Shown piece after piece: positions 1 to 62,880 of a DNA stretch of 62,880 nt. The stretch is from Myxococcales bacterium (GTDB taxonomy: Bacteria > Myxococcota_A > Polyangia > Polyangiales > Polyangiaceae). Location: assembly GCA_013297655.1 (NCBI GenBank), contig JAAFHV010000016.1, positions 1 through 62,880 of the forward strand, in the 5' to 3' direction. Position 1 is the stretch's first letter; each line of letters begins with the position of its first letter. The translations under genes were made by a program, and so were the position numbers. The notes under the pieces were generated by a model. That model saw only the letters and a program-made list of their open reading frames with translations, ran no database searches and was not told where the DNA came from.

Positions 1-16
1 CTAAGTGTTGCGTACG

Positions 17-34
17 ATTCAGTTTTCAAGGACC
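17..34 (-). promoter_or_regulatory. boxA-like rRNA antitermination site
   Basis: Read on the minus strand this is GGTCCTTGAAAACTGAAT, close to the boxA core (CTTTGAAAACTGAAT type) found in the leader or the 16S-23S spacer of bacterial rRNA operons. It lies about 40 nt downstream of the proximal of two tandem promoters, so it fits an rrn leader whose 16S gene starts beyond the left edge. No 16S or 23S sequence is inside the window, so the identification of the operon is inference. Confidence 0.55.
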
Positions 35-77
35 GAGGCAGCTTTTCCGTTTCCGGAACCCGCTGCGCGGGGCGCGA

Positions 78-106
78 ACTCTACATCCGCTTTCTGCTTC
101 CGTCAA
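78..106 (-). promoter_or_regulatory. Proximal rrn-type promoter (P1)
   Basis: On the minus strand a -35 box TTGACG (101-106) is followed by exactly 17 bp and a -10 box TAGAGT (78-83). The downstream stretch TTCGCGCCCCGCG is a G+C-rich discriminator of the kind found at stringently controlled rRNA promoters. The same layout is repeated about 98 bp upstream. Transcription would run out of the left edge. Confidence 0.65.
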
Positions 107-175
107 GAACTTTGTTTCGTTCTTTTCGTCGGCTTCCGACTTCGTGAGAGTTACCTCTCTCTCGTCGGGGCGCGA

Positions 176-204
176 ATCTTAGATTCGCGCCTTCGGTTCG
201 TCAA
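176..204 (-). promoter_or_regulatory. Distal rrn-type promoter (P2)
   Basis: On the minus strand the -35 box TTGACG (199-204), a 17-bp spacer and the -10 box TAAGAT (176-181) form a near-consensus sigma70 promoter. The -10 sits inside a palindrome (GGCGCGAATCT / AGATTCGCGCC, about 169-191). The discriminator ATTCGCGCCCCG matches that of the proximal promoter. Two tandem promoters with shared discriminators before a boxA-like site are typical of rrn operons. Confidence 0.65.
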
Positions 205-908
205 GAGCTTTTTTTCTCTTTCTGAACCGCCTCTCTGCCCGGGGGGCTTCGAGGCCTGCACCGCTTCGCTCCGAGGAGTGTCGCGTCGCTTCGGGAGTTT
301 CTTTCTCTCCATCCGGGGTCTTTCGCAAGACCATTTGATGAAGTTTTTTCTCCACAAGCTGTGCACAAGACCGTGGAAACTTTGGGGTTAACCCCGGTCT
401 TCCGGCGGCTTGGCGGGGTGCGCCAATCCGTCGGGGAGGCGCAACCTACTCGCGGCACCAAAAAGATCAAACGCGATCGTACGGCGGGCTCTCTTTTTTT
501 GGAAATGCCGGAAATTACAGGCGTTTGTGGCGACTCAAGTGGCTGCGATCTGCAAGCTTCGCCACGGCAAGCGCGCGCCGGCGACGATCGCCTGGTTTTC
601 TAGGCTCTCTCGCGTTCCAGCGCGGGCTCGGCCACTTCCCCGGCGCGCGGGGTTATGCGCTTTTCCGGCATTTGGGCCCCCGCGAGCGCGACGCTCGATG
701 ACGCTCGCGACTCGAGCTCGCCCTTAGAAGAGGGGGTCCTCCGCCGGATCCCCGGGGCCGTCCGAGCCCCGCGCTTGGCTCGGGCTTCCCCGTTTTCGTC
801 TCCATCGAGCGCCCAAGCGACGGCAACGCGGCTCGTGGCTCTCTCTAATGAAGGGCTCTTCCTTCACGGCTCACCAGCGAACGGAAGATCGCCGCGGTTC
901 GGCCCCGC
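205..908. other. Gene-free stretch upstream of the rrn promoters
   Basis: No convincing protein gene is seen on either strand; the short open frames here lack start signals and protein-like composition. The stretch holds a perfect palindrome GGGGTTAACCCC (384-395), a hairpin GGTCTT-TCGC-AAGACC (317-332), a GC hairpin CCGAGCC/GGCTCGG (762-783) and a short hairpin TGAAGG/CCTTCA (849-866), the last just beyond the end of the roadblock-like gene on the minus strand. Between 349 and 380 lie three loose DnaA-box-like words (CTCCACAAG, TGTGCACAA, CGTGGAAAC). The area between about 300 and 205 may act as upstream activating DNA for the rRNA promoters. Confidence 0.4.
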
Positions 909-1505
909 TCAGCGCAGGGCGGCGGGCTCGAGCTCGGAGTCGGCGTACCAAAGGTTCTTCGGCTCACGAACGAGGCAAAATTCGTGGCCCGCGTCGCTTC
1001 GAACGCGGAAACCGTGCGTCCCGAACGTGCCGAGCACCTCGACCGGCGTGCGACTCCCACCGCCGAACACGATCTCGAGAGGGCGGCCCCGGACGTCGGT
1101 GTGGACCTCGACCGCGCCCCACGGAGGGGAGCTCTCGATCGCCCAGTCGGCCTCCTTCGCGAGCTGCTTGATGAGAAGAAGGGTCGCGATCTCGCGGCGC
1201 GCGAAGCCGGCTCGACGCCGGAACACCACCACCACCGCGTACCCCTCCTTCGCCATCAGGCCGAGGACGGTGCGGCTCTCGCCGCGCACGATCAGGGTCG
1301 CAGGCGCGCCTTCGGTCGCGACGAGGACCCCCACCGTGCCGAGCAAGATGCGGAAATGCGCGGCCATGACCTTGAGCTCGTAGACGTCGTACTTGCCCAC
1401 GTAGTCGACCGTCTCGCCCTCGGCATCGACAAGCGCGGCCGCGATCGCCCCAGGGAGCCGCGACACGAACTCGCCCAAAATCGCCGCGAACGGTGACTCG
1501 TCCAT
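909..1505 (-). CDS. Roadblock/LC7-like domain protein
   Basis: A 198-residue cytoplasmic protein with no signal peptide. Residues about 5-110 read like a roadblock/LC7 (MglB-like) fold: a helix, then PGAIAAALVDAEGETVDYV, a helix with AAHFRILL, and two hydrophobic strands. Such domains regulate small Ras-like GTPases in myxobacteria (MglA and relatives), but no GTPase gene is adjacent. The C-terminal third is predicted alpha/beta and unassigned. The ATG at 1505 is chosen because upstream in-frame codons offer no start; no clear ribosome site is visible. It lies 44 bp downstream of the parvulin-like lipoprotein gene and is likely co-transcribed with it. The family call rests on pattern only. 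Confidence 0.6.
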   Translation of the reverse strand: MDESPFAAILGEFVSRLPGAIAAALVDAEGETVDYVGKYDVYELKVMAAHFRILLGTVGVLVATEGAPATLIVRGESRTVLGLMAKEGYAVVVVFRRRAGFARREIATLLLIKQLAKEADWAIESSPPWGAVEVHTDVRGRPLEIVFGGGSRTPVEVLGTFGTHGFRVRSDAGHEFCLVREPKNLWYADSELEPAALR

Positions 1506-1549
1506 GTCGCGCGGCGGCGGTACCGAGAAGCGACGTCTTCCCGCTTCGC

Positions 1550-2467
1550 TCACGGGCGGCTCCACTCGATGCCGTCGAGGATCGTGAACGCCGCAGGAGA
1601 AATCTCGACCTTCCGTGAGCCTCGAAGCTCGGTCACGATGCGCTCGATCGTCGCCTTGGCGCGGCGCGCCTGGGCCTCCGCCGTGAACATCCGCCGCCGC
1701 TCCTCGAAGGGGATGCGGTGCTCGGGTTGGATCTCGACGAGCCGTATCACGTGAAATCCGAAGGCCGACTCGACCACGCCGCTCGTGCCGCCGACCGCCG
1801 GGATCGCGAAGAGCGCCTTCACGTAGTCTTTGTCGAACGTGCTGTTGTCGCGGAGGTAACCGTCGCTCGCGACGGGCGGGAGCGCCTCCACCTTCACCTC
1901 GAGGCCCGGGCCGGGCACAGTGGCCTTCGCGAGCGCCATCATCGCCTCCGCCGTCGAAGCAGGGAGCACCGCGGTTCGAATCGTCGCCGCCATCTCTCGG
2001 GCGCGCGCGATCTCCGCGTCGGACTTCGGCCGCATCACCACCGCGTGAACCGACGCACGCATCACCGGACGATCGACGTCGTACCAAAGCACGAACGAGA
2101 GGCCGTTCACTTCGTCGTCGGTCGGCGGCCCGAGCGCTTTTGCGTCCGCCTGGGCGAGCTCGACGACACTCCGCGCGAGCGCGGCGCGGATTCGAGCTCG
2201 CGTCTCGGGTCGTTCGTCGACCTTCGCGGCGAGCGCTTCCTCGGCGCCGATGGCGTCGCTCACGAGCCGCTCGAGGGCCTCGTCTTTCGTCACGCGACCT
2301 TCGACCGCCGCGCGACGCACGAGCTCGCTCGAGATCGCGACGCGATCGTCGATCCGCGCGCAAACGTCGCCGCCGAGAGGAACCGAGCGCGACTCCGAAG
2401 AGCCGCAGCCCACGAGCAACGCAGCGAGGACCACCCGCGAACGCGAACGCGAACGTGAAGAGCTCAT
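1550..2467 (-). CDS. Parvulin-like (PpiC/SurA-type) lipoprotein
   Basis: A 305-residue putative peptidyl-prolyl isomerase lipoprotein. The N-terminus has an Arg/Ser-rich start, a hydrophobic stretch VVLAALLVGC and a lipobox Cys, so it should be lipid-anchored in the envelope. Residues about 30-120 resemble a SurA N-terminal helical domain. Residues about 145-270 have parvulin features: the strand beginning RASVHAVVM and, near the end, VKALFAIPAVGGTSGVVES followed by FGFHVIRLVEI. It would assist folding of exported proteins. The start at ATG 2467 has a strong GGAGG site 6-7 nt upstream and overlaps the stop of the small upstream gene by ATGA, implying translational coupling. Longer in-frame extensions upstream are not needed. 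Confidence 0.75.
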   Translation of the reverse strand: MSSSRSRSRSRVVLAALLVGCGSSESRSVPLGGDVCARIDDRVAISSELVRRAAVEGRVTKDEALERLVSDAIGAEEALAAKVDERPETRARIRAALARSVVELAQADAKALGPPTDDEVNGLSFVLWYDVDRPVMRASVHAVVMRPKSDAEIARAREMAATIRTAVLPASTAEAMMALAKATVPGPGLEVKVEALPPVASDGYLRDNSTFDKDYVKALFAIPAVGGTSGVVESAFGFHVIRLVEIQPEHRIPFEERRRMFTAEAQARRAKATIERIVTELRGSRKVEISPAAFTILDGIEWSRP

Positions 2468-2634
2468 CGGCCCTCCTCCACGAAACGGGACGAGACTCGG
2501 AGCGCGAGAGCACCCGCACAGATCCACAGGAACGCCCGCACGTCGGCCGCTTGTGCGAGCGCGTGTCCACCCCACGCAAGCGCCGCGCTGCCCGCGAGGG
2601 CGAACACGATGCCGAGCGTCTCCGTGGGCCCCAT
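2464..2634 (-). CDS. Small two-helix membrane protein, 56 aa
   Basis: A short gene encoding 56 residues starting MGPTETLGIVFALAG. Two hydrophobic segments are visible (about residues 6-27 and 32-46), separated by the polar QAADVR, so a small hairpin membrane protein is likely. Its stop overlaps the start codon of the parvulin-like lipoprotein gene by 4 nt (ATGA), the strongest sign that it is translated. No family is recognised. It may help localise or couple expression of the lipoprotein. Alternative: a non-coding stretch that happens to be open. Confidence 0.6.
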   Translation of the reverse strand: MGPTETLGIVFALAGSAALAWGGHALAQAADVRAFLWICAGALALRVSSRFVEEGR

Positions 2635-2718
2635 GATCGCGCAGCATAGCGGCGATCGCTACCCATGGGCAAGCCGCGCCCTGTCGCGATTGTACAGCGA
2701 TTCCGGATATTTACGCCG

Positions 2719-3438
2719 CTAGGGCGCGAGCTCGAAGCCGAGAGCGAGCCCCGCGACCACGAAGAACGCGAGCAGCCAGCCCGCCAAACGCGCGCGCCGC
2801 TTCTTCCGCGCGGGCGGCAAATGCTTCACGAGGGCCACGCTCGCGAACGATCCGAGGACCGCCATCCCCGCGACGATCGTGTAGAGGCGGACGAAGAGCG
2901 CGCGCTCGCGAGGCTCGATTCCCCAGCCGATGCACTGGAGCGCGACGGTGAGCGCGATGCCGACCGAAAGGTACGGCAAGTCTTTGCGCGACCCGCGTTG
3001 GCGAGGCTCGAGGCGACCGCGCTCGACCACCCGTGACTCTTCACCCTCTGTGCGTTGGAACGCGGGAGCGGCGGACGCGAACGCGAACACGGCCCACCCG
3101 AGCATGCCGAGCACGCCGCGGGTGGTGTCGAAACGCGAAGGCCCCGCCGCGGTGGGCACGAGCGCCCACACGATGAGGCTCGTCACGACGAGCCCCCACA
3201 CCGAGAGCTGCCGCGCGACGTTCGGCCGCTCCTTGTCGATCAAGACCGACGCGAGGAGCACGAGCGGCCCCATCATCGCGAGCACCTTGGTCTGCCAAGG
3301 CACGCCGCGCGCCCACGCGCACGAAGCGACGGTCACACCCCACGCGTAGAGCCCGGGGATGCTCGCTTGCGCGGAGGCACCGAGCTCGGATACCCGAGAA
3401 ATAAGACTTCGATCGCGCTCGGGTGCGCTCTCGCTCAC
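2719..3438 (-). CDS. Multi-pass membrane protein, unknown
   Basis: A 239-residue integral membrane protein. Six or so hydrophobic segments are visible, including the stretches containing KVLAMMGPLVLLASVL, SVWGLVVTSLIVWALV, VLGMLGWAVFAFASA, LSVGIALTVALQCIG, LYTIVAGMAVLGSFA and, after the basic patch PPARKKRRAR, WLLAFFVVAGLALGFEL. A charged loop (about residues 125-155, RTEGEESRVVERGR) separates the two halves. The GTG at 3438 overlaps the stop of the ttcA-like gene (GTGA), so the two are translationally coupled. No functional family is recognised. Confidence 0.7.
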   Translation of the reverse strand: MSESAPERDRSLISRVSELGASAQASIPGLYAWGVTVASCAWARGVPWQTKVLAMMGPLVLLASVLIDKERPNVARQLSVWGLVVTSLIVWALVPTAAGPSRFDTTRGVLGMLGWAVFAFASAAPAFQRTEGEESRVVERGRLEPRQRGSRKDLPYLSVGIALTVALQCIGWGIEPRERALFVRLYTIVAGMAVLGSFASVALVKHLPPARKKRRARLAGWLLAFFVVAGLALGFELAP

Positions 3439-4262
3439 GCCGTCCCCGAGACGAGACGCGAAGGCGGAACGAGCACCTCGCCGTTGGCGACCTCTTTCGC
3501 CGCGTCGAGCCCGAGCTTCTTCCACAAGTCGCGGTCGAGGAGGTGCGAGGGCCGCACGTTCTGCGTCGCGGCGAGCATGATCTGCTTCGTGCCGGGGGTC
3601 TTCGCTTCGAGATCGTCGAGCATGCGCCCCACGATCTTACGCTGGAGCATGTCTTGCGAGCCGCACAAGTCGCACGGCAAAATGGGGAACTCTTTCAGCG
3701 CCGCGTAGGCCGAGAGATCTTCTTCTGCGCAGTAAAGCAGAGGGCGAATCACGACCTGCCCCTCTTGCGACACCATCACCGGCGGCATCGCCGCGAGCTG
3801 ACCGGCGAAGAACAGGTTCAAGAGCAGGGTCTGGAGCACGTCGTCGCGATGATGACCGAGCGCGATCTTGGTGCAGCCGAGCTCCCTCGCGACCCGATAA
3901 AGAATGCCGCGCCGAAGCCGCGAGCAGAGGGAGCAGAACGTCTTTCCCTCCGGGATCTTCTCGGTGACGATCGAGTACGTGTCCTCCTTCACCATCGTGA
4001 AGTCGTACTTCTCGCGGTCCATGTAATCCACAAGGGTTTGCGCGGGGTAGCCGGGGTGGCCCTGATCGACGTTGACCACTTTGAGCTCGAAGCGAACCGG
4101 GGCGCGCTTCTGCAGCTCACGGAAACGGTCGAGCATCGCGTAGCTGTCTTTGCCGCCGCTCACGCAGACCATCACGCGGTCGCCCTCGGCGAGCATGCCG
4201 AAGTCGGTCACGGCGCGGGCAAAGGCGCGGGAAATACGGCGTTCGAGAGCGACGGGGTCCAT
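3435..4262 (-). CDS. ttcA: TtcA-like tRNA 2-thiocytidine synthetase
   Basis: A PP-loop ATPase of about 275 residues. The P-loop SGGKDS is near residue 35. It is followed by a CSLCSRLRRG cysteine pair (about 115-121) and a second pair PCDLCG (about 203-208), the layout of TtcA proteins, which bind an iron-sulfur cluster and thiolate cytidine 32 of tRNA using ATP. GHHRDD and NLFF motifs are also present. The start is placed at ATG 4262 (MDPVALERR), which gives the usual short lead before the P-loop and has GGGA a few bases upstream; ATG 4277 (MPREI) is the alternative. A membrane protein gene overlaps the stop. Confidence 0.85.
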   Translation of the reverse strand: MDPVALERRISRAFARAVTDFGMLAEGDRVMVCVSGGKDSYAMLDRFRELQKRAPVRFELKVVNVDQGHPGYPAQTLVDYMDREKYDFTMVKEDTYSIVTEKIPEGKTFCSLCSRLRRGILYRVARELGCTKIALGHHRDDVLQTLLLNLFFAGQLAAMPPVMVSQEGQVVIRPLLYCAEEDLSAYAALKEFPILPCDLCGSQDMLQRKIVGRMLDDLEAKTPGTKQIMLAATQNVRPSHLLDRDLWKKLGLDAAKEVANGEVLVPPSRLVSGTA

Positions 4263-4374
4263 GATTTCCCGAGGCATAGCACGCCGAAGGGCGCCGAGCG
4301 AAACGAGGCCCCGAACGCGACGAGGGGACACGTGCAGATCGCACGCATCCCCTCGGGAGTCGAATCGTGTCGGC

Positions 4375-5910
4375 TCAGGCGTCGGGCGCGGGCGAGCTCG
4401 AGCCTCGGTGCGCGTCGAGGACGAGCTCGACGAACGTGATCACGCCGTGGCCCGTTCCGCCCTTCGGGTTCCAGGCGAACGAACGATCCGCCATCGCGGG
4501 GCCGGCCACGTCGCAGTGGATCCAGTTCTTCGCGTTGCCGATGAACTCGCGGAGGAAGAGCGCGGCCGTGATGCTGCCACCCCAGCGATCGCCGGTGTGC
4601 TTGAGGTCGGCGCAGTCGCTCTTGAGCTGATCACGGAGCTCTTCGAGGAGCGGCAGGCGCCACATGTTCTCGCCGGACGCCTTGATCGCCGATTGGAATG
4701 CGGTGGCCGCTTCTTCCGTGGCGGCGTACCAGCCGGAGCACGTGTTGCCGAGGGCGACGACACACGCGCCGGTGAGGGTCGCGTTGTCGACGAAGAGATC
4801 CGGCTCGAGCTCGCGCGCATACGCCATCGCGTCGGCCAAGATGAGGCGCCCCTCCGCGTCGGTGTTCACGATTTCCACGGTTTTGCCGTCGAGCGACGTG
4901 AAAATATCTCCCGGCCGGTAGGCGTTGCCGCTCGGCATGTTCTCGGCGGCAGCGTAGATGCCGTGCACCTCGACGTCTGGTTTGATCGCCGCGATCGCCT
5001 GCATGAGGCCTACGACGTTGGCCGCGCCTGACATGTCGTGCTTCATCTCGCCCATGCCCGCCGCGGGCTTGATGCTGATGCCGCCGGTGTCGAACGTGAT
5101 GCCCTTGCCGACGAAGACGATCTTCTTCTTCGGGTTGGGGGGCGTCCACGACATGTGGACGAGGTTCGGCTTGCGGTCGCTGCCCATGCCGACCGCTTGG
5201 AGGAGCTTCATGCCCCGCCGCACGATCTCCTTGTAATCGAGCACCTTCACGTTGAGACCAGCGGCCTTCGCCATCTTGGAGGCCGCCTCCGCGAACGACT
5301 CGGGGTAGAGCTCGTTCGGGGGCTCGTTCGACAGGTCGCGCGCGAGGCACACGCCGCCGGCGACGCTCTGGCCGAGCTCGACCTGGGCCTTGTGCGAAGC
5401 GGAGACCTTGCCCTCGATCGTGAGGGTGACCTGGCCGAGCTCCGCCTTGGGCTTACGATCGCCGGTGAGGTATTTCGTGAAACGGTAGGCGCCGAGCTCG
5501 ATGCCTTCGACGACGAAACGGAGGCGCGACTCGAGGCCTTCGGGGAGGCCCACCGTGATGCGCTTCGCCTTTTCGCCGTTCGCCGCGCGACCCACCTTCG
5601 CGCCGAGGGTGCGAAGATCGCCGTCCGAGATGACTCCAGGCTCCCCAAGCCCGTAAATCGTCACGCGATCGGCCTTGAGCTTGCCGAACGTGGGCATCGA
5701 GAGGACCTGGTCCTTCTTGCCCTTGAACTCGTCCTTTTTGATCTGCTTCGAGAGCTGACCACCGAGCGCCTTGTCCACCGCGTCGAGGACGGTCTTCTCG
5801 CTCTTCTTTTTCTTGCCGCCCGCAGAGCCGAGCGCCCAGACGAAGATGGAGAGGACGTCGGCGGATTCCTTCGTGGGGTCCGCGGCGCGGAGCGTGAACT
5901 TGATCGGCAT
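4375..5910 (-). CDS. pepA: Leucyl aminopeptidase (M17)
   Basis: A 511-residue M17 leucine aminopeptidase, normal for the family. The N-terminal macro-like domain (about 1-180) contains a lysine-rich insert (GGKKKKSEK). The catalytic domain has VGKGITFDTGGISIK near residue 267 (metal-ligand lysine and aspartate), MKHDMSGAA, and the family signature NTDAEGRLIL near residue 347. It would remove N-terminal residues from peptides in the cytoplasm using two metal ions. The start ATG at 5910 is preceded by GGATCTCG. It stands apart from its neighbours by 112 and 195 bp and is probably a single-gene transcript. Confidence 0.93.
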   Translation of the reverse strand: MPIKFTLRAADPTKESADVLSIFVWALGSAGGKKKKSEKTVLDAVDKALGGQLSKQIKKDEFKGKKDQVLSMPTFGKLKADRVTIYGLGEPGVISDGDLRTLGAKVGRAANGEKAKRITVGLPEGLESRLRFVVEGIELGAYRFTKYLTGDRKPKAELGQVTLTIEGKVSASHKAQVELGQSVAGGVCLARDLSNEPPNELYPESFAEAASKMAKAAGLNVKVLDYKEIVRRGMKLLQAVGMGSDRKPNLVHMSWTPPNPKKKIVFVGKGITFDTGGISIKPAAGMGEMKHDMSGAANVVGLMQAIAAIKPDVEVHGIYAAAENMPSGNAYRPGDIFTSLDGKTVEIVNTDAEGRLILADAMAYARELEPDLFVDNATLTGACVVALGNTCSGWYAATEEAATAFQSAIKASGENMWRLPLLEELRDQLKSDCADLKHTGDRWGGSITAALFLREFIGNAKNWIHCDVAGPAMADRSFAWNPKGGTGHGVITFVELVLDAHRGSSSPAPDA

Positions 5911-6105
5911 CGAGATCCTCGGGGGGGTTGGGGTGCAGGAGGAGCCTGCGAACCAGCGCGTGACCCCCGCCTTATACTCGTTCCGAGGTCGCTCTTGTGT
6001 AGCGATCGCCTGTAGTCTCCATGGATTACCGGCCCATGGAATGACGCGGCACGAGAGCCGACTGGCGCCCGTGCCTCGTTTGTTCCACTTGGAAACGCGC
6101 CGAAA

Positions 6106-6591
6106 TTAGCCGACGAACCGCTCTTTGTGGCCCATCGACATGCTCATGTGGGAGCGCGAATCGGCCATCATCGAGAAGAAGCTGCGGGTAGGAACGCCGT
6201 CGACGCGAAGCGCCAAGGACGCGGGAGACGAGCCGTAACACCAGGCCACGCGGCAAGGCAGTGCGTACTCGACGCCGCTGATCGCGTCGGTGGTGCGAAG
6301 CACGGTGGACGCCCCACGCGGGACGGGACCGGCAGACGAGACAAAAATCGCCGCGGCGCTGACGGAGCGAATCTCCGCGGGGACGATGACGCCCTCGCCG
6401 ATGAGCTCGGCGGGGATGATGATGTTCGGCCGCGAGAGGGGCCCGGGCCCGGGAATTTCGAGGTCACCCGTGACGAGCTGGAGGAGCGACAGGAGCTCGA
6501 TTTGCTCGGAGGCCGAGAGCGGCTCACCGACGAGATCGTGACGCGCTTTGAGCTCCCAGAACCGGACCAGAAAATCGAGCTTCTCCATCAT
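6106..6591 (-). CDS. PilZ-like domain protein
   Basis: A 161-residue cytoplasmic protein. The N-terminal part (about 1-45) is helical (LVRFWELKARHDLVG, IELLSLLQLV). The rest resembles a degenerate PilZ beta-barrel: EIRSVSAAAIFVSSAG in place of the usual D/NxSxxG strand, then PVPRGASTVLRTTD, PCRVAWCYG and LALRVDGVP. Canonical PilZ domains bind cyclic di-GMP through an RxxxR and the D/NxSxxG motif; both are weak here, so binding is uncertain. The start ATG at 6591 has GAAGG about 8 nt upstream. A Met-rich tail (MMADSRSHMSMSMG) is unusual. Confidence 0.6.
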   Translation of the reverse strand: MMEKLDFLVRFWELKARHDLVGEPLSASEQIELLSLLQLVTGDLEIPGPGPLSRPNIIIPAELIGEGVIVPAEIRSVSAAAIFVSSAGPVPRGASTVLRTTDAISGVEYALPCRVAWCYGSSPASLALRVDGVPTRSFFSMMADSRSHMSMSMGHKERFVG

Positions 6592-6847
6592 GGGGCACCT
6601 TCTTTCGAGGTGAGCGTTCGGTTTCACGAGAAGCACTTGCAGCGGGTGTGCCATTCCGGTGATTCGTCGACGTCGTCGCTTGAGTCCTACGTTCGGGCAA
6701 GGATTCCGATCGATCGAATCTTCCCGGAGCAAACGTTTCGCTCGAGCGCGACTCGGTTGCCATGGACGCGTTCGTCGGGGGCGGCGAAGCGAGTCTCCGT
6801 CGCCACACTTGCGGTGCGGCCTGGACACGGTCCAAAGTAGCCACGGA

Positions 6848-7561
6848 ATGTCGGTGGTCTCGAAAAGCTTCGTCGCGCTCGTGCTCGGGCTCTCGCTCGC
6901 GGCGTGCGCGCACGCGGGTCCCACCGTCTCGCTCGCCGAAGGGCCGCGCGCCTACACCGGGAGCGAGTACGGCGACGTCATGGACCGCTGGACGCGCACG
7001 CACAGCCTCGTTCGCCTGCCTACGGTAGACGATCGGCTCACCGTCACCGCGACCTACGAATCATGGGATTTTCGCTGGTCGTACGTCATGCGCTACGCCC
7101 GCGACTATCGGCTCTCGCAAGACGAACGGCAGTCGATGCTCGACAAGTGGCTCCTCGAGACGAAGACGTCGCACAAGTTCCAGCTCGCGCTCTACGGCAA
7201 CCTGCCCCCGCGAATGACCGATCTCACGCGCCCGAACTGCGCCTGGGTGGTTCGTCTCGTCGACGACCAGGGCAACGAGACGCCGCCGACCCGCATCGAG
7301 CAGCAGCTCCGCCCTACCGCGATCGATCGGGCGTATTTTCCGTATCTGTCCGTATGGAGACAGATTTTCCACGTCGATTTTCCGCGCACCAAGGCCGACG
7401 GCAGCCCCACCGTCGCCCCGAACGCGAAGTGGGTCGGCCTCGCGTTTTACGGCGCCTACGGCCAAGACGAGCTCCGCTGGGCCCTCACCCCCGAGGGCGC
7501 CGCCGACACCGGGCGCCGCGCGGTCATGAACGAGACCGTGCAGGTCCCCGTCCCCCGCTGA
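6848..7561 (+). CDS. Lipoprotein, unknown function
   Basis: A 237-residue exported protein. The signal is MSVVSKSFVALVLGLSLAAC, with lipobox LAAC at about residues 17-20. The mature part is rich in Trp, Tyr and Arg (SWDFRWSYVMRYARDY, LSVWRQIFHVDF) and predicted mostly beta at the C-terminus. No domain family is recognised. The start at 6848 places a typical n-region before the hydrophobic core; no strong ribosome site precedes it. Downstream lies a GC hairpin (7674-7702) before the tRNA gene. Confidence 0.75.
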   Translation: MSVVSKSFVALVLGLSLAACAHAGPTVSLAEGPRAYTGSEYGDVMDRWTRTHSLVRLPTVDDRLTVTATYESWDFRWSYVMRYARDYRLSQDERQSMLDKWLLETKTSHKFQLALYGNLPPRMTDLTRPNCAWVVRLVDDQGNETPPTRIEQQLRPTAIDRAYFPYLSVWRQIFHVDFPRTKADGSPTVAPNAKWVGLAFYGAYGQDELRWALTPEGAADTGRRAVMNETVQVPVPR

Positions 7562-7877
7562 GCAGGCTCGTCGGCTCGACGTGACGCGAGAGCTTGATTC
7601 GGTCGGCTTTTCGCGACCCGGCGTGTCGGCTCGTCCGCACGCGAGCGATCGCCGCTGCGAAAGACGAGCGGCACCGGTTCCCAGAGAGCGAAGGGGAACC
7701 GGCGCCGCGGGGCAAAGACACGACGAAGCAAGCGCGGAGCTTGTGCGGGAGGAGCTCGCGCCCCACGTGCCTCGACGCCCCTCCGTTATAGCGGACGACG
7801 CACCGCGTGCAACGGAAATGTCGCGAGCGGTGAGTTGCCTCCAGGCGCCGACGGATGGTAGAGACGGGGCGTCCTTT
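7562..7877. other. Gene-free stretch before tRNA-Arg
   Basis: No protein gene is supported here; open frames on both strands lack starts and protein-like sequence. It contains a 9-bp hairpin (CCGGTTCCC 7674-7682 with GGGAACCGG 7694-7702) about 110 nt after the lipoprotein stop, without a T-run, and the promoter of the tRNA gene. Confidence 0.4.
7835..7864 (+). promoter_or_regulatory. Probable tRNA-Arg promoter
   Basis: TTGCCT (7835-7840), an 18-bp spacer and TAGAGA (7859-7864) end 13 nt before the mature tRNA 5' end. The boxes are one to two bases off consensus, and the GGGGCG after the -10 is a GC-rich discriminator as usual for stable RNA genes. Assigned by position and pattern. Confidence 0.4.
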
Positions 7878-7951
<74 letters not shown>

Positions 7952-8017
7952 CAAAAGCCAATCGGGGCGCGCGGAGAAATCCTTCGCGCTCTCTCCTTCT
8001 CTCGCCTTCTCTCGCGG

Positions 8018-8662
8018 TCAGCCGCTGACGGTAGCGCCGCAGCGCTGGCAGGCGAACACACGCTGCGAGCTCGTCATCCCGCGCGACATGGTGTGCGTCG
8101 CGTGTTGCAGAGTGCACGTATAGTCCTGGCAGCGCGGACAAAACACGAGCTGGTGGTTCTGCGCGATCGCGAGCGGTGAGACCCCTGCCGCTTCGAGGCG
8201 CGCGTCCTCGACACGCCGATCGCCCTGCGCGATTTGCTCTTGGTCGTGGCACGAAGGGCAGATCTGGTTGCCCGAAGTATCGAAGAAAAAGTCGCTCGCG
8301 AACGTAAGCTGGCGGCAGCGATCGCACGGCTTTCGCATCGCCATTTTCCGCGCGTAGAGGGCGTAAAGGCGCTCCGCCTCGGGACGGGCGTACATCTCGG
8401 GGATCCCGATCTCGACCATGAAGGCGACCACGTCGTCGACCGCGACGTGGTCTTCCTCGTACATGCGCGTGGCCTCACGACGGAGGCCCTCGGGATCCTG
8501 CGCGAGCGCGCGACGCTTGAGCTCGACGAGCTGCTCCACCAGAGTCCGGGCGTGCTCGCCATCGACTCCCGCCTCGACGAGCGCTTCGATGACGGCATCG
8601 GGATCGTGGCCCGCCTTGAGCAGATCGACCGCTTGATTCGTGACCGAAGCATCGAGCGACAT
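8018..8662 (-). CDS. Double zinc-ribbon protein, unknown
   Basis: A 214-residue cytoplasmic protein. The first 110 residues are helical and acidic (TNQAVDLLKAGHDPDAVIEALVEAGV resembles a repeated short helical hairpin). The second half holds four CxxC pairs: CDRC, CPSC, CPRC and CQRC, enough for two zinc ribbons. It may bind nucleic acid or protein, but no family is recognised. ATG 8662 is preferred; an in-frame GTG at 8668 is possible. Its stop is 66 bp from the tRNA 3' end, and it is 58 bp downstream of the oligoendopeptidase gene on the same strand, so co-transcription is likely. Confidence 0.75.
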   Translation of the reverse strand: MSLDASVTNQAVDLLKAGHDPDAVIEALVEAGVDGEHARTLVEQLVELKRRALAQDPEGLRREATRMYEEDHVAVDDVVAFMVEIGIPEMYARPEAERLYALYARKMAMRKPCDRCRQLTFASDFFFDTSGNQICPSCHDQEQIAQGDRRVEDARLEAAGVSPLAIAQNHQLVFCPRCQDYTCTLQHATHTMSRGMTSSQRVFACQRCGATVSG

Positions 8663-8720
8663 GCGCACGAAGATAGCCGCGTATCGCCGACCGTGCCGCG
8701 CCGTCGATGTGGGGTGGCGC

Positions 8721-10532
8721 TTAGGCCGCGGGCGTCTTCAGGACCTTGGGCAAGAGCGCATCGAGCTCCGCGAGCGGCCCCTCGAGGGTCGCGATCGCGC
8801 GGGACCAGAAGCCCTCCGACTCGAGATCCTCGCCGATCGACGCGCGCGCCACCTCGTGCGCGAGCGCGCCCCCCGTTTTCTGGAGGAACGTCTCGTAGCG
8901 AGGGAGAAAGCTCGGGCCCTCTTCGCGGAACCGCGCGTAGAGCCCACGCGAGAGCAAATACCCGAACGTGTACGGGAAGTTGTAGAACGACAGATCCGGG
9001 ATGAAGAAGTGCAGCTTGGAGGCCCAGAACTGCGGATCCTCGGCCCCTTCCGCGAGCGCCTCGCCGAACACCTCGCGCTGCGCCGCGACCATGAGCTGAC
9101 AGAGGCGGCTCGTGGGAACCTCGCCCTTCGCGCGCTCTTCGTAGAACCGCGTTTCGAAGAGGAAGCGGGTCGGGATGTCCAAGAGGAACGCGGCGGCGTC
9201 GCCCGCGACCTCGCCGAGGAGCTGCGCGCGCGCGGCGTCGGAGATCGTGGGATCGGCGAGGAGACCGGACGAGAGCACGTTCTCCGCGAAGGTGGACGCG
9301 GTCTCGGCGAGGGTCATCGGGTACTGCCGCGCGAGCACACGCGCGTCGGCGAGCACGTGGTGATGAAACGCGTGCCCGATCTCGTGGGCGAGGGTGGACA
9401 CGTCGCCGAGGGAGCCTTGGTACGTCATGTAGACGCGCGGCTCGTTCGTGACGTCGCTGCCGGTGCAATACGCGCCGGGGCGCTTTCCGGGGCGCGCCTC
9501 GGCCTCGACCCAGCGCTTCGCGAGGGCGTCGTCGAAGAACGTGGCGAGCGCGGGATAGGCCGAGGAAAACGCCTTCCGCACGAGGGCGGTGCCGCGATCC
9601 CAGGGGATGCGCTCGGACTCGCCGAGAGGGAGCGGCGCCTCCAGATCGTACCAAGCGATCGCGGGGAGGCCCATCGCGCGCGCCTTGGAGAGGAGCCCGC
9701 GCCGCGCGAGGCCGCGCCCCTTTTCGACCGCGCCCATCATCGCGTCGAGGGTCTTCCGCGAGATGCCTGCATCATGCAACGCGACGTCGAGGAAGTGAGC
9801 GACCCCGCGCCGACCGTAGAGCGCGAGGCGGGTGCCGGAGATGCGATTGAGCGCCGCTTGGGTGACGTCGCTCACGCCTTCCCATGCCTTGTTTCCTGCG
9901 GTGAACGCGGCTTCACGGACGCGCCGATCGGGGTCCGCCATGAGCGAGCGACGCTGCGCCATCGGGACCGTCTCGCGGGTGCCATCGGGCCTCACGAGCT
10001 CGAACGTGAGCTTCGCCGAGACCGTGTCGTAGAGCCGTCCCCAGCCGAAGATGCCTTCGGTGCCGAGGTCGGAAGCGAGCGCTTCGAGCGGGGCGGACAT
10101 GCGCTTTTGCGCCTCGACGCGGAGCTGGGCGAGAAAATGAGTGGCCCCCACGAGGCGAGGATCGGCGACGAGCGCGTCGAAGTCCGCGTCGCTCGCGGGG
10201 CCGAACGCGCGACGGAGCTCGCCCGCGATCTTCTCGAGCTTCGCGCGGAGGGGCCCAAGAGCGCCCTCGGCGATCGCGTACGTCTCGTCGGTCGCGGCGG
10301 CGGACGCGAGGCAGTTCACGTAGGAGCTCATGTGCCCGTAGCGCGCGACGGTGTCCTCGTAGCGCAGCACTGCAGAGACCCAGGCCTCCCGCGAGTCGGG
10401 AGAGAGCGCAGCGAGCCCCTCCGTACCCACGAGCAACGCGCCCAAATCGGCGTCGAGGGTGCTGAAAAATGCCGTGCGCTCGGGAGCGTCGAAGGCGGGA
10501 AAATACGAGGTCAAATCCCAGGTCGGTTCCAC
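8721..10532 (-). CDS. pepF: Oligoendopeptidase F family (M3B)
   Basis: About 603 residues, the normal length for oligoendopeptidase F. The zinc motif HEIGHAFHHH is near residue 379, in the context STLAHEIGHAF, with the second glutamate region TLAETASTFAEN about 28 residues on. The N-terminus VEPTWDLTSYFPAF matches the family start, so GTG 10532 is taken; the same frame stays open upstream but enters the divergent promoter region of the next gene. The enzyme would degrade short peptides in the cytoplasm. No signal peptide is seen. Confidence 0.88.
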   Translation of the reverse strand: MEPTWDLTSYFPAFDAPERTAFFSTLDADLGALLVGTEGLAALSPDSREAWVSAVLRYEDTVARYGHMSSYVNCLASAAATDETYAIAEGALGPLRAKLEKIAGELRRAFGPASDADFDALVADPRLVGATHFLAQLRVEAQKRMSAPLEALASDLGTEGIFGWGRLYDTVSAKLTFELVRPDGTRETVPMAQRRSLMADPDRRVREAAFTAGNKAWEGVSDVTQAALNRISGTRLALYGRRGVAHFLDVALHDAGISRKTLDAMMGAVEKGRGLARRGLLSKARAMGLPAIAWYDLEAPLPLGESERIPWDRGTALVRKAFSSAYPALATFFDDALAKRWVEAEARPGKRPGAYCTGSDVTNEPRVYMTYQGSLGDVSTLAHEIGHAFHHHVLADARVLARQYPMTLAETASTFAENVLSSGLLADPTISDAARAQLLGEVAGDAAAFLLDIPTRFLFETRFYEERAKGEVPTSRLCQLMVAAQREVFGEALAEGAEDPQFWASKLHFFIPDLSFYNFPYTFGYLLSRGLYARFREEGPSFLPRYETFLQKTGGALAHEVARASIGEDLESEGFWSRAIATLEGPLAELDALLPKVLKTPAA

Positions 10533-10623
10533 GAGGACACGTTTAGCAAGGGATGCGCGAGAGGCCCAACGTTCCGCCTCTCCGCGGGAGCGTCCCCGGG
10601 CTGCGTTCGTCGTGGGGCCCTTC

Positions 10624-10652
10624 TTGACAGCGGGCCCTGCTGTCGCCACAAT
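10624..10652 (+). promoter_or_regulatory. Promoter of the sahR-metH operon
   Basis: A perfect -35 TTGACA (10624-10629), a 17-bp spacer and a -10-like CACAAT (10647-10652) lie 20 nt before the ATG of the regulator gene. This gives a leader of only about a dozen bases. The position of a candidate operator just downstream suggests repression by blocking early transcription. Confidence 0.55.
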
Positions 10653-10662
10653 CGCATCCGCT

Positions 10663-10674
10663 CATACGGATATG
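10663..10674 (+). promoter_or_regulatory. Candidate ArsR-type operator over the start codon
   Basis: CATACGGATATG is a CATA-N4-TATG inverted repeat covering the start codon at 10672 and directly following the -10 box. ArsR-family regulators usually bind such short AT-containing palindromes in their own promoters. Overlapping imperfect symmetry (GCATCCG...CGGATATGC, 10654-10676) may widen the site. Assigned by pattern and place only. Confidence 0.35.
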
Positions 10675-11626
10675 CAGATGAACCTCGCCCAGACCGTCGG
10701 AACGCTGAACCTGCTCGGGGACGAGAGTCGCCTGCGGCTCTGCGCGCTCTTGCGGGAGCGAGAGCTCAGCGTCTCGGAGATCGTGAAGGTCACCGGCATC
10801 ACGCAGTCGCGGGTGTCGACCCACCTCGCGAAGCTTCGTGAAGGCGGCTTCGTGAGAGACCGGCGGGACGGGGCGCATGCGTTTTATGCCCTCGCGACGG
10901 AGGGGTTCTCGGCGGCGGCCACGGCGGTGCTCGATGAAGCGATGAGCGGCGCGGATCCCACGCTCGAGGGCGACAAGGCTCGTCTCGTCGCGCTCCTCGA
11001 CGAGCAGCGCGGGACCCTGCCCGATGCGTTCGCGGGGGAGATGGAACGGCACTATTCCCCGGGTAGAACGTGGTCGTCGTTGGCGCTCGGGCTCGCTTCG
11101 CTGCTCGACCTCGGGGACGTGCTCGACGTGGGGGCGGGGGATGGCTCGGTCGCCGCGTTCGTGGCTCCGCGCTGCCGCTCGCTCACGTGCGTCGATACGA
11201 GCGACCGCATGGTGGAAGCTGCGAAACGAAGGCTCGCGCGAACGAAAAACGTGACGATCACGAAGGGCGACGGCGACGCCCTGCCCTTCGCGGACGCCGC
11301 GTTCGACGTGGCCCTCGTGTTCCATACCCTCACGTATGCCGCCAAGCCGCAGCGGGTCCTCGACGAGTGCGCGCGGGTGCTCCGGCCCGGGGGGCGCCTC
11401 GTGCTGCTCTCCCTCGACGAGCATCAGATGCACGAGGTCACTTTGCCCTACGGTGAGCGCCATTCGGGCTTCTCGCCGCGCGCGCTGAAGGGCATGCTGA
11501 CCCGCTCCGGCTTCACCGCGACCACGTGCGAGGTGGTCACGCGGGAAGCCAAAAAACCCCATTTTCAAGTTGTCCTCGGAACGGCCTACAAGGCCGACGC
11601 TCCCCTCAAACGAAGCAAGGCTCGCC

Positions 11627-11634
<8 letters not shown>
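10672..11634 (+). CDS. sahR: ArsR regulator fused to methyltransferase fold (SahR-like)
   Basis: A 320-residue fusion. Residues 1-95 form an ArsR winged helix ([16 protein letters not shown], recognition helix around [17 protein letters not shown]). Residues about 130-310 are a class I SAM-methyltransferase fold with motif [10 protein letters not shown] near residue 151, the acidic loop CVDTSDRM and [10 protein letters not shown]. This build is that of SahR, which senses S-adenosylhomocysteine and represses methionine-cycle genes. The position directly before metH, overlapping it by 8 nt, fits that role. A true methyltransferase activity cannot be excluded. The name is inferred from architecture and neighbourhood. 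Confidence 0.8.
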
Positions 11635-15433
<3,799 letters not shown>

Positions 15434-15459
15434 TCGGAGCCGACCTCGGTAGGCGATCG

Positions 15460-15489
15460 AGGCCTCTCGCGAGCGCGGGAGGCCTTTTT
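15460..15489 (+). terminator. Intrinsic terminator after metH
   Basis: AGGCCTCTCGCG pairs with CGCGGGAGGCCT across a 2-nt gap (12 bp with one G-U), followed by TTTT. It lies 27 nt after the metH stop, closing the sahR-metH operon. Confidence 0.85.
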
Positions 15490-15664
15490 CGCGAGCGCGC
15501 GCGATAAATGCATCATGCATACATATGCGCTCGGAGGAACGCGCCGGCCGAGCCGTGGCTCGTGGCCGCGCGGAACAGGTGATTGGCCGCGGGCGACAAG
15601 TGGGGCGGCGGGGCGCGCTGCACAGTCTCGTCATCGTCCAGGACGGACGAAGGAGGCTTCTGCC

Positions 15665-16924
15665 ATGTCACGTTCGCTTCGCATGCTTCGCCACGCCGCC
15701 ACCGGAATTTCAGCCGCGATGCTCTTCACCGCTGCCCTCGCGGGCTGCCCGGAGGACGAACCGCCCGCCACCCCCGATGCCTCTGCGCCGTTGCCGTCGA
15801 CGACTCCGTCGAGCTCGTCGACCACACCTCCCGCCGGCAACGACGCAGCCCCACCCGATGCGGCGACGCCGCTCGCGCCGACCCACACCGGGCTCGTCTC
15901 GATCCAGGACATCACGATCGCGAACGTGCCGGCGGCCGGCCACGGGCTCACCGCGACCACGATCTTGACTCGCGTGGTGGCGCCGGAATACGAGGAAATT
16001 CCTGGCTCGGTAGAAGGGTGCCGCGTCTTCACGTACGACGTCGACTCGAAACCTCAGCCGCCCGAAGAAGACCACGGTGTGCTCCGCATTGGCGGCGCGA
16101 AGGGCGGAAATCTAGAGTGCCGCTTCGTCCCGCAGCGGGGCTACGTGTGCCCCACCGCGACCGGCGCGGGCACGTTCACCGTAGAACCTCCCGCGGGAGG
16201 CGCCGCGACCGCGGCGTACACCGTGCCCGGCGCGGCCTTCTCCGCGAACGACGTCGGGAGATACTTGCAGATCGCAGGTACCGGCGCAGGGGGCAACCTC
16301 GGCGCTTTCGCGATCGTCGCGGCTCCGAGCGCGACGCAGGTGGTCGTCGCCAACCCGCGCGCGGTGGCCGAGTCTTTCCCTGGAAATTTCACGGTCGTCG
16401 CAGGCGCTGGCCCCACGCCGAACGATCTCTATCGTCCGTTCGAGGGCGTCTCGGCGATCGACTTGGAGCTCCCCGAGAAGGTGACGTTCGCGAGCCCGAA
16501 GGCGACCTTGCGTCCTGGCGACGCGTTCACCCTCGACGAGACCAGCGCGCGCACCCTCGTCGCGATCCCGCTCGACGGCGCAGCGACGACCCTACGGTGC
16601 TCTTCCTGCGGCACCGCCGATGGCACGATCGTCCGCATCCAGACCACCGACGCGAGCATCGCCGGCCTCTCCCCCGTCGCCTTCCCTGCCCCGAAGAAGA
16701 AGTCTGCGGAGATTCAATGCGTGCGGGTCGGCACCGGCGAGATCACCGTGCCCGCGGCGGCGATGGAGTTTCTGAAGAAGAGCCACCTCGCCTCCCCCGT
16801 CACGCGCATCCGAACCGCGTTCATGCGCGACGGGCTCCGCGTCCACACCGCCGCCGCGCCGCTCCCCGCGAACCGCATCGCGCTCGCGGTAGGGCGCGGG
16901 ACGATCGGCTTCACGAACCCCTGA
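15665..16924 (+). CDS. Large lipoprotein, unknown
   Basis: A 419-residue exported protein. The signal ends in a lipobox LAGC (about residues 26-29) and is followed by a Pro/Ser/Thr/Ala-rich linker of about 45 residues. The mature body is beta-rich with several Cys (GCRVF, ECRFV, YVCP, RCSSCG, IQCVRV). No family is recognised. The start at 15665 has a textbook AAGGAGG 9 nt upstream, suggesting strong translation. It begins 175 bp after the metH terminator, so it has its own promoter. Confidence 0.8.
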   Translation: MSRSLRMLRHAATGISAAMLFTAALAGCPEDEPPATPDASAPLPSTTPSSSSTTPPAGNDAAPPDAATPLAPTHTGLVSIQDITIANVPAAGHGLTATTILTRVVAPEYEEIPGSVEGCRVFTYDVDSKPQPPEEDHGVLRIGGAKGGNLECRFVPQRGYVCPTATGAGTFTVEPPAGGAATAAYTVPGAAFSANDVGRYLQIAGTGAGGNLGAFAIVAAPSATQVVVANPRAVAESFPGNFTVVAGAGPTPNDLYRPFEGVSAIDLELPEKVTFASPKATLRPGDAFTLDETSARTLVAIPLDGAATTLRCSSCGTADGTIVRIQTTDASIAGLSPVAFPAPKKKSAEIQCVRVGTGEITVPAAAMEFLKKSHLASPVTRIRTAFMRDGLRVHTAAAPLPANRIALAVGRGTIGFTNP

Positions 16925-17031
16925 CACGTCCGCCAGGCTCTCGACGGCTGACCGCGACGCCATGCCTCGACGCGCGGTCGGCCGGCTTCACTCGAGAAAA
17001 CAAGGCCTGTTCGGACCGGCACGGTACGTGT

Positions 17032-18060
17032 ATGGCGCACGCGATGCCTGCGTCGTACCGACCCTCGTCGTTCTCCGGCACCGTCGCGAGCACCAACGCA
17101 TCGCGCGTTTTGGGCATGGGAAGGCGCCGTGGCGCGCACGCGAAGGGCCCGCCGGAGAGCACCGAGCGCATCGCGGCCGCGCGCATGTTCGAGATTTGGT
17201 CCGACCTGGTGCACGAGCTCGACGCTCCAGGGTTACCGCTAGAGACAGCGCGACATTTCCGAATGGAAGATCTGGGCCTCCTCGGGCTCGTGGTGATGAC
17301 GGCGCCGACCGCGCTCGCGGGGCTCGAGTCGTTCGTTCGTTATGGCGCGCTCCTCAACGACGGTCGCACGATGTCGCTCGAACGAGACGACCGCACCGTG
17401 ACCCTCGCGCTCCACGATCCGGCGCCGTTGGCGCTCGGGGTGCGGCTCTCGCACGAGGCCACGTTCGCGCAGATCGCGCGCGGAGTCCAAGAGCTCGTCG
17501 GGGCGGCCGCTACGCCGCGGAGGGTCTCGCTGAGGCACGAGCCCACCTCGACCGCGAACGTGCTACGTGCTTATTTTTCCTGCCCCGTGGAGCTCGGAGC
17601 GGACTCGGATCGCATCGTGTTCGATCGCTCTCTCCTCGACGTCGCGCGTCCGGCGGGCAACGTAGCGGTGTGGCGCTACCTCAGCGCGCGCGCCGAGGCC
17701 GAAGCCGCAATGCTCGCGCCACGTCCCCTCGCGAGCCGCGTGAAGGACGCCGTGACCTGCGCGATCCTCGAAGGTAAGGTCCCCAATCTAGAGGCGACCG
17801 CGTCTGCGCTCGGGACTTCGGGCCGGAGCCTTCGTCGCAGCTTGGCTACCGCCGACACGAGCTTCCGCGCGCTCGTCGACGACGCGAAACGAACGCGAGC
17901 GCTCGAGCTTCTCCGAGGCGCGCGCCACTCGGTCACTCGCATCGCCTTCGACCTCGGATTTTGCGACTCGAGCGCGTTCGTGCACGCCTGCCATCGATGG
18001 TTCGGCTGCGCCCCGAGCGAGATCGTCGGCACTCCGGCGGGGTCGAACGACGAGCGCTAA
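17032..18060 (+). CDS. AraC-family transcriptional regulator
   Basis: About 342 residues. The N-terminal part (about 60-220) resembles the arabinose-binding-domain type found in OruR-like AraC proteins (PLETARHFRMEDLGLLGLVVMT). The C-terminal 100 residues form the double helix-turn-helix, ending in the second helix set SVTRIAFDLGFCDSSAFVHACHRWFGCAPSEI, which includes the typical GF-SSAF-F pattern. It should activate an unlinked or adjacent target in response to a small molecule. Two in-frame ATGs (17032, 17044) are possible starts, neither with a clear ribosome site. The target is unknown; the flanking lipoprotein genes are candidates. Confidence 0.85.
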   Translation: MAHAMPASYRPSSFSGTVASTNASRVLGMGRRRGAHAKGPPESTERIAAARMFEIWSDLVHELDAPGLPLETARHFRMEDLGLLGLVVMTAPTALAGLESFVRYGALLNDGRTMSLERDDRTVTLALHDPAPLALGVRLSHEATFAQIARGVQELVGAAATPRRVSLRHEPTSTANVLRAYFSCPVELGADSDRIVFDRSLLDVARPAGNVAVWRYLSARAEAEAAMLAPRPLASRVKDAVTCAILEGKVPNLEATASALGTSGRSLRRSLATADTSFRALVDDAKRTRALELLRGARHSVTRIAFDLGFCDSSAFVHACHRWFGCAPSEIVGTPAGSNDER

Positions 18061-18147
18061 TCACACGAAGTATCGGAAATTCGGCGATCCCGTGCTCACG
18101 CTCGCTCGCGTCGCTGCCGTTCGCATCGGCTCGCGTAAGATCGCGAC

Positions 18148-18981
18148 ATGCGCAAAACGGTGACCGCTGCTTCTCTCGTCGTGGCGATCGTGGGCTGTCG
18201 GCACGCGCCACCGCAAGAGCCTCCGCAGGTGCTCGAAGGCACGTATCTCGTCGGCGCGCGGCTGCCCGTGCGGGCGAGCGCGGGTGGCCGCGTGCTCGGC
18301 ACCACCACGTGCGACGGGCCCACCGCAATCCTCGCTCGCGAAGCGACAGGGACACGTGTTCGCGCCTTCGCGCCGAGCGGAATCTTCATCGCCGAGGGAA
18401 TGATCGACGACGCGGATCTCGCTCGCAGCGTCGGCAGCAAAACCGAGCGCGAAGCCTGCGACGGCGGCATCGTCGTGGTGCGATCGGACACGATCCCGGA
18501 GCGAGCATCCCTCGCGCTCACCCCGCCCATCCTCACGAAGGTCGATCGGTCGGCGACGTGGAACGGTGAGGGAGACATCTTTCACGGCGCCGACTGCGCT
18601 CGATCGGCGGCCGAAGGATCATCGTTGAAGGAAGTGGACGACCTCCCCGACGAGCACGTCGATCGGACGTGGGGACTCGCGCTCGAGGACGGCGACCGTC
18701 ACGTACGGCTCACCGGCCCGACGGAGGTACGAAAGAAACGCGACGCCGCGCCAGTCTCCGACTCGTACCTTTGTCTCCGAGACTTCGCGATCGTGGGAAA
18801 AATAGGCCCAACGTTGCTCGTCGTCCGTGCCGGCGCCCGCCTCGCGAGCGTGCTTCCGGTTGCCTACGATCCGAGCGACGCGGTCCGATGGTACCGGTCG
18901 AGCGACGCCTGTTTGCGCGAGAACCCGAAACCCTCGCCGCAGATCGCGGCCGAGCTCGCGCTACGCCACGGCTGCTCCTGA
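18148..18981 (+). CDS. Lipoprotein, unknown
   Basis: A 277-residue protein starting MRKTVTAASLVVAIVGC, with lipobox IVGC at residues 14-17. The mature part has five further Cys (TTCDG, EACDGG, DCARS, LCLRDF, ACLREN) that could form disulfides in the periplasm. No family is recognised. It follows the AraC gene by 87 bp on the same strand, so it could be a target, though no promoter evidence is seen. Confidence 0.7.
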   Translation: MRKTVTAASLVVAIVGCRHAPPQEPPQVLEGTYLVGARLPVRASAGGRVLGTTTCDGPTAILAREATGTRVRAFAPSGIFIAEGMIDDADLARSVGSKTEREACDGGIVVVRSDTIPERASLALTPPILTKVDRSATWNGEGDIFHGADCARSAAEGSSLKEVDDLPDEHVDRTWGLALEDGDRHVRLTGPTEVRKKRDAAPVSDSYLCLRDFAIVGKIGPTLLVVRAGARLASVLPVAYDPSDAVRWYRSSDACLRENPKPSPQIAAELALRHGCS

Positions 18982-19150
18982 GCGCCGGAACACACGCCGT
19001 CGACACACGAATGGTTCCGCCACGACCCACGCGCGATGCGTCGCACGAGTGGCGCGTAGAGTCGTTCGCCACGGCTCCGGTATTCCTCCTCCTTCGCGCG
19101 CTGCATTTGTCCTTCATGCGCGGTTTTGCCCTGCTACCTTGGGGTCCAAG

Positions 19151-20290
19151 GTGGGTCGTTTCGCGGTCGGAGTCATCGTGTTGGGGCTCGCGCTCCCGCC
19201 TATGGTCGCGTCCGCCGACCTCCCCCGCGACGAGGCGACCAAGTCTGCCACGAAGGACGACGTCGACGGCGCCCGGGCCGCGTTCCAAGAGGGCGTGAAG
19301 CTCTACCAGGGCGCCGACTACCTCGGAGCGCGCGAGAAGTTCGCCGAGGCCGAGCGCCTCCACCACGCGTCGGTCATCGTCTACAACCTCGCGCTCACCG
19401 AAGAGCGACTCGGACACGTTCAAGCCGCGGTCGACGGGTACGAGCGCTACATCGCGGACGAGGGCGAAAAGGGCGAGTTTTCCACCCCCGCCGCGATCGC
19501 ATCGGCCCAGCTCAAGGCGCGCTCGGCGAAGATCCGCGTCGAGAGCGACCCGTCCGGGCTCCGCATTTACGTCGATGGCTCGCCGGTCGAAGAGCGCACC
19601 CCGACCCAGATCCTCCTCGCCGCCGGCTCGCACCACGTCGTCGTCGAGGGCGAAGGCATCCGCGAAGAACGGGACGTACGCGCCGTCTCCGGAAAATCCG
19701 AGACGGTCACGTTCACGCGCACCGAGAAGAGCCCCGTCGGTGATCGTCCACCCCCTGCGAAGGTGCCCGATCTCCCCAAGCTCGCGCCCGTCGTCGTGGG
19801 CCCCGGGCCCGAAGGTTTCGTGTTCGGCGCCCATTTCGTCGCCGTCCCCTATGCCTTCTTCAAGGCCGACACGGGCCCCCAAGACGCCACCGCGACCGGC
19901 GCATCGATTGGACTCTCCGTCGAGGGTGGATATGCCTTTACCAAGCGCGCGGAGATCCTCGTTCGTGCGCTCGCGGCGGTGGGCTCCGAGTGCGGGAGCT
20001 TCGTCGGCTCCAACTTTCTCTCCGTTGGCCCCGCGGTGTCCGTTCGTGTCGTCGACTGGGCGTGGCTCGGCGTGAGCCTGCTCGGCGGGCAAGCGCAGGC
20101 GTGCAACAAGGAGCGAAACCTCGCGACGAACATCGTGTTCTCGCCCACGTTCGACATCGGCTTCGCCGTGGCCACGCAGCCTTATGGGCAGTGGATGATC
20201 ACGGCGAGCGTGGGGTATTACTTCGCGAACCCGGACAACGACAACCGCGTGCTTTACGCGCCGGTAGGCTTCGGGCTGCGCTTCTTCTGA
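19151..20290 (+). CDS. Exported TPR and PEGA-domain protein
   Basis: About 379 residues. After a signal peptide (FAVGVIVLGLALPPMVASA) comes a tetratricopeptide stretch (ARAAFQEGVKLYQGADYLGAREKFAEAE..., about 35-110), then a PEGA domain (IRVESDPSGLRIYVDGSPVE with the usual IxVxSxPxGxxVxVDG pattern, about 120-195), a Pro-rich linker and a C-terminal beta-rich domain of about 170 residues. This set-up is common in myxobacterial surface proteins. The GTG at 19151, after GGGGTCC, is taken as the start; TTG 19139 is possible. The last 37 bp overlap the 3' end of the convergent cytidine deaminase gene. Confidence 0.8.
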   Translation: MGRFAVGVIVLGLALPPMVASADLPRDEATKSATKDDVDGARAAFQEGVKLYQGADYLGAREKFAEAERLHHASVIVYNLALTEERLGHVQAAVDGYERYIADEGEKGEFSTPAAIASAQLKARSAKIRVESDPSGLRIYVDGSPVEERTPTQILLAAGSHHVVVEGEGIREERDVRAVSGKSETVTFTRTEKSPVGDRPPPAKVPDLPKLAPVVVGPGPEGFVFGAHFVAVPYAFFKADTGPQDATATGASIGLSVEGGYAFTKRAEILVRALAAVGSECGSFVGSNFLSVGPAVSVRVVDWAWLGVSLLGGQAQACNKERNLATNIVFSPTFDIGFAVATQPYGQWMITASVGYYFANPDNDNRVLYAPVGFGLRFF

Positions 20291-20748
20291 GGCTTTTTTA
20301 GCCGCGGATCGTGGGCGGGCTCGAAGTCGAACGCGTCCGGGAGGAGCGCCGCGAGCGACGTGTGTCGCGCGTTCGCGACCTGGCCCTCGACGCCGACGAG
20401 CACGATCGGAAAGTCGCGCGCGAACTCGCCCATCGTCTGCCGACACAGGCCACAAGGCGACCCACCTCGTTTACCGGGCGTGACGATCGCGAGCGCCACC
20501 GGGTCGCGCTCGCCGGCCGCGACCATCGCCACGATCGCCGTACGCTCGGCGCATATGCCCACGGGATAAGAGGCATTCTCCACGTTGCAGCCGTGAAAGA
20601 TCTTGCCACTCTTGGTGAGGAGCGCAGCGCCCACGTGAAACTTGGAATATGGCGCGTACGCCTTCTTCTGCGCGAGCTTCGCCTCTTTCACGAGCGTGTC
20701 GAACGCGATTCCCTTCTTCCCCACCTTCGCGGCGGCGACGCGGCTCAC
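20254..20748 (-). CDS. cdd: Cytidine deaminase
   Basis: A 164-residue enzyme that deaminates cytidine and deoxycytidine to uridine forms. The catalytic CAERTAI and the zinc-binding pair PCGLCRQ are present, as is the substrate motif NVENASYPVGIC. The GTG at 20748 overlaps the stop of the upstream purine nucleoside phosphorylase gene (GTGA), so the two form a coupled nucleoside-salvage unit. The C-terminus has a basic tail (RLKKPQKKRSPKP). Its 3' end overlaps the convergent PEGA gene by 37 bp, which is unusual. Confidence 0.93.
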   Translation of the reverse strand: MSRVAAAKVGKKGIAFDTLVKEAKLAQKKAYAPYSKFHVGAALLTKSGKIFHGCNVENASYPVGICAERTAIVAMVAAGERDPVALAIVTPGKRGGSPCGLCRQTMGEFARDFPIVLVGVEGQVANARHTSLAALLPDAFDFEPAHDPRLKKPQKKRSPKPTGA

Positions 20749-21596
20749 TGCGCCCCCGCCGCCACGATCCACCCGCGGAGGAGGGCGACCAGCTTGTCGC
20801 GCGAGGCGCGCGCGGTCTCCTCTACTTCGGCGTGGTTCAGCTCGGTCTTGGAGATGCCAGCGGCGAGGTTCGTGATGCAGGAGAGCGCGCCGACCTTCAC
20901 CTTCATGTGACGGAGCGCGATCGTCTCGAGCACGGTGCTCATGCCGACCGCGTGCGCGCCCATCGTGCGGAGCATGCGGATCTCGGCCGGCGTCTCGTAG
21001 GTGGGGCCGAGGAGCCCGGCGTACACGCCTTCGCGCAGGGAAAAACCAGCTTCTTTCGCGACACGATGGGCCGCCTCGCGGAGCCCGGGATCGTACGCGG
21101 CGGACATGTCCGGGAAGCGCGGACCGAGCGCGTCCTCGTTGGGGCCCACGAGCGAGCTCTGCCCGGTGAGGTTCAAGTGATCCGAGAGCACCATGAGATC
21201 CCCGGGCGCCCAGCCCGCCTCGATCCCACCGGCCGCGTTCGTGATCAAGATCGACGAAGCCCCGAGCCGCGCCATCGTTCGTGCGCCATGGACCACGCTC
21301 TCCACCGGGTGCCCCTCGTAGAGGTGAACACGGCCCTGCATGCAGACGACAGGGACTCCACCCACGCTCCCGAAACACAGGTTTCCCGAGTGACCGACGA
21401 CCGTCGAGGAAGGGAGGTGAGGGAGCTCCTGATAAGGAACCTTTACCAAATTCTCGAGGGTGTCTGCGAAGCCTCCGAGGCCGCTCCCGAGCACGAGGCC
21501 TACGCGAGGGGGCACGAACGCGCCGCCGCGAGAGCTCTTTTCGCGCGCGATTCGGGTCGTTTCGTCGAGGCGGCCGAGGAGGGTCGATTCACTCAT
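20745..21596 (-). CDS. punA: Purine nucleoside phosphorylase (class I)
   Basis: About 283 residues of the trimeric class I type. Visible features are the phosphate-binding LGSGLGGFAD near residue 45, VVGHSGNLCFG, the loop GRVHLYEGH and NAAGGIEAGWAPGDLM, and the specificity residues near TYETPAEIRMLRTMGAHAVGMSTV. It splits purine nucleosides with phosphate. The start ATG 21596 gives the usual length; no strong ribosome site is seen. It is translationally coupled to cdd. Confidence 0.92.
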   Translation of the reverse strand: MSESTLLGRLDETTRIAREKSSRGGAFVPPRVGLVLGSGLGGFADTLENLVKVPYQELPHLPSSTVVGHSGNLCFGSVGGVPVVCMQGRVHLYEGHPVESVVHGARTMARLGASSILITNAAGGIEAGWAPGDLMVLSDHLNLTGQSSLVGPNEDALGPRFPDMSAAYDPGLREAAHRVAKEAGFSLREGVYAGLLGPTYETPAEIRMLRTMGAHAVGMSTVLETIALRHMKVKVGALSCITNLAAGISKTELNHAEVEETARASRDKLVALLRGWIVAAGAQ

Positions 21597-21796
21597 GGGG
21601 ACCGGAGCATACCGAAGCTCGCGCCTCGCGTGCACGGCTCGATGTGGAATACACGCGCCTCGCGCGCCTTCTTCGACTCGGTGCGTAAGCGGTGACGGCA
21701 TGAAAGCGAAGCGGGCTCTCGCGCGTTCCCTGGAGAGCCCGCCCTACCCTCTGGAGCTACCGCCCCCTACGCTCGGAGGAGCACTCGGAGCACGTC

Positions 21797-22465
21797 ATGG
21801 AATTTTTCTCGGACTTTTTGTTGCTCGCGTTCGGGCTAACGCACCTCGCGCCGCTCGCCGCCCCGTTCGCGTATCGCGCGGCAGAGACCAGACACCGCGC
21901 CGAATGGCAGGAGTTCACCCTCCCGAAGGTCACGCTCGACGTAAGCGCGTACCGCTCGGGAGGGCCGGTGGTGCCCGGACACCTCGAGCGCGCGCCGGTG
22001 CTCGTGCGATTCGCGGCGGCGAGCTGCTTCGTGTTCGGATCGATGTTCTTGCCCGGGCTCGCGTGGGCGCTCGTCGGGCTCGTCGCGGCGGGAGCGGGGC
22101 TGCTCGGCATTCCGGGGCTCATCATCGCAGGCTGGCTTTGGACGGCAGGAACAGGGCTTCTTCGGGGCACGAAAGAGGGCGCGATCTCGGCAGCGCGTGC
22201 AGCCACGGTGTCCGCGTACTTCAACGTGTTCCTCGTCCTCGGCGGCATCTCCGTGACGATCCTCGCCCCAGACGAGGGCTTCCGGGTCTTCGCGGCGTTC
22301 ACTTCGTTCTACGCTTGTCTCTCCCTCGCGCAGGCGGTCATGGTCGCGAAGGCCGCGCATCTCGTGGCAGAGCACCACGGAGACGACTTCGACACGATCG
22401 TCGACAGCCACCTCCCGATCTTCCTCCGCCAGCTGCTCGCGCGAAAGCGGCTCCGCGCGGCGTGA
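21797..22465 (+). CDS. Membrane protein, unknown
   Basis: A 222-residue protein with about five hydrophobic segments: an N-terminal FLLLAFGLTHLAPLAAPFA, the pair FVFGSMFLPGLAWALV and LGIPGLIIAGWLWTAG, then FNVFLVLGGISVTILA and YACLSLAQAVMVAKA. The C-terminal tail is basic (RKRLRAA). No family is recognised. It lies 45 bp before the DAHP synthase gene on the same strand, so the two may be co-transcribed. Confidence 0.7.
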   Translation: MEFFSDFLLLAFGLTHLAPLAAPFAYRAAETRHRAEWQEFTLPKVTLDVSAYRSGGPVVPGHLERAPVLVRFAAASCFVFGSMFLPGLAWALVGLVAAGAGLLGIPGLIIAGWLWTAGTGLLRGTKEGAISAARAATVSAYFNVFLVLGGISVTILAPDEGFRVFAAFTSFYACLSLAQAVMVAKAAHLVAEHHGDDFDTIVDSHLPIFLRQLLARKRLRAA

Positions 22466-22510
22466 GCGACGATCCCGGCACGAAACACGGACGGTGCTAG
22501 AAGCGGAGAC

Positions 22511-23905
22511 GTGAGCCTTTGGACCCCCGATAGCTGGAAGGGATTCCCACTCCAGCAAGACGTCCCCTACGACGACGAGGCCGGCCTGGCGGCGGTCGAA
22601 CGTAAGCTCGAGAGCCTGCCTCCCCTCGTCACGTCGTGGGAAGTGGAGAAGCTGAAGGGGCTCGTCGCCGACGCACAGGCCGACAAGCGCTTCCTCCTCC
22701 AAGGCGGCGACTGCGCCGAGACGCTGGCTGATTGTCGCCCCGAGAACATCGCCAACAAGCTCAAAATCTTGCTGCAAATGTCGCTCGTGCTCGTTCACGG
22801 CGGCAAGAAGCCGGTCATCCGAGTGGGTCGCTTCGCAGGCCAATACGCCAAACCTCGGTCGTCGCCCGAAGAAGAGCGCGACGGCGTGAGGCTCCCCAGT
22901 TACTTCGGTGATCTCGTGAACGGCGCGGACTTCACCAAAGAAGCCCGGCGCGCCGATCCGCGCGCGATGCTGAACGCCTACATGCACTCGGCGATGACGC
23001 TCAACTTCATCCGCTCCCTCACCGCGGGCGGGTTCGCCGATCTCCACCACCCCGAGCAGTGGGACCTGGCTTTTTTGTCGCGCGCGGAGCTCTCCGCCGA
23101 AGTGCGTGCAGAATACACCAACATGTCGCGCACCCTCGCGGAGGCGGTGCGTTTCATGGAGGCGCTCGGCGAGCGAACGGTCGATCAGCTCACGCGGGTC
23201 GAGTTCTTCACCAGCCACGAGGGGCTGAACCTCCGCTACGAGTCGGCCCAAACGCGCAAGGTGCCCCGCCGAAAGGGTTATTACGATCTCACCACCCATA
23301 TGCCGTGGATCGGCGAGCGCACTCGGGCCGAGGGCGGCGCCCACGTCGAGTTCTTCCGCGGAATCGCGAACACGGTCGGCGTGAAGCTCGGCCCGAAGGT
23401 CGCCCCCGACGAAGCCTTGCGCCTCTTCGAGCGGCTCGATCCGGAGAACACGCCCGGGAAGATCGTGGCCATCACACGCATGGGCCGCGCGAACGTGGAG
23501 ACGTCGCTCCCGCCTCTCGTGGAGGCGATTCGGCGCGAAGGGCGGCGCGTGCTCTTCGTATGCGATCCCATGCACGGCAACACGAAGAGCACCGCGAGCG
23601 GCCTGAAGACGCGCGATTTCGGCGACATCTTGAGCGAGGTGGAGTCCACCTTCGACGTGCTCGAGGCGAGCGGAGGCCACCTCGGCGGCGTGCACTTCGA
23701 GCTCACCGGCGAAGACGTGACCGAGTGCACTGGCGGTGGTCTCCGCGAGGCGGACCTCGACAAGAACTACGTGAGCGTCTGCGATCCGCGGCTCAACTAC
23801 CGCCAAGCGCTGGAGATGGCGTTCCTCATCGCGCGCCGCCTCGCCAAACGCCGGAGCTCCGTGCCGCCGCCTCCCGAAGACAGCGAAGCTCGCCCCCGCG
23901 GCTGA
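22511..23905 (+). CDS. aroG: DAHP synthase, class II
   Basis: A 464-residue class II (plant and actinobacterial type) 3-deoxy-7-phosphoheptulonate synthase, first step of the shikimate pathway. Typical motifs are FLLQGGDCAE, RVGRFAGQYAKPRS, FFTSHEGLNLRYE, KLGPKVAPDE, RMGRANVETSLPPL, CDPMHGNT and HFELTGEDVTEC. The GTG at 22511 gives MSLWTPDSWKGFPLQQ, the standard N-terminus, with GGAG just upstream. It ends 14 nt before a bidirectional terminator. Confidence 0.95.
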   Translation: MSLWTPDSWKGFPLQQDVPYDDEAGLAAVERKLESLPPLVTSWEVEKLKGLVADAQADKRFLLQGGDCAETLADCRPENIANKLKILLQMSLVLVHGGKKPVIRVGRFAGQYAKPRSSPEEERDGVRLPSYFGDLVNGADFTKEARRADPRAMLNAYMHSAMTLNFIRSLTAGGFADLHHPEQWDLAFLSRAELSAEVRAEYTNMSRTLAEAVRFMEALGERTVDQLTRVEFFTSHEGLNLRYESAQTRKVPRRKGYYDLTTHMPWIGERTRAEGGAHVEFFRGIANTVGVKLGPKVAPDEALRLFERLDPENTPGKIVAITRMGRANVETSLPPLVEAIRREGRRVLFVCDPMHGNTKSTASGLKTRDFGDILSEVESTFDVLEASGGHLGGVHFELTGEDVTECTGGGLREADLDKNYVSVCDPRLNYRQALEMAFLIARRLAKRRSSVPPPPEDSEARPRG

Positions 23906-23918
23906 GTCGAGCCCAAGC

Positions 23919-23948
23919 AAAAACGAGGCAGATCGCTCTGCCTCGTTT
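23919..23948. terminator. Bidirectional terminator
   Basis: ACGAGGCAGA pairs with TCTGCCTCGT around a TCGC loop, with an A-run on the left and TTT on the right, so it can stop transcription from both sides. It sits between the convergent DAHP synthase gene and the DUF1501 gene. Confidence 0.9.
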
Positions 23949-23995
23949 CGTGCGTTTTCACTTCGCCCCGATCGCGCCAACGTTGGCGCGTGCTC

Positions 23996-25390
23996 TTAGC
24001 CGAGGAGCGGGAGCGGCTCGTGGGTGGCCGGGAGGGGAAACTGGTTCGCGAAGGGAGCCTTGTCGACCCCGAGCACACGCCGAACCTCACGGTGGATGTG
24101 GGACGGGTAAATGCGGAGGCCCTTCGTGTCCATGTCGGGGAGGGTCTGGTTCACGTCGTTCTTCGCGACGCGGAGGGCCTTGTGGCCTTCGTCTGTCTTG
24201 CCAATCGCACGACCGCCGCGAATTCCGGGGCCGGAGAGCAACACGGAGGTCACGTTCCAGTGATCCTTGCCATTGCCCGTGTTGTACTTGGGAGTACGGC
24301 CGAAGTCGCTCGTGACCATCACGAAGAGCTTGTCCTTGATGCCGAGCTGCGCGGCGCGGAGGAGCACGTAGCGGTAGCGCGCGAGGAACGTGGCCATCGA
24401 CGACGTCTGGTTCACGTCGTGTTGGGCGTGGGTATCGAAGCCGCCTTGCGCCCACGTGGCCGATACCGAAATACCGGCCTGGAAGCAGCGAAGGATGGTC
24501 TCGAGGGGGCGACCGAGGTCGACGAAGCGGCTCACGCCGCCGTTTTGCGCCGCGGTGAGATAGGCGCGTGTATCCGGCGCCAGGTCGTTCGCGAACGTGT
24601 CGATCGCGGGGGTGGCTCCGGTCGCTACGCTCTTCAAGAGGTTGATCGCGTCGCCGCTCTTCGTGGCGTCGCGGAGCGCGTTGAGGGTGCGCTTCTCGCG
24701 CGGGAGGGTGGCCTGCGCTTGGAGCGCGTTCATGCGCTCGTTGCGAATGGCCAGGATCTTCTTTTGGCCCACCTCGGTGAGGAGGCCTCGCTCTTCGCCG
24801 CCCTTGAACGGATCGGCGAGCAAGTCGACCTTGTTGCCCGGGAATCGGGAGATGCCGACCACGTCGCCGGTGCGGTTGTAATAACCACTCGCGAGGAAGG
24901 CCATCGGCACTTGGCGCTCGCGCGCGACCTGGCCCGCGAAGAGCGCGGCGAGGGCGGGGAGCTCTACGTCGTTGTGGCCACAGGCGAGCCCTTGCACGCC
25001 CGTGTCGTGGTTGTTCGTCTGCGTGTCGACGCCGTTGATGACGAGCACGTCGCGTCCGACCGTCTGGAAGAAGTTCTGCGGATCCTCGATCGGCGAGCCG
25101 TTCGCGGTGAGCAGGAATTTCCCCTGTGCGGTGGTGGTCGGAACGGGAATACCGTTCACGTTTCCGACGCCGGTGACGAGGCGATTCTCGTACGCGGGGG
25201 CGGTGCCCTCGGCGGTGAGCTTGCCGTCGCAGAGGAGCGTGGGATCCCACCCGCCTCCTGCGTGCATATGAAGGAAATACGGGCCTCCCCAGGTGGCCTC
25301 TTGGGCGCTGGCTTGGGAGGAGGTACCCCACGGGGCGAGAAGTGAGATGCCCGTGAGGCCGACCAGCTTGAGAAAATTGCGGCGTTCCAT
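23996..25390 (-). CDS. DUF1501 family protein, Tat-exported
   Basis: A 464-residue protein starting MERRNFLKLVGLTGISLLA, a twin-arginine signal. The body matches DUF1501, a sulfatase-like fold: QGGFDTHAQHD, SMATFLARYRYVLL, VMVTSDFGRTPKYN, GKDHWNVTSVLLSGPGI. Family members accompany large haem or DUF1588/1592 proteins in Planctomycetes and myxobacteria and are of unknown activity. It follows the two-haem lipoprotein gene by 11 bp in one operon. The start ATG 25390 has GGGAG a few nt upstream. Confidence 0.88.
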   Translation of the reverse strand: MERRNFLKLVGLTGISLLAPWGTSSQASAQEATWGGPYFLHMHAGGGWDPTLLCDGKLTAEGTAPAYENRLVTGVGNVNGIPVPTTTAQGKFLLTANGSPIEDPQNFFQTVGRDVLVINGVDTQTNNHDTGVQGLACGHNDVELPALAALFAGQVARERQVPMAFLASGYYNRTGDVVGISRFPGNKVDLLADPFKGGEERGLLTEVGQKKILAIRNERMNALQAQATLPREKRTLNALRDATKSGDAINLLKSVATGATPAIDTFANDLAPDTRAYLTAAQNGGVSRFVDLGRPLETILRCFQAGISVSATWAQGGFDTHAQHDVNQTSSMATFLARYRYVLLRAAQLGIKDKLFVMVTSDFGRTPKYNTGNGKDHWNVTSVLLSGPGIRGGRAIGKTDEGHKALRVAKNDVNQTLPDMDTKGLRIYPSHIHREVRRVLGVDKAPFANQFPLPATHEPLPLLG

Positions 25391-25401
25391 GGGGGGCTCC
25401 C

Positions 25402-27855
25402 TCATTCGTGCGTGAAGCGGTAGTCGGTCAGGAGGTAGGTCACGACGGCCTGCCACGAACGAATCGTGAAGTTTTCGTCGCGATCGATGCGCATGCCCAC
25501 TTCGTAGGGAGCCTTGTCCGGGCGCGGACGGAGCTTCTCGAAGACAGCGCGCTGATTGCCGTTCTGATCGGCCTCGAACTTCACGCCCTTGTCCCAGTCG
25601 TTGTCGGCGACGCAGCGGTTGCTGCCGATGCCCTTCGAGTTGCCGTCCGGCTTGTCGAGGTCGGTCTGCTCGAGGTCCTTCCAGACGTCGACGAAGAGCG
25701 CATAAGCCTGCGCCACTTCTGCGCCGTTCGGGTCCACCGTCTCGCCGAGGAAACGATAGAAGAGATAGGCGATGTTCTGCTTGATCTTGCCTTCCGAGTC
25801 CGGCACGGCGACGAGAGGGGCGTCCTTGTTCGCGCGGGGCGTGAAGGGCACCGTGTTCATCTCCACGTTGCGGAAGAGGCGGCGATCGCCCTGCGCCTTC
25901 GTGAAGTCGTAGCTCGTCGCGCGACAGGCCACGAGCGCGCCCGCGTACTGCGAAGTAGCGACCATGATCGGGCTCATCGTGTCGGTTCGCTTCGTTACGT
26001 CGCCGGAGTCGATGCCGCCGTATACGAGGCGCCATTCGTCGTCCGCGACGAGGTCGGACCGGAGGTATCCGTCGCGCGCGCGGGTCTCGTCTTTGCGCGC
26101 GGCCTCGTTCTGGAAGAAGTAGAGGCCCGTCGTCGCGCGGTACTTGCGGCCCAACATTTCGGGAGTGAGGAGCCGCCCTTGGCCGAGGCCGGCGTGGAGG
26201 CCGTCCTTCGCGCCGTCGCCCGATTTGGCGCGGAAGTAAGGGCTCTTTACGATCGCGAGCACGAGCTTGCGGAGGTCGAACTTGGAGCGGACGAACTCGC
26301 CGCCCGCCTTCACGAACCAGTCGTTCTGCTCGTTGAAGGCCTTCACGCGATCTTCGTAGTCGAGGGCGGCCTTGTCTTGCGGGAACGAGAGCGGCTCGTC
26401 GCCGACGATGCCGGTGTACATGACCTGCGCGATCGAGACGCCGAAGCGCGGATCACGGGGGATTTGTGCGCCGAGCCACATCGCCGCATTGCCGTAGTTC
26501 TCCGGCGGCATCTGCGTGGTGTTGAACCCGGGGGGCAACATGTCGTCGTGCCATTTGTCGGCCGGGTCGAAGCGGGTGAGCGTTTGCTCGCCGAAGCCGC
26601 GGAAGCCGCCCGCGACCGGGTCGAGCACCTTGTGGCAAACCGAGCACATGGCCGAGTTGCTGGTGGGGTTCTGGACCGAGGTGAGCGCGGTGGAGTCGAC
26701 CGGGCGCTGCGCGAACTTGAAGATGTCCGTCGCGAGGAAGTTCTTGAGGACGATGCGGGCGCGCTTGCGGCCCTTGTTCGTCGGGGTGGTCTCCCAGCGG
26801 TTCAAGAAGGCCGGGGTCGTGAGCACGCCGGCGGCAGGGACGCCCGTGGTCTTCGCCGCGCCTTCGCGGGTGGTGGAGTTCTGCACCGGCGAGAAGTCGA
26901 TCCGCTTCCAGTCGAGGAAGCTCGTCGGAGCGAGCGGCTTGTCGTGCGGCATGCCGTACATCTTCGCGGTGTACGGATTGGCCACGATGTAGCTGCCCGC
27001 GACCACGTCCGAGAACGGCTGGTCGTTGCGGACGACGTACTCGATGAAGCGCATCGGCTCTTCGGTGATCGAAGCCGAGGCCCACGTTCGATTCTCGGGC
27101 GTGTAGCCGGGGAAAGAGTCGTCGTAGAGCTCGGGCGCGTTGTCGAACACGCTGCCTTGCCCGGCGTCGATCCCGCGCTCGGTGAGGAGCGCGTCGTTCC
27201 AGATTTCGCGGAGGCGATCGTAGAAGAGCTCTTCGCGGGTAAGCTTCACGATGAGCGAGTCGAAGCCGAGGTCGGTCGAGGCGAGGGCGAGCTCCTCGTC
27301 GGTCGCGTAGCGCCCCGCGAGGACGATCGCCGCCTTGCGCGCGGTGTCGCGGAGGGGGAGCAGTTGCACCTGGAGGGTGTCGGCGCCGGAGCACTCGCGG
27401 GTCACGCCTTCGCGCAGCTCCGTCACGAATTTCTCGAGGATTTGGTACTCCTCCGAGTCTTTCGTGAACACCGCGCCGCCGCCGTGACCGCGCTCGCCGA
27501 GCGGCTTCACGAGGATGAGGGGCGTGTCGCGGACTTGAATCTCGGAGAAGTCGCGAATCGCGTTGATGTTGGCCGACACGAAGTCGGGGTACGTCTCGCG
27601 GTACATCTTGAACTTCGCGCCGGCCTGCTCGGCCACGCCGCCCGCGGAGTGGCAGCCCGCGCACGACTGCATGGCCTTTCCGTAGACCTGCGTCGTGAAG
27701 TATTCGCGTGTGCTGATGCACGCCGAACCGGAGCCTTCGTCTCCGCTTCCACAGCCCGTGGTGCCAGGGCCGATGAAGATAGTTGCCAATGCAACTCCTC
27801 CGAGCGACAAGGCACGGATGCGCGAACGACTGCCAAAGATCTTTTCGTGACCCAT
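25402..27855 (-). CDS. DUF1588-like two-haem lipoprotein
   Basis: A 817-residue exported protein. The signal MGHEKIFGSRSRIRALSLGG runs into a lipobox TGC (about residue 35). Two haem c motifs are visible: CAGCH (about residue 64) and CSVCH (about residue 405), the second followed by DPVAGGFRGFGEQ, as in DUF1588 proteins. This suggests a periplasmic redox protein, possibly for polymer or ether degradation, as proposed for such clusters, but the substrate is unknown. ATG 27855 has GGGAGG 5 nt upstream and is preferred to 27876. It precedes the DUF1501 gene. Confidence 0.88.
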   Translation of the reverse strand: MGHEKIFGSRSRIRALSLGGVALATIFIGPGTTGCGSGDEGSGSACISTREYFTTQVYGKAMQSCAGCHSAGGVAEQAGAKFKMYRETYPDFVSANINAIRDFSEIQVRDTPLILVKPLGERGHGGGAVFTKDSEEYQILEKFVTELREGVTRECSGADTLQVQLLPLRDTARKAAIVLAGRYATDEELALASTDLGFDSLIVKLTREELFYDRLREIWNDALLTERGIDAGQGSVFDNAPELYDDSFPGYTPENRTWASASITEEPMRFIEYVVRNDQPFSDVVAGSYIVANPYTAKMYGMPHDKPLAPTSFLDWKRIDFSPVQNSTTREGAAKTTGVPAAGVLTTPAFLNRWETTPTNKGRKRARIVLKNFLATDIFKFAQRPVDSTALTSVQNPTSNSAMCSVCHKVLDPVAGGFRGFGEQTLTRFDPADKWHDDMLPPGFNTTQMPPENYGNAAMWLGAQIPRDPRFGVSIAQVMYTGIVGDEPLSFPQDKAALDYEDRVKAFNEQNDWFVKAGGEFVRSKFDLRKLVLAIVKSPYFRAKSGDGAKDGLHAGLGQGRLLTPEMLGRKYRATTGLYFFQNEAARKDETRARDGYLRSDLVADDEWRLVYGGIDSGDVTKRTDTMSPIMVATSQYAGALVACRATSYDFTKAQGDRRLFRNVEMNTVPFTPRANKDAPLVAVPDSEGKIKQNIAYLFYRFLGETVDPNGAEVAQAYALFVDVWKDLEQTDLDKPDGNSKGIGSNRCVADNDWDKGVKFEADQNGNQRAVFEKLRPRPDKAPYEVGMRIDRDENFTIRSWQAVVTYLLTDYRFTHE

Positions 27856-28047
27856 TCGGCCTCCCAGGGTCATCAATGGAACGATTCTAAGGCGGTCTGG
27901 TCAAGAAACCTCTCGATAGGAAAACGATTTCGGTGAGCGGACCGATGGCGGGGTGCGCACATACCTACCTGCGCCAGCTATCCCGTCAAACACACTTTGG
28001 CGATGCAAAGTCGACCGACCACGCCAAACCTGTTAGGGTGTCGGAAC

Positions 28048-28377
28048 ATGTCGAACGGCACCGTGCGGTGGGCGCGACTCTTGTTCTTTACGGCTTCCAT
28101 GCTCCTGCCCCTCGCGGCGCTCGGCGGTCTCGTGACCGCGTGCAGCTCCGACGAGGAAGACGGCACCGGGGGCTCGGCCACACCTCCACCCGACTACACT
28201 CCGGTGGAAGCCTCGGCGCAGAACCCGCTGCCGCCCGGCGCAGGTCCGCGCCCCGATAGCGGCACCGTGACGCCGCCGCCGGTCGACGCAGGGCGCGACA
28301 CGAGCGCCCCCATGGATGTTAACGTTCCCGAAAGCTCGCCCGCAGACACGGGCGCCGCAGACGGCACGGTTGGGTAG
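28048..28377 (+). CDS. Small Pro-rich lipoprotein
   Basis: A 109-residue protein. A signal (RLLFFTASMLLPLAALGGLV) ends in lipobox VTAC near residue 29, followed by acidic and Pro/Ala/Asp-rich low-complexity sequence (TPPPDYTPVEASAQ, PESSPADTG). No globular domain is seen, so it may be a spacer or surface tether. It is divergent from the two-haem gene (192 bp) and is followed 16 bp on by a cytochrome gene. Confidence 0.65.
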   Translation: MSNGTVRWARLLFFTASMLLPLAALGGLVTACSSDEEDGTGGSATPPPDYTPVEASAQNPLPPGAGPRPDSGTVTPPPVDAGRDTSAPMDVNVPESSPADTGAADGTVG

Positions 28378-28393
28378 TTCTTTCGAGGAAGCA

Positions 28394-28738
28394 ATGACGA
28401 AGACAGCGACGTTTTTTGGCACCGTCGGGTTCATGACGGTGGCGGCACTCACGGTTTACGGCACGGGCTGCAGCTCGGACGACACCACCGCCGACGCGGG
28501 CACCGGCACGAGCACCTCCGCGGCGTTCAAGTCGAACTGCCAGCGCTGCCACGGGGCCGAAGGCGCGGGCGCGGGCCGGTACCCGGCGATCCCGGGCAGC
28601 AAGACGGACAGCGAGGACAAGTTCGTCGCCTTCGTGCGCGCCGGAAGCAGCGGCACCGAGATGAGCGCCTACAGCGCCTCGCAGATCTCGGACGCCGATC
28701 TGAAGAGCGACTACGCGTTTCTGAAGTCGAAGCGCTGA
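28394..28738 (+). CDS. Small monohaem c-type cytochrome lipoprotein
   Basis: A 114-residue exported protein with signal MTKTATFFGTVGFMTVAALTV and Cys at the lipobox (YGTGC, about residue 26). One haem motif CQRCH is followed by GAEGAGAGRYPAIPG. A distal Met (in TEMSAYSAS) could be the second axial ligand. It is a small electron carrier. The ATG 28394 has GAGGAAG upstream. Location next to the DUF1588/DUF1501 genes suggests it feeds electrons to or from them. Confidence 0.85.
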   Translation: MTKTATFFGTVGFMTVAALTVYGTGCSSDDTTADAGTGTSTSAAFKSNCQRCHGAEGAGAGRYPAIPGSKTDSEDKFVAFVRAGSSGTEMSAYSASQISDADLKSDYAFLKSKR

Positions 28739-28743
28739 GCTCG

Positions 28744-30111
28744 TTGAACGCAACCAGCACTCCACCCGGCGGTCGCGCCGTCTTGGTGGCGGTTCAGCTA
28801 CCGGGCGTCACGGAAGAAGAGCACAAGGCCAGCTTGGAAGAGCTCGGCCGCCTCGTCCGTACGCTCGGATACACCCCTATTGCCGAGGTCTCGCAGCGCC
28901 GGGAGAACTTCTCCCCCGCCGCCGTGCTCGGAGAGGGAAAGCTCCACGATCTGGCGGAAATTACCGGCGGATCGGGGCACACCGGCACCACCGTCCCTCG
29001 CAAGAAGGACAAGGCCCGCCTCCGCCGCGAGGACGACTCCCGCGACTCGTCCTCCGACGTTGGCGACGACGACGACGACGACGATGCCGAGCCCACGGTC
29101 GAGCTCGTCGCGGTGGACCACGACATCACGCCGAGCCAAGCGCGAAACATCGAGCGCGCGACCGGCGTGCAGGTGCTCGATCGAACCGGCGTGATCGTCG
29201 AGATCTTCCACCGCCACGCGAAGAGCCGCGAGGCCAAGCTGCAGGTCGAGATCGCGCGTCTCACGTACACGGCGCCGCGGATCCGAGAGTCACCCTCGGG
29301 CAAGGAGCGGCAGCAGGGCAAAGGCTCTGGTGAGGCCGCGCTCGAGCTCGATCGCCGCAAGATCCGGGACCGCATCGCGGAGCTCAAAGAAGAGCTCGAG
29401 CACGTCCAGAAGGACCAGGGGCAGCGCCGCGCCGCGCGTCGAGACGCACGCCGTGTCGCGCTCGTCGGTTACACGAACGCAGGCAAATCGTCCTTGATGC
29501 GCGCCCTCACGGGCTCCCAGGTCTACGTCGAGGACAAGCTCTTCGCGACCCTGGACACCACCGTCCGCGCCCTGACGCCCGAGGTGGTGCCGCGCGTGCT
29601 CGTCTCCGACACCGTGGGGTTCATCAAGAAGCTCCCCCACGATCTCGTCGCTTCGTTCAAATCGACCCTCGACGAAGCGCTGGAGGCTACGTTGCTCCTC
29701 CACGTCGTCGACGCCTCGGACCCCACGTTCGTCGCGCAGTACCAGGTCACGAAAGACGTGCTCGACGAGATCGGCGCCGACAAGGTGCCGAGCCGGCTCG
29801 TGCTCAACAAAGCCGACCGCCTCGACGAGGCCGCCATCGCGGCGCTGAAGCGCCAATACCCCGACGCGCTCCTCGTCTCGGCGCACGCGCCCGAGGGTGT
29901 CACTGCGGTCCGCGAGGCCATCCTTGCCTTCTTCGAGTCCACCTACGACGAGCGCACCTATCACCTGCCCTACACCGAGCAGGCGCGCGTAGCGGAGCTC
30001 CACGCGAGCACGCGCGTGCTCTCGGAGGACTACGACGAGACCGGCGTGAAGGTCACCGTCCGCGGCGATCCGCAGACCCTCGACCGCTTCGAGCGCCGCG
30101 CCCCGGGCTGA
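28744..30111 (+). CDS. hflX: GTPase HflX with acidic insert
   Basis: A 455-residue HflX, a ribosome-associated GTPase. The N-terminal domain carries SPAAVLGEGKLHDLAE. The GTP-binding motifs are GYTNAGKSS (about 242), DTVGFIKKLPHDLV (about 290) and NKAD (about 357). A region of about 45 residues (about 75-120) is unusual: it holds basic KKDKARLRRED followed by the poly-aspartate DDDDDDD, interrupting the conserved region before VDHDITPSQARN. The start is TTG 28744, 5 nt after the cytochrome stop, so the two may be co-transcribed. Confidence 0.92.
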   Translation: MNATSTPPGGRAVLVAVQLPGVTEEEHKASLEELGRLVRTLGYTPIAEVSQRRENFSPAAVLGEGKLHDLAEITGGSGHTGTTVPRKKDKARLRREDDSRDSSSDVGDDDDDDDAEPTVELVAVDHDITPSQARNIERATGVQVLDRTGVIVEIFHRHAKSREAKLQVEIARLTYTAPRIRESPSGKERQQGKGSGEAALELDRRKIRDRIAELKEELEHVQKDQGQRRAARRDARRVALVGYTNAGKSSLMRALTGSQVYVEDKLFATLDTTVRALTPEVVPRVLVSDTVGFIKKLPHDLVASFKSTLDEALEATLLLHVVDASDPTFVAQYQVTKDVLDEIGADKVPSRLVLNKADRLDEAAIAALKRQYPDALLVSAHAPEGVTAVREAILAFFESTYDERTYHLPYTEQARVAELHASTRVLSEDYDETGVKVTVRGDPQTLDRFERRAPG

Positions 30112-30139
30112 ACATCCGAGAAAAAGATGGTCGGCGCGC

Positions 30140-30168
30140 TTGACGAACACGCTGACCAGATCGATAAT
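30140..30168 (+). promoter_or_regulatory. TetR gene promoter
   Basis: TTGACG (30140-30145), a 17-bp spacer and GATAAT (30163-30168) make a near-consensus sigma70 promoter, one of the best in the window. The -10 box lies inside an inverted repeat bound in all likelihood by the regulator encoded downstream. Confidence 0.6.
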
Positions 30169-30176
30169 TCTGGTCA
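30153..30176 (+). promoter_or_regulatory. TetR operator overlapping the -10
   Basis: TGACCAGA-N8-TCTGGTCA is a perfect 8-bp inverted repeat spanning the -10 box and the likely start site. The core TGACCA...TGGTCA is repeated before the ferritin-like gene (30860-30882), pointing to auto-repression and shared control. Confidence 0.6.
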
Positions 30177-30178
30177 CT

Positions 30179-30781
30179 TTGGAGCAGGCGAAGCGCGACT
30201 GCATACTCGTGGCGGCGGCGAAGGCGTTCGCCCAGCGTGGCTTTCGAAAAGCCTCGGTGGACGAAATTGCCAAGAGCGCCGGCGTCGCGAAGGGCACCGT
30301 GTACCTCGCCTGCGAGAGCAAAGAAGACCTGTTCTACCAAGCCGTCCACCGCGAGATCCGCGAATGGACGGCGAACGCCGCGCGCCTCATCGATCCGCGT
30401 AAACCGGCCGACGAGCTGCTTCTGTCCGTCGCCGTCGCGAGCCTGGAGGACGTGGGTCGTAGGCCCCTCGTTCGCGAGCTCCTCGAAGGCAAACACAGCG
30501 AGCTTTTGCCGCAGTGGATGCCGCAGTTCGAAGAGCTTCGCATCCTCGGGCGAAAGAACGTGGTCGAGATTTTGGAGCTCGGAATCGCGCAAGGGCGCTT
30601 CCGGGGCGACCTCGACGTGAACGAGGTCGCGACTCTGCTCCAAGACATCAACATGTCGACCCTCATCTTCCAGCGCTACCGCACCGACTTCGACTTCCCC
30701 CGAAGGCTGCGCGCGGGGATCGACCTCGTGCTCAACGGTCTCCGTCTCCCCAATCAGAAGGGCACGATCCCCTCGCTCTGA
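30179..30781 (+). CDS. TetR-family regulator
   Basis: About 200 residues. The N-terminal helix-turn-helix is typical: CILVAAAKAFAQRGFRKASVDEIAKSAGVAKGTVY, with the recognition helix near residue 40, followed by CESKEDLFYQAV. The rest is the all-helical ligand-binding and dimer domain. The start is uncertain: TTG 30179 gives a natural length but would sit almost at the transcription start; TTG 30140 would lie upstream of the predicted start. It lies next to a ferritin-like gene with a matching operator. The inducer is unknown. Confidence 0.8.
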   Translation: MEQAKRDCILVAAAKAFAQRGFRKASVDEIAKSAGVAKGTVYLACESKEDLFYQAVHREIREWTANAARLIDPRKPADELLLSVAVASLEDVGRRPLVRELLEGKHSELLPQWMPQFEELRILGRKNVVEILELGIAQGRFRGDLDVNEVATLLQDINMSTLIFQRYRTDFDFPRRLRAGIDLVLNGLRLPNQKGTIPSL

Positions 30782-30857
30782 GGGCCGCGCTCGACCTCGT
30801 GTACGCGGTCGATCACGACGCTGCTCGCGCCTTCGGTGTGCTTTTTTTTGGCCCTAA

Positions 30858-30884
30858 AATGACCAAAAAACCCGTTTGGTCATT
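30858..30884 (+). promoter_or_regulatory. Operator before the ferritin-like gene
   Basis: AATGACCAAA (30858-30867), spacer AAACCCG and TTTGGTCATT (30875-30884) form a perfect 10-bp inverted repeat. The core TGACCA...TGGTCA matches the site in the TetR promoter with a spacing shorter by one base. It lies 31-57 nt before the ferritin-like start, so it is well placed to control that gene. Confidence 0.55.
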
Positions 30885-30914
30885 CGTTTTTCTTCACCCG
30901 GAAAGGACAAGCTC

Positions 30915-31646
30915 ATGGCCCTCCTCGAGACCCTCGAACGTTCGTTTCTCTCGCACCTCGTCGCGACGCCGAAGGGACGCGCGCATCTCCTGAACCAGGT
31001 CGCGGACGCCGAATCGAACGGCGAATCGAAGGTCTTCGACTCGGCGCTCGCGCTGGTCGACGACGAGGCGATCCGCAAGCTCATCGCGCGCCACGCACGA
31101 GACGAGGTGGAGCACGCGAAGATGTTCGAGGATCGTCGCGACGCACAAGGCTTCGACGTCGGCGCGGCGCCGGAGCACCTGCGGCTGATCGTGCGTCTCG
31201 ACAAGAAGCTCGGCGGGTTCTTCGAACGCGGCGTGCGCACGCGGCGCGACGTGATGGACGCCTACCTGATGCTCCAGGTGGTGGAAGAGCGCGCGTGCAC
31301 GCAGTTTCCCAAGTTCGCAGACGCGTTTCGAGCAACGGATCCGGTGACGGCGCGGGTGTTCGACGAGGTCGGCAAAGACGAAGAGCGGCACCTCAAGTAC
31401 TGCCGCGCGATCGCGAAGCAATATGCACCATCGCATGCGATCCACATGCTCACCCTCGCCGAGATGCGCGCGAACGAAGCCGAGTGCTTCGTGGAGAATA
31501 CACGCGCCGGGTTCGAGTGGGTCCTCGACGGCGGGTACACGGATTTGTCGCCGATCGAACGCACCGGGTGGCGCTCGCTCGGACGTCTCGGGCGCATCTT
31601 CGAGACGCCGCGCACCACGCCGTTCGCGACGCTCGCCGCCGCCTGA
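30915..31646 (+). CDS. Ferritin-like di-iron protein
   Basis: A 243-residue, mainly helical protein. Two ExxH-type ligand pairs, DEVEHAKMF (about residue 58) and DEERHLKYC (about residue 156), plus conserved EERACTQF, fit a ferritin-like di-iron four-helix bundle (rubrerythrin or hydroxylase class). The activity could be iron storage, peroxide reduction or hydroxylation. The start ATG 30915 has AAGGA 9 nt upstream. It lies behind an inverted repeat matching the TetR operator, so regulation by the neighbouring TetR is likely. Confidence 0.75.
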   Translation: MALLETLERSFLSHLVATPKGRAHLLNQVADAESNGESKVFDSALALVDDEAIRKLIARHARDEVEHAKMFEDRRDAQGFDVGAAPEHLRLIVRLDKKLGGFFERGVRTRRDVMDAYLMLQVVEERACTQFPKFADAFRATDPVTARVFDEVGKDEERHLKYCRAIAKQYAPSHAIHMLTLAEMRANEAECFVENTRAGFEWVLDGGYTDLSPIERTGWRSLGRLGRIFETPRTTPFATLAAA

Positions 31647-31814
31647 AGCGCGAGTCGTCGACCCGATCGCGAGAGGCTCTCGTCTGCGCGCGCGCGGGGC
31701 ACGTCGTCGATGCGCCAGCGGCCGACGAGAGTCGACGCACGCGTGAGCCCGCGACGAAAAATCCGAGCCCACGTTTCGCGCGTATCCTCACGAGCAGAGG
31801 AGCCCGTACCCGAG

Positions 31815-32600
31815 ATGATGGAGAGTGCGCTCGTTCGAAAAGCAGGTCGCGCGGCAGGGTTCTTGGGCCTCACGGTGGTGAGCGGGGTCAGCGTCGCGGT
31901 GGGTCTCCGTGTGGCCTCGAACGAGAAAAAATGGCTCGTCCGCGATCGCGTGACGGCCGAGTGGTCGAAGGGCCTCTTGAAGCTCTTCGGGGTGGAGCTG
32001 GTGCTCGGCGGCGCGCCCCCCGGCGTGCCCGGCGTCGGTCGCGGACAAGGTCGGGTCGTGGTCGCCAACCACAGATCGATCATCGACATCGCGATCTTGC
32101 TCGCGACGTTCGGCGGTGCGGTGCTGAGCCGCGCCGATCTGGCGACCTGGCCCGTCGTCGGACCCTCCGCGCGCGCGGCCGGCACCATCTTCGTCGACCG
32201 CGCCGACAAAGCGAGCGGTCACAAGGCCATCCTGCAAATGGTCAAAAGACTCGAGGAAAATGACACCATTTGCCTCTTTCCGGAGGGCACCACCTACGCC
32301 GACGACGAGGTTCGTTCGTTCAAGCCGGGTGGGTTCGTCGCCGCCGCGCGGACGAGCGCTCCGGTCGTCCCGGTGGGGATCACGTACCCGAACGCGGGCG
32401 CAGGCTTCGGCGACGAGACGTTCGTCCAGCACCTCGGGCGCCTCGCAGAGACGCCCCACATGGTGACCCATGTCGAGATCGGTGCGCCGATGAGCATCGC
32501 GGAGGGCGAGGCCGTCGATGCCTTTCGCGAGCGGTGCCGGTCCGAGGTCGCGAGGCTCGTGGCGATCGCACGCGCTCGCCACCACACGCGATCGACCTGA
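31815..32600 (+). CDS. plsC: 1-acyl-sn-glycerol-3-phosphate acyltransferase
   Basis: About 261 residues of the PlsC/LPLAT family. The catalytic NHRSIID (HX4D form) lies near residue 89, FPEGTT near residue 155 and PVVPVGITY near 186. An N-terminal hydrophobic segment (AAGFLGLTVVSGVSVAVGL) should anchor it in the inner membrane. It would transfer an acyl group to lysophosphatidic acid for phospholipid synthesis. The start is ATG 31815; the frame upstream lacks protein-like sequence. It follows the ferritin-like gene by 168 bp. Confidence 0.85.
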   Translation: MMESALVRKAGRAAGFLGLTVVSGVSVAVGLRVASNEKKWLVRDRVTAEWSKGLLKLFGVELVLGGAPPGVPGVGRGQGRVVVANHRSIIDIAILLATFGGAVLSRADLATWPVVGPSARAAGTIFVDRADKASGHKAILQMVKRLEENDTICLFPEGTTYADDEVRSFKPGGFVAAARTSAPVVPVGITYPNAGAGFGDETFVQHLGRLAETPHMVTHVEIGAPMSIAEGEAVDAFRERCRSEVARLVAIARARHHTRST

Positions 32601-32659
32601 TCGTGTGTGGTGACACTCGCGCGCCGAAGTACGCAGCGCCGTTCGGATAGAATCGCGAC

Positions 32660-34495
32660 GTGCGACCGCTCGTGATCCTCTGCGTGGCCGCGATCGCCCT
32701 CTTCCGTGCGGGTCTCGCTCGCGCAGACGCAGGCGCGGCGAGGACGAACGAGGGCGACACCCTCGTGCACGACGTGGAGCAAATCCTCGCCGCGCGTCAG
32801 GTCCCCGGCGCCGCGTTTTCCATCGTCGATCACGCCGGGATGCGCGCGTTCGCGGCCGGCTTCGCGGACATCGAGGCGAACCGACCCGCGACCCGCGACA
32901 CGCCGTTCCGCGTCGCCTCCGTCTCGAAGCTGCTCGTGCCGCTCGTGGTGCTCGCGCTCGTGGAAGAGGGGCGCATCACGCTCGAGACGAAGGTGCGCGA
33001 CGTGTTGCCGTCGCTCCCGTTCGTGAACGCGTGGGAAGCGGAGAGCCCGCTCCGGATCGTGCACCTGCTCGAGGGCACCACGGGGTGGGACGACCTCCGT
33101 CCGGCGCAATTTTCCCTCGATCGGCCCACACGGAGCCCCCTCGCCGACGTGCTCGCGCTCGACGCGCGACCGCTCGTGTCCCGCTGGCCGCCGGGGGCCT
33201 ATGCCTCGTACGCGAACGCTGGGCCCACCGCCGCCGCCGCGATCGTCGAGAAGCTCACCGACGAGCCGTACGAGACCGTCGTGCAGAAGCGTGTCTTTTC
33301 GCCCCTCGCGATGACCCGCGCGACGTTCGAGACGGGCACGAGCCCCTCCGTCGCCCGAGCGTACACGGCGAGCCGCGCGCCGCTCGATCCGCACACGGTG
33401 CTCTTTCGTCCTTCTGCGGGGCTCGCGGCTTCCGCGGTCGACATGGGCAACTTGCTCGCCTTCTTCGTCGCGAAGGGCTCGTTCGAGGGAAAAATAAGGC
33501 TCTCCCGCGCGTCGCTCGCGCGCATGCTCACCGCGTCGAGCACTCCCGGTGCGCGCGCCGGGCTCGCCACGGCCTATGCACTCTGCATACAAACCGAGAT
33601 CGCAGAGGGTCGTGTCTGGCGCGGTCATCGCGGGGGCTTCGAGGGCACGGCGGCGGCGCTCTTCTTCGATCCCGCGCGTGAGGTCGGTTACTTCTTGGCT
33701 CTCGACGTGGACGACGACGAGGCCTTCGAGGCGATCGCGCGCAGGCTTCGCGACGAGCTCGAACGAGGCACCTCACCGGCGGTGCTCCCGCCGCGAAGAG
33801 GGGCATCCGTCGCGGTCGAGCCCGGATTTTACGCGGTAAAGAACCCCCGCTTCGAACGCGCCGACGCGGCGCATTCGCTCCTCGACCTGACCTACGTGAC
33901 CGTGGACCACGACACCCTCGAGGTGAGCGCACGGAGCGCGCACCCCGCGCGAGGACGCTTCGTGGGCGCCGACGGGCGCGGCTATCGCAGGCCCGAGGAT
34001 CCCGTCACGACCCTCGTCGCGCGGGAGGACGGCGCGCTCGAGACGGCCGCCGTCGCGCTCGTGCCGGTGCCGCTCGGATCGGCCGTCGCACGCATCGGGG
34101 CCCTCGTCCTCGTTGCCATCGCGCTCGGCTCCGCGGTCGCCCACGCCGCGCTGCTGCTGCTCGTGTTCCTCTGGAAAAAGCGCCGGTTCGAGGGTCCGAC
34201 GTCGCTTCGGCTCCTACCCGTGATCGCTGTCGGCGCGCTCGCGCTGGGCCTCGCGCTGTGGGCCACGACCGATGTCGCGTCGCTCGGCCGACCATCGCCA
34301 CGCTCCGTGCTCCTGTTCGTCGCGTCTTCCGTCCTGCCTCTCGCCACGGTGGGGACGTTGGCGACGTTCGTGGTGGCCTATCGATCGCTCGGTCGCGCGA
34401 GCAAGCTGCACCTCGTCGCCACGCTCGCGGCGCTCGCGCTCGTGTGCGCGCACCTCGGACGCTACGGCCTCCTCTTCGTGCGCCCTTGGGACTGA
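32660..34495 (+). CDS. Beta-lactamase-fold serine hydrolase with membrane tail
   Basis: A 611-residue exported protein. A signal peptide (ILCVAAIALFRAGLARADA) is followed by a class C beta-lactamase/esterase domain (about 30-360) with the nucleophile motif SVSK (near 92) and YAN (near 183), and HRGGFEG as the third motif (near 323). A beta-rich domain (about 375-470) and four hydrophobic helices at the C-terminus (about 475-605, IGALVLVAIALGSAVAH, LLPVIAVGALALGLALW, VLLFVASSVLPLATVGTLATFVVAY, LHLVATLAALALVCAHL) tether it to the membrane. It may be an EstB-like esterase or a cell-wall amidase. The GTG at 32660 is the start. Confidence 0.85.
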   Translation: MRPLVILCVAAIALFRAGLARADAGAARTNEGDTLVHDVEQILAARQVPGAAFSIVDHAGMRAFAAGFADIEANRPATRDTPFRVASVSKLLVPLVVLALVEEGRITLETKVRDVLPSLPFVNAWEAESPLRIVHLLEGTTGWDDLRPAQFSLDRPTRSPLADVLALDARPLVSRWPPGAYASYANAGPTAAAAIVEKLTDEPYETVVQKRVFSPLAMTRATFETGTSPSVARAYTASRAPLDPHTVLFRPSAGLAASAVDMGNLLAFFVAKGSFEGKIRLSRASLARMLTASSTPGARAGLATAYALCIQTEIAEGRVWRGHRGGFEGTAAALFFDPAREVGYFLALDVDDDEAFEAIARRLRDELERGTSPAVLPPRRGASVAVEPGFYAVKNPRFERADAAHSLLDLTYVTVDHDTLEVSARSAHPARGRFVGADGRGYRRPEDPVTTLVAREDGALETAAVALVPVPLGSAVARIGALVLVAIALGSAVAHAALLLLVFLWKKRRFEGPTSLRLLPVIAVGALALGLALWATTDVASLGRPSPRSVLLFVASSVLPLATVGTLATFVVAYRSLGRASKLHLVATLAALALVCAHLGRYGLLFVRPWD

Positions 34496-34570
34496 AGGAT
34501 CCGCGTCGCCATGCGAGTGCCGAGCATCCGGAAAGTGGGCAGTGCCGCGACGCGTGGAGCTCACGCCTAG

Positions 34571-34867
34571 CTACTCCTTTGCGACCACCTTCGCCGCGAT
34601 GCGCTCTTCGCGCTTCTTCCATTTCAGGCGCGCCTTCACCACCTCACCCTCGCGCGTTCGCGCGGGCCCACGATGCGGCATCGCGTGAAGGAGCGCGCTC
34701 GTCGATGCCGCGATCGCGTCGATCGCGGCCAAAAATGCGGCCTCCTGAGCCGCCGGCGCCTTCGGCAGACCCGTGACCTTGCGCACGTATTGGAGCGCTG
34801 CGGCACGGATCTCGTCTGGGGTGGAGGGCGGCTCGAAGTGGTGGAGCACACGGATGTTCCTGCACAT
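34571..34867 (-). CDS. DUF2277 family protein
   Basis: A 98-residue protein beginning MCRNIRVLHHFEPPSTPDEIRAAALQYVRKVTG, the hallmark of DUF2277. It is small, helical and cytoplasmic, with a basic Lys/Arg C-terminal tail (ARLKWKKREERIAAKVVAKE). The family function is not known; the MCRNI start with its Cys is conserved. The start ATG 34867 is chosen for this conserved N-terminus; longer in-frame extensions are not family-like. Confidence 0.88.
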   Translation of the reverse strand: MCRNIRVLHHFEPPSTPDEIRAAALQYVRKVTGLPKAPAAQEAAFLAAIDAIAASTSALLHAMPHRGPARTREGEVVKARLKWKKREERIAAKVVAKE

Positions 34868-34953
34868 GCCGCTATCGTCCAAAAAAGATCGGGCCGCGTA
34901 AAGTCGCCCGTTCCCCGTTGTCGGAGCGGCCATGGTCGCGTATTCGTTTCGGT

Positions 34954-35592
34954 ATGGCATCTCGAGCGTTGTTTTCTGCCGCCGCATTGACCCTCACTTT
35001 TGCGCTCTCGGGCTGTGGAACCAACTTCGCTTCCACCCGATCCGCGGACCCCGTGCTCATGGCGAACGCCCATAGCCCGGCAGAGGTTCGCGCCGCGGTC
35101 ATCCGCGCGATGGACTTCCGGAAGTTCACCGCCAGGGGCGAAGAGCCCGGCCTCATCGTCGCCAAGTACGAGCGCGGCGACCAGCGTGTCGTGGTCGCGA
35201 TCGAATACTCCGCGACGCAATACACCGTGAGGTACGTGTCGAGCGAAGGCCTCAAGTCCAAGCCCGGCCCAGACGGCGACTTGCTCGTCGACGCGCACTG
35301 GGAAGGTTGGGTCAAAGGCCTTCGTTCGCGGATCGGAGAAGAGCTCCAAGTCCCTGCCAAGGAGGCCGCGGAGATGGCGCGCCGCGAACGTGAGTACCAG
35401 CTCATGATCGAGCAGCACCGCACCGCGCAGGCCCAAGCGCAGGCGAACGCGAACGGTGGTGGCGGCCCCAACGCCGGCAACGCGGCGGTCGGCGCGATCG
35501 GCGCCCTCGCGCCCCTCATTCCGCAGACGTCGATCGACATCAGCCACAAGTCGACGACGACCAACACGACCAACACGACGATCCACAAGTAG
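34954..35592 (+). CDS. Lipoprotein with low-complexity tail
   Basis: A 212-residue protein with signal MASRALFSAAALTLTFALSGC (lipobox LSGC, about 18-21). The middle (about 40-135) is alpha/beta (AAVIRAMDFRKFTARG, GLIVAKYERGDQRVVVAIEY, QYTVRYVSSEG). The C-terminal third is Gln/Ala/Asn/Gly-rich with a Thr/Asn end (STTTNTTNTTIHK). No family is recognised; the core may be a small periplasmic domain. It is divergent from the DUF2277 gene. Confidence 0.7.
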   Translation: MASRALFSAAALTLTFALSGCGTNFASTRSADPVLMANAHSPAEVRAAVIRAMDFRKFTARGEEPGLIVAKYERGDQRVVVAIEYSATQYTVRYVSSEGLKSKPGPDGDLLVDAHWEGWVKGLRSRIGEELQVPAKEAAEMARREREYQLMIEQHRTAQAQAQANANGGGGPNAGNAAVGAIGALAPLIPQTSIDISHKSTTTNTTNTTIHK

Positions 35593-35638
35593 GCCGCGCC
35601 CGCCCTCTCGGGGCTCGAAACGCGTTTGCACCTTCGAG

Positions 35639-35670
35639 GCGCGCTCCCGACCGGGGCGCGCTTCTCTTTT
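35639..35670 (+). terminator. Terminator after the lipoprotein gene
   Basis: GCGCGCTCC pairs with GGGGCGCGC (one G-U) around a 5-nt loop, followed by TTCTCTTTT. It lies 47 nt after the lipoprotein stop and just before the end of the convergent MATE gene. Confidence 0.75.
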
Positions 35671-35675
35671 CATGC

Positions 35676-35707
35676 AAACTACACGCGTTGTAAACTACAC
35701 GCGTTGG
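35676..35707. repeat. 16-bp tandem duplication at the MATE gene end
   Basis: Two copies of AAACTACACGCGTTG(T/G) lie head to tail (35676-35691 and 35692-35707). The right copy covers the last codons and the stop of the MATE gene, so the stop region has been duplicated beyond the gene. Direct tandem repeats of this size usually arise by slippage. Confidence 0.8.
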
Positions 35708-37035
35708 ATGTGGCCGCGCGAGACGACGATGAACCGGCGCGCGAGCAGCCCCGAGACGACGACGAGCCCCGCGAAGAGCCCCCACCACAGGCCCGCCGCG
35801 CCCATCCCGAAGCGGAAGCACAAGAGCAGCGCGAGCGGACAGCCGACGACCCAGTGCGCGCCCACGTTCGCCCAGAAGGGGAATTTCACGTCGCCCGCCC
35901 CTCGCAGCGCGCCCGCCGCCACGCTCTGCACCCCGTCGAACACCTGGAACAGCATCGCGACGCGCATGAGCCCGAGCGCCGTCGCGACGACGCTCGCGTC
36001 CTTCGTGAAGAGCCCGACGAGGAACGCGGGGACGAGGAAGAACACGAGGCTCATCGCACACATGTAGATCGCACCTACCGCGAGCCCGAGGAGCCCCGGC
36101 CGCCGCGCGCTCCGCCCCTCGCCCACGGCATAGCCGACACGGACCGAGGTCGCGCTCGAGATGCCTTGTGCGCCCATGAACGTGAAGCTGGAGAGGCCGA
36201 TCACGATTTGATGCGCCGAGACCGCGTGCTCCCCGAGGAGGCCGGCGAGCACGCCCACCGCCGCGAACACCCCGATCTCGGCCGCGAGCTGGAGCCCCAT
36301 CGGGACCCCGAGCGAGAACACCCGCGCGAGCGTGGGTGCCCCCTCGGTGTTCTTCTCGCGCCTTTGGAGGGCGGCGTAATACACGACCACCACGAGCACG
36401 AAGTTCGCGATCACGTTCGCGATCCCGGCCCCGAGCGCGCCCATCGGGCGGAGGCCCAACCGCGGGAGATGCGCCCACACGAGCGCCGCGTCGCCCTGCA
36501 CGAGGAGCGCGCACGCGACCACGTTCACCACGTTCGCCACCACCGCCGCGACGAGAGCGGGGCGCGTCTCGTTGTGCGCTTGGAGGAACGACTTTATCGC
36601 GAGGAACGCGGGGAAGAGGAACATGCTCGGCGCCTGCGCGAGCAAGTACATACGTGCAGGATACACGAGCGCACGATCGACCCCGAGGCGGGGCAAAAGA
36701 AGGGTGATCCCGTACGCGAAGAGGACCGTCGGCACCCACACGAGGGCGAGCGCGTGCAGCGTTCGTGTGAGCGCGCCCCACGCCCTGCCGTGCTCGCCGG
36801 CGCCCACCGCTTGCGACGCGAGGGGCTCGAGCGCCGAAGCGATCCCGATCCCGACGGACGCCGCCGCGAAGCTCACCGAGCGACCGATCGACGCGCCGCC
36901 GAGGTCGGTCACCGAGACGCGGCCGAGGAACGCCACGTCGACGAGCCCGAGCGCCATGAGCCCGAACTGCGCGACCGCGATAGGCCACGCGAGCCGCAAC
37001 AGCGACCCGAGCTCCGTCTTGGTGCTCGGGTTCAC
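35695..37035 (-). CDS. MATE family efflux transporter
   Basis: A 446-residue protein with about 12 hydrophobic segments in two pseudo-repeats, as in MatE transporters (LLRLAWPIAVAQFGLMALGLVDVAFLG at the start, repeated as VFSLGVPMGLQLAAEIGVFAAVGVLAG). It would export drugs or metabolites using a Na+ or H+ gradient. The GTG at 37035 overlaps the stop of the histidine-phosphatase gene by GTGA, so the pair is translationally coupled. Its 3' end lies in a 16-bp tandem duplication. Confidence 0.9.
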   Translation of the reverse strand: MNPSTKTELGSLLRLAWPIAVAQFGLMALGLVDVAFLGRVSVTDLGGASIGRSVSFAAASVGIGIASALEPLASQAVGAGEHGRAWGALTRTLHALALVWVPTVLFAYGITLLLPRLGVDRALVYPARMYLLAQAPSMFLFPAFLAIKSFLQAHNETRPALVAAVVANVVNVVACALLVQGDAALVWAHLPRLGLRPMGALGAGIANVIANFVLVVVVYYAALQRREKNTEGAPTLARVFSLGVPMGLQLAAEIGVFAAVGVLAGLLGEHAVSAHQIVIGLSSFTFMGAQGISSATSVRVGYAVGEGRSARRPGLLGLAVGAIYMCAMSLVFFLVPAFLVGLFTKDASVVATALGLMRVAMLFQVFDGVQSVAAGALRGAGDVKFPFWANVGAHWVVGCPLALLLCFRFGMGAAGLWWGLFAGLVVVSGLLARRFIVVSRGHIQRV

Positions 37036-37742
37036 TTCACGACTTTCTTGGAAGATTTCGCGGGCGGAGGGAGCTCGACCGTCTTGGCGGTGGTGACGAC
37101 CGCGTCGCGGAGGTGGCTCACGTCGTTCCACACGACGAGGCGCGACCGACCGTCGCGATCACGCTCGATCACGGTGACCCCCGTGTTCGACAGGGTGCCG
37201 AGCACGCGCATCGCCGTCATCACGTCGCCGAAGAGGCTCGCGACGTAGGCCTTGATCGCCGCGCCGTGCGACACGAGGCAAAGATGGCCGCCTCGTTCGC
37301 GCTCCACGATGCGTGCGATGGCTTCGCTCATCCGCGCGGCGAGATCGGTGTAGGTCTCGCCGCCACCGCGCGCCACGTCGAGGCCAGCGCGCCACGCCGC
37401 GACCTCCTCCGGAAAGAGCTCCTCCACTTCGCGCGTGGTCTTGCCCTGCCACCCGCCGACGAAAATCTCACGCAGCCCCTCGTCGACGTGGACCGGGAGC
37501 CCCGTGACCTCGGAGAGGATCGAGGCGGTGTCGACCGCGCGCTCGAGGTCCGACGTGTAGAGTGCATGAAAATCGATGCCCGGCTCGAGGTCGGCGATCC
37601 GGAGCCCGAGCTTCTCGGCTTGCACACGACCACGCGCGTTGAGGCCGCGCCCGGCCTGACCTTGGAAAACCCCGTTGTGGTTGTCGTCGGTCTCGCCGTG
37701 ACGCACGAGGAAGAGGCGTGCACTGGGGCCGCGGATGGACAT
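37032..37742 (-). CDS. Histidine phosphatase family protein
   Basis: About 236 residues with the RHGE motif (LFLVRHGETDDN, near residue 14), the typical SDLERAVDTASIL, a central FVGGWQGKTTREVEE and the second catalytic VSHGAAIKAYV (about 165). It is a phosphoglycerate-mutase-like phosphatase of unknown substrate, perhaps alpha-ribazole phosphatase (CobC) or a GpmB-like enzyme. ATG 37742 gives the natural N-terminus; GTG 37766 is an alternative. A C-terminal extension is Pro/Lys-rich (PPPAKSSKKVVK). Confidence 0.88.
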   Translation of the reverse strand: MSIRGPSARLFLVRHGETDDNHNGVFQGQAGRGLNARGRVQAEKLGLRIADLEPGIDFHALYTSDLERAVDTASILSEVTGLPVHVDEGLREIFVGGWQGKTTREVEELFPEEVAAWRAGLDVARGGGETYTDLAARMSEAIARIVERERGGHLCLVSHGAAIKAYVASLFGDVMTAMRVLGTLSNTGVTVIERDRDGRSRLVVWNDVSHLRDAVVTTAKTVELPPPAKSSKKVVK

Positions 37743-37824
37743 GCGAAGGCCACGAAGTTTTGCCACAGCGGGGCCGCGAGGGGCAAGGAAGGCCCTATCG
37801 GCCGAGTCGTGATAAGTCGGCGCG

Positions 37825-38697
37825 ATGCACCAAGCGCTGCGGTTCGTGTCCGACGACGGCCTCTCGCTCTACGCGCGGGACTACCCCGCCACGCCGGGGT
37901 CGGGCCTCGTTCCGCTCGTGTGCCTGCATGGCCTCACGAGAAACTCTCGTGATTTCGAGGACTTCGCGACGAAGGCGGCCGCCCTCGGCCACCGCGTGCT
38001 GGTGCCCGATACACGCGGCCGCGGGCTCTCGGCCCACGATCCGGCGCCGGAGCGGTACCACCCGTTCGTCTACGCCGGCGACGTGCTCTCGCTCCTGCGT
38101 GCGGCCGGGGTCGCTCGCGCCGGGTTCGTCGGGACGAGCATGGGCGGCTTGGTGACCCTCGTCGTCGCGAAGGTCGCGGGCGAGGTGTTGGCGGGCGCGC
38201 TCCTCAACGACATCGGCCCCGAGCTCTCCCCCGTCGGCCTCGGCCGCATCGCGAGCTACGTCGGCAAGGGCACCAAGGTGGAAACCTGGGCCGACGCGCG
38301 CGCCTACGCGAAGCTCACCAACGGCGTCGCGTTCCCTTCGTACGGCGACGCGGAGTGGGACGCGTTCGCGCGGCGTGTCTTCGACGAGGGCGAAGACGGC
38401 GTGCCTCGCCTCGCCTACGACCCGGCGATCGCGAAGCCTTTTGCGCCCGGTGAGGGCCCCTCCGCGCACACCGAGGCGGCGTGGGAGTCGTTCACGTCGC
38501 TCGTCGATCGTGTGCCGACGATCCTCGTGCGTGGCGCGCTCTCCGACATCGTCGACGCCACGATCGCCGACACCATGCGCGCGCGCGCGCCGAAGCTCGA
38601 GGTCGCGACCGTCCCCGGGATCGGACATGCGCCGACGCTGGTCGAGCCCGAGGCGTGGGACGCGTTCCTCGCCTGGCGAGCGCGCCTCGTGGCCTGA
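37825..38697 (+). CDS. Alpha/beta hydrolase
   Basis: A 290-residue cytoplasmic hydrolase. The oxyanion region is VCLHGLTRNSRDF (about 32-44), the nucleophile elbow GTSMGG (about 104-109) and the C-terminal histidine GIGHAPTL (about 269-276), giving a Ser-Asp-His triad with the Asp probably in ALSDIVDATI. This type includes 3-oxoadipate enol-lactonase and esterases; the substrate cannot be told. It is divergent from the histidine phosphatase (82 bp) and convergent with the next gene. Confidence 0.88.
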   Translation: MHQALRFVSDDGLSLYARDYPATPGSGLVPLVCLHGLTRNSRDFEDFATKAAALGHRVLVPDTRGRGLSAHDPAPERYHPFVYAGDVLSLLRAAGVARAGFVGTSMGGLVTLVVAKVAGEVLAGALLNDIGPELSPVGLGRIASYVGKGTKVETWADARAYAKLTNGVAFPSYGDAEWDAFARRVFDEGEDGVPRLAYDPAIAKPFAPGEGPSAHTEAAWESFTSLVDRVPTILVRGALSDIVDATIADTMRARAPKLEVATVPGIGHAPTLVEPEAWDAFLAWRARLVA

Positions 38698-38751
38698 TCG
38701 GAAGCGGCGTACCGCGCCGAGAATTCGGGGAAATTTCCTACTGCGCGCCGC

Positions 38752-39978
38752 TCAGAACCACACCGGGGCGCTGCGGTGGTGCCCCGATTCGACGTCGACG
38801 GCGTGAAGACCGTGGTCGACGAAGAGGAAAATCTCGCCGTCCTCGACGAAGAAGTCGGTCGCGTAGGAGCCCTCTTTCGCCTGCGGAACAACGATGCTCC
38901 AGGTCTCTTTTCCATCGTCCACCGCGCGCGACACGAGTCGAAAATCTCCGCGCCGCGTTTGGTAGAACGAGAGCACCGAGCTCGTCGTGAGCGCGTGCTC
39001 GGTGTGACCGCCGAGGTGGAGCTCGTCCCCCTGGATGACCGCCGGCGCCTCCCACTTGTGGGCGAGGGTCTTTCGATCGAGCACGAGGAGCGCGTCGAGC
39101 GCCTTGGTGTCGGGCCCGATCTGGCCCTGGAGCAGCATCGTCGCCCCGAGGGTGTCGGCGCCGAGATACGAGTGAAATCCAGGTGTTTTGGCGCGCTTCG
39201 CGGCGGTGGCGTCGTACACGCGGCAGGGCTTGTCCGCCGTCGCGCGATCCTTGTCGGTGCAGGAAGGCAAAGGTGAAGCGCAGATCGGCGTCTCCCCCTT
39301 CTTCGCATCGCGCATGGAGAACGTGTCGAGCTCCAAGATCCGCCACCCGCCGCCCTCGAGCTGGAGGCCGACCGAGGACGTCGATCCCGGAAGCTTGCAG
39401 AGTGCACGCGTTCCGCCGACGAAGGGGGCGACGTGGACCTCGTTCCCGGTCGCGAGCTCGAAGACGTGCACCTTCTCTCGCGAGTCGGTCACGACCACCT
39501 TCGAGCCTACGATTTCCATGTGCGTGTGCACGCCGGACCACTGGCTCGGGAACGGCCCCTTCATCCACTTCACGGCGAAGGTGGCGCGATCGAGCACCCC
39601 GACGTGGAGCGGGGAGTCTTCGACGCTGCTCCAAAAGAGGCTCACGATCTCTTTTTTGCCATCGCCGTCCACGTCGACGAGCTCGAACCGATGGCTGCTC
39701 CCGGTGTAGAGCGTGACCCCGTGATGGGTCGTGATCGGCGCGACCGCGGCGGGCGCAGCGACCGGCTCTGGCGCTTCGACCATCGCGCGGCGCGCGCCGA
39801 CCGCGCCCGCTCCGACGACCGCGATCACCATCCCGAGGGCGACCGCGCCGAGGACGGCGAACACCCACACGTTCGAGCTCTGCGGCACGACTCCCGCGCG
39901 GGCGAGGGCGAGCTCCTTCTCGAGGCTATCGATGCGTCGCTGCGCGGCCGAGAGGGCGTCGCGGTACTCGTTCCCCAT
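38752..39978 (-). CDS. Single-pass membrane protein with beta-propeller-like domain
   Basis: A 408-residue protein. The N-terminus is a charged coiled-coil-like segment (RDALSAAQRRIDSLEKELALARAG), then one transmembrane helix (VWVFAVLGAVALGMVIAVVGAGAV, about 37-60), then an exported domain. FELVDVDGDGKKEIVSLFW is an FG-GAP-like calcium-loop repeat (about 97-115), and several W/D-rich repeats suggest a beta-propeller of PQQ-like type. Two or more Cys pairs occur (ICASPLPSC, CRVYD). No function is known. Confidence 0.75.
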   Translation of the reverse strand: MGNEYRDALSAAQRRIDSLEKELALARAGVVPQSSNVWVFAVLGAVALGMVIAVVGAGAVGARRAMVEAPEPVAAPAAVAPITTHHGVTLYTGSSHRFELVDVDGDGKKEIVSLFWSSVEDSPLHVGVLDRATFAVKWMKGPFPSQWSGVHTHMEIVGSKVVVTDSREKVHVFELATGNEVHVAPFVGGTRALCKLPGSTSSVGLQLEGGGWRILELDTFSMRDAKKGETPICASPLPSCTDKDRATADKPCRVYDATAAKRAKTPGFHSYLGADTLGATMLLQGQIGPDTKALDALLVLDRKTLAHKWEAPAVIQGDELHLGGHTEHALTTSSVLSFYQTRRGDFRLVSRAVDDGKETWSIVVPQAKEGSYATDFFVEDGEIFLFVDHGLHAVDVESGHHRSAPVWF

Positions 39979-40097
39979 GCGACGAGCGTAGGGGAATCTC
40001 CGAAAAGATCCCGCGCACGTGCGTGAAGCGCTCGACGCGCGTGGCGAACGGTCACGAACGGCCGCTGAGCCGCCTCACCCGCTTCGTGCGGCGCCTG

Positions 40098-41114
40098 TCA
40101 GCGCGTCGCGCACGTCGCGGACTTTCCCATCGTCGCGCCGCCCTCGCCCGGGGCCGCGACACGGAACGCCTTCGAGACCCGCACGATGGCGGCGCGATCT
40201 TTCTTGCTCGCGACCTCACGCGCGACCGTCGCTTCTGCCTCGTCGGCCGAGAGCACGGTCGAAGCTTCGCGTCCGGGCCCCGCGAGGAACGCCTCGACGA
40301 CAGCGCGGTACGACACCTTGGTCGGATCGTAAATGACCTTCACGACCGGAGCGCCGCCGACGCTCTCGACTCCGAGCGCGGTGTCGACGACGTACTCTTG
40401 GTGATCGAAGGCGTCACGCGACGACGCGACGCACGGGCCGGAGAACATCGCGACCGCGAGCGTGGCGCTGCAGCCCGCTTTTTCTCCTGGTTTCGGGAAG
40501 GCGCACGCGTTCTGCGTCGCCGCGGGAGGGGGCGCGCCGTCTTTGCCGAGGAACGCCTTGGCGTACGCGCCGTAGCCCTCTTTTTCGAGGTCTGCGAAGG
40601 GCACGAACCGAAGCGACGCGGAGTTGATGCAGAAGCGCTGGCCGGTGGGAGGAGGCCCGTCGTCGAACACGTGACCGAGGTGCGATCGCCCGCCCGCGGA
40701 GAGCACCTCGACCCGTGACATGCCGTGCGTCGCGTCGACCGAAGACAGCACCCGCCCACCCTCGACGGGGCGCGTGAAGCTCGGCCAACCGGTGCCGGAC
40801 TCGAACTTGTCGAGCGACGAGAAGAGCGGCTCACCGGTGACGACGTCGACGTAGAGGCCCTTCGCGTGATTGTCCCAGTAAGCGTTTTGGAAGGGCGGCT
40901 CGGTGTCCGCGTTCTGCGTGACCCGCTTTTGAAGCGTGCTCAGCTTGGCGAGCTGCGCGTCGGTGGGCCTGCCGTACACGGTGGCTCCCGTGGCGAGCGG
41001 TGCGTCGGCAGAAGGCCGCGCCTCCACCGTTCCCCCCGGCGCGCCCGAGCGGCACGCCGAGAGGAGACAGAGGATCGCGAGACCAGCGGCGGCGGAGCGA
41101 GCGAGGGCGTTCAT
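40098..41114 (-). CDS. MsrB-type lipoprotein with degenerate MsrA-like domain
   Basis: A 338-residue lipoprotein (lipobox LSAC, residues about 16-19). The MsrB domain is complete: [28 protein letters not shown] near residue 112, and the catalytic [11 protein letters not shown] near 160, so it should reduce methionine-R-sulfoxide in the envelope. The C-terminal part (about 215-290) looks like an MsrA or HMA-type fold ([21 protein letters not shown]), but the GCFW active-site motif is replaced by AMFSGPC. The function of this half is uncertain. ATG 41114 has GGGAGG just upstream. It follows the carbonic anhydrase gene by 31 bp. Confidence 0.85.
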
Positions 41115-41145
41115 GTCCTCCCTACGCACGGGCCACCGACCGGTT

Positions 41146-41805
41146 TCACGCCGTCGCGCTCGTCGCCTGTCCGAGGAGCGTGTCTTCCAGGAATGTCACC
41201 TGGCCGCTCTCCACCGAGTACACCGCGCCGATGAGGTAGAGCTCGTTCGCGTCGATCATTTCGCGCAAAACGACGCTATTTTCCACGATCTGCGAGACCG
41301 AACGGCGCGTCTGGATTTCCATGACGTTCTCGACGAACGCGGCGTTCTTCGAGGTGCGGTTCTCCTTCGTGGCGCGCTCACGGTAGACCGAGGGCTGGAT
41401 CTTGTTGAGCAGGGTGGAGAGGTTTCCGAGCTGCACCTTGTCGACCGCGCCCTTGATCGCGCCACACTGGCTATGCCCGAGCACCACAATGATGCGCGAG
41501 CCGGCGACCTTGCACGAGAACTCGAGCGAGCCGAGGATGTCGTCGTTGATGACGCTCCCCGCGATGCGCGCGCTGAACACGTCGCCCAAGCCTTGGTCGA
41601 AGACGAGCTCGGCCGAGGTTCGGCTGTCGATGCACGTGATGATCGTCGCGAACGGAAACTGCCCGTCGCGCGTCTCGTTCACCTGTTGAAGGAGGTCGCG
41701 ATGGGCGCGCAGATTGTTCACGAAGCGCTCGTTGCCTTCTCGAAGGTATTGGAGCGCTTTCTGCGGAGTCATCGAGCTTTGGGTTTCGCGTGTGTGTGCT
41801 TTCAT
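41146..41805 (-). CDS. Beta-class carbonic anhydrase
   Basis: A 219-residue beta carbonic anhydrase, hydrating CO2 to bicarbonate. The zinc ligands are visible: Cys58 in ITCIDSR (with Asp60 and Arg62), His111 and Cys114 in GHSQCGA. No signal peptide is seen, so it is cytoplasmic. ATG 41805 is taken; ATG 41772 ([10 protein letters not shown]) is an alternative that would leave more room for a promoter. It is divergent, 33 bp from the next gene, and upstream of the MsrB-type gene on the same strand. Confidence 0.92.
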
Positions 41806-41838
41806 GAACGTGCGGTAAGCTTAACGTCACGTAACTCC

Positions 41839-43221
41839 TTGGCGAATCAAAACTATATCGCGCTGATTTCATTCGTCATTTTTGCCATCGGATGCTCGCC
41901 GGGGGCGCCCGTCGCGGGCTCGGAGCACGAGGTGCGGAGTTGTCGTGTGACGCTCTCGTCCGCATCGACCCCGCTGCCCGCGGTCGAAGCTCCCCACGAG
42001 CCCGTGCAAAAGCTTCGTCCGTCGCGGGCCGTCGTCGCCGTCGAGGTGCCTCTCGCGCGCATCCGCCGCGAGCTCGAGGCGAGCATTCCCGTTCGTGTCG
42101 CCGACGACCGCGGGAGGAGCATCGGTGTCGCCGGTTACCTCGACACCACCGTCGATCGCGGGCCGTTCTCGATCGGACCGTCCGCCTCGGGGAACGAGCT
42201 CGTCGTGCGCACCAAGCTCACCGCCGTCGCGCGCGCCTGCACGTCCAGCCGCGGCTGCTACGCGTCGTGCTCCCCAGAGGCGATCGCGGAGGTCACCGTC
42301 GCCCCCGAGCTCGGTGCAGACTACAACCTTCCCGCACCGCACCTGACGGTTCGCCTCGTTCGGGGTTGCCGCGTGTCGGCCCTGGGCGGGTTTCTCTCGC
42401 TCGACCTCACGCCCACGATCGAGGCTCAGCTCGCTCCCCAGGTCGCCCGCGCGGAGCACGAGATCGCGGCGCGGCTCCCGCATCTTCGCCCCCGGATCGA
42501 GCGCGAGTACGCAGAGCTCGCGAAGCCACACGAGCTCCCCCTCGGCGCCGGCTGCGCGCTCGTTCGGCCGAGCGGGATCGCGCAGGGCCCCGCCCACGTC
42601 ACGACCGACGCGCTCACGGTGCGCCTCGCGCTCCTCGTCTCTCCCGAGGTGCGCCCGCAGTGCGACACGCCCGCCGCGCTCCCCTCGCCGCTTCCGCCGC
42701 TCACGAACGATCCGCGCATGCCGCCCAGCGGCGAGCTCGACATCCTGGAGCACGTGCCGCTCGCGCGGTTCGGCGCCAGCAAGGGCCTCGGGGCGAGCTT
42801 CCCCGCCGCCGCTGTCGTCCGCGGCGATCTCCGCGGCGCGCAGGTGCGCGCGAGTGTCGCAGGTGAGCTTTGCGGCGACGTCGACGTGCACGGCTACGCG
42901 CTGCCTACCGACGACGGGAGCGAGCTCACCCTCGGTCTTTTCCGAATCGAAGAGGCCGAGCGCGCACGACTCACGGCCGCGGGAATCACCGAGAAGGAGG
43001 TGCTCGCGGCCCTCGATGGACGCCTCCGCGCGCCGCTCAAGATCACTCCCGGTCGCATGAAGGCGGCGCTCCCCGCGCTCCTGCCCGCGCTCTCCACGAG
43101 CGACGTCACGCTCACGGGCAACGTGCTCGAGGCGACGAGCAAAGAGGCCACCCTCGAAGGCGACGAGGCCCTCGCCAAGACCCACGTGCGCCTCGACGTC
43201 GTCGCCAAGGTCGCGCCGTGA
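41839..43221 (+). CDS. DUF4403-like lipoprotein
   Basis: A 460-residue lipoprotein. The TTG at 41839 gives LANQNYIALISFVIFAIGC, with lipobox AIGC at about 16-19; this 5' end is clearly AT-richer than its surroundings. The mature part carries two TULIP-like (DUF4403-type) halves, with VVAVEVPLARIRRELEASIP early and PRIEREYAELAKPHELP and LRAPLKITPGRMKAALPALLPALSTSDVTLTG later. Family members are thought to bind lipid-like ligands between the membranes. The fold assignment is by pattern only and the start is not certain. Confidence 0.65.
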   Translation: MANQNYIALISFVIFAIGCSPGAPVAGSEHEVRSCRVTLSSASTPLPAVEAPHEPVQKLRPSRAVVAVEVPLARIRRELEASIPVRVADDRGRSIGVAGYLDTTVDRGPFSIGPSASGNELVVRTKLTAVARACTSSRGCYASCSPEAIAEVTVAPELGADYNLPAPHLTVRLVRGCRVSALGGFLSLDLTPTIEAQLAPQVARAEHEIAARLPHLRPRIEREYAELAKPHELPLGAGCALVRPSGIAQGPAHVTTDALTVRLALLVSPEVRPQCDTPAALPSPLPPLTNDPRMPPSGELDILEHVPLARFGASKGLGASFPAAAVVRGDLRGAQVRASVAGELCGDVDVHGYALPTDDGSELTLGLFRIEEAERARLTAAGITEKEVLAALDGRLRAPLKITPGRMKAALPALLPALSTSDVTLTGNVLEATSKEATLEGDEALAKTHVRLDVVAKVAP

Positions 43222-43337
43222 CCTCGTCGTGAGCCCCGGCGCGCCTTATTTTCCTTGGTATCCGCGATCGGGAACCGCGAGAAAAAGATCGCACCGGCGC
43301 GCCCCGAGCGGCTCGTTCTTCACTAGTCTCGGGCGCG

Positions 43338-45779
43338 ATGGCAGGTCCCCTCGACGACACGGCGACACGCGAGCTCCTGATCGGGCAGGCGCGCGGGCGC
43401 TTCGGCAAGCTCGATCCAGCGCGAGTTGCCGATCTCGTCATGCAGGTCACGGCGGGCCAAGGCTTCGCGATTCAGAAGGCCGCGTTCGACGCCCTCGTGC
43501 GCCGCTACGGCTTCGCGCGACGCGACGCCCTCCACCCGCGCCCTCCCGCGACGGGCATCCTCGGGGACTACACGACGGAGGGAACGAAAGGGAAAAAGGC
43601 AGGGGAACGGCCCTACGTGACCCGCCTCGCCTCCATCGCGCCGCTCGTCGCGAGCTGTTCGTGTCGCGACTTTTTACGGAGCGGTCTCGGCGTCTGCAAA
43701 CACGCGCTCGTGGTGCTCGAGTCGCTCGAGGTCTCCGGCGCGCTCGCGTCGCGTGTCGCGCCTCACGAGATCGACGCTCCCGATCTGGCTTGGGATCCCT
43801 ACGTCCCTCTCGCGGGCGCGCGCGACAGGCTCGCACGTCTCACGTCGCGCACGAGTCTTCCTGGCTTCGTCGCGGGCTCGCCGTCTTCCGAGGCCCTCGC
43901 GGATCCTGCGGCGCGCTTACGGCTCGTGGCCGATCTCGAAGCGAAGATCCGCGCCAACACGATGACCGCCGAGCCCGCCGCGCTCGCCCTCGTCGTCGAA
44001 GAGCGCACCCGCGCCGAGCGACGCCTCGAGGCCTCCGTCGCGGCGGAAAATGCCTTCGCGAGCCGCACCTCACTATTGCGTGAGCTTTACACCTATCAAG
44101 CGGAGGGGCTCCGCGCGTTCCTCGAGACGGGGCGGCTCCTTCTCGCCGACGACATGGGCCTCGGCAAGACCACGCAGGCGATCGCGGCCTGCCACGCGCT
44201 CTTCGCGACGAAGCGGATCCGGCGCGCGCTCCTCGTGGTTCCAGCAGCGCTGCGCGGCCAGTGGAAGCGCGAATGGGACGCGACGACCGACGCGATGCCG
44301 CTCACGGTGGTCGAAGGGAGCCCGGAAGAGCGCGCGCGGCTCTATCGCAAGGTGAAGAGCGGCGCCCTCGTGATGGGGTACGAGCAGCTCCTTCGTGATC
44401 TCGCGCACGTGAAGACCTTCGACCCCGAGATGTTCGTGCTCGACGAAGCGCAGCGCGTGAAAAACTGGGCCACGAAATCGGCCCTCTGCGTCGCGGAGCT
44501 GGGCTCGCGGTATCGCCTCGTACTCACCGGAACTCCTATGGAAAACCGGATCGACGAGCTCGGCGCGCTCGTCGATCTCGTCGACGACGTGGCCCTCGAG
44601 CCGAAGTGGCGCCTCGCGGCCGAGCACGTGGTGCGCACGGACGGCACCGAAGGAAAATCGGCGCCCACCGCGGTGCTCAAGGGCCTCGGCGGCCTTCGCA
44701 CGCGGCTCTCCTCGGTGCTGCTCCGGCGCGTGCGTCACGACGTGCTCTCGGACCTCCCGCCGCGTACCGACACGCGCGTGCCGGTGGAGCTCTCGGCCGA
44801 GCAACGCGCGGAGCACGACGAGCTCCTCTTGCCTATCTCGCAGCTCCTCGCTCTCTCCGCGCGTAGGTCGCTCGCGCCGGGCGAGTCGACGCGTCTCATG
44901 TCGCTGCTCGCGATGCAGCGCATGATCGGCAACGGGCTCGCGCAGGTGCGCTTCGCGGAGACGTGGCCTCGGATCGAGCATCAAAAGCCGAGCGAAGACG
45001 TGCTCGCGGGGCTCTTTTCTCCGAAGCTCTCGGCGTTCCGCGGGCTCGTCGAGCGGGTGGTGGTGGAGCAGTCGCGGAAGGCGGTCGTGTTCAGCCAATG
45101 GCGCGCGATGCTCTCGCTCTCGGAGTGGGCGGTGCGCGACAAGCTCGCCGAGCACGGGCTCCGCGCCGCGTTCTTCACCGGCGCCGAGTCGAAGAAGGAG
45201 CGCGAGCGAGCGGTCCGCGATTTGGCCGAGGATCCCACCCTCGCTGTGCTCTTCCTGAGCGACGCGGGCGGCGTCGGATTGAACCTCCAACACGCCGCCT
45301 CGGTCTGCGTGAACCTGGAGCTGCCGTGGAACCCGGCCGTGCTCGAGCAGCGCATCGCACGCATCTACCGCCTCGGCCAGACGCAGCCGATCGACGTCTT
45401 CAACCTCGTCACCGAAGAAGGGATCGAGGGGCGCATCGCGGGCCTCATCGAGCGCAAAAAGGCCATATTTTCCGCGATCTTCGACGACAGCGGAGAAGAG
45501 ATCACGATCGACGCGGCGGGCGGATTTTTGGACGCGGTGCGAACGCTCGTCGATCCGATCGCGGTCGCCCCGTCCGAGCTCCCCGAGACGATGGACGCGC
45601 CGCCAGCGGCATCCCCCACCCCTGCCCCCGCTCCCGCTAGCGCGCTCGTGATGCCACGGATCGCCGGGCTCACCACGAAGGTGCTCGCCGACGGACGCGT
45701 GAAGATCGAAGCGACACCCGAGCTCGCGCCTCGGCTCGCGCTCCTCCTCGCCGAGCTCGCGCGCAGCCTCGAGAGCTAA
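43338..45779 (+). CDS. SNF2-type helicase with SWIM zinc finger
   Basis: An 813-residue SF2 ATPase. A SWIM zinc finger (CSCRDFLRSGLGVCKHAL, about 107-124, CxC...CxH pattern) is followed by the SNF2 N-lobe with DDMGLGKTTQA (about 271), DEAQ (about 367) and LTGTPMEN (about 397), and the C-lobe with VFSQWRAML, SDAGGVGLNLQHA and RIYRLGQTQP. Such proteins remodel or translocate on DNA. The tail (about 740-775) is Pro/Ala-rich. It ends 10 bp from the convergent fur-like gene. Confidence 0.92.
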   Translation: MAGPLDDTATRELLIGQARGRFGKLDPARVADLVMQVTAGQGFAIQKAAFDALVRRYGFARRDALHPRPPATGILGDYTTEGTKGKKAGERPYVTRLASIAPLVASCSCRDFLRSGLGVCKHALVVLESLEVSGALASRVAPHEIDAPDLAWDPYVPLAGARDRLARLTSRTSLPGFVAGSPSSEALADPAARLRLVADLEAKIRANTMTAEPAALALVVEERTRAERRLEASVAAENAFASRTSLLRELYTYQAEGLRAFLETGRLLLADDMGLGKTTQAIAACHALFATKRIRRALLVVPAALRGQWKREWDATTDAMPLTVVEGSPEERARLYRKVKSGALVMGYEQLLRDLAHVKTFDPEMFVLDEAQRVKNWATKSALCVAELGSRYRLVLTGTPMENRIDELGALVDLVDDVALEPKWRLAAEHVVRTDGTEGKSAPTAVLKGLGGLRTRLSSVLLRRVRHDVLSDLPPRTDTRVPVELSAEQRAEHDELLLPISQLLALSARRSLAPGESTRLMSLLAMQRMIGNGLAQVRFAETWPRIEHQKPSEDVLAGLFSPKLSAFRGLVERVVVEQSRKAVVFSQWRAMLSLSEWAVRDKLAEHGLRAAFFTGAESKKERERAVRDLAEDPTLAVLFLSDAGGVGLNLQHAASVCVNLELPWNPAVLEQRIARIYRLGQTQPIDVFNLVTEEGIEGRIAGLIERKKAIFSAIFDDSGEEITIDAAGGFLDAVRTLVDPIAVAPSELPETMDAPPAASPTPAPAPASALVMPRIAGLTTKVLADGRVKIEATPELAPRLALLLAELARSLES

Positions 45780-45789
45780 ACCGAGAGCC

Positions 45790-46248
45790 TCAGGGCGCGC
45801 AAGAGTCGCACAAGCCGCGGAGCTGGATGTCGACCGCGAGCTTGTTCACGCTCTTCGGGAGCTTCGCGCCCTCGGGGCGGACCTGGAGCGACACCCCCGA
45901 GAGGCACGCGATGGTTCCACAATCGGAGCACACGAAGTGCGGGTGGTGCCCCTCGTGGCGGGCCCCCGACGCGCTCTTTTGCAGCGAAAAACGCCACACA
46001 TGGTCGCCCAAGTCGGCGCGCGTGACGATGCCCGAGTCGGCGAGATCGGTGAGGTTGCGGTAGATGGTCGCGCGGTCGTAACCCTCGCGTGAGAGCTCCT
46101 CCACGAGGTCGCCGTGGCTGCGCGGAGAGATGGCGTCGTGCAGGCACTGGAGCACCGCGATGCGAGGACGGGTCGCGCGGAGGCCTGCGGTGCGCAGGAG
46201 CTCCTTCAGATCGTCGATCGCGGGCGCTTCACGTTTCGGCTTGGCCAC
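45790..46248 (-). CDS. Fur-family metal-dependent regulator
   Basis: A 152-residue Fur/PerR/Zur-type regulator. The winged helix comes first (about 12-85; LRATRPRIAVLQCL, SHGDLVEELSREGYDRATIYRNLTDLADSG). The metal-binding domain has HEGHHPHF (about 98-104) and two Cys pairs, CSDC (107, 110) and CDSC (147, 150), for a structural zinc. It would repress in the metal-bound form; which metal is not clear, PerR being likely from the histidine-rich loop. Start GTG 46248. Confidence 0.9.
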   Translation of the reverse strand: MAKPKREAPAIDDLKELLRTAGLRATRPRIAVLQCLHDAISPRSHGDLVEELSREGYDRATIYRNLTDLADSGIVTRADLGDHVWRFSLQKSASGARHEGHHPHFVCSDCGTIACLSGVSLQVRPEGAKLPKSVNKLAVDIQLRGLCDSCAP

Positions 46249-46300
46249 GGGACCAGCTTACCGCGAGTCCGAGAGCACGTCGCGAAGCGCGAGACCGACG

Positions 46301-47275
46301 TCACATTTCGGGGCCGGCGTCGGAGCCACCCGCGTCGTAGAAGTACCGAAGCGAGAGCGCAGCGAGGGTGGCCGGGAAGGCGGCGGACACGTCGCGGCGA
46401 ATGCCGAGCTCGATGCTCCACCGACGGTCGACGTAGCCGGCGCCGCCGGACACGGTGTGCACGTTGAGCGCTTCGTCGAACCGGTAGCCTGCGCGGAGCG
46501 GGACGTGATCGGCGAGGAACACCTCGGCACCGAACATGAAGCGCCCGGCCGCGCGACCGTGGGTCGTGAAGTCGGCCATGCCCTCTGCCTCGACCGAGAC
46601 GATGCCCGCTTGGTAACCGATCGCGCCGGAGAACAACGTGGGGGCGAAGGCGTTCCCAGGGTTGGTCAGGTTCTTCCCGACGGCGCCGATCTTGAGACCG
46701 TCGATCGGGGCGAGAGTGACGCCGAGGTCGACCGTAACCGTGTTGAAAATGGCCTCACCGCGCGTGCCGCCGGAGGCCAAGCTGTCCCCGAGCGGACCGG
46801 ACGAGACCGACTGCCCCGCCCGCAAGTAGCGCCCGGTGACGCCGATGGCGAGCTTGTCGATGAGCGGGTAGGCCAAGGTAAGACGAAGGTCCGTCCACTG
46901 GCGTTTGGTGCCGTCGGGATCGCTCCCGCTCCACACGCCGCCGAAGCCCCCCGCGACCCGGTTGGTGCTCGAGTCGACGACCGCGCCGCCGTAGCTCTGC
47001 CGACGGGCCTCGGGCCCCCAATTGGCGATGCCCTCGAAGTGGTACACCTTGGTCATCGGTAAGTTCGCGGGATTGCCCCACAAAGCGTTCGTCGACGACC
47101 CGAGGGCGGTGCGCGCCCCGCCCATCGCGACCGATCGCGCGTGCTGAACTTCCCCCAGATCGTAGCCCTGCTCCGGCGAGGTGGTCGACGGATCGGCCGA
47201 GGCCAATCGAGGCGCGAGGATCGTTCCGATCAGCGCTGCGAAAAAGGCCACGTGTCCGCGAAAGCAACGACGCAT
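46301..47275 (-). CDS. Outer-membrane beta-barrel (PorV/PorQ-like)
   Basis: A 324-residue exported protein with signal MRRCFRGHVAFFAALIGTILAPRLASA. The mature part begins with EQGYDLGEVQHARSVAMGGARTALG and NALWGNPANLP, the typical PorV/PorQ/FadL-like start, followed by many short amphipathic strands ending in an aromatic (LSLRYFYDAGGS). It is a membrane barrel of transport or type-IX-related class; the function cannot be told. ATG 47275 begins 105 bp before the oriC candidate region. Confidence 0.75.
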   Translation of the reverse strand: MRRCFRGHVAFFAALIGTILAPRLASADPSTTSPEQGYDLGEVQHARSVAMGGARTALGSSTNALWGNPANLPMTKVYHFEGIANWGPEARRQSYGGAVVDSSTNRVAGGFGGVWSGSDPDGTKRQWTDLRLTLAYPLIDKLAIGVTGRYLRAGQSVSSGPLGDSLASGGTRGEAIFNTVTVDLGVTLAPIDGLKIGAVGKNLTNPGNAFAPTLFSGAIGYQAGIVSVEAEGMADFTTHGRAAGRFMFGAEVFLADHVPLRAGYRFDEALNVHTVSGGAGYVDRRWSIELGIRRDVSAAFPATLAALSLRYFYDAGGSDAGPEM

Positions 47276-48244
47276 GAGGGTCACCGCGCCGGAACCTAAC
47301 AAGGTGCCCCCCAAAGGGGACAATTTCCGGCAAGTACAAAGTTTTGTCGTAATTTCAGACACTTAGCCACTATTGACAGCGGATCGGTCGAAAATTTGAC
47401 AAACTTTTCCGTGCAACGTTCACGTGACAACCATATTTCGAGGTGATTTCAATACGTTATGGTACTCGCAGTGAGCCTTTCCGGTGATACGGGCGTTTCA
47501 CGGGGCATCTACAAGGAATAAAGTTGTTTGATTACGAGAGCTTTGACGTTTCTTTCGAATGGCCGTGGACGGCCTCGAAGAACGGGTGCTAGCTCCATCC
47601 AACGTCGTCGCGAGCGGTCGGCGGGGAGCCAACCGGTGGTCGAAGCAATTCGGATCACGGGTGGGTTGCCCCTCGATCGTTCGCGCTGGTCTGAGTCGTA
47701 TTGTCGTCCGTCCGCTTGTTTTTTCGTCGTCGTCTGTCTCACTAACCGGCCGCAGTTTTACGTCGCCTCGTGCAGGAGATGGGGAGTTTTGTCTCCTGCT
47801 CCGAGGTGGCTCGCCCGAAGCGCGGGGCTCTTTCCCGCTCCGTCGCGAGGGCATCGTGTCTCCGAAACGTCCGTAAGAACCAACCAAACCCGCAGGTTCC
47901 AAGAACCCGCGAGGGCCTCGTCGTCTCAAAAAGAAGGCATGTCCGAGCATGCTTTCTCGTGCGTCCGTCCGCTCCAAACAGGGGCGCTCGCACGAAGCCT
48001 CCAGAGGGGTCGAATGGGCATCCGTGGACTGTGGAAAAGCTGTGGAAAGAACCTGTCGACGAGCGCCGTCTGGCGTGAGTGCATGTTCGGTAAGCGTCCG
48101 TTACTGCTTGTAAAAGTAGTCATCTGACGGCGCGCGGAGGGCTGCTCCCTCCATTGTTCAACTTGGGGAAAACCCGGTCACGTGCCGATGGCGCACGCGG
48201 CTCGGTATCCCCTTCGTTTCGTCTTTTTTCGAGGTCCGTATCGC
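47276..48244. other. oriC: Candidate replication origin (oriC) and dnaA leader
   Basis: A long gene-free stretch just before dnaA. The part at about 47330-47540 is the most AT-rich in the window and includes TTGACAGCGG and TTTGACAAAC plus many A/T runs, a good candidate for the unwinding element. At 48030-48049, TGTGGAAAA and TGTGGAAAG lie 11 bp apart, both one to two bases off the DnaA-box core. No rpmH, gidA or parA is nearby. No protein frame here is convincing. A longer AT-rich patch follows the divergent barrel gene. The assignment rests on position next to dnaA, AT content and box-like words. Confidence 0.6.
48030..48049 (+). promoter_or_regulatory. Pair of DnaA-box-like sites
   Basis: TGTGGAAAA (48030-48038) and TGTGGAAAG (48041-48049) are spaced one helical turn apart, 200 nt before the dnaA start. 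Both differ from TGTGGATAA by one or two bases. They may serve origin binding or dnaA autoregulation. Confidence 0.45.
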
Positions 48245-49669
48245 ATGGGAATGATCGATCGCGCGCACGACGAGCTCTGGGACGACGCCGTCGCGTTCAC
48301 GCGGGGCCGCTCGCCGGGCAGCTTCGAGCAGTGGTTTTCGGGGGTCCAGTTCGAGGGCCTCATCGACGGGGTGCTCGCGCTCCGGGCGCGAGACGAGTTC
48401 GTGAAAGATTGGGTGGAGCAGCACTTCCTCCCCACCCTCGCCGACTACCTGCGGAGCCAGACAGGCCTCTCGATCCAGACCGCGTGGTCGGTCGGCGGCG
48501 AGCTCGACCGCCCCGTCGTCGATGGCCCCATCGCGCCTGCGGTGCGCCCGCGCGTCTTGCGTCCTTCGGCGCCCCCTCCCTCGCCCGCGGGCTTCGAGTA
48601 CGAGCCCGTCCCGAGCAGCGTGCGCAAGCCCGCGCTCGGCGGCCCGCCTCCCTTCACGCTGAACCCGAAGTACAGCTTCGCGAACTTCGTCGTCGGTCCG
48701 TCGAATCAGCTCGCCCACGCGGCGGCGATCGCGGCGGCGGGGGGCGGCGGTCCGCGTCACAATCCGCTCTTCTTGTGCGGCGGAACGGGCCTCGGCAAGA
48801 CGCACCTCGTGCACGCCGTGGCACACCGCGTTCGCGCGGAGAGGCCGCAGGCGAAGATCGTCTACATCTCGGCCGAGAAGTTCGTGAACGAGTTCGTGCA
48901 GTCGCTGCAAGACTCGAAGATGGCGGAGTTCCGCAGCCGTTACCGCGAGCGCTGCGACTTGCTGCTCGTCGACGACATCCAGTTTTTGGCCTCCAAGACG
49001 CAGACGCAGGAAGAATTTTTCCACGCGTTCAACGCGCTCCACCAGGCCGACAAGCAGATCATCGTCACGAGCGACAAGTACCCGCAGCAGCTCGAGCGCA
49101 TGGAGGAGCGGCTCATCTCGCGCTTCACCTGGGGTCTCGTCGCCGACATCCAAGGGCCCGAGCTCGAGACGCGGGTCGCCATCCTTCGCAAAAAAGCGAT
49201 CGCCGAGAACATCGATCTCGCGCCCGAGGTGGTGCTCCTCCTCGCGCAGGCCGTGCGCAGCAACGTGCGCGAGCTGGAAGGCGCGCTCATTCGCCTCGTC
49301 GCGAAATCGAGCTTGCTCCACCGCGCGATCGACATCGATTTCGTGCGCGCCGAGCTCGCGGTCACCGCCCCGCGCGTGACCGAGACCGGCATCGACGACA
49401 TCCAGCGCGCCGTCTGCCACCACTTCAAGCTCACCGAGCGCGAGCTGTGCTCGAAAGATCGCCACAAGAGCATCGCGTTCGCCCGTCACGTCGCGATGTA
49501 CCTGTGCAAGCAGCGCCTCAAGGCGAGCTTCCCGGAGCTCGGGCGCGCGTTCGGAAACCGCGACCACACCACCGTCATGAGCGCCGTCCGCAAGGTCGAG
49601 GCGCTCCGTGAGTCGGACCCCGAAGTGCGCGCGCACCTCGAGGCGCTCGAGCGCAAGCTCGGGAACTGA
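48245..49669 (+). CDS. dnaA: Chromosomal replication initiator DnaA
   Basis: About 474 residues. Domain I (about 1-75, DELWDDAVAFTRGR...SFEQWFSGVQ) binds partners; a short linker (about 75-145) follows; domain III (about 145-355) has Walker A GGTGLGKTH (about 179) and Walker B LLLVDDIQF (about 239); domain IV has the DNA-binding signature FGNRDHTTVMSAVR (about 435-448). All expected motifs are present. ATG 48245 (MGMIDRAHDELW) is taken since it gives the usual start of domain I and has CGAGGT about 8 nt upstream; the ATG at 48182 is 21 codons further up. Confidence 0.97.
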   Translation: MGMIDRAHDELWDDAVAFTRGRSPGSFEQWFSGVQFEGLIDGVLALRARDEFVKDWVEQHFLPTLADYLRSQTGLSIQTAWSVGGELDRPVVDGPIAPAVRPRVLRPSAPPPSPAGFEYEPVPSSVRKPALGGPPPFTLNPKYSFANFVVGPSNQLAHAAAIAAAGGGGPRHNPLFLCGGTGLGKTHLVHAVAHRVRAERPQAKIVYISAEKFVNEFVQSLQDSKMAEFRSRYRERCDLLLVDDIQFLASKTQTQEEFFHAFNALHQADKQIIVTSDKYPQQLERMEERLISRFTWGLVADIQGPELETRVAILRKKAIAENIDLAPEVVLLLAQAVRSNVRELEGALIRLVAKSSLLHRAIDIDFVRAELAVTAPRVTETGIDDIQRAVCHHFKLTERELCSKDRHKSIAFARHVAMYLCKQRLKASFPELGRAFGNRDHTTVMSAVRKVEALRESDPEVRAHLEALERKLGN

Positions 49670-49693
49670 CACACGGGCCGAAGACACGCACAC

Positions 49694-49726
49694 GTCCAGC
49701 CCACGCCGCACGGCGTGGGGGTGGAC
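49694..49726 (+). terminator. Hairpin after dnaA
   Basis: GTCCAGCCCACGCCG and CGGCGTGGGGGTGGAC pair across a 2-nt loop, with a small bulge. No T-run follows, so this is a strong hairpin that could be a Rho-independent-like stop or a 3' stabiliser for dnaA. Confidence 0.5.
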
Positions 49727-49816
49727 CTCGTTGGAGCTCACGATGCGGGGCGCGCGACGGTCTCGGAAATCGTGCTCCGCTTGCCGCTGGCGTGGGTCCT
49801 CGCGTAACTAGAGGCG

Positions 49817-50464
49817 ATGCACTCGCAAAGTGAGTCGGGCCTCGCCACGAGCTTCCATGGGTCGCCCCTCGGCCGCCACGTCCCAGGGTCGCCGCGAAGG
49901 GGTGCGGGCGTCGGGTTCGCCGTCGTCTCCGCGTTCGCCGTCGTCTCCGCGGCATGTGGTCCGTCGCCCGCTGCGCCGGTCGCCACCGCGCCTGTCGCGC
50001 CGGTCGCCACGAGCAACACCACCGAAGCCGCACCCGAAGCCGCCGCCGCTGCGCCAGGAGCAGGTGCAGGGTGCAAAGAGATCGCCGATCTCACCAAGCT
50101 GCCGGGCGAGCCAGTCGTCGGCGCGTGGGTGACGACCGAGAGCTGCCTTCGGTACACCGTGCTCAAGCCCGGCACCGGAGCGAAGCCGCAGAGTCGCCTC
50201 TCCACGGTACGTGCACACTACACAGGATGGCTCACCGACGGCACCGAGTTCGACAGCTCCGTCGCGCGGGGCAAGCCCTTCGATTTTCGTCTGAGCCAAG
50301 TGGTGCCCGGCTGGACGGAGGCGATGCTCGGCATGAAGGCGGGCGAGAAGCGCAAGCTCGTGATCCCGCACAAGCTCGCGTACGGACGCGAGGGCAAAGG
50401 GAACATCCCGCCCAAGGCCACGCTCGTGTTCGACGTGGAGCTCATCGAGGTGCTCGTCGAGTGA
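49817..50464 (+). CDS. FKBP-type peptidyl-prolyl isomerase lipoprotein
   Basis: About 215 residues. A long basic N-region leads to the signal core GFAVVSAFAVVSAAC, with a lipobox (SAAC near residue 47), then a Ala/Pro-rich spacer. The FKBP domain (about 105-215) has TVRAHYTGWLTDGTEFDSS, KPFDFRLSQVVPGWTEAMLGMKAGEKRKLVIP and NIPPKATLVFDVELIEV, all typical. It should assist protein folding in the envelope. A start downstream of 49817 would give a shorter signal; AGAGG just before 49817 supports it. Confidence 0.9.
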   Translation: MHSQSESGLATSFHGSPLGRHVPGSPRRGAGVGFAVVSAFAVVSAACGPSPAAPVATAPVAPVATSNTTEAAPEAAAAAPGAGAGCKEIADLTKLPGEPVVGAWVTTESCLRYTVLKPGTGAKPQSRLSTVRAHYTGWLTDGTEFDSSVARGKPFDFRLSQVVPGWTEAMLGMKAGEKRKLVIPHKLAYGREGKGNIPPKATLVFDVELIEVLVE

Positions 50465-50527
50465 CGTGAGCCATCGTCGCCGCCGTCGCGCAACGAACGA
50501 CGGGCGCGCGGGCATGACCCGCTCGGT

Positions 50528-50726
50528 GCTCTAGAGCACCGAACCGTTCGATGACCGAGGATTTTCGCTGAGTTGCGAGCCGTGCGAGGCGCGACGACGA
50601 CGCTACGGGGCGCAAGTCCCTGACGAGGGACGAGTCCTACTGCTGCTAGCCGAGGAGGAGCAACGAAGCACGGCGACGCGAATCGGCGAAGAGCCGACCG
50701 AATCGAGCTGTTCGGTGCTCTAGAGC
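50528..50726. mobile_element. 199-bp element with terminal inverted repeats (MITE-like or structured RNA)
   Basis: GCTCTAGAGCACCGAAC (50528-50544) and its exact reverse complement (50710-50726) are perfect 17-bp terminal inverted repeats; inner symmetry continues for about 8 more bp with two mismatches. An internal hairpin GTCCCT-GACG-AGGGAC (50616-50631) lies near the middle. There is no transposase. The right end covers the stop codon of the SurA-like gene. It could be a MITE-like transposable element, a bidirectional terminator, or a structured RNA. No target-site duplication is clear. Confidence 0.55.
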
Positions 50727-51709
50727 CGGACGTCGATGTAGAGGCCGCGGCGCAGCTCGAGGAGCCAGAGCTTCCGCTGGCGCTCCATGGCGTCGCCGTA
50801 GGCGCGATCGAGCATGGTCTCTTTCACCTCTTCGAACGCGGGCACGTGGGCGGCCTGGCGCACTTGCACGATGAGGATGGCCTCGGTGCCGAAGCGGAGC
50901 GGGTCGCCCGTCTCCCCGGCGCCGAGCTTTTGCACGATCTCGCGGAGAGGCCCGAAGAGCGCCTGGAGCGGCTGCGGACCACGAGAGCCGCAGGTGGTCT
51001 TCGTCTGCGTGTCGTCCGAGTATTGCGCGACGATCTTGCAGAAGTCCTCGCCCCTCCGCGCGCGGATCACGAGCTCTTGCGCGAACGTCTCGCGGACCTT
51101 GATGTCGTCGTCGGTGGCGCCCGGCTGGATGCGGAGCGCGAGGATGTGCGGGTCCACCACCGCGTCGCCGCCGGAGTCGCGGATCCAACGCGTGTAGGTT
51201 GCACGGGCGTCGGCCTCGGTCACGCGAACACGGCCGCGGACGCGGAGCTGGATGAGCTTTCCTTCGAGGAGCTGACGACGAATCTCGTCGCGGTAGTCTT
51301 GCTCGGAGAGGCCCTGGCGCTGCGCCTCGTTCAGGAGCTCGGCGACCGACAGGCGCTGCGACGCGGCGACGTTTTTGATGCCGTTGTCGACCTCCTCCGC
51401 GGAGACCGCGAGGCGCGCTTTGTCGGCCGCGATCTCCTCGAGGCGATCGTCGATCATGCGGGTGAGCAGCTCGCGGATCTTCTCCGACTCTGCCGCCGCC
51501 TGTTGCGCCTGGGTGGGGTTCTGCGCGGCGATCGCGATGAGATGCGGGCGGGCGCGGTGACGCAGCTCCGACAGGAGGATCGGACGATCGCCGATGACGG
51601 CCACCACGCGCTCGACGATCGACGCCTCGGCGACCTTGGGTGGCAGCGCTGCCGCTACGAGACCGAGACCGACGACGCCGCACGTAAGCCATCGAAGAAA
51701 GCGCTTCAT
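50720..51709 (-). CDS. SurA-like peptidyl-prolyl isomerase
   Basis: A 329-residue exported chaperone. After a signal peptide (TCGVVGLGLVAAALPPKVAEA) comes the SurA N domain (IVERVVAVIGDRPILLSELRHRARP, about 32-56, then the helical region to about 190) and a parvulin domain (about 190-300, ILALRIQPGATDDDI, GEDFCKIVAQYSDD, FGPLREIVQKLGAGETGDPLRFGTEAILIVQV). It would help outer-membrane proteins fold. ATG 51709 is the start. The stop lies in the right terminal repeat of the 199-bp element. Confidence 0.9.
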   Translation of the reverse strand: MKRFLRWLTCGVVGLGLVAAALPPKVAEASIVERVVAVIGDRPILLSELRHRARPHLIAIAAQNPTQAQQAAAESEKIRELLTRMIDDRLEEIAADKARLAVSAEEVDNGIKNVAASQRLSVAELLNEAQRQGLSEQDYRDEIRRQLLEGKLIQLRVRGRVRVTEADARATYTRWIRDSGGDAVVDPHILALRIQPGATDDDIKVRETFAQELVIRARRGEDFCKIVAQYSDDTQTKTTCGSRGPQPLQALFGPLREIVQKLGAGETGDPLRFGTEAILIVQVRQAAHVPAFEEVKETMLDRAYGDAMERQRKLWLLELRRGLYIDVRL

Positions 51710-51747
51710 TCCGGCTTCGGAGTTAGCACACCGGCCCCCGCCGTCCC

Positions 51748-52308
51748 ATGAACATCCGAGCATGCGTCGGTGCGATTTGCGGGCGCCCGCGCCTGGCTTC
51801 CCGAGGCGTTCTCGGGCATGGGAGGGAGGTGGCGACCCACGCTCCCGATGCCGCCGACCATGCCCGCGAGGTCGCTCGCACGAGGCGCGCACGAGCGATC
51901 GTCGCGGTCGCGGTGGGCCTCGTGCTCGCGGCCACCCTCTTCCCGTTTCGCTTTCGCCTAGATGGCCCACATCTACATGAAAAAATTGGCGAAATTGAAT
52001 GGGAGATTTACTACACCGACCGCCCCGGGCACGTGACGATCGACCGCGACCTTCTGCAAAACGTGGTCCTCTTCGCGCCCCTCGGCGCGGCGCTGGCGAT
52101 GCTGCCGAGAGCGCCTCGGTGGGGGCGTGAGCTCGGGGTCGCGGTGGGCATCGGGCTCGGCTTGTCGATCACGGTCGAGCTGCTGCAGCTCCTCACCGAG
52201 ACGCGCATCACGCAGCTCGCCGACGTCTGGCGAAACGGGCTCGGGGCTTTGCTCGGCGCCATCGCCGTGGTCGCGGCGCGAAGGCGCTCCTCTTCACCTA
52301 TGGCGTAG
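51748..52308 (+). CDS. VanZ-family membrane protein
   Basis: A 186-residue protein. Hydrophobic segments IVAVAVGLVLAATLFPF, LLQNVVLFAPLGAALAML, VAVGIGLGLSITVELLQLL and NGLGALLGAIAVVAA fit the four-helix VanZ layout, and TRITQLADVWRNGLGALLG is a typical VanZ end. The family is of unknown activity. The N-terminal 45 residues are hydrophilic and arginine-rich, which may mean a later start; no ribosome site is clear. Confidence 0.75.
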   Translation: MNIRACVGAICGRPRLASRGVLGHGREVATHAPDAADHAREVARTRRARAIVAVAVGLVLAATLFPFRFRLDGPHLHEKIGEIEWEIYYTDRPGHVTIDRDLLQNVVLFAPLGAALAMLPRAPRWGRELGVAVGIGLGLSITVELLQLLTETRITQLADVWRNGLGALLGAIAVVAARRRSSSPMA

Positions 52309-52341
52309 TGGCTGCCAACGTCGGCGCGAGGATCGATCACG

Positions 52342-52358
52342 AAAATGACCAAAAAACC
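52342..52358 (+). promoter_or_regulatory. 17-bp copy of the TetR/ferritin half-site
   Basis: AAAATGACCAAAAAACC is identical to bases 30856-30872 before the ferritin-like gene, but here the second half (TGGTCA) is missing. It lies 98 nt before the M36 metalloprotease gene. In a GC-rich genome an exact A-rich 17-mer match is unlikely to be random, but its role is unknown. Confidence 0.3.
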
Positions 52359-52455
52359 TGGCGCGACGCGTTGGGAGCCGAGTCCCGTTGCATAGGCTGC
52401 GTTTCCGAAGAAGCGAGTGACGCGAGCACGAACGCGGCATACCCTCCGCGGCCGC

Positions 52456-55400
52456 ATGAAGCCGAACATCGTACGTTCCTCGGGCCTGCTCGCTCTCCTC
52501 GCCATCGCCGGCTGCAGCGCCACCGCCGACCCGGTTACGTCGCCTTCGCGCGCGAAGTCGCCCGCAGACACGAGCGACGAAGGCATCGTCGCGGCCCTCG
52601 CCCACGAAGATACGCGGGTCGACGCGCCGACGTTCCTGTGGGTCGCACGCGACGCCTCACGCGCTCCGTTCGAGGACGCAGAGACCGCATCGCTCACCAC
52701 GGTGCATGCCCTCCGCGCCAAGCTCCACCTCTCGAAGGACGCGCTCGCGACGATCGAAAAGCCGGTCGTGCACGACACGGGCAAGGGCGCGCTCGTCGCG
52801 CGGATGGCGCAGAGGGTCCGCGGGCGCGAGGTGTTCCGCGCGGGGATGAACGTGATCATGCGCCGCACGTTCGAGCCGGTCGCGGTCTCGGGCATGCTCG
52901 CGCCTTCGCTCGTGGGCAGTGAGCTCGATTTCACGCTCTCCGCGAAGGACGCCCTCGACCGCGCATATCGCGCGATGACGAACGGCGCGCTGCCGCTCGA
53001 CGGTGTCGGCGAGGGCACCAAAGAAGGGGACACGACCTCCTTCGCGTCGCGCGTTCTGTCTCAGCCTTCGCGCGTGAAAGAGGTCTTTTTCCCCGGTCGC
53101 GGCGCGCTCGAGCCCGCGTATCGGGTGGAGCTGCTCCTCGCTACCGGCGCGGCACGGTCGTTCGTGGTCTCCGCCGTCGACGGCAGGGTGCTCTTCCAGA
53201 ACGATCTCGTTCGCTACGATGACATCCAAATTCGCACGTGGGCGAGCGCGGACACGCTTCTGCCGATGGACGGTCCGCAGGGGAACGGGTTCGCTCCGCA
53301 CCCCACCGGGAAGCCCGATCGCACGAAGATCACCTATGTGCCGACGCAGCTCGTGAAGCTGCAGAATTTCCCTTATTCCAAGAACGACCCCTGGCTCCCT
53401 GCCGGCGCGACGGAGACACGCGGTAACAACGTCGATGCCTATGCCGACGTGCAGAGCCCGAACGGCTTCACCGCGAGCACGACGGACACGCGCTCCGTGA
53501 GCTCCGCCGCCACTGTCTTCGATTGGACGTACAACCCGGATGCCTCGCCGAATGCGTCGCCTGACTCCGTCAAAGGGGCGGTGAATCACCTCTTTTACGT
53601 CACGAACTTTCTCCACGATTGGTTCTACGACGCCGGGTTCGACGAGAAATCGGGCAATCCCCAGGCCGACAACCTCGGCCGCGGCGGGAGAGGCAACGAC
53701 CGCATCCTCGCCGAAGCGCAAGACTACAGCGGCCGTAACAACGCGAACGCGGCGACCCCCGCCGACGGCGCGTCACCGCGTATCCAGATGTACGTCTTCG
53801 CGGGGCAGACCACCGCGAGCCTCGTCGTCGGCGCCCCCGCTGGCATCGCGGGCACGAAGACCGTCGGCGTGGCCGGCGCGTTCGGCAAAGACAAGTTCAT
53901 CACGAGCGGCGCCGTCGTCATCGCGAACGACAGCACCGGCGCGGACGACAAAGACGCCTGCGAGGCCCTCACCAACGCGACCGACGTGGCGGGCAAGATC
54001 GTGCTCGCGCACCGCGGAAACTGCTCGTTTTCGGTGAAAGCGCAGCGCGTGCAAGCCGCGGGCGGCATCGGCGTCATCGTCGCGAACGTGGCCTCGTCCG
54101 CCTCGGCCACGAGCGCTCCCTACATGGGCGGGCAGGCCGGCGACGTCACGATCCCGGCGCTCTCGCTCAACTTGGCCGACGGCCAGGCGATGGAGGCCGC
54201 GCTCGCGCAAGGCGTGACGGTGACCATGCGCCGCGAAGGCACCTCCGACCTCGACGGCGCCCTCGACACCGGGATCGTCGCGCACGAGTGGGGACACGTT
54301 CTCTCGAATCGTCTCGTGGGCAACGCCGACGGGCTCAACACGAACCAAGCCGGCGGCCTCGGCGAGGGCTGGGGCGACTTCGTGGCGCAGCTCGTGATGG
54401 TGCGCGCGGACGACCTGCTCGCCCCCGACGGTGCCAATTGGGGAGGCGTGTACCCTACAGGTACTTACGCGACGAGCGGCAGCGGCGACGACGCGTACTT
54501 CGGTATCCGGAGGCAGCCCTACTCCACCGACATGAAGCGGAACGGCCTCACGTTCAAGCACATCTCGGACGGCGTCGCGCTCCCCAAAGACGTGCCCACC
54601 TCGTTCGGCGAGGACGGCAGCAACAACTCCGAGGTGCACGCCACCGGCGAGGTGTGGGCGCAAATGCTCTGGGAGTGTTACGTGAACCTCCTCACCGACC
54701 CGCGCCACACGTTCGCGCAGGCGCAAGAGAAGATGAAGCGCTACCTCATCGAGGGCCTCAAAGCGACGCCGGTCGACCCTACGCTCCTCGAGGCACGCGA
54801 CGCGATGATCGCGGTCGCGTTCGCGAGCGACGAGGGTGATTTCCAGTCGTTCTGGAAGGCCTTCGCGAAGCGCGGCGCGGGCGTCGGAGCGACGGGCCCG
54901 GACAAGGGCAGCCCCGACAACGGCGGCGCGAAGGAGAGCTTCGTCGTCGGCAACGACGTCCAGATCGTGAGCGCCGTGCTCAAGGACGACGTCATCTCCT
55001 GCGACCGCGACGGCATCCTCGACACCGACGAGGTTGGCCAGATCGAGCTCACGATTCGGAACTCGGGCGCGGGCACTTTGGACAAAACGAGCGCGAAGAT
55101 CTCCACGAAGACCGAAGGCGTCACGTTCGCCGACGGCGGCGCGATCTCGTTCGCTCCGTTGAAGCCGTTCGCGATCGGCAAAGCGGTCGTGAAGGTCTCC
55201 ACCAAGGGCACCCGTCCGCTCGAGGCGATGGACGTCGACGTCGCGATCGTCGACCCGAGCCTCGCCGTTCCCCGCACGATCACCACGACCGTACCCACCC
55301 TCCGCGACGCGGACGAGGCGGAAGGATCGGCGACGAAAGACGAAGTGCAGACCAACGGCACCGCGTGGGTGGTCGCCGCGAAAGACCGCACGAAGACGAG

Positions 55401-56343
55401 CGAGAAGTGGAAGCGGGTGCGTGTAGGACGCAACCAATACTGGTCGATCCCGAACGCGGGAGAGCCCTCCGATCACACGCTCACGTCGCCTTCGTTCGCG
55501 GTGAAGGGCGACGCGTTCTTCCTCAAGTGGAAGCACCGCTGGGCGTTCGAGTCCTCGGAGCGGCGCAGGCTCGATTTCGACGGCGGCGTGGTCGAGGTGA
55601 GCCTCGACGGCGGCAAGACGTGGCTCGACGCCTCCGAGTACGGGCCCGTCAACTACAACGTCACGCTCGACAACGACGCCGACGGCACCAACCCGCTCAA
55701 GGGTCGCAAGGCCTTCGGAAAGACGAGCGAGGGTTATCCGGACAAGTGGATCGAAGAGAGCGTCAAGGTGCGCTCCGGTGCCGCCGAGGCGGTGCAGGTT
55801 CGTTTCCGCGCCGGCGCCGACGACAACACCGGTGAGGCCGGCTGGGACGTCGACGACATCGAGCTCACGGACGTCGATTCGAAGCCCTTCGTCGGCTTCG
55901 TTCCCCACCGCGACGCGTGCGACGAGAACGGACCGAAGGCGAACGGCGGCGGCGCGAAGACGGTGGGCGCCAAGGTCGAGGTGAAGCTCGAGGGCAGCGC
56001 GACGCACCCCAAGAGCCTGCCCCTCACGTACTCGTGGACCCAGGTCGAAGGGCCCGAGGTCACGCTCACCGGCAAAGACTCACCCACGCTCTCGTTCGTC
56101 TCCCCCGAGGCCGACGGAACGAAGCTCGCGTTCGTGCTCCGCGCCCACGACGGAGCGCTCCTCAGCGCCGGCTCCCGCGTCGACGTGACCGTGAAAACCT
56201 CACTCGATCCGGTGCCGGAAGTCTCCGGAGGCGGCTGCGGGTGCCACACGTCCACGTCGCCCGAGGGCAAGCTCTCGTCGCTCGCGATCGGCGCGCTCGT
56301 GCTCGGGATCGTGCGCCGTCGCCGCGCCTCCGCGTCACGCTAA
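52456..56343 (+). CDS. M36 fungalysin-type metalloprotease with PA domain and MYXO-CTERM tail
   Basis: A 1295-residue secreted protease. A lipobox signal (SSGLLALLAIAGC) and a propeptide-like region (about 40-260, including FTP-like LRAKLHLSKDALATIEKP) precede the catalytic domain. A PA domain (about 480-560, GKIVLAHRGNCSFSVKAQRVQAAGG) is inserted in it. The zinc motif HEWGH is at about 610-614, with the third ligand Glu likely in NNSEVHATGEVWAQ. A C-terminal beta-rich part (about 815-1250) follows, then CGCHT, a hydrophobic stretch and RRRRASASR: a MYXO-CTERM tail. It would digest proteins outside the cell. Confidence 0.93.
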   Translation: MKPNIVRSSGLLALLAIAGCSATADPVTSPSRAKSPADTSDEGIVAALAHEDTRVDAPTFLWVARDASRAPFEDAETASLTTVHALRAKLHLSKDALATIEKPVVHDTGKGALVARMAQRVRGREVFRAGMNVIMRRTFEPVAVSGMLAPSLVGSELDFTLSAKDALDRAYRAMTNGALPLDGVGEGTKEGDTTSFASRVLSQPSRVKEVFFPGRGALEPAYRVELLLATGAARSFVVSAVDGRVLFQNDLVRYDDIQIRTWASADTLLPMDGPQGNGFAPHPTGKPDRTKITYVPTQLVKLQNFPYSKNDPWLPAGATETRGNNVDAYADVQSPNGFTASTTDTRSVSSAATVFDWTYNPDASPNASPDSVKGAVNHLFYVTNFLHDWFYDAGFDEKSGNPQADNLGRGGRGNDRILAEAQDYSGRNNANAATPADGASPRIQMYVFAGQTTASLVVGAPAGIAGTKTVGVAGAFGKDKFITSGAVVIANDSTGADDKDACEALTNATDVAGKIVLAHRGNCSFSVKAQRVQAAGGIGVIVANVASSASATSAPYMGGQAGDVTIPALSLNLADGQAMEAALAQGVTVTMRREGTSDLDGALDTGIVAHEWGHVLSNRLVGNADGLNTNQAGGLGEGWGDFVAQLVMVRADDLLAPDGANWGGVYPTGTYATSGSGDDAYFGIRRQPYSTDMKRNGLTFKHISDGVALPKDVPTSFGEDGSNNSEVHATGEVWAQMLWECYVNLLTDPRHTFAQAQEKMKRYLIEGLKATPVDPTLLEARDAMIAVAFASDEGDFQSFWKAFAKRGAGVGATGPDKGSPDNGGAKESFVVGNDVQIVSAVLKDDVISCDRDGILDTDEVGQIELTIRNSGAGTLDKTSAKISTKTEGVTFADGGAISFAPLKPFAIGKAVVKVSTKGTRPLEAMDVDVAIVDPSLAVPRTITTTVPTLRDADEAEGSATKDEVQTNGTAWVVAAKDRTKTSEKWKRVRVGRNQYWSIPNAGEPSDHTLTSPSFAVKGDAFFLKWKHRWAFESSERRRLDFDGGVVEVSLDGGKTWLDASEYGPVNYNVTLDNDADGTNPLKGRKAFGKTSEGYPDKWIEESVKVRSGAAEAVQVRFRAGADDNTGEAGWDVDDIELTDVDSKPFVGFVPHRDACDENGPKANGGGAKTVGAKVEVKLEGSATHPKSLPLTYSWTQVEGPEVTLTGKDSPTLSFVSPEADGTKLAFVLRAHDGALLSAGSRVDVTVKTSLDPVPEVSGGGCGCHTSTSPEGKLSSLAIGALVLGIVRRRRASASR

Positions 56344-56517
56344 TCGTACTGCCCAGTCCTGCCGAAAGGTGGGAGTCATCGTGGGGCTCGGCCTCTCCCT
56401 CGGGGCGGCGAGCCCCCTTTTCGTGCCGAGCGCGCGAACGCGGGCGCACGGGAATTTAGCTGCGATCGTGAGTGGGCACGCGAGCTGCTTTCTCGAGCGG
56501 GACGGAGAACGCGTCCG

Positions 56518-57063
56518 ATGGCTCAGCTCCTCACTCAATACTCGTCGCACGCGAACATGATCGCGGACACCGTTCGCGCGGCGTTCGTGACCTCCAAGGT
56601 TGGGGACTGCGTAGTCGAGGTCACGGTGCCCGAGGGGAGCACCCTCGGGGGCAAGCTCGCGCTCCAGCATGTCACGCTGCGACCCTCCGACGGCTCGACT
56701 GCGCTGGTGGTGGGCTCGCTCAACGCCGGCGCGAAGCATGCGGAGATTCGTTCGTTCACCGAGGTGGCGCAGGTCCACGAGACACGCTTGAAGCGGCCCG
56801 CGACGTTCGACGCCGACATGTACCGCGCGTTCACTCGCGACCTCGGCGACGTGCTCGGTGCGTTCGGGATCGTCGCGACCGTCGCGGAGGATGCCCCTCG
56901 CTCCGCTCCCGGGACGCCGACGCATCTCGGTGCAGCGCCTGCCCCACCTCTCGAAGAGCCGATCGAAATCCCGACCTACCCGGCCTACGGGAAGATCGCG
57001 GTCGTCATCGTCGCTGCGATGTCTCTCTTTGCCGGCGTCACGTGGCTGTGGCTCGGCGAGTGA
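56518..57063 (+). CDS. Membrane-anchored protein, unknown
   Basis: A 181-residue protein with a soluble N-terminal domain (about 1-125, DTVRAAFVTSKVGDCVVEVTVPEG, ALVVGSLNAGAKHAEIRSF) and a single C-terminal transmembrane helix (KIAVVIVAAMSLFAGVTWLWL, about 158-178). A Pro/Ala-rich linker joins them. No family is recognised. Cys at GDCVVE is the only one. It ends 10 bp from the convergent TlpA-like gene. Confidence 0.6.
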   Translation: MAQLLTQYSSHANMIADTVRAAFVTSKVGDCVVEVTVPEGSTLGGKLALQHVTLRPSDGSTALVVGSLNAGAKHAEIRSFTEVAQVHETRLKRPATFDADMYRAFTRDLGDVLGAFGIVATVAEDAPRSAPGTPTHLGAAPAPPLEEPIEIPTYPAYGKIAVVIVAAMSLFAGVTWLWLGE

Positions 57064-57073
57064 CCAGCGCCCC

Positions 57074-57652
57074 TCAGAGGAGCGCCTCGGCCTCGCGGAC
57101 GATGGCCGCGGTGTCCCCTACGGTGAAGCCAGCGTGCACGTGGCGCACGATCCCAGCGCGGTCGACGACGTAGGTGGTCGGCATCATCGTAGGTTTCCAT
57201 TTGCCTACGATTTCCTTGTCGTCGTCCCACGCGATCGGGAACGTCACGCCGTGCGACTTGGCGAACCCGCGCGCGTCGTCTTGCTCGTCGTCGACCGAGA
57301 TGCCGACCACCGCGAGGCCGCTCCCGTTGTACTTTGCATGAACTTTCTGGAGGTCCGGGAGCACATCCGCGCACGGCGAGCACCACGACGCCCAAACGTG
57401 AACGATGACGACCTTCCCGCGCGTGGCGGCGAGCACCTTGCCGACGAGGGGCGCGTGGTCGCCGACGATCCCGCTCGTAGGCCCGTCGTACGGAGGCTCG
57501 ATCGGAGCGGGCGCGGGAGCGGGAGGGCGCGCCTCCGTCGTCGCGAGCGCGCGCGGAAGGGGCACCGTGAGCGAAGGTACCGCCCTTGGCGGCGAGCCGC
57601 ACGCGCTCGCGAACCCGCAAAACAAGAGGCACCCAGCGAGCAGCCGCTTCAT
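57074..57652 (-). CDS. TlpA-like thioredoxin lipoprotein
   Basis: A 192-residue lipoprotein (lipobox ASAC near residue 18) with a Pro-rich linker and a thioredoxin domain (about 65-190) bearing WCSPC in HVWASWCSPCADVLP and cis-Pro in MPTTYVVDRAG. It would reduce disulfides of exported proteins, for example for cytochrome c maturation. ATG 57652 is the start. Confidence 0.9.
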   Translation of the reverse strand: MKRLLAGCLLFCGFASACGSPPRAVPSLTVPLPRALATTEARPPAPAPAPIEPPYDGPTSGIVGDHAPLVGKVLAATRGKVVIVHVWASWCSPCADVLPDLQKVHAKYNGSGLAVVGISVDDEQDDARGFAKSHGVTFPIAWDDDKEIVGKWKPTMMPTTYVVDRAGIVRHVHAGFTVGDTAAIVREAEALL

Positions 57653-57764
57653 CCGTCGATGGTACACCGCGCGCCTCGCAGCGCCTGGTTTGCCCTTTTG
57701 TCTCGGTTGAGTCCAGCCTCGTCCCAGGAGCGGCCCCCCGCCGCGACGGTGCTAACTGCTGGCC

Positions 57765-58358
57765 ATGACCTCGTTCGTTCGCCGTGCCGTCGCCGTGGGT
57801 TCGCTCTTCGCCGCGCTCGCCCTCGTGCCAGGAGCCGCGACCGCCGACGCGCCGCTGCCCGCGAAGGGCACCGTGCAGGTGAACGTGTACTCGGTGCCGG
57901 GCAGCAACACGCCGAAGGTGGTGGTCCGCGCCATCATCGAGCAGCCGCCGCGAAAGGTGTGGGCCGTGGTGTCCGACTGCGCGCACTACAGCAGCCGCCT
58001 CCCTCGCGTCGCCAAGTCGCGCCTCGTCAGCAAAGTGGGCAACAAGCACACCTGCGAGGTCACCATCTCGCTCCCCTTCCCGCTCTCGAACCTCACCGCC
58101 GTCACCGAGGCGATCCACGAGGAGAACGAGAAGGGCATGACGCGGCGCTGGAAGCTCGTGAGCGGCGACTACACCGTCAACAACGGGAGCTGGGAGGTGC
58201 GGCCCCTCGACGCGACGGGCACATCTACCCTCGTGACGTACTCGGTTCAGGCCGAGCCCACCACCGCGGTCCCCGACTTCATCCGCGCATCGGCCCAGAA
58301 AAAGGCCCTCCCCGACATGATCGAGCGCGTCCGACTCGAGTCGGCGAAGATGCCCTGA
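57765..58358 (+). CDS. SRPBCC/START-like exported protein
   Basis: A 197-residue protein with signal peptide (VGSLFAALALVPGAATADA). The mature part is a polyketide-cyclase or START-like helix-grip fold: VVVRAIIEQPPRKVWAVVSDCAHYSSRLPRV, GNKHTCEVTISLPFPLSNL, GTSTLVTYSVQAEPTTAVPDFI. It may bind a hydrophobic ligand in the envelope. Divergent from the TlpA-like gene by 112 bp. Confidence 0.8.
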   Translation: MTSFVRRAVAVGSLFAALALVPGAATADAPLPAKGTVQVNVYSVPGSNTPKVVVRAIIEQPPRKVWAVVSDCAHYSSRLPRVAKSRLVSKVGNKHTCEVTISLPFPLSNLTAVTEAIHEENEKGMTRRWKLVSGDYTVNNGSWEVRPLDATGTSTLVTYSVQAEPTTAVPDFIRASAQKKALPDMIERVRLESAKMP

Positions 58359-58414
58359 GCGCCACGCGATAGGTGACGAGCGAGAACCAGGCGCGACCCG
58401 CAACTGCGTGCATC

Positions 58415-59446
58415 TTACACGGATGCCGCCAGCACCAGCGATCTGCGGGTCGACGATTGGATACGAACCTTGGCGTGCCGGAAGCTCGCGAGCGCCTCCG
58501 AGACGGCGCCGAAGATGCAGTTGCGGAAGAACCGGAACGTGAACATCGGAGCGCGGAAGGTGAGCTCGGCCGAACGATCGCCGGCGCGCCTCACGTGCAC
58601 GTCGCCGCCCTCGAACGCGTTGCCCCAGAGTTGGCTCGCGTGCTCCACCACCGCGAGCGCCGTTCCGCTCGGATCGTGCTCGCGGAGGCGCACCAGGGCG
58701 TCTACCTGGCGCCCGTTGATGCAGCCGAAGATGTGGCGCCCAACGTCGACCTCCTCGTCCTCGGTGAGGTCGAGCGCGCTCGACGCACCATAGAGCGACA
58801 TCGCCGTGTCGAGCGGTACCCAATCGGCGGCGGGCACGTGAGACCAGCCCTCGCGCAGCGACGCAGGTAGCGAGGCGACGTAACGAGGCCACAGTCCACG
58901 CGCGCCATACCACCCGCGACCGGCGACGAAGAGGCGCGACCGGGCGGCGACACAAGGAGCGCTCCGCGACACGACCGCGCGACGGAGCTCGTCCAAGACG
59001 GCGCGGCGCGCGCGGGCACGGCGGGTAGCGGCGGTGCCGACTGGAATACCGAAGTACGCCGCGACCTCGTACTTCGTGAGGCCATCGAGCTCGAAGAGAG
59101 AGAACACCTCCCGCACGTCGTCCGGCACTCCCGCCATCGCGTCGTCGAGGAGGGCGCGCTCGTGAGAGCCCTCGAGTCGGGCTTGGGTCGACGGTGCGGC
59201 GTCCTCCACGTCGAGATCGGCGACCGCGACGCTGCGTGCGGCGCGCTGCTTCGCGCGAAACGCGAGCCGTCGCACGGTGCCGACGAGGAACGCGCGCTCG
59301 GCCCCCTCTGCGACCTCGTGGCCGCGCCGATGGAGCACGAGATACGCCTCTTGCACGATGTCCTCTGCGTCGCGGAGGCCATACGAGCGCACGAGACGCT
59401 CGAGGGAAGGACGAAACGATTCGAGAGCCAAAAGCGAAGCGGCCAT
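58415..59446 (-). CDS. ECF-type sigma factor with extra C-terminal domain
   Basis: A 343-residue protein. Residues about 1-65 match sigma region 2 (RSYGLRDAEDIVQEAYLVLHRRG), and about 95-160 match region 4 (AGVPDDVREVFSLFELDGLTKYEVAAYFGIPVGTAATRRARARR). The remaining 180 residues form a separate domain with W/H-rich and hydrophobic stretches (REGWSHVPAADWVPL; FTFRFFRNCIFGAVSEAL), loosely like DUF2378/TIGR02265, a myxobacterial paralog domain. It may act as a built-in sensor or anti-sigma substitute. No anti-sigma gene lies next to it. ATG 59446 is used. Confidence 0.85.
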   Translation of the reverse strand: MAASLLALESFRPSLERLVRSYGLRDAEDIVQEAYLVLHRRGHEVAEGAERAFLVGTVRRLAFRAKQRAARSVAVADLDVEDAAPSTQARLEGSHERALLDDAMAGVPDDVREVFSLFELDGLTKYEVAAYFGIPVGTAATRRARARRAVLDELRRAVVSRSAPCVAARSRLFVAGRGWYGARGLWPRYVASLPASLREGWSHVPAADWVPLDTAMSLYGASSALDLTEDEEVDVGRHIFGCINGRQVDALVRLREHDPSGTALAVVEHASQLWGNAFEGGDVHVRRAGDRSAELTFRAPMFTFRFFRNCIFGAVSEALASFRHAKVRIQSSTRRSLVLAASV

Positions 59447-59645
59447 ACTCCCTATGACGCAACCGCCGTACCACGCTGCATCACGCCGAGTCCTCGCGAA
59501 ATCGAGCCGATTCGGGGGCTCGCGAGCATGGATCGCGCGTGGCTTCGTGCCATGTCTCGCCATCCATGATCAGCTCGATCGTGACAGTGGAGGCCGCGTG
59601 TGGTCGACGGAGTCAATCGGACAATCGCGCGCGATGACCGAGGGT

Positions 59646-60026
59646 CTATCGCTCGTTTCGGGCGTGAAAATCCGAGCCGTTTGCGTCGGCAGCGTCGGCG
59701 GAGGTCTTCGCGTCGAGGGCGGCGTCCGCGGCGTCGGCGCGCGCATCGGCGGGTGGAGTGCTCGCGTCGAGCATCGGCAGATCTGCGTCGCGCGGGGGCT
59801 CTGTTCGTGAGGAAGCGTCGCTCGCGGTGGGAAACGGCGGATCGCCCGCGTCGTCGAGGCCGCGGTCGACGCCGAGGTACGCCGCGCTGCACGCGACGGT
59901 GAGCTGCGCGAGCACGACGACCGAGGCGAACGAAGCACGCGCGCGCGACGGCCATCGGTGGCCATCGCGGCGCGCACGGGTCGCGGAGATCGGGCGAGGA
60001 GCCCTCGCTGCCGCTTCGTCGTTCAT
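59646..60026 (-). CDS. Asp/Ala-rich lipoprotein, small
   Basis: A 126-residue protein. After a basic N-region comes a hydrophobic stretch (SFASVVVLAQLTVAC) with lipobox TVAC near residue 46, then a low-complexity Asp/Ala/Pro tail (DARADAADAALDAKTSADAADA). It is 18 bp downstream of the large lipoprotein gene, so a single operon is likely. It could also be a truncated leftover. No domain is seen. Confidence 0.5.
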   Translation of the reverse strand: MNDEAAARAPRPISATRARRDGHRWPSRARASFASVVVLAQLTVACSAAYLGVDRGLDDAGDPPFPTASDASSRTEPPRDADLPMLDASTPPADARADAADAALDAKTSADAADANGSDFHARNER

Positions 60027-60044
60027 CGCTTCACGGCGCGAAGG

Positions 60045-61565
60045 TCACGGGCCGCAGGTGAGCGCAGGAGCGCCCGGCGGATTGGTGCACTTTTGTGCCG
60101 GATCGGTGCACGTCGGGAGCTCGCCCGTAAACGCCCCGCCCGCGCAGCGGTAGGCACCTATCGCCGGGCTCTCGACGCAATGGAATCCGTCGGCCTTCCC
60201 GGTGCAGTCGAAGTCGGCCTCCTTCGCGAAGGGCTCTTTGCGGATCGCGTCGAGCGCGATCCAGCCGTAAGAGCCCTCGAAGCGGCCGAACGCGAACAGC
60301 ATGGTGCCCGCCTTCGTCTGCGAGTTTCGCTTGAAGAGCGGCACCGAGAGCAACGTGCGGCGATTCGTGTTCGTCGACATCACGCGATGAAACACGACCC
60401 CCGGCACGATGTAGCGCGTATCGAGGGAAGGCCCACCGAGGCGCGGCGTGGCGTAGGCGAGGTTCAGCACCGAGTGAGAGCGAAGGAGGTAGTCGCCCAC
60501 TTTGCCGTTCTTGCCGTCCTCTTTCGGCACCACCTTGAGCTCGCTGTATTTGCCAGTCCCCGCCGATTTTGCGACACGATCTTTGTCGAACTTGTCGAGG
60601 CACGGTTTGTCCGGGTTCGCGTCGAAATTCGCGGTGGTGCACGAGCCGAGCGAAGACGCGGGGCGTACGTACCAGTCTTCGACTGGGATGCCGTTCGGGC
60701 GCCGCGGCGGGGTGCCCACGCGTGTCGCGCGGTCGAGCTCGCTGCCGGCGGGGACGTCGAAGTCCGACTTGCGAATCCAGCCGCTCACGGTGCCGGAGGC
60801 CACGGTCTTGATCGCCCAGCCGTAAAGGAATTTGGCGCGGCCGCCGCCCACGTTCATCTCGTGGAGCACGCCGAAGTTCACCTTAATGTTCTTCGCGTCC
60901 GAGGGAGCGATCGTGCCCAATGCGCGGCCGCCACCTTCGTAGATGACGGTGTTCGGCTTCGTCGGCCAGCCGCTCGAGTCGAAACGTTTGCGATCCTCTT
61001 CCGCGCGCTTGCTGCGGTAAAACGCGTCGCGATCGGCCTTCGGGTGGATACGATTGGCGTCGGCGTGGGGGTTCGGTACGGGGCAATTGAAGGGAGAGCC
61101 ACGGCAAATTCGTTTACCGACGATGTTCCGCGGATCGTTCTTGATCTTGTAGGGCAGCGGGTACGTCTTGCTCCACCACGTGGGGCTCGTGTTGGCCTTG
61201 ATCGACACCGAAAAATCGAACGCCTGCGGCACCACGTCGGCGCCATCCTCGGCGACCTCGTCGAACTCGGGCTCGTCGGGGGCGAGGGGGTCGCCCTCGT
61301 CGGTGTAAACGAGCTCGTCGGGCGAGAGCGGAGAGCTGTGGGGCCACTCGCCTCCGACGTCGTCGGGGTCGCCCTCTGTCGCGACGTACTCGTAAGGATC
61401 GATGCCGTACTCCTCGAGCTCCGGGTTGTAGACGGGTCCGTCACCCGGCCCACCGACCGGGAACGGATCGGGCGTGGAGGCCTCGCTACAGCCGCCGAGC
61501 GCCGCGATCGTCGCCACCGCCGCCACCGAGAGCCAAGGAAAGAATACGTAGGGTGCCCGCTTCAT
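60045..61565 (-). CDS. Large lipoprotein with SH3-like segments, unknown
   Basis: A 506-residue lipoprotein (lipobox LGGC near residue 26). An acidic linker rich in Asp/Glu/Pro (about 30-110) precedes a core with GWIRKSDFDVPAGSEL and YGWIALDAI, similar to bacterial SH3-like repeats. The C-terminus is Cys-rich (DCTGK, FHCVES, YRCAGGAF, PTCTDPAQKCTNP, TCGP), as in myxobacterial disulfide-linked exported proteins. No family is recognised. The start at 61565 has GAGGAG 8 nt upstream. Confidence 0.75.
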   Translation of the reverse strand: MKRAPYVFFPWLSVAAVATIAALGGCSEASTPDPFPVGGPGDGPVYNPELEEYGIDPYEYVATEGDPDDVGGEWPHSSPLSPDELVYTDEGDPLAPDEPEFDEVAEDGADVVPQAFDFSVSIKANTSPTWWSKTYPLPYKIKNDPRNIVGKRICRGSPFNCPVPNPHADANRIHPKADRDAFYRSKRAEEDRKRFDSSGWPTKPNTVIYEGGGRALGTIAPSDAKNIKVNFGVLHEMNVGGGRAKFLYGWAIKTVASGTVSGWIRKSDFDVPAGSELDRATRVGTPPRRPNGIPVEDWYVRPASSLGSCTTANFDANPDKPCLDKFDKDRVAKSAGTGKYSELKVVPKEDGKNGKVGDYLLRSHSVLNLAYATPRLGGPSLDTRYIVPGVVFHRVMSTNTNRRTLLSVPLFKRNSQTKAGTMLFAFGRFEGSYGWIALDAIRKEPFAKEADFDCTGKADGFHCVESPAIGAYRCAGGAFTGELPTCTDPAQKCTNPPGAPALTCGP

Positions 61566-61820
61566 CGTGTGCTCCTCGTCGCCTCGAGGGAGGCGGCCAT
61601 CTCGTAGGGGAAGTGCCGCTCGCGCGCGCTGGGATCCAAAAAAGCGAACCGCAGACAAACGGCCCGCATTTCTCGGGCGATCGGGCGGCAAGGGATGCGC
61701 TCGCGCCTCATGACGTGCAGAGCGCATGTACTCCTGCCCCTGTCGACGAGCACGCCACGGGCGCGTGGCCGATCGCCCCGGGTGCAGAGCAGGGCGCGGC
61801 GGGGTACCGTGGAGCTGCCG

Positions 61821-62162
61821 ATGAACCTCTTCTATTTCCTCGTCTTCGGGGTCATCGCCTACATCGTGTGGTCGCGGCAGCGGGCGCGCGCGGTGCAGCA
61901 AGAGGAGGTGCTCGCGCTCGTCGAGCAGCGCGCGGCGTCGCTCATGGAAGAGTTCCCCGATTTGGACGACGACGCGATCGCGCTCCTGATCCGCGACGAG
62001 CTGCAAAACCGCCGTGTACGTGGGCACGAGGCCTACGCCGCCGCTTCTGCCCACACGGTGGGTCGGGTGAGGCGGAGCCTCGTCGTCGCGAGCGCGCGCT
62101 CGAAAAAGAGCGCCCCGAAGAAGCTCCCCCCGACGCGGATCGAATCGAGCGAAGAGAGCTAA
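61821..62162 (+). CDS. Single-pass membrane protein, unknown
   Basis: A 113-residue protein starting MNLFYFLVFGVIAYIVWSRQRAR, a single N-terminal helix with a basic cytoplasmic edge, then a helical acidic segment (VLALVEQRAASLMEEFPDLDDDAIALLIRDEL, possibly UBA-like) and a basic tail (RSKKSAPKKLPP). No family is recognised. GGAG upstream of ATG 61821 supports the start. Divergent from the large lipoprotein gene by 255 bp. Confidence 0.65.
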   Translation: MNLFYFLVFGVIAYIVWSRQRARAVQQEEVLALVEQRAASLMEEFPDLDDDAIALLIRDELQNRRVRGHEAYAAASAHTVGRVRRSLVVASARSKKSAPKKLPPTRIESSEES

Positions 62163-62248
62163 AACGCGCCCCGTTCGCGCGAAACGTCGCCGCCGCAGAA
62201 TCGGCGTTTGCAACGCGGCCTATCGCCCACCTAGTGTCGCAGGCGAAC

Positions 62249-62880
62249 ATGGCGCCCCTTCACATCGGCATCGTCGGCTGCTCGGCGGAGGGCGCGGCGC
62301 TTTGTTATCGCACCATCTGCTCGGAGGGCGCGGCGCTGCTCGGCTCGCACGCGCACCCCGAGGTGTCGATGCACACGCACTCCCTCGCCGACTACGTCGC
62401 GTGCCTCGATCGCGGCGACTGGGCGGGGGTAGGAAAGCTGCTCCATTCGTCGGCCGAGAAGCTCGCCAAGGCCGGCGCCGACTTCCTCATTTGCCCCGAC
62501 AACACCGTCCACGGCGCGCTCCCCGCGATTCGTGCATCATGCACGCTTCCTTGGCTCCACATCGCCGAGATCGTGGCCGACGAAGCGGTGCGGCGCCGGT
62601 TTCGACGGCTCGGCCTCACCGGCACGCGCTGGCTCGTGGAGAGCGACGTCTACCCGGAGAAGCTCGCCGCGCGCGGGATCGCGGTGGTGCGCCCGAGCAC
62701 CGCCGAGCGCGAAGAGATGAATCGTCTCGTGCTCGACGAGCTCGTGAAGGGCGTGCTCAAGCCGAGCGCCACCGCCACGTTCCGCCGCATCGGCCAGCGC
62801 ATGAAGGACTCGGGCTGCGACGCGCTCGTGCTCGGCTGCACCGAGATCCCGCTCGTGTTCGACGACAGCTCTTCGCCGCT
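62249..62880 (+). CDS. Aspartate/glutamate racemase family protein (partial)
   Basis: At least 210 residues, running off the right edge. It begins MAPLHIGIVGCSAEGAALCYRTI. Catalytic Cys regions are visible as CPDNTVH (about 87-93) and LGCTEIPLV (about 197-205), the pattern of cytoplasmic Asp/Glu racemases. The GCSAEG stretch replaces the usual GGMS/GGxG start. The ATG at 62249 begins the reading frame; no stop is in the window, so the 3' part is missing by the cut of the window. Confidence 0.85.
   Translation, partial: MAPLHIGIVGCSAEGAALCYRTICSEGAALLGSHAHPEVSMHTHSLADYVACLDRGDWAGVGKLLHSSAEKLAKAGADFLICPDNTVHGALPAIRASCTLPWLHIAEIVADEAVRRRFRRLGLTGTRWLVESDVYPEKLAARGIAVVRPSTAEREEMNRLVLDELVKGVLKPSATATFRRIGQRMKDSGCDALVLGCTEIPLVFDDSSSP

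Follow-up and report, generated by a model that had tools for sequence, protein, structure and literature searches.

The window considered here is the whole stretch of 62,880 nucleotides that was analyzed, and the element under study lies in it between two convergent genes, one FKBP-like and the other SurA-like. Directly upstream of the FKBP-like gene, the open reading frame at 48182-49669 reads as DnaA, and a replication-origin neighborhood is possible near this DnaA-like frame. The sequence GCTCTAGAGCACCGAAC is found at 50528-50544 and its exact reverse complement at 50710-50726, and on this symmetry the first-pass annotation had described a 199-bp piece framed by exact 17-bp inverted repeats. 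The symmetry is present, but the unit is 187 bp long and the outer perfect transposon repeat of the window copy is only 11 bp, GAGCACCGAAC (Table 1).

Table 1. Features of the element and of its surroundings in the window.
Feature	Position	Strand	Basis or remark
Mobile element proper, 187 bp	50534..50720	+ (strand of conserved core)	Same extent in source-genome copies; covariance-model match CTAG-to-CTAG, L001 1532-1724
Left TA of target duplication, inside CTAG 50531-50534	50532..50533	.	CTA/GAGC..GCTC/TAG intact in 29 of 50 copies
Right TA of target duplication, inside CTAG 50720-50723	50721..50722	.	Boundary count over 50 copies
Left terminal inverted repeat, perfect over its first 11 bp	50534..50552	+	Exact inverted match; lineage-specific in relatives
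Right terminal inverted repeat	50703..50720	+	Exact inverted match to left end
Core internal loop A, 5' side, GACCGAG	50553..50559	+	Near-invariant over 16 genomes
Core internal loop A, 3' side, GCCGACCGAA (family consensus GCGACGGGA)	50693..50702	+	Alignment of family copies
Core loop B, 5' side, AGGCGCGACGAC	50587..50598	+	Proposed tandem G.A pairs with 3' side
Core loop B, 3' side, CGAGGAGGAGCAACGA	50651..50666	+	Proposed partner of loop B 5' side
Tiny hairpin module nested beside AC; of 34-bp type, with 33 bp in this copy	50599..50631	+	Missing in 154-bp copies; at four different sites in others
Remnant of another copy's right end	50516..50531	+	Direct repeat in window and reading of sequence
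FKBP-like gene, convergent neighbor	49817..50464	+	Open reading frame; identity read from sequence
SurA-like gene; TAG stop inside CTAG at the element's right end	50720..51970	-	Open reading frame list and CTAG survey

The 17-bp perfect repeat is made of the 11-bp terminal repeat, the TA, and four flanking bases, and 6 of its 17 bp are not element sequence. The match of the four outer bases is coincidental: the GCTC on the left belongs to what is left of another copy's right end, and the GAGC on the right is coding sequence of SurA. The element is without a gene of its own, and the earlier statement that the piece has no coding capacity agrees with the open reading frame list of the window, which gives no gene within it. 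The contact with the SurA stop codon was also correctly described, with the right end of the element overlapping the TAG of the SurA-like frame.

Dispersed copies, target site, and nested module

At least 50 full copies of the element are present in the source genome, in size classes of 154, 181, 188, 215, and 222 bp. A DNA search of this genome returned approximately 40 scored copies with 77-96% identity, each confined to CTAG..CTAG. From the same genome, 57 distinct copies with paired ends were extracted, 50 of them long enough for alignment, and all these copy numbers are lower bounds. Of the 50 copies, 29 retain both the CTA on the left and the TAG on the right, and a further 18 retain one of the two. 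When up to two mismatches are allowed, the end CTAGAGCACCGAAC has 253 matches in the genome versus 123 for the reversed control, and it is exact in 78 among the matches listed. Given this excess and the dozens of full copies, the inverted repeat does not arise by chance. In three copies, only a 23-bp palindrome is left. The fact that several contigs of the source genome end inside near-identical copies suggests recent spread, and the element accounts for an intergenic repeat at which Polyangiaceae assemblies break.

The element is small, has terminal inverted repeats and a target duplication, carries no gene, and occurs in many dispersed copies; it is a MITE-like non-autonomous transposon. A short non-autonomous transposable element was one of the two natures proposed by the first-pass annotation, which expected many copies with the same ends for a MITE. 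This proposal is borne out by the copies described above, by their TA/CTAG boundaries, and by insertion-sequence ends that match those of the element in a relative (see below).

Solo ends, in which an exact CTAGAGCACCGAAC is followed by unrelated sequence, were also observed (L033, L035, L039, L081:5281, and L085:5026), far above chance. No partner end was found within the DNA around them, and the idea that they are the termini of a larger autonomous element was rejected, given that no transposase reading frame lies nearby.

The size classes result from the 154-bp base form and added modules of 27 or 34 bp, GACCCTTGGAAGTCCCTGACGAGGGAC or GACGCTACAGGGCCGCAAGTCCCTGACGAGGGAC, as seen in the copies of the source genome. 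These modules occupy four different sites, in either orientation and invariably beside AC, and the 154-bp copies, which have no module, act as related empty sites for it. The module hairpin has 132 matches in the source genome versus 0 for the control, and it is also found in 27-bp tandem arrays and within an apparent coding sequence (..DPGKSLTRD..). The tiny module is a second mobile unit nested in the element and the source of its size classes. Like the CGTC/GTAG REPs and the Rickettsia palindromic elements, it is a tiny palindrome with many copies, some inside open reading frames, and without a dedicated transposase (PMC3733652). Unlike the CGTC/GTAG REPs, it has no CGTC/GTAG-tagged stem of that form and inserts beside AC inside other repeats. 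Loci with the tiny module include, besides that of the window, L154, L166, L155, L149, L115, and L122. At least two further repeat families of the source genome, apparently bounded by CTAG and with the sequences CTAGGAGGCCGCGCGG.. (L124, L147, L152, and L157) and CTAGGCTCCGCGCGCTCC.. (L146, L159, L161, and L172), each carry the tiny module.

Conserved core and lineage-specific ends

A covariance model (R1) built from 21 copies of the source genome was run over 108 genomes of the family and detects full-length relatives in 24 of them, which belong to 15 of 48 genera and include those of Sorangium cellulosum So ceGT47 and of Minicystis rosea DSM 24000, Minicystis being a member of Polyangiaceae. 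The terminal repeats differ wholly between lineages (GAGCACCGAACAGGTTG, GAGCGCCGAACAAAACC, GAGCCCATCCCGG, GAGCCTGAGCAGG, GAGCTCATTTCATAACC, GAGCCAGTCC, and more), with TA outside in every case and the core beginning after about 18-20 bp. Conversely, the end TAGAGCACCGAACAGGTTGA is found in 28 of 106 family genomes, versus 0 matches for its reversed control, and is located on several unrelated insides. Bacterial MITEs normally have conserved ends and junk inside, while here the inside is conserved and the ends are swapped. As read from these sequences, the transposon ends can be exchanged around a structured cassette that is conserved, which is the reverse of an ordinary MITE.

The internal hairpins noted by the first-pass annotation are confirmed by folding. 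The + strand of the window copy folds with -118.5 kcal/mol (z -7.7 versus shuffles) and the - strand with -95.9 kcal/mol (z -2.9), and the + strand folds better both as RNA and as DNA. For the 21 base copies, RNAalifold gives a single end-to-end hairpin of 48 pairs, 16 of which have changes on both sides. In pairs predicted from both strands, G.U is found in 14 and A.C in 2, which indicates that the + strand is the selected strand; in the wide alignment, which is fitted to the structure, this bias persists but is weaker (29 versus 17 pairs). With 59 copies from 16 genomes, aligned by fitting to the model, 40 of the 48 pairs have changed on both sides, and the covariation is 0.497, compared with 0.145 for shuffled alignments and 0.05-0.11 for slid structures.

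The layout of the core is GGACCGAG...AGGCGCGACGACGA-hairpin-GAGGAGCAACGA...GCGACGGGA, with conserved internal loops and covarying stems. In the family copies, these four unpaired segments are near-invariant, while the stems and the ends vary. In the central loop, three sheared G.A pairs in tandem may alternate with C-G pairs. Covarying stems together with conserved unpaired loops are what is found in functional structured RNA, and the pattern of invariant loops and covarying stems is typical of it; selection on the core at the RNA level is likely. Folding and covariation had been suggested earlier as a check of the structured RNA, which was placed as an alternative to the transposon. The RNA part of this proposal finds partial support in a conserved fold with strong covariation over genera and phyla. 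The opposition between the two readings falls away, because the RNA-like core is the cargo of the transposon. A scan of Rfam 15 with the window copy and copies from other genera and phyla gave no family over the gathering cut-off, and no paper describing the element was found by sequence or by topic within the literature searched.

Outside the family, the exact core pattern AGGCGCGACGASGA-N16..26-GAGGAGCAACGA is found in at least 104 stretches of the public genome set, belonging to at least 10 phyla. Among the matches listed are Gemmatimonadota, Omnitrophota, Patescibacteria-type lineages, Planctomycetota, Burkholderiales (with isolates of Collimonas), Verrucomicrobiota, Acidobacteriota, Zixibacteria, Bdellovibrio, and Myxococcota. 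Many of the matches are metagenome bins, while Collimonas, Sorangium, and Minicystis are isolates. Given that the letters of the core are fixed by the search pattern, only the stems and the ends count as independent evidence in other phyla. Inverted repeats bounded by TA surround 36 of 81 cores, versus 7 of 97 shifted controls, and these ends are again lineage-specific. The stems in other phyla covary (0.455 versus 0.088), and in several of these phyla the model aligns over its full length. No match to the element was found in plasmids and viral contigs.

Elements of ~275-290 bp with two opposed cores, in a REPIN-like layout, were observed at L338, L348, L358, L314, L335, L349, and L357, and two-core elements are present in Omnitrophota, Patescibacteria-type lineages, and Planctomycetales. 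Two opposed cores per element are compatible with DNA hairpins as well as with RNA. This touches on the reading of the element as an ordinary MITE, in which the inside is a frozen relic of the ancestral element whose loops serve only transposition, as a DNA hairpin or cruciform or by binding of a transposase or a host factor, with no RNA role. Such a reading accounts for the two opposed cores in some phyla, for the folding of both strands, also as DNA, and for the lack of a sense or antisense bias relative to genes. It is at odds with the preference for G.U over A.C on one strand and with the persistence of the inside in ten phyla under changing ends; in ordinary MITEs it is the inside that is lost and the ends that stay. 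We regard it as doubtful, although it is the strongest of the rivals.

Mobilization and related elements

In So ceGT47, the neighbor of one copy is an IS5-family element (NCBIfam NF033580, E 3.6e-43), present in six copies of 889 bp with the form TTA/GAGCGCCTAACAAAACC.../TTA. The elements of this genome start with GAGCGCC(G/T)AACAAAACC, the core following directly, and their ends are identical to those of the resident IS5-family element. Duplications of TTA or TAA are found at 8 of the 11 So ceGT47 elements. In genome G095, the IS5-type end GAGCCGATCCTAAAACC resembles the element end GAGCCAGTCCTAAAACC, which is a near match, so that identity between element and insertion-sequence ends comprises one clear case (So ceGT47) and one partial case (G095). 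In the source genome, no match to PF13340 or PF01609 (IS5/IS4 families) was found, and its one IS630, located at a CTAG site, has ends unlike those of the element. The mobilizer in this genome has, therefore, been lost, is unassembled, or is of another type.

These observations are best explained, with a probability of roughly 0.7, by a two-module non-autonomous transposon in which exchangeable terminal repeats enclose a conserved structured cassette. The outer module, of 17-20 bp, would be a pair of terminal inverted repeats that either derive by copying from a resident TA-targeting insertion sequence or have evolved together with it. The mobilizer with the best support would be an IS5-family transposase resembling the IS427 group, with IS630 as the alternative, and it would act in trans, moving the element into rare CTAG (or TTA/TAA) sites with duplication of TA or TNA. 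The inner module would be a cassette of ~115-125 nt, folded into a single long hairpin whose two internal loops are conserved, purine-rich, and perhaps tandem G.A motifs, and it would be maintained on one strand and common to many phyla. The selected form is most likely RNA rather than single-stranded DNA, and the core might protect the 3' end of transcripts, bind a protein, or help in its own transposition. A broader proposal, which we make tentatively and hold to be somewhat short of an even chance, is that of an as yet unrecognized structured-RNA class spread over at least 10 bacterial phyla that occurs only as cargo of tiny transposons. It would survive by capturing the terminal repeats of the local TA-target transposon, and its conserved tandem-G.A loops would be bound either by the machinery of transposition or by a cellular partner that is itself conserved.

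Mobilization by an IS630/Tc1-mariner transposase instead of IS5 is unlikely. IS630 copies across the family are also at CTA/../TAG with a TA duplication, and the pneumococcal RUP is a published precedent (PMC2229807). Nonetheless, no IS630 end found matches the ends of the element, while those of the IS5 family do in So ceGT47 and G095, and the 3-bp TTA/TAA duplications in So ceGT47 are unlike the TA of IS630. As the direct source of the ends, IS630 was rejected at all the IS630 loci examined, where the target agrees and the ends do not.

In genome G024, a RAYT-like Y1 transposase gene is followed, after 39 bp, by a core element (L187 386-1501); this element is one of two copies there, and the linkage is a single case. 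Together with the opposed hairpin pairs of some phyla, which resemble REPINs, this might point to a REP/REPIN-like element mobilized by a RAYT (Y1) transposase. We consider this very improbable, given that no Y1 transposase is found in the source genome or in So ceGT47, that other RAYT loci are without the core, and that the target duplications and terminal repeats are DDE-like. No RAYT/Y1 was found near the cores in other phyla.

As a transposable element, the element belongs with the Correia and RUP MITEs (PMC2229807, PMC10969869), from which it departs by its deeply conserved covarying core and its replaceable ends. The Correia/NEMIS elements of Neisseria, MITEs of about 107/155 bp, resemble it in length, TA ends, terminal inverted repeats, and a long RNA-like hairpin, and their size classes also arise from an internal insert (PMC2229807, PMC10969869). 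This likeness is one of description: the element, unlike Correia/NEMIS, is GC-rich, its core is conserved across phyla, and its ends are exchanged between lineages. The RUP of Streptococcus pneumoniae, of ~107 bp, has ends that match a resident insertion sequence, IS630-Spn1, and a TA target, as here (PMC2229807). In contrast to RUP, for which no cross-phylum core is known, the partner here looks to be of the IS5 family. Enterobacterial ERIC/RU-1 are, like the element, MITEs that fold as RNA and have TA ends; they are 127 bp long and occur in different taxa, and a conserved core with exchangeable ends has not been reported for them. Longer forms of ERIC/RU-1 arise by insertion at set sites. 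Members of the IS427-like group of the IS5 family, including IS870, share the TA/TNA duplication and the CTAG preference with the element, which in contrast has no transposase and carries a folded cassette missing from the insertion sequence. IS870 is an IS427-group element that requires CTAG, with stop-codon contact, and we take it to be the nearest precedent for the CTAG target of the element.

If the two-module reading is true, one covariance model suffices to find an RNA-like genetic element that is widespread and has gone unannotated. It then becomes testable whether a non-autonomous element that exchanges its ends can persist longer than its transposase, and whether mobile hairpins have a function, be it in the host or in transposition.

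Neighboring genes and the SurA contact

In the window, base composition would give ~191 CTAG sites; 16 are observed, 12 of them outside predicted genes. In approximately 20 of 91 copies, the adjoining gene stops right at the edge of the element, its stop codon being the TAG of CTAG; the overlap with the SurA stop codon is, therefore, a consequence of CTAG targeting. Over the 91 copies, the 3' ends of genes face the element overall with no sense or antisense preference, which makes a gene-specific role unlikely, and copies adjoin unrelated genes in either orientation. A gene-linked cis-regulatory RNA was rejected on this lack of orientation bias.

The first-pass annotation had suggested that a structured RNA or a terminator in this position serves both folding-factor genes, and this part of its proposal, also with a bidirectional terminator, is highly improbable. 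The position between convergent genes and a related copy in another genus (L182), likewise at the stop codon of SurA, are in line with such a role. Dozens of copies beside unrelated genes are not, and in the other genus the partner is a transporter and not FKBP. An intrinsic terminator is further contradicted by the sequence after 50726, CGGACGTCGATG, which gives no T-run after the hairpin.

The copy in the other genus (L182 of genome G101, 1501-1662) has different ends and lies at the SurA stop codon in the same orientation as in the window, and the gene downstream of it codes for an MFS-type transporter. The SurA-stop copies in the two genera may go back to a shared insertion or to two independent ones.
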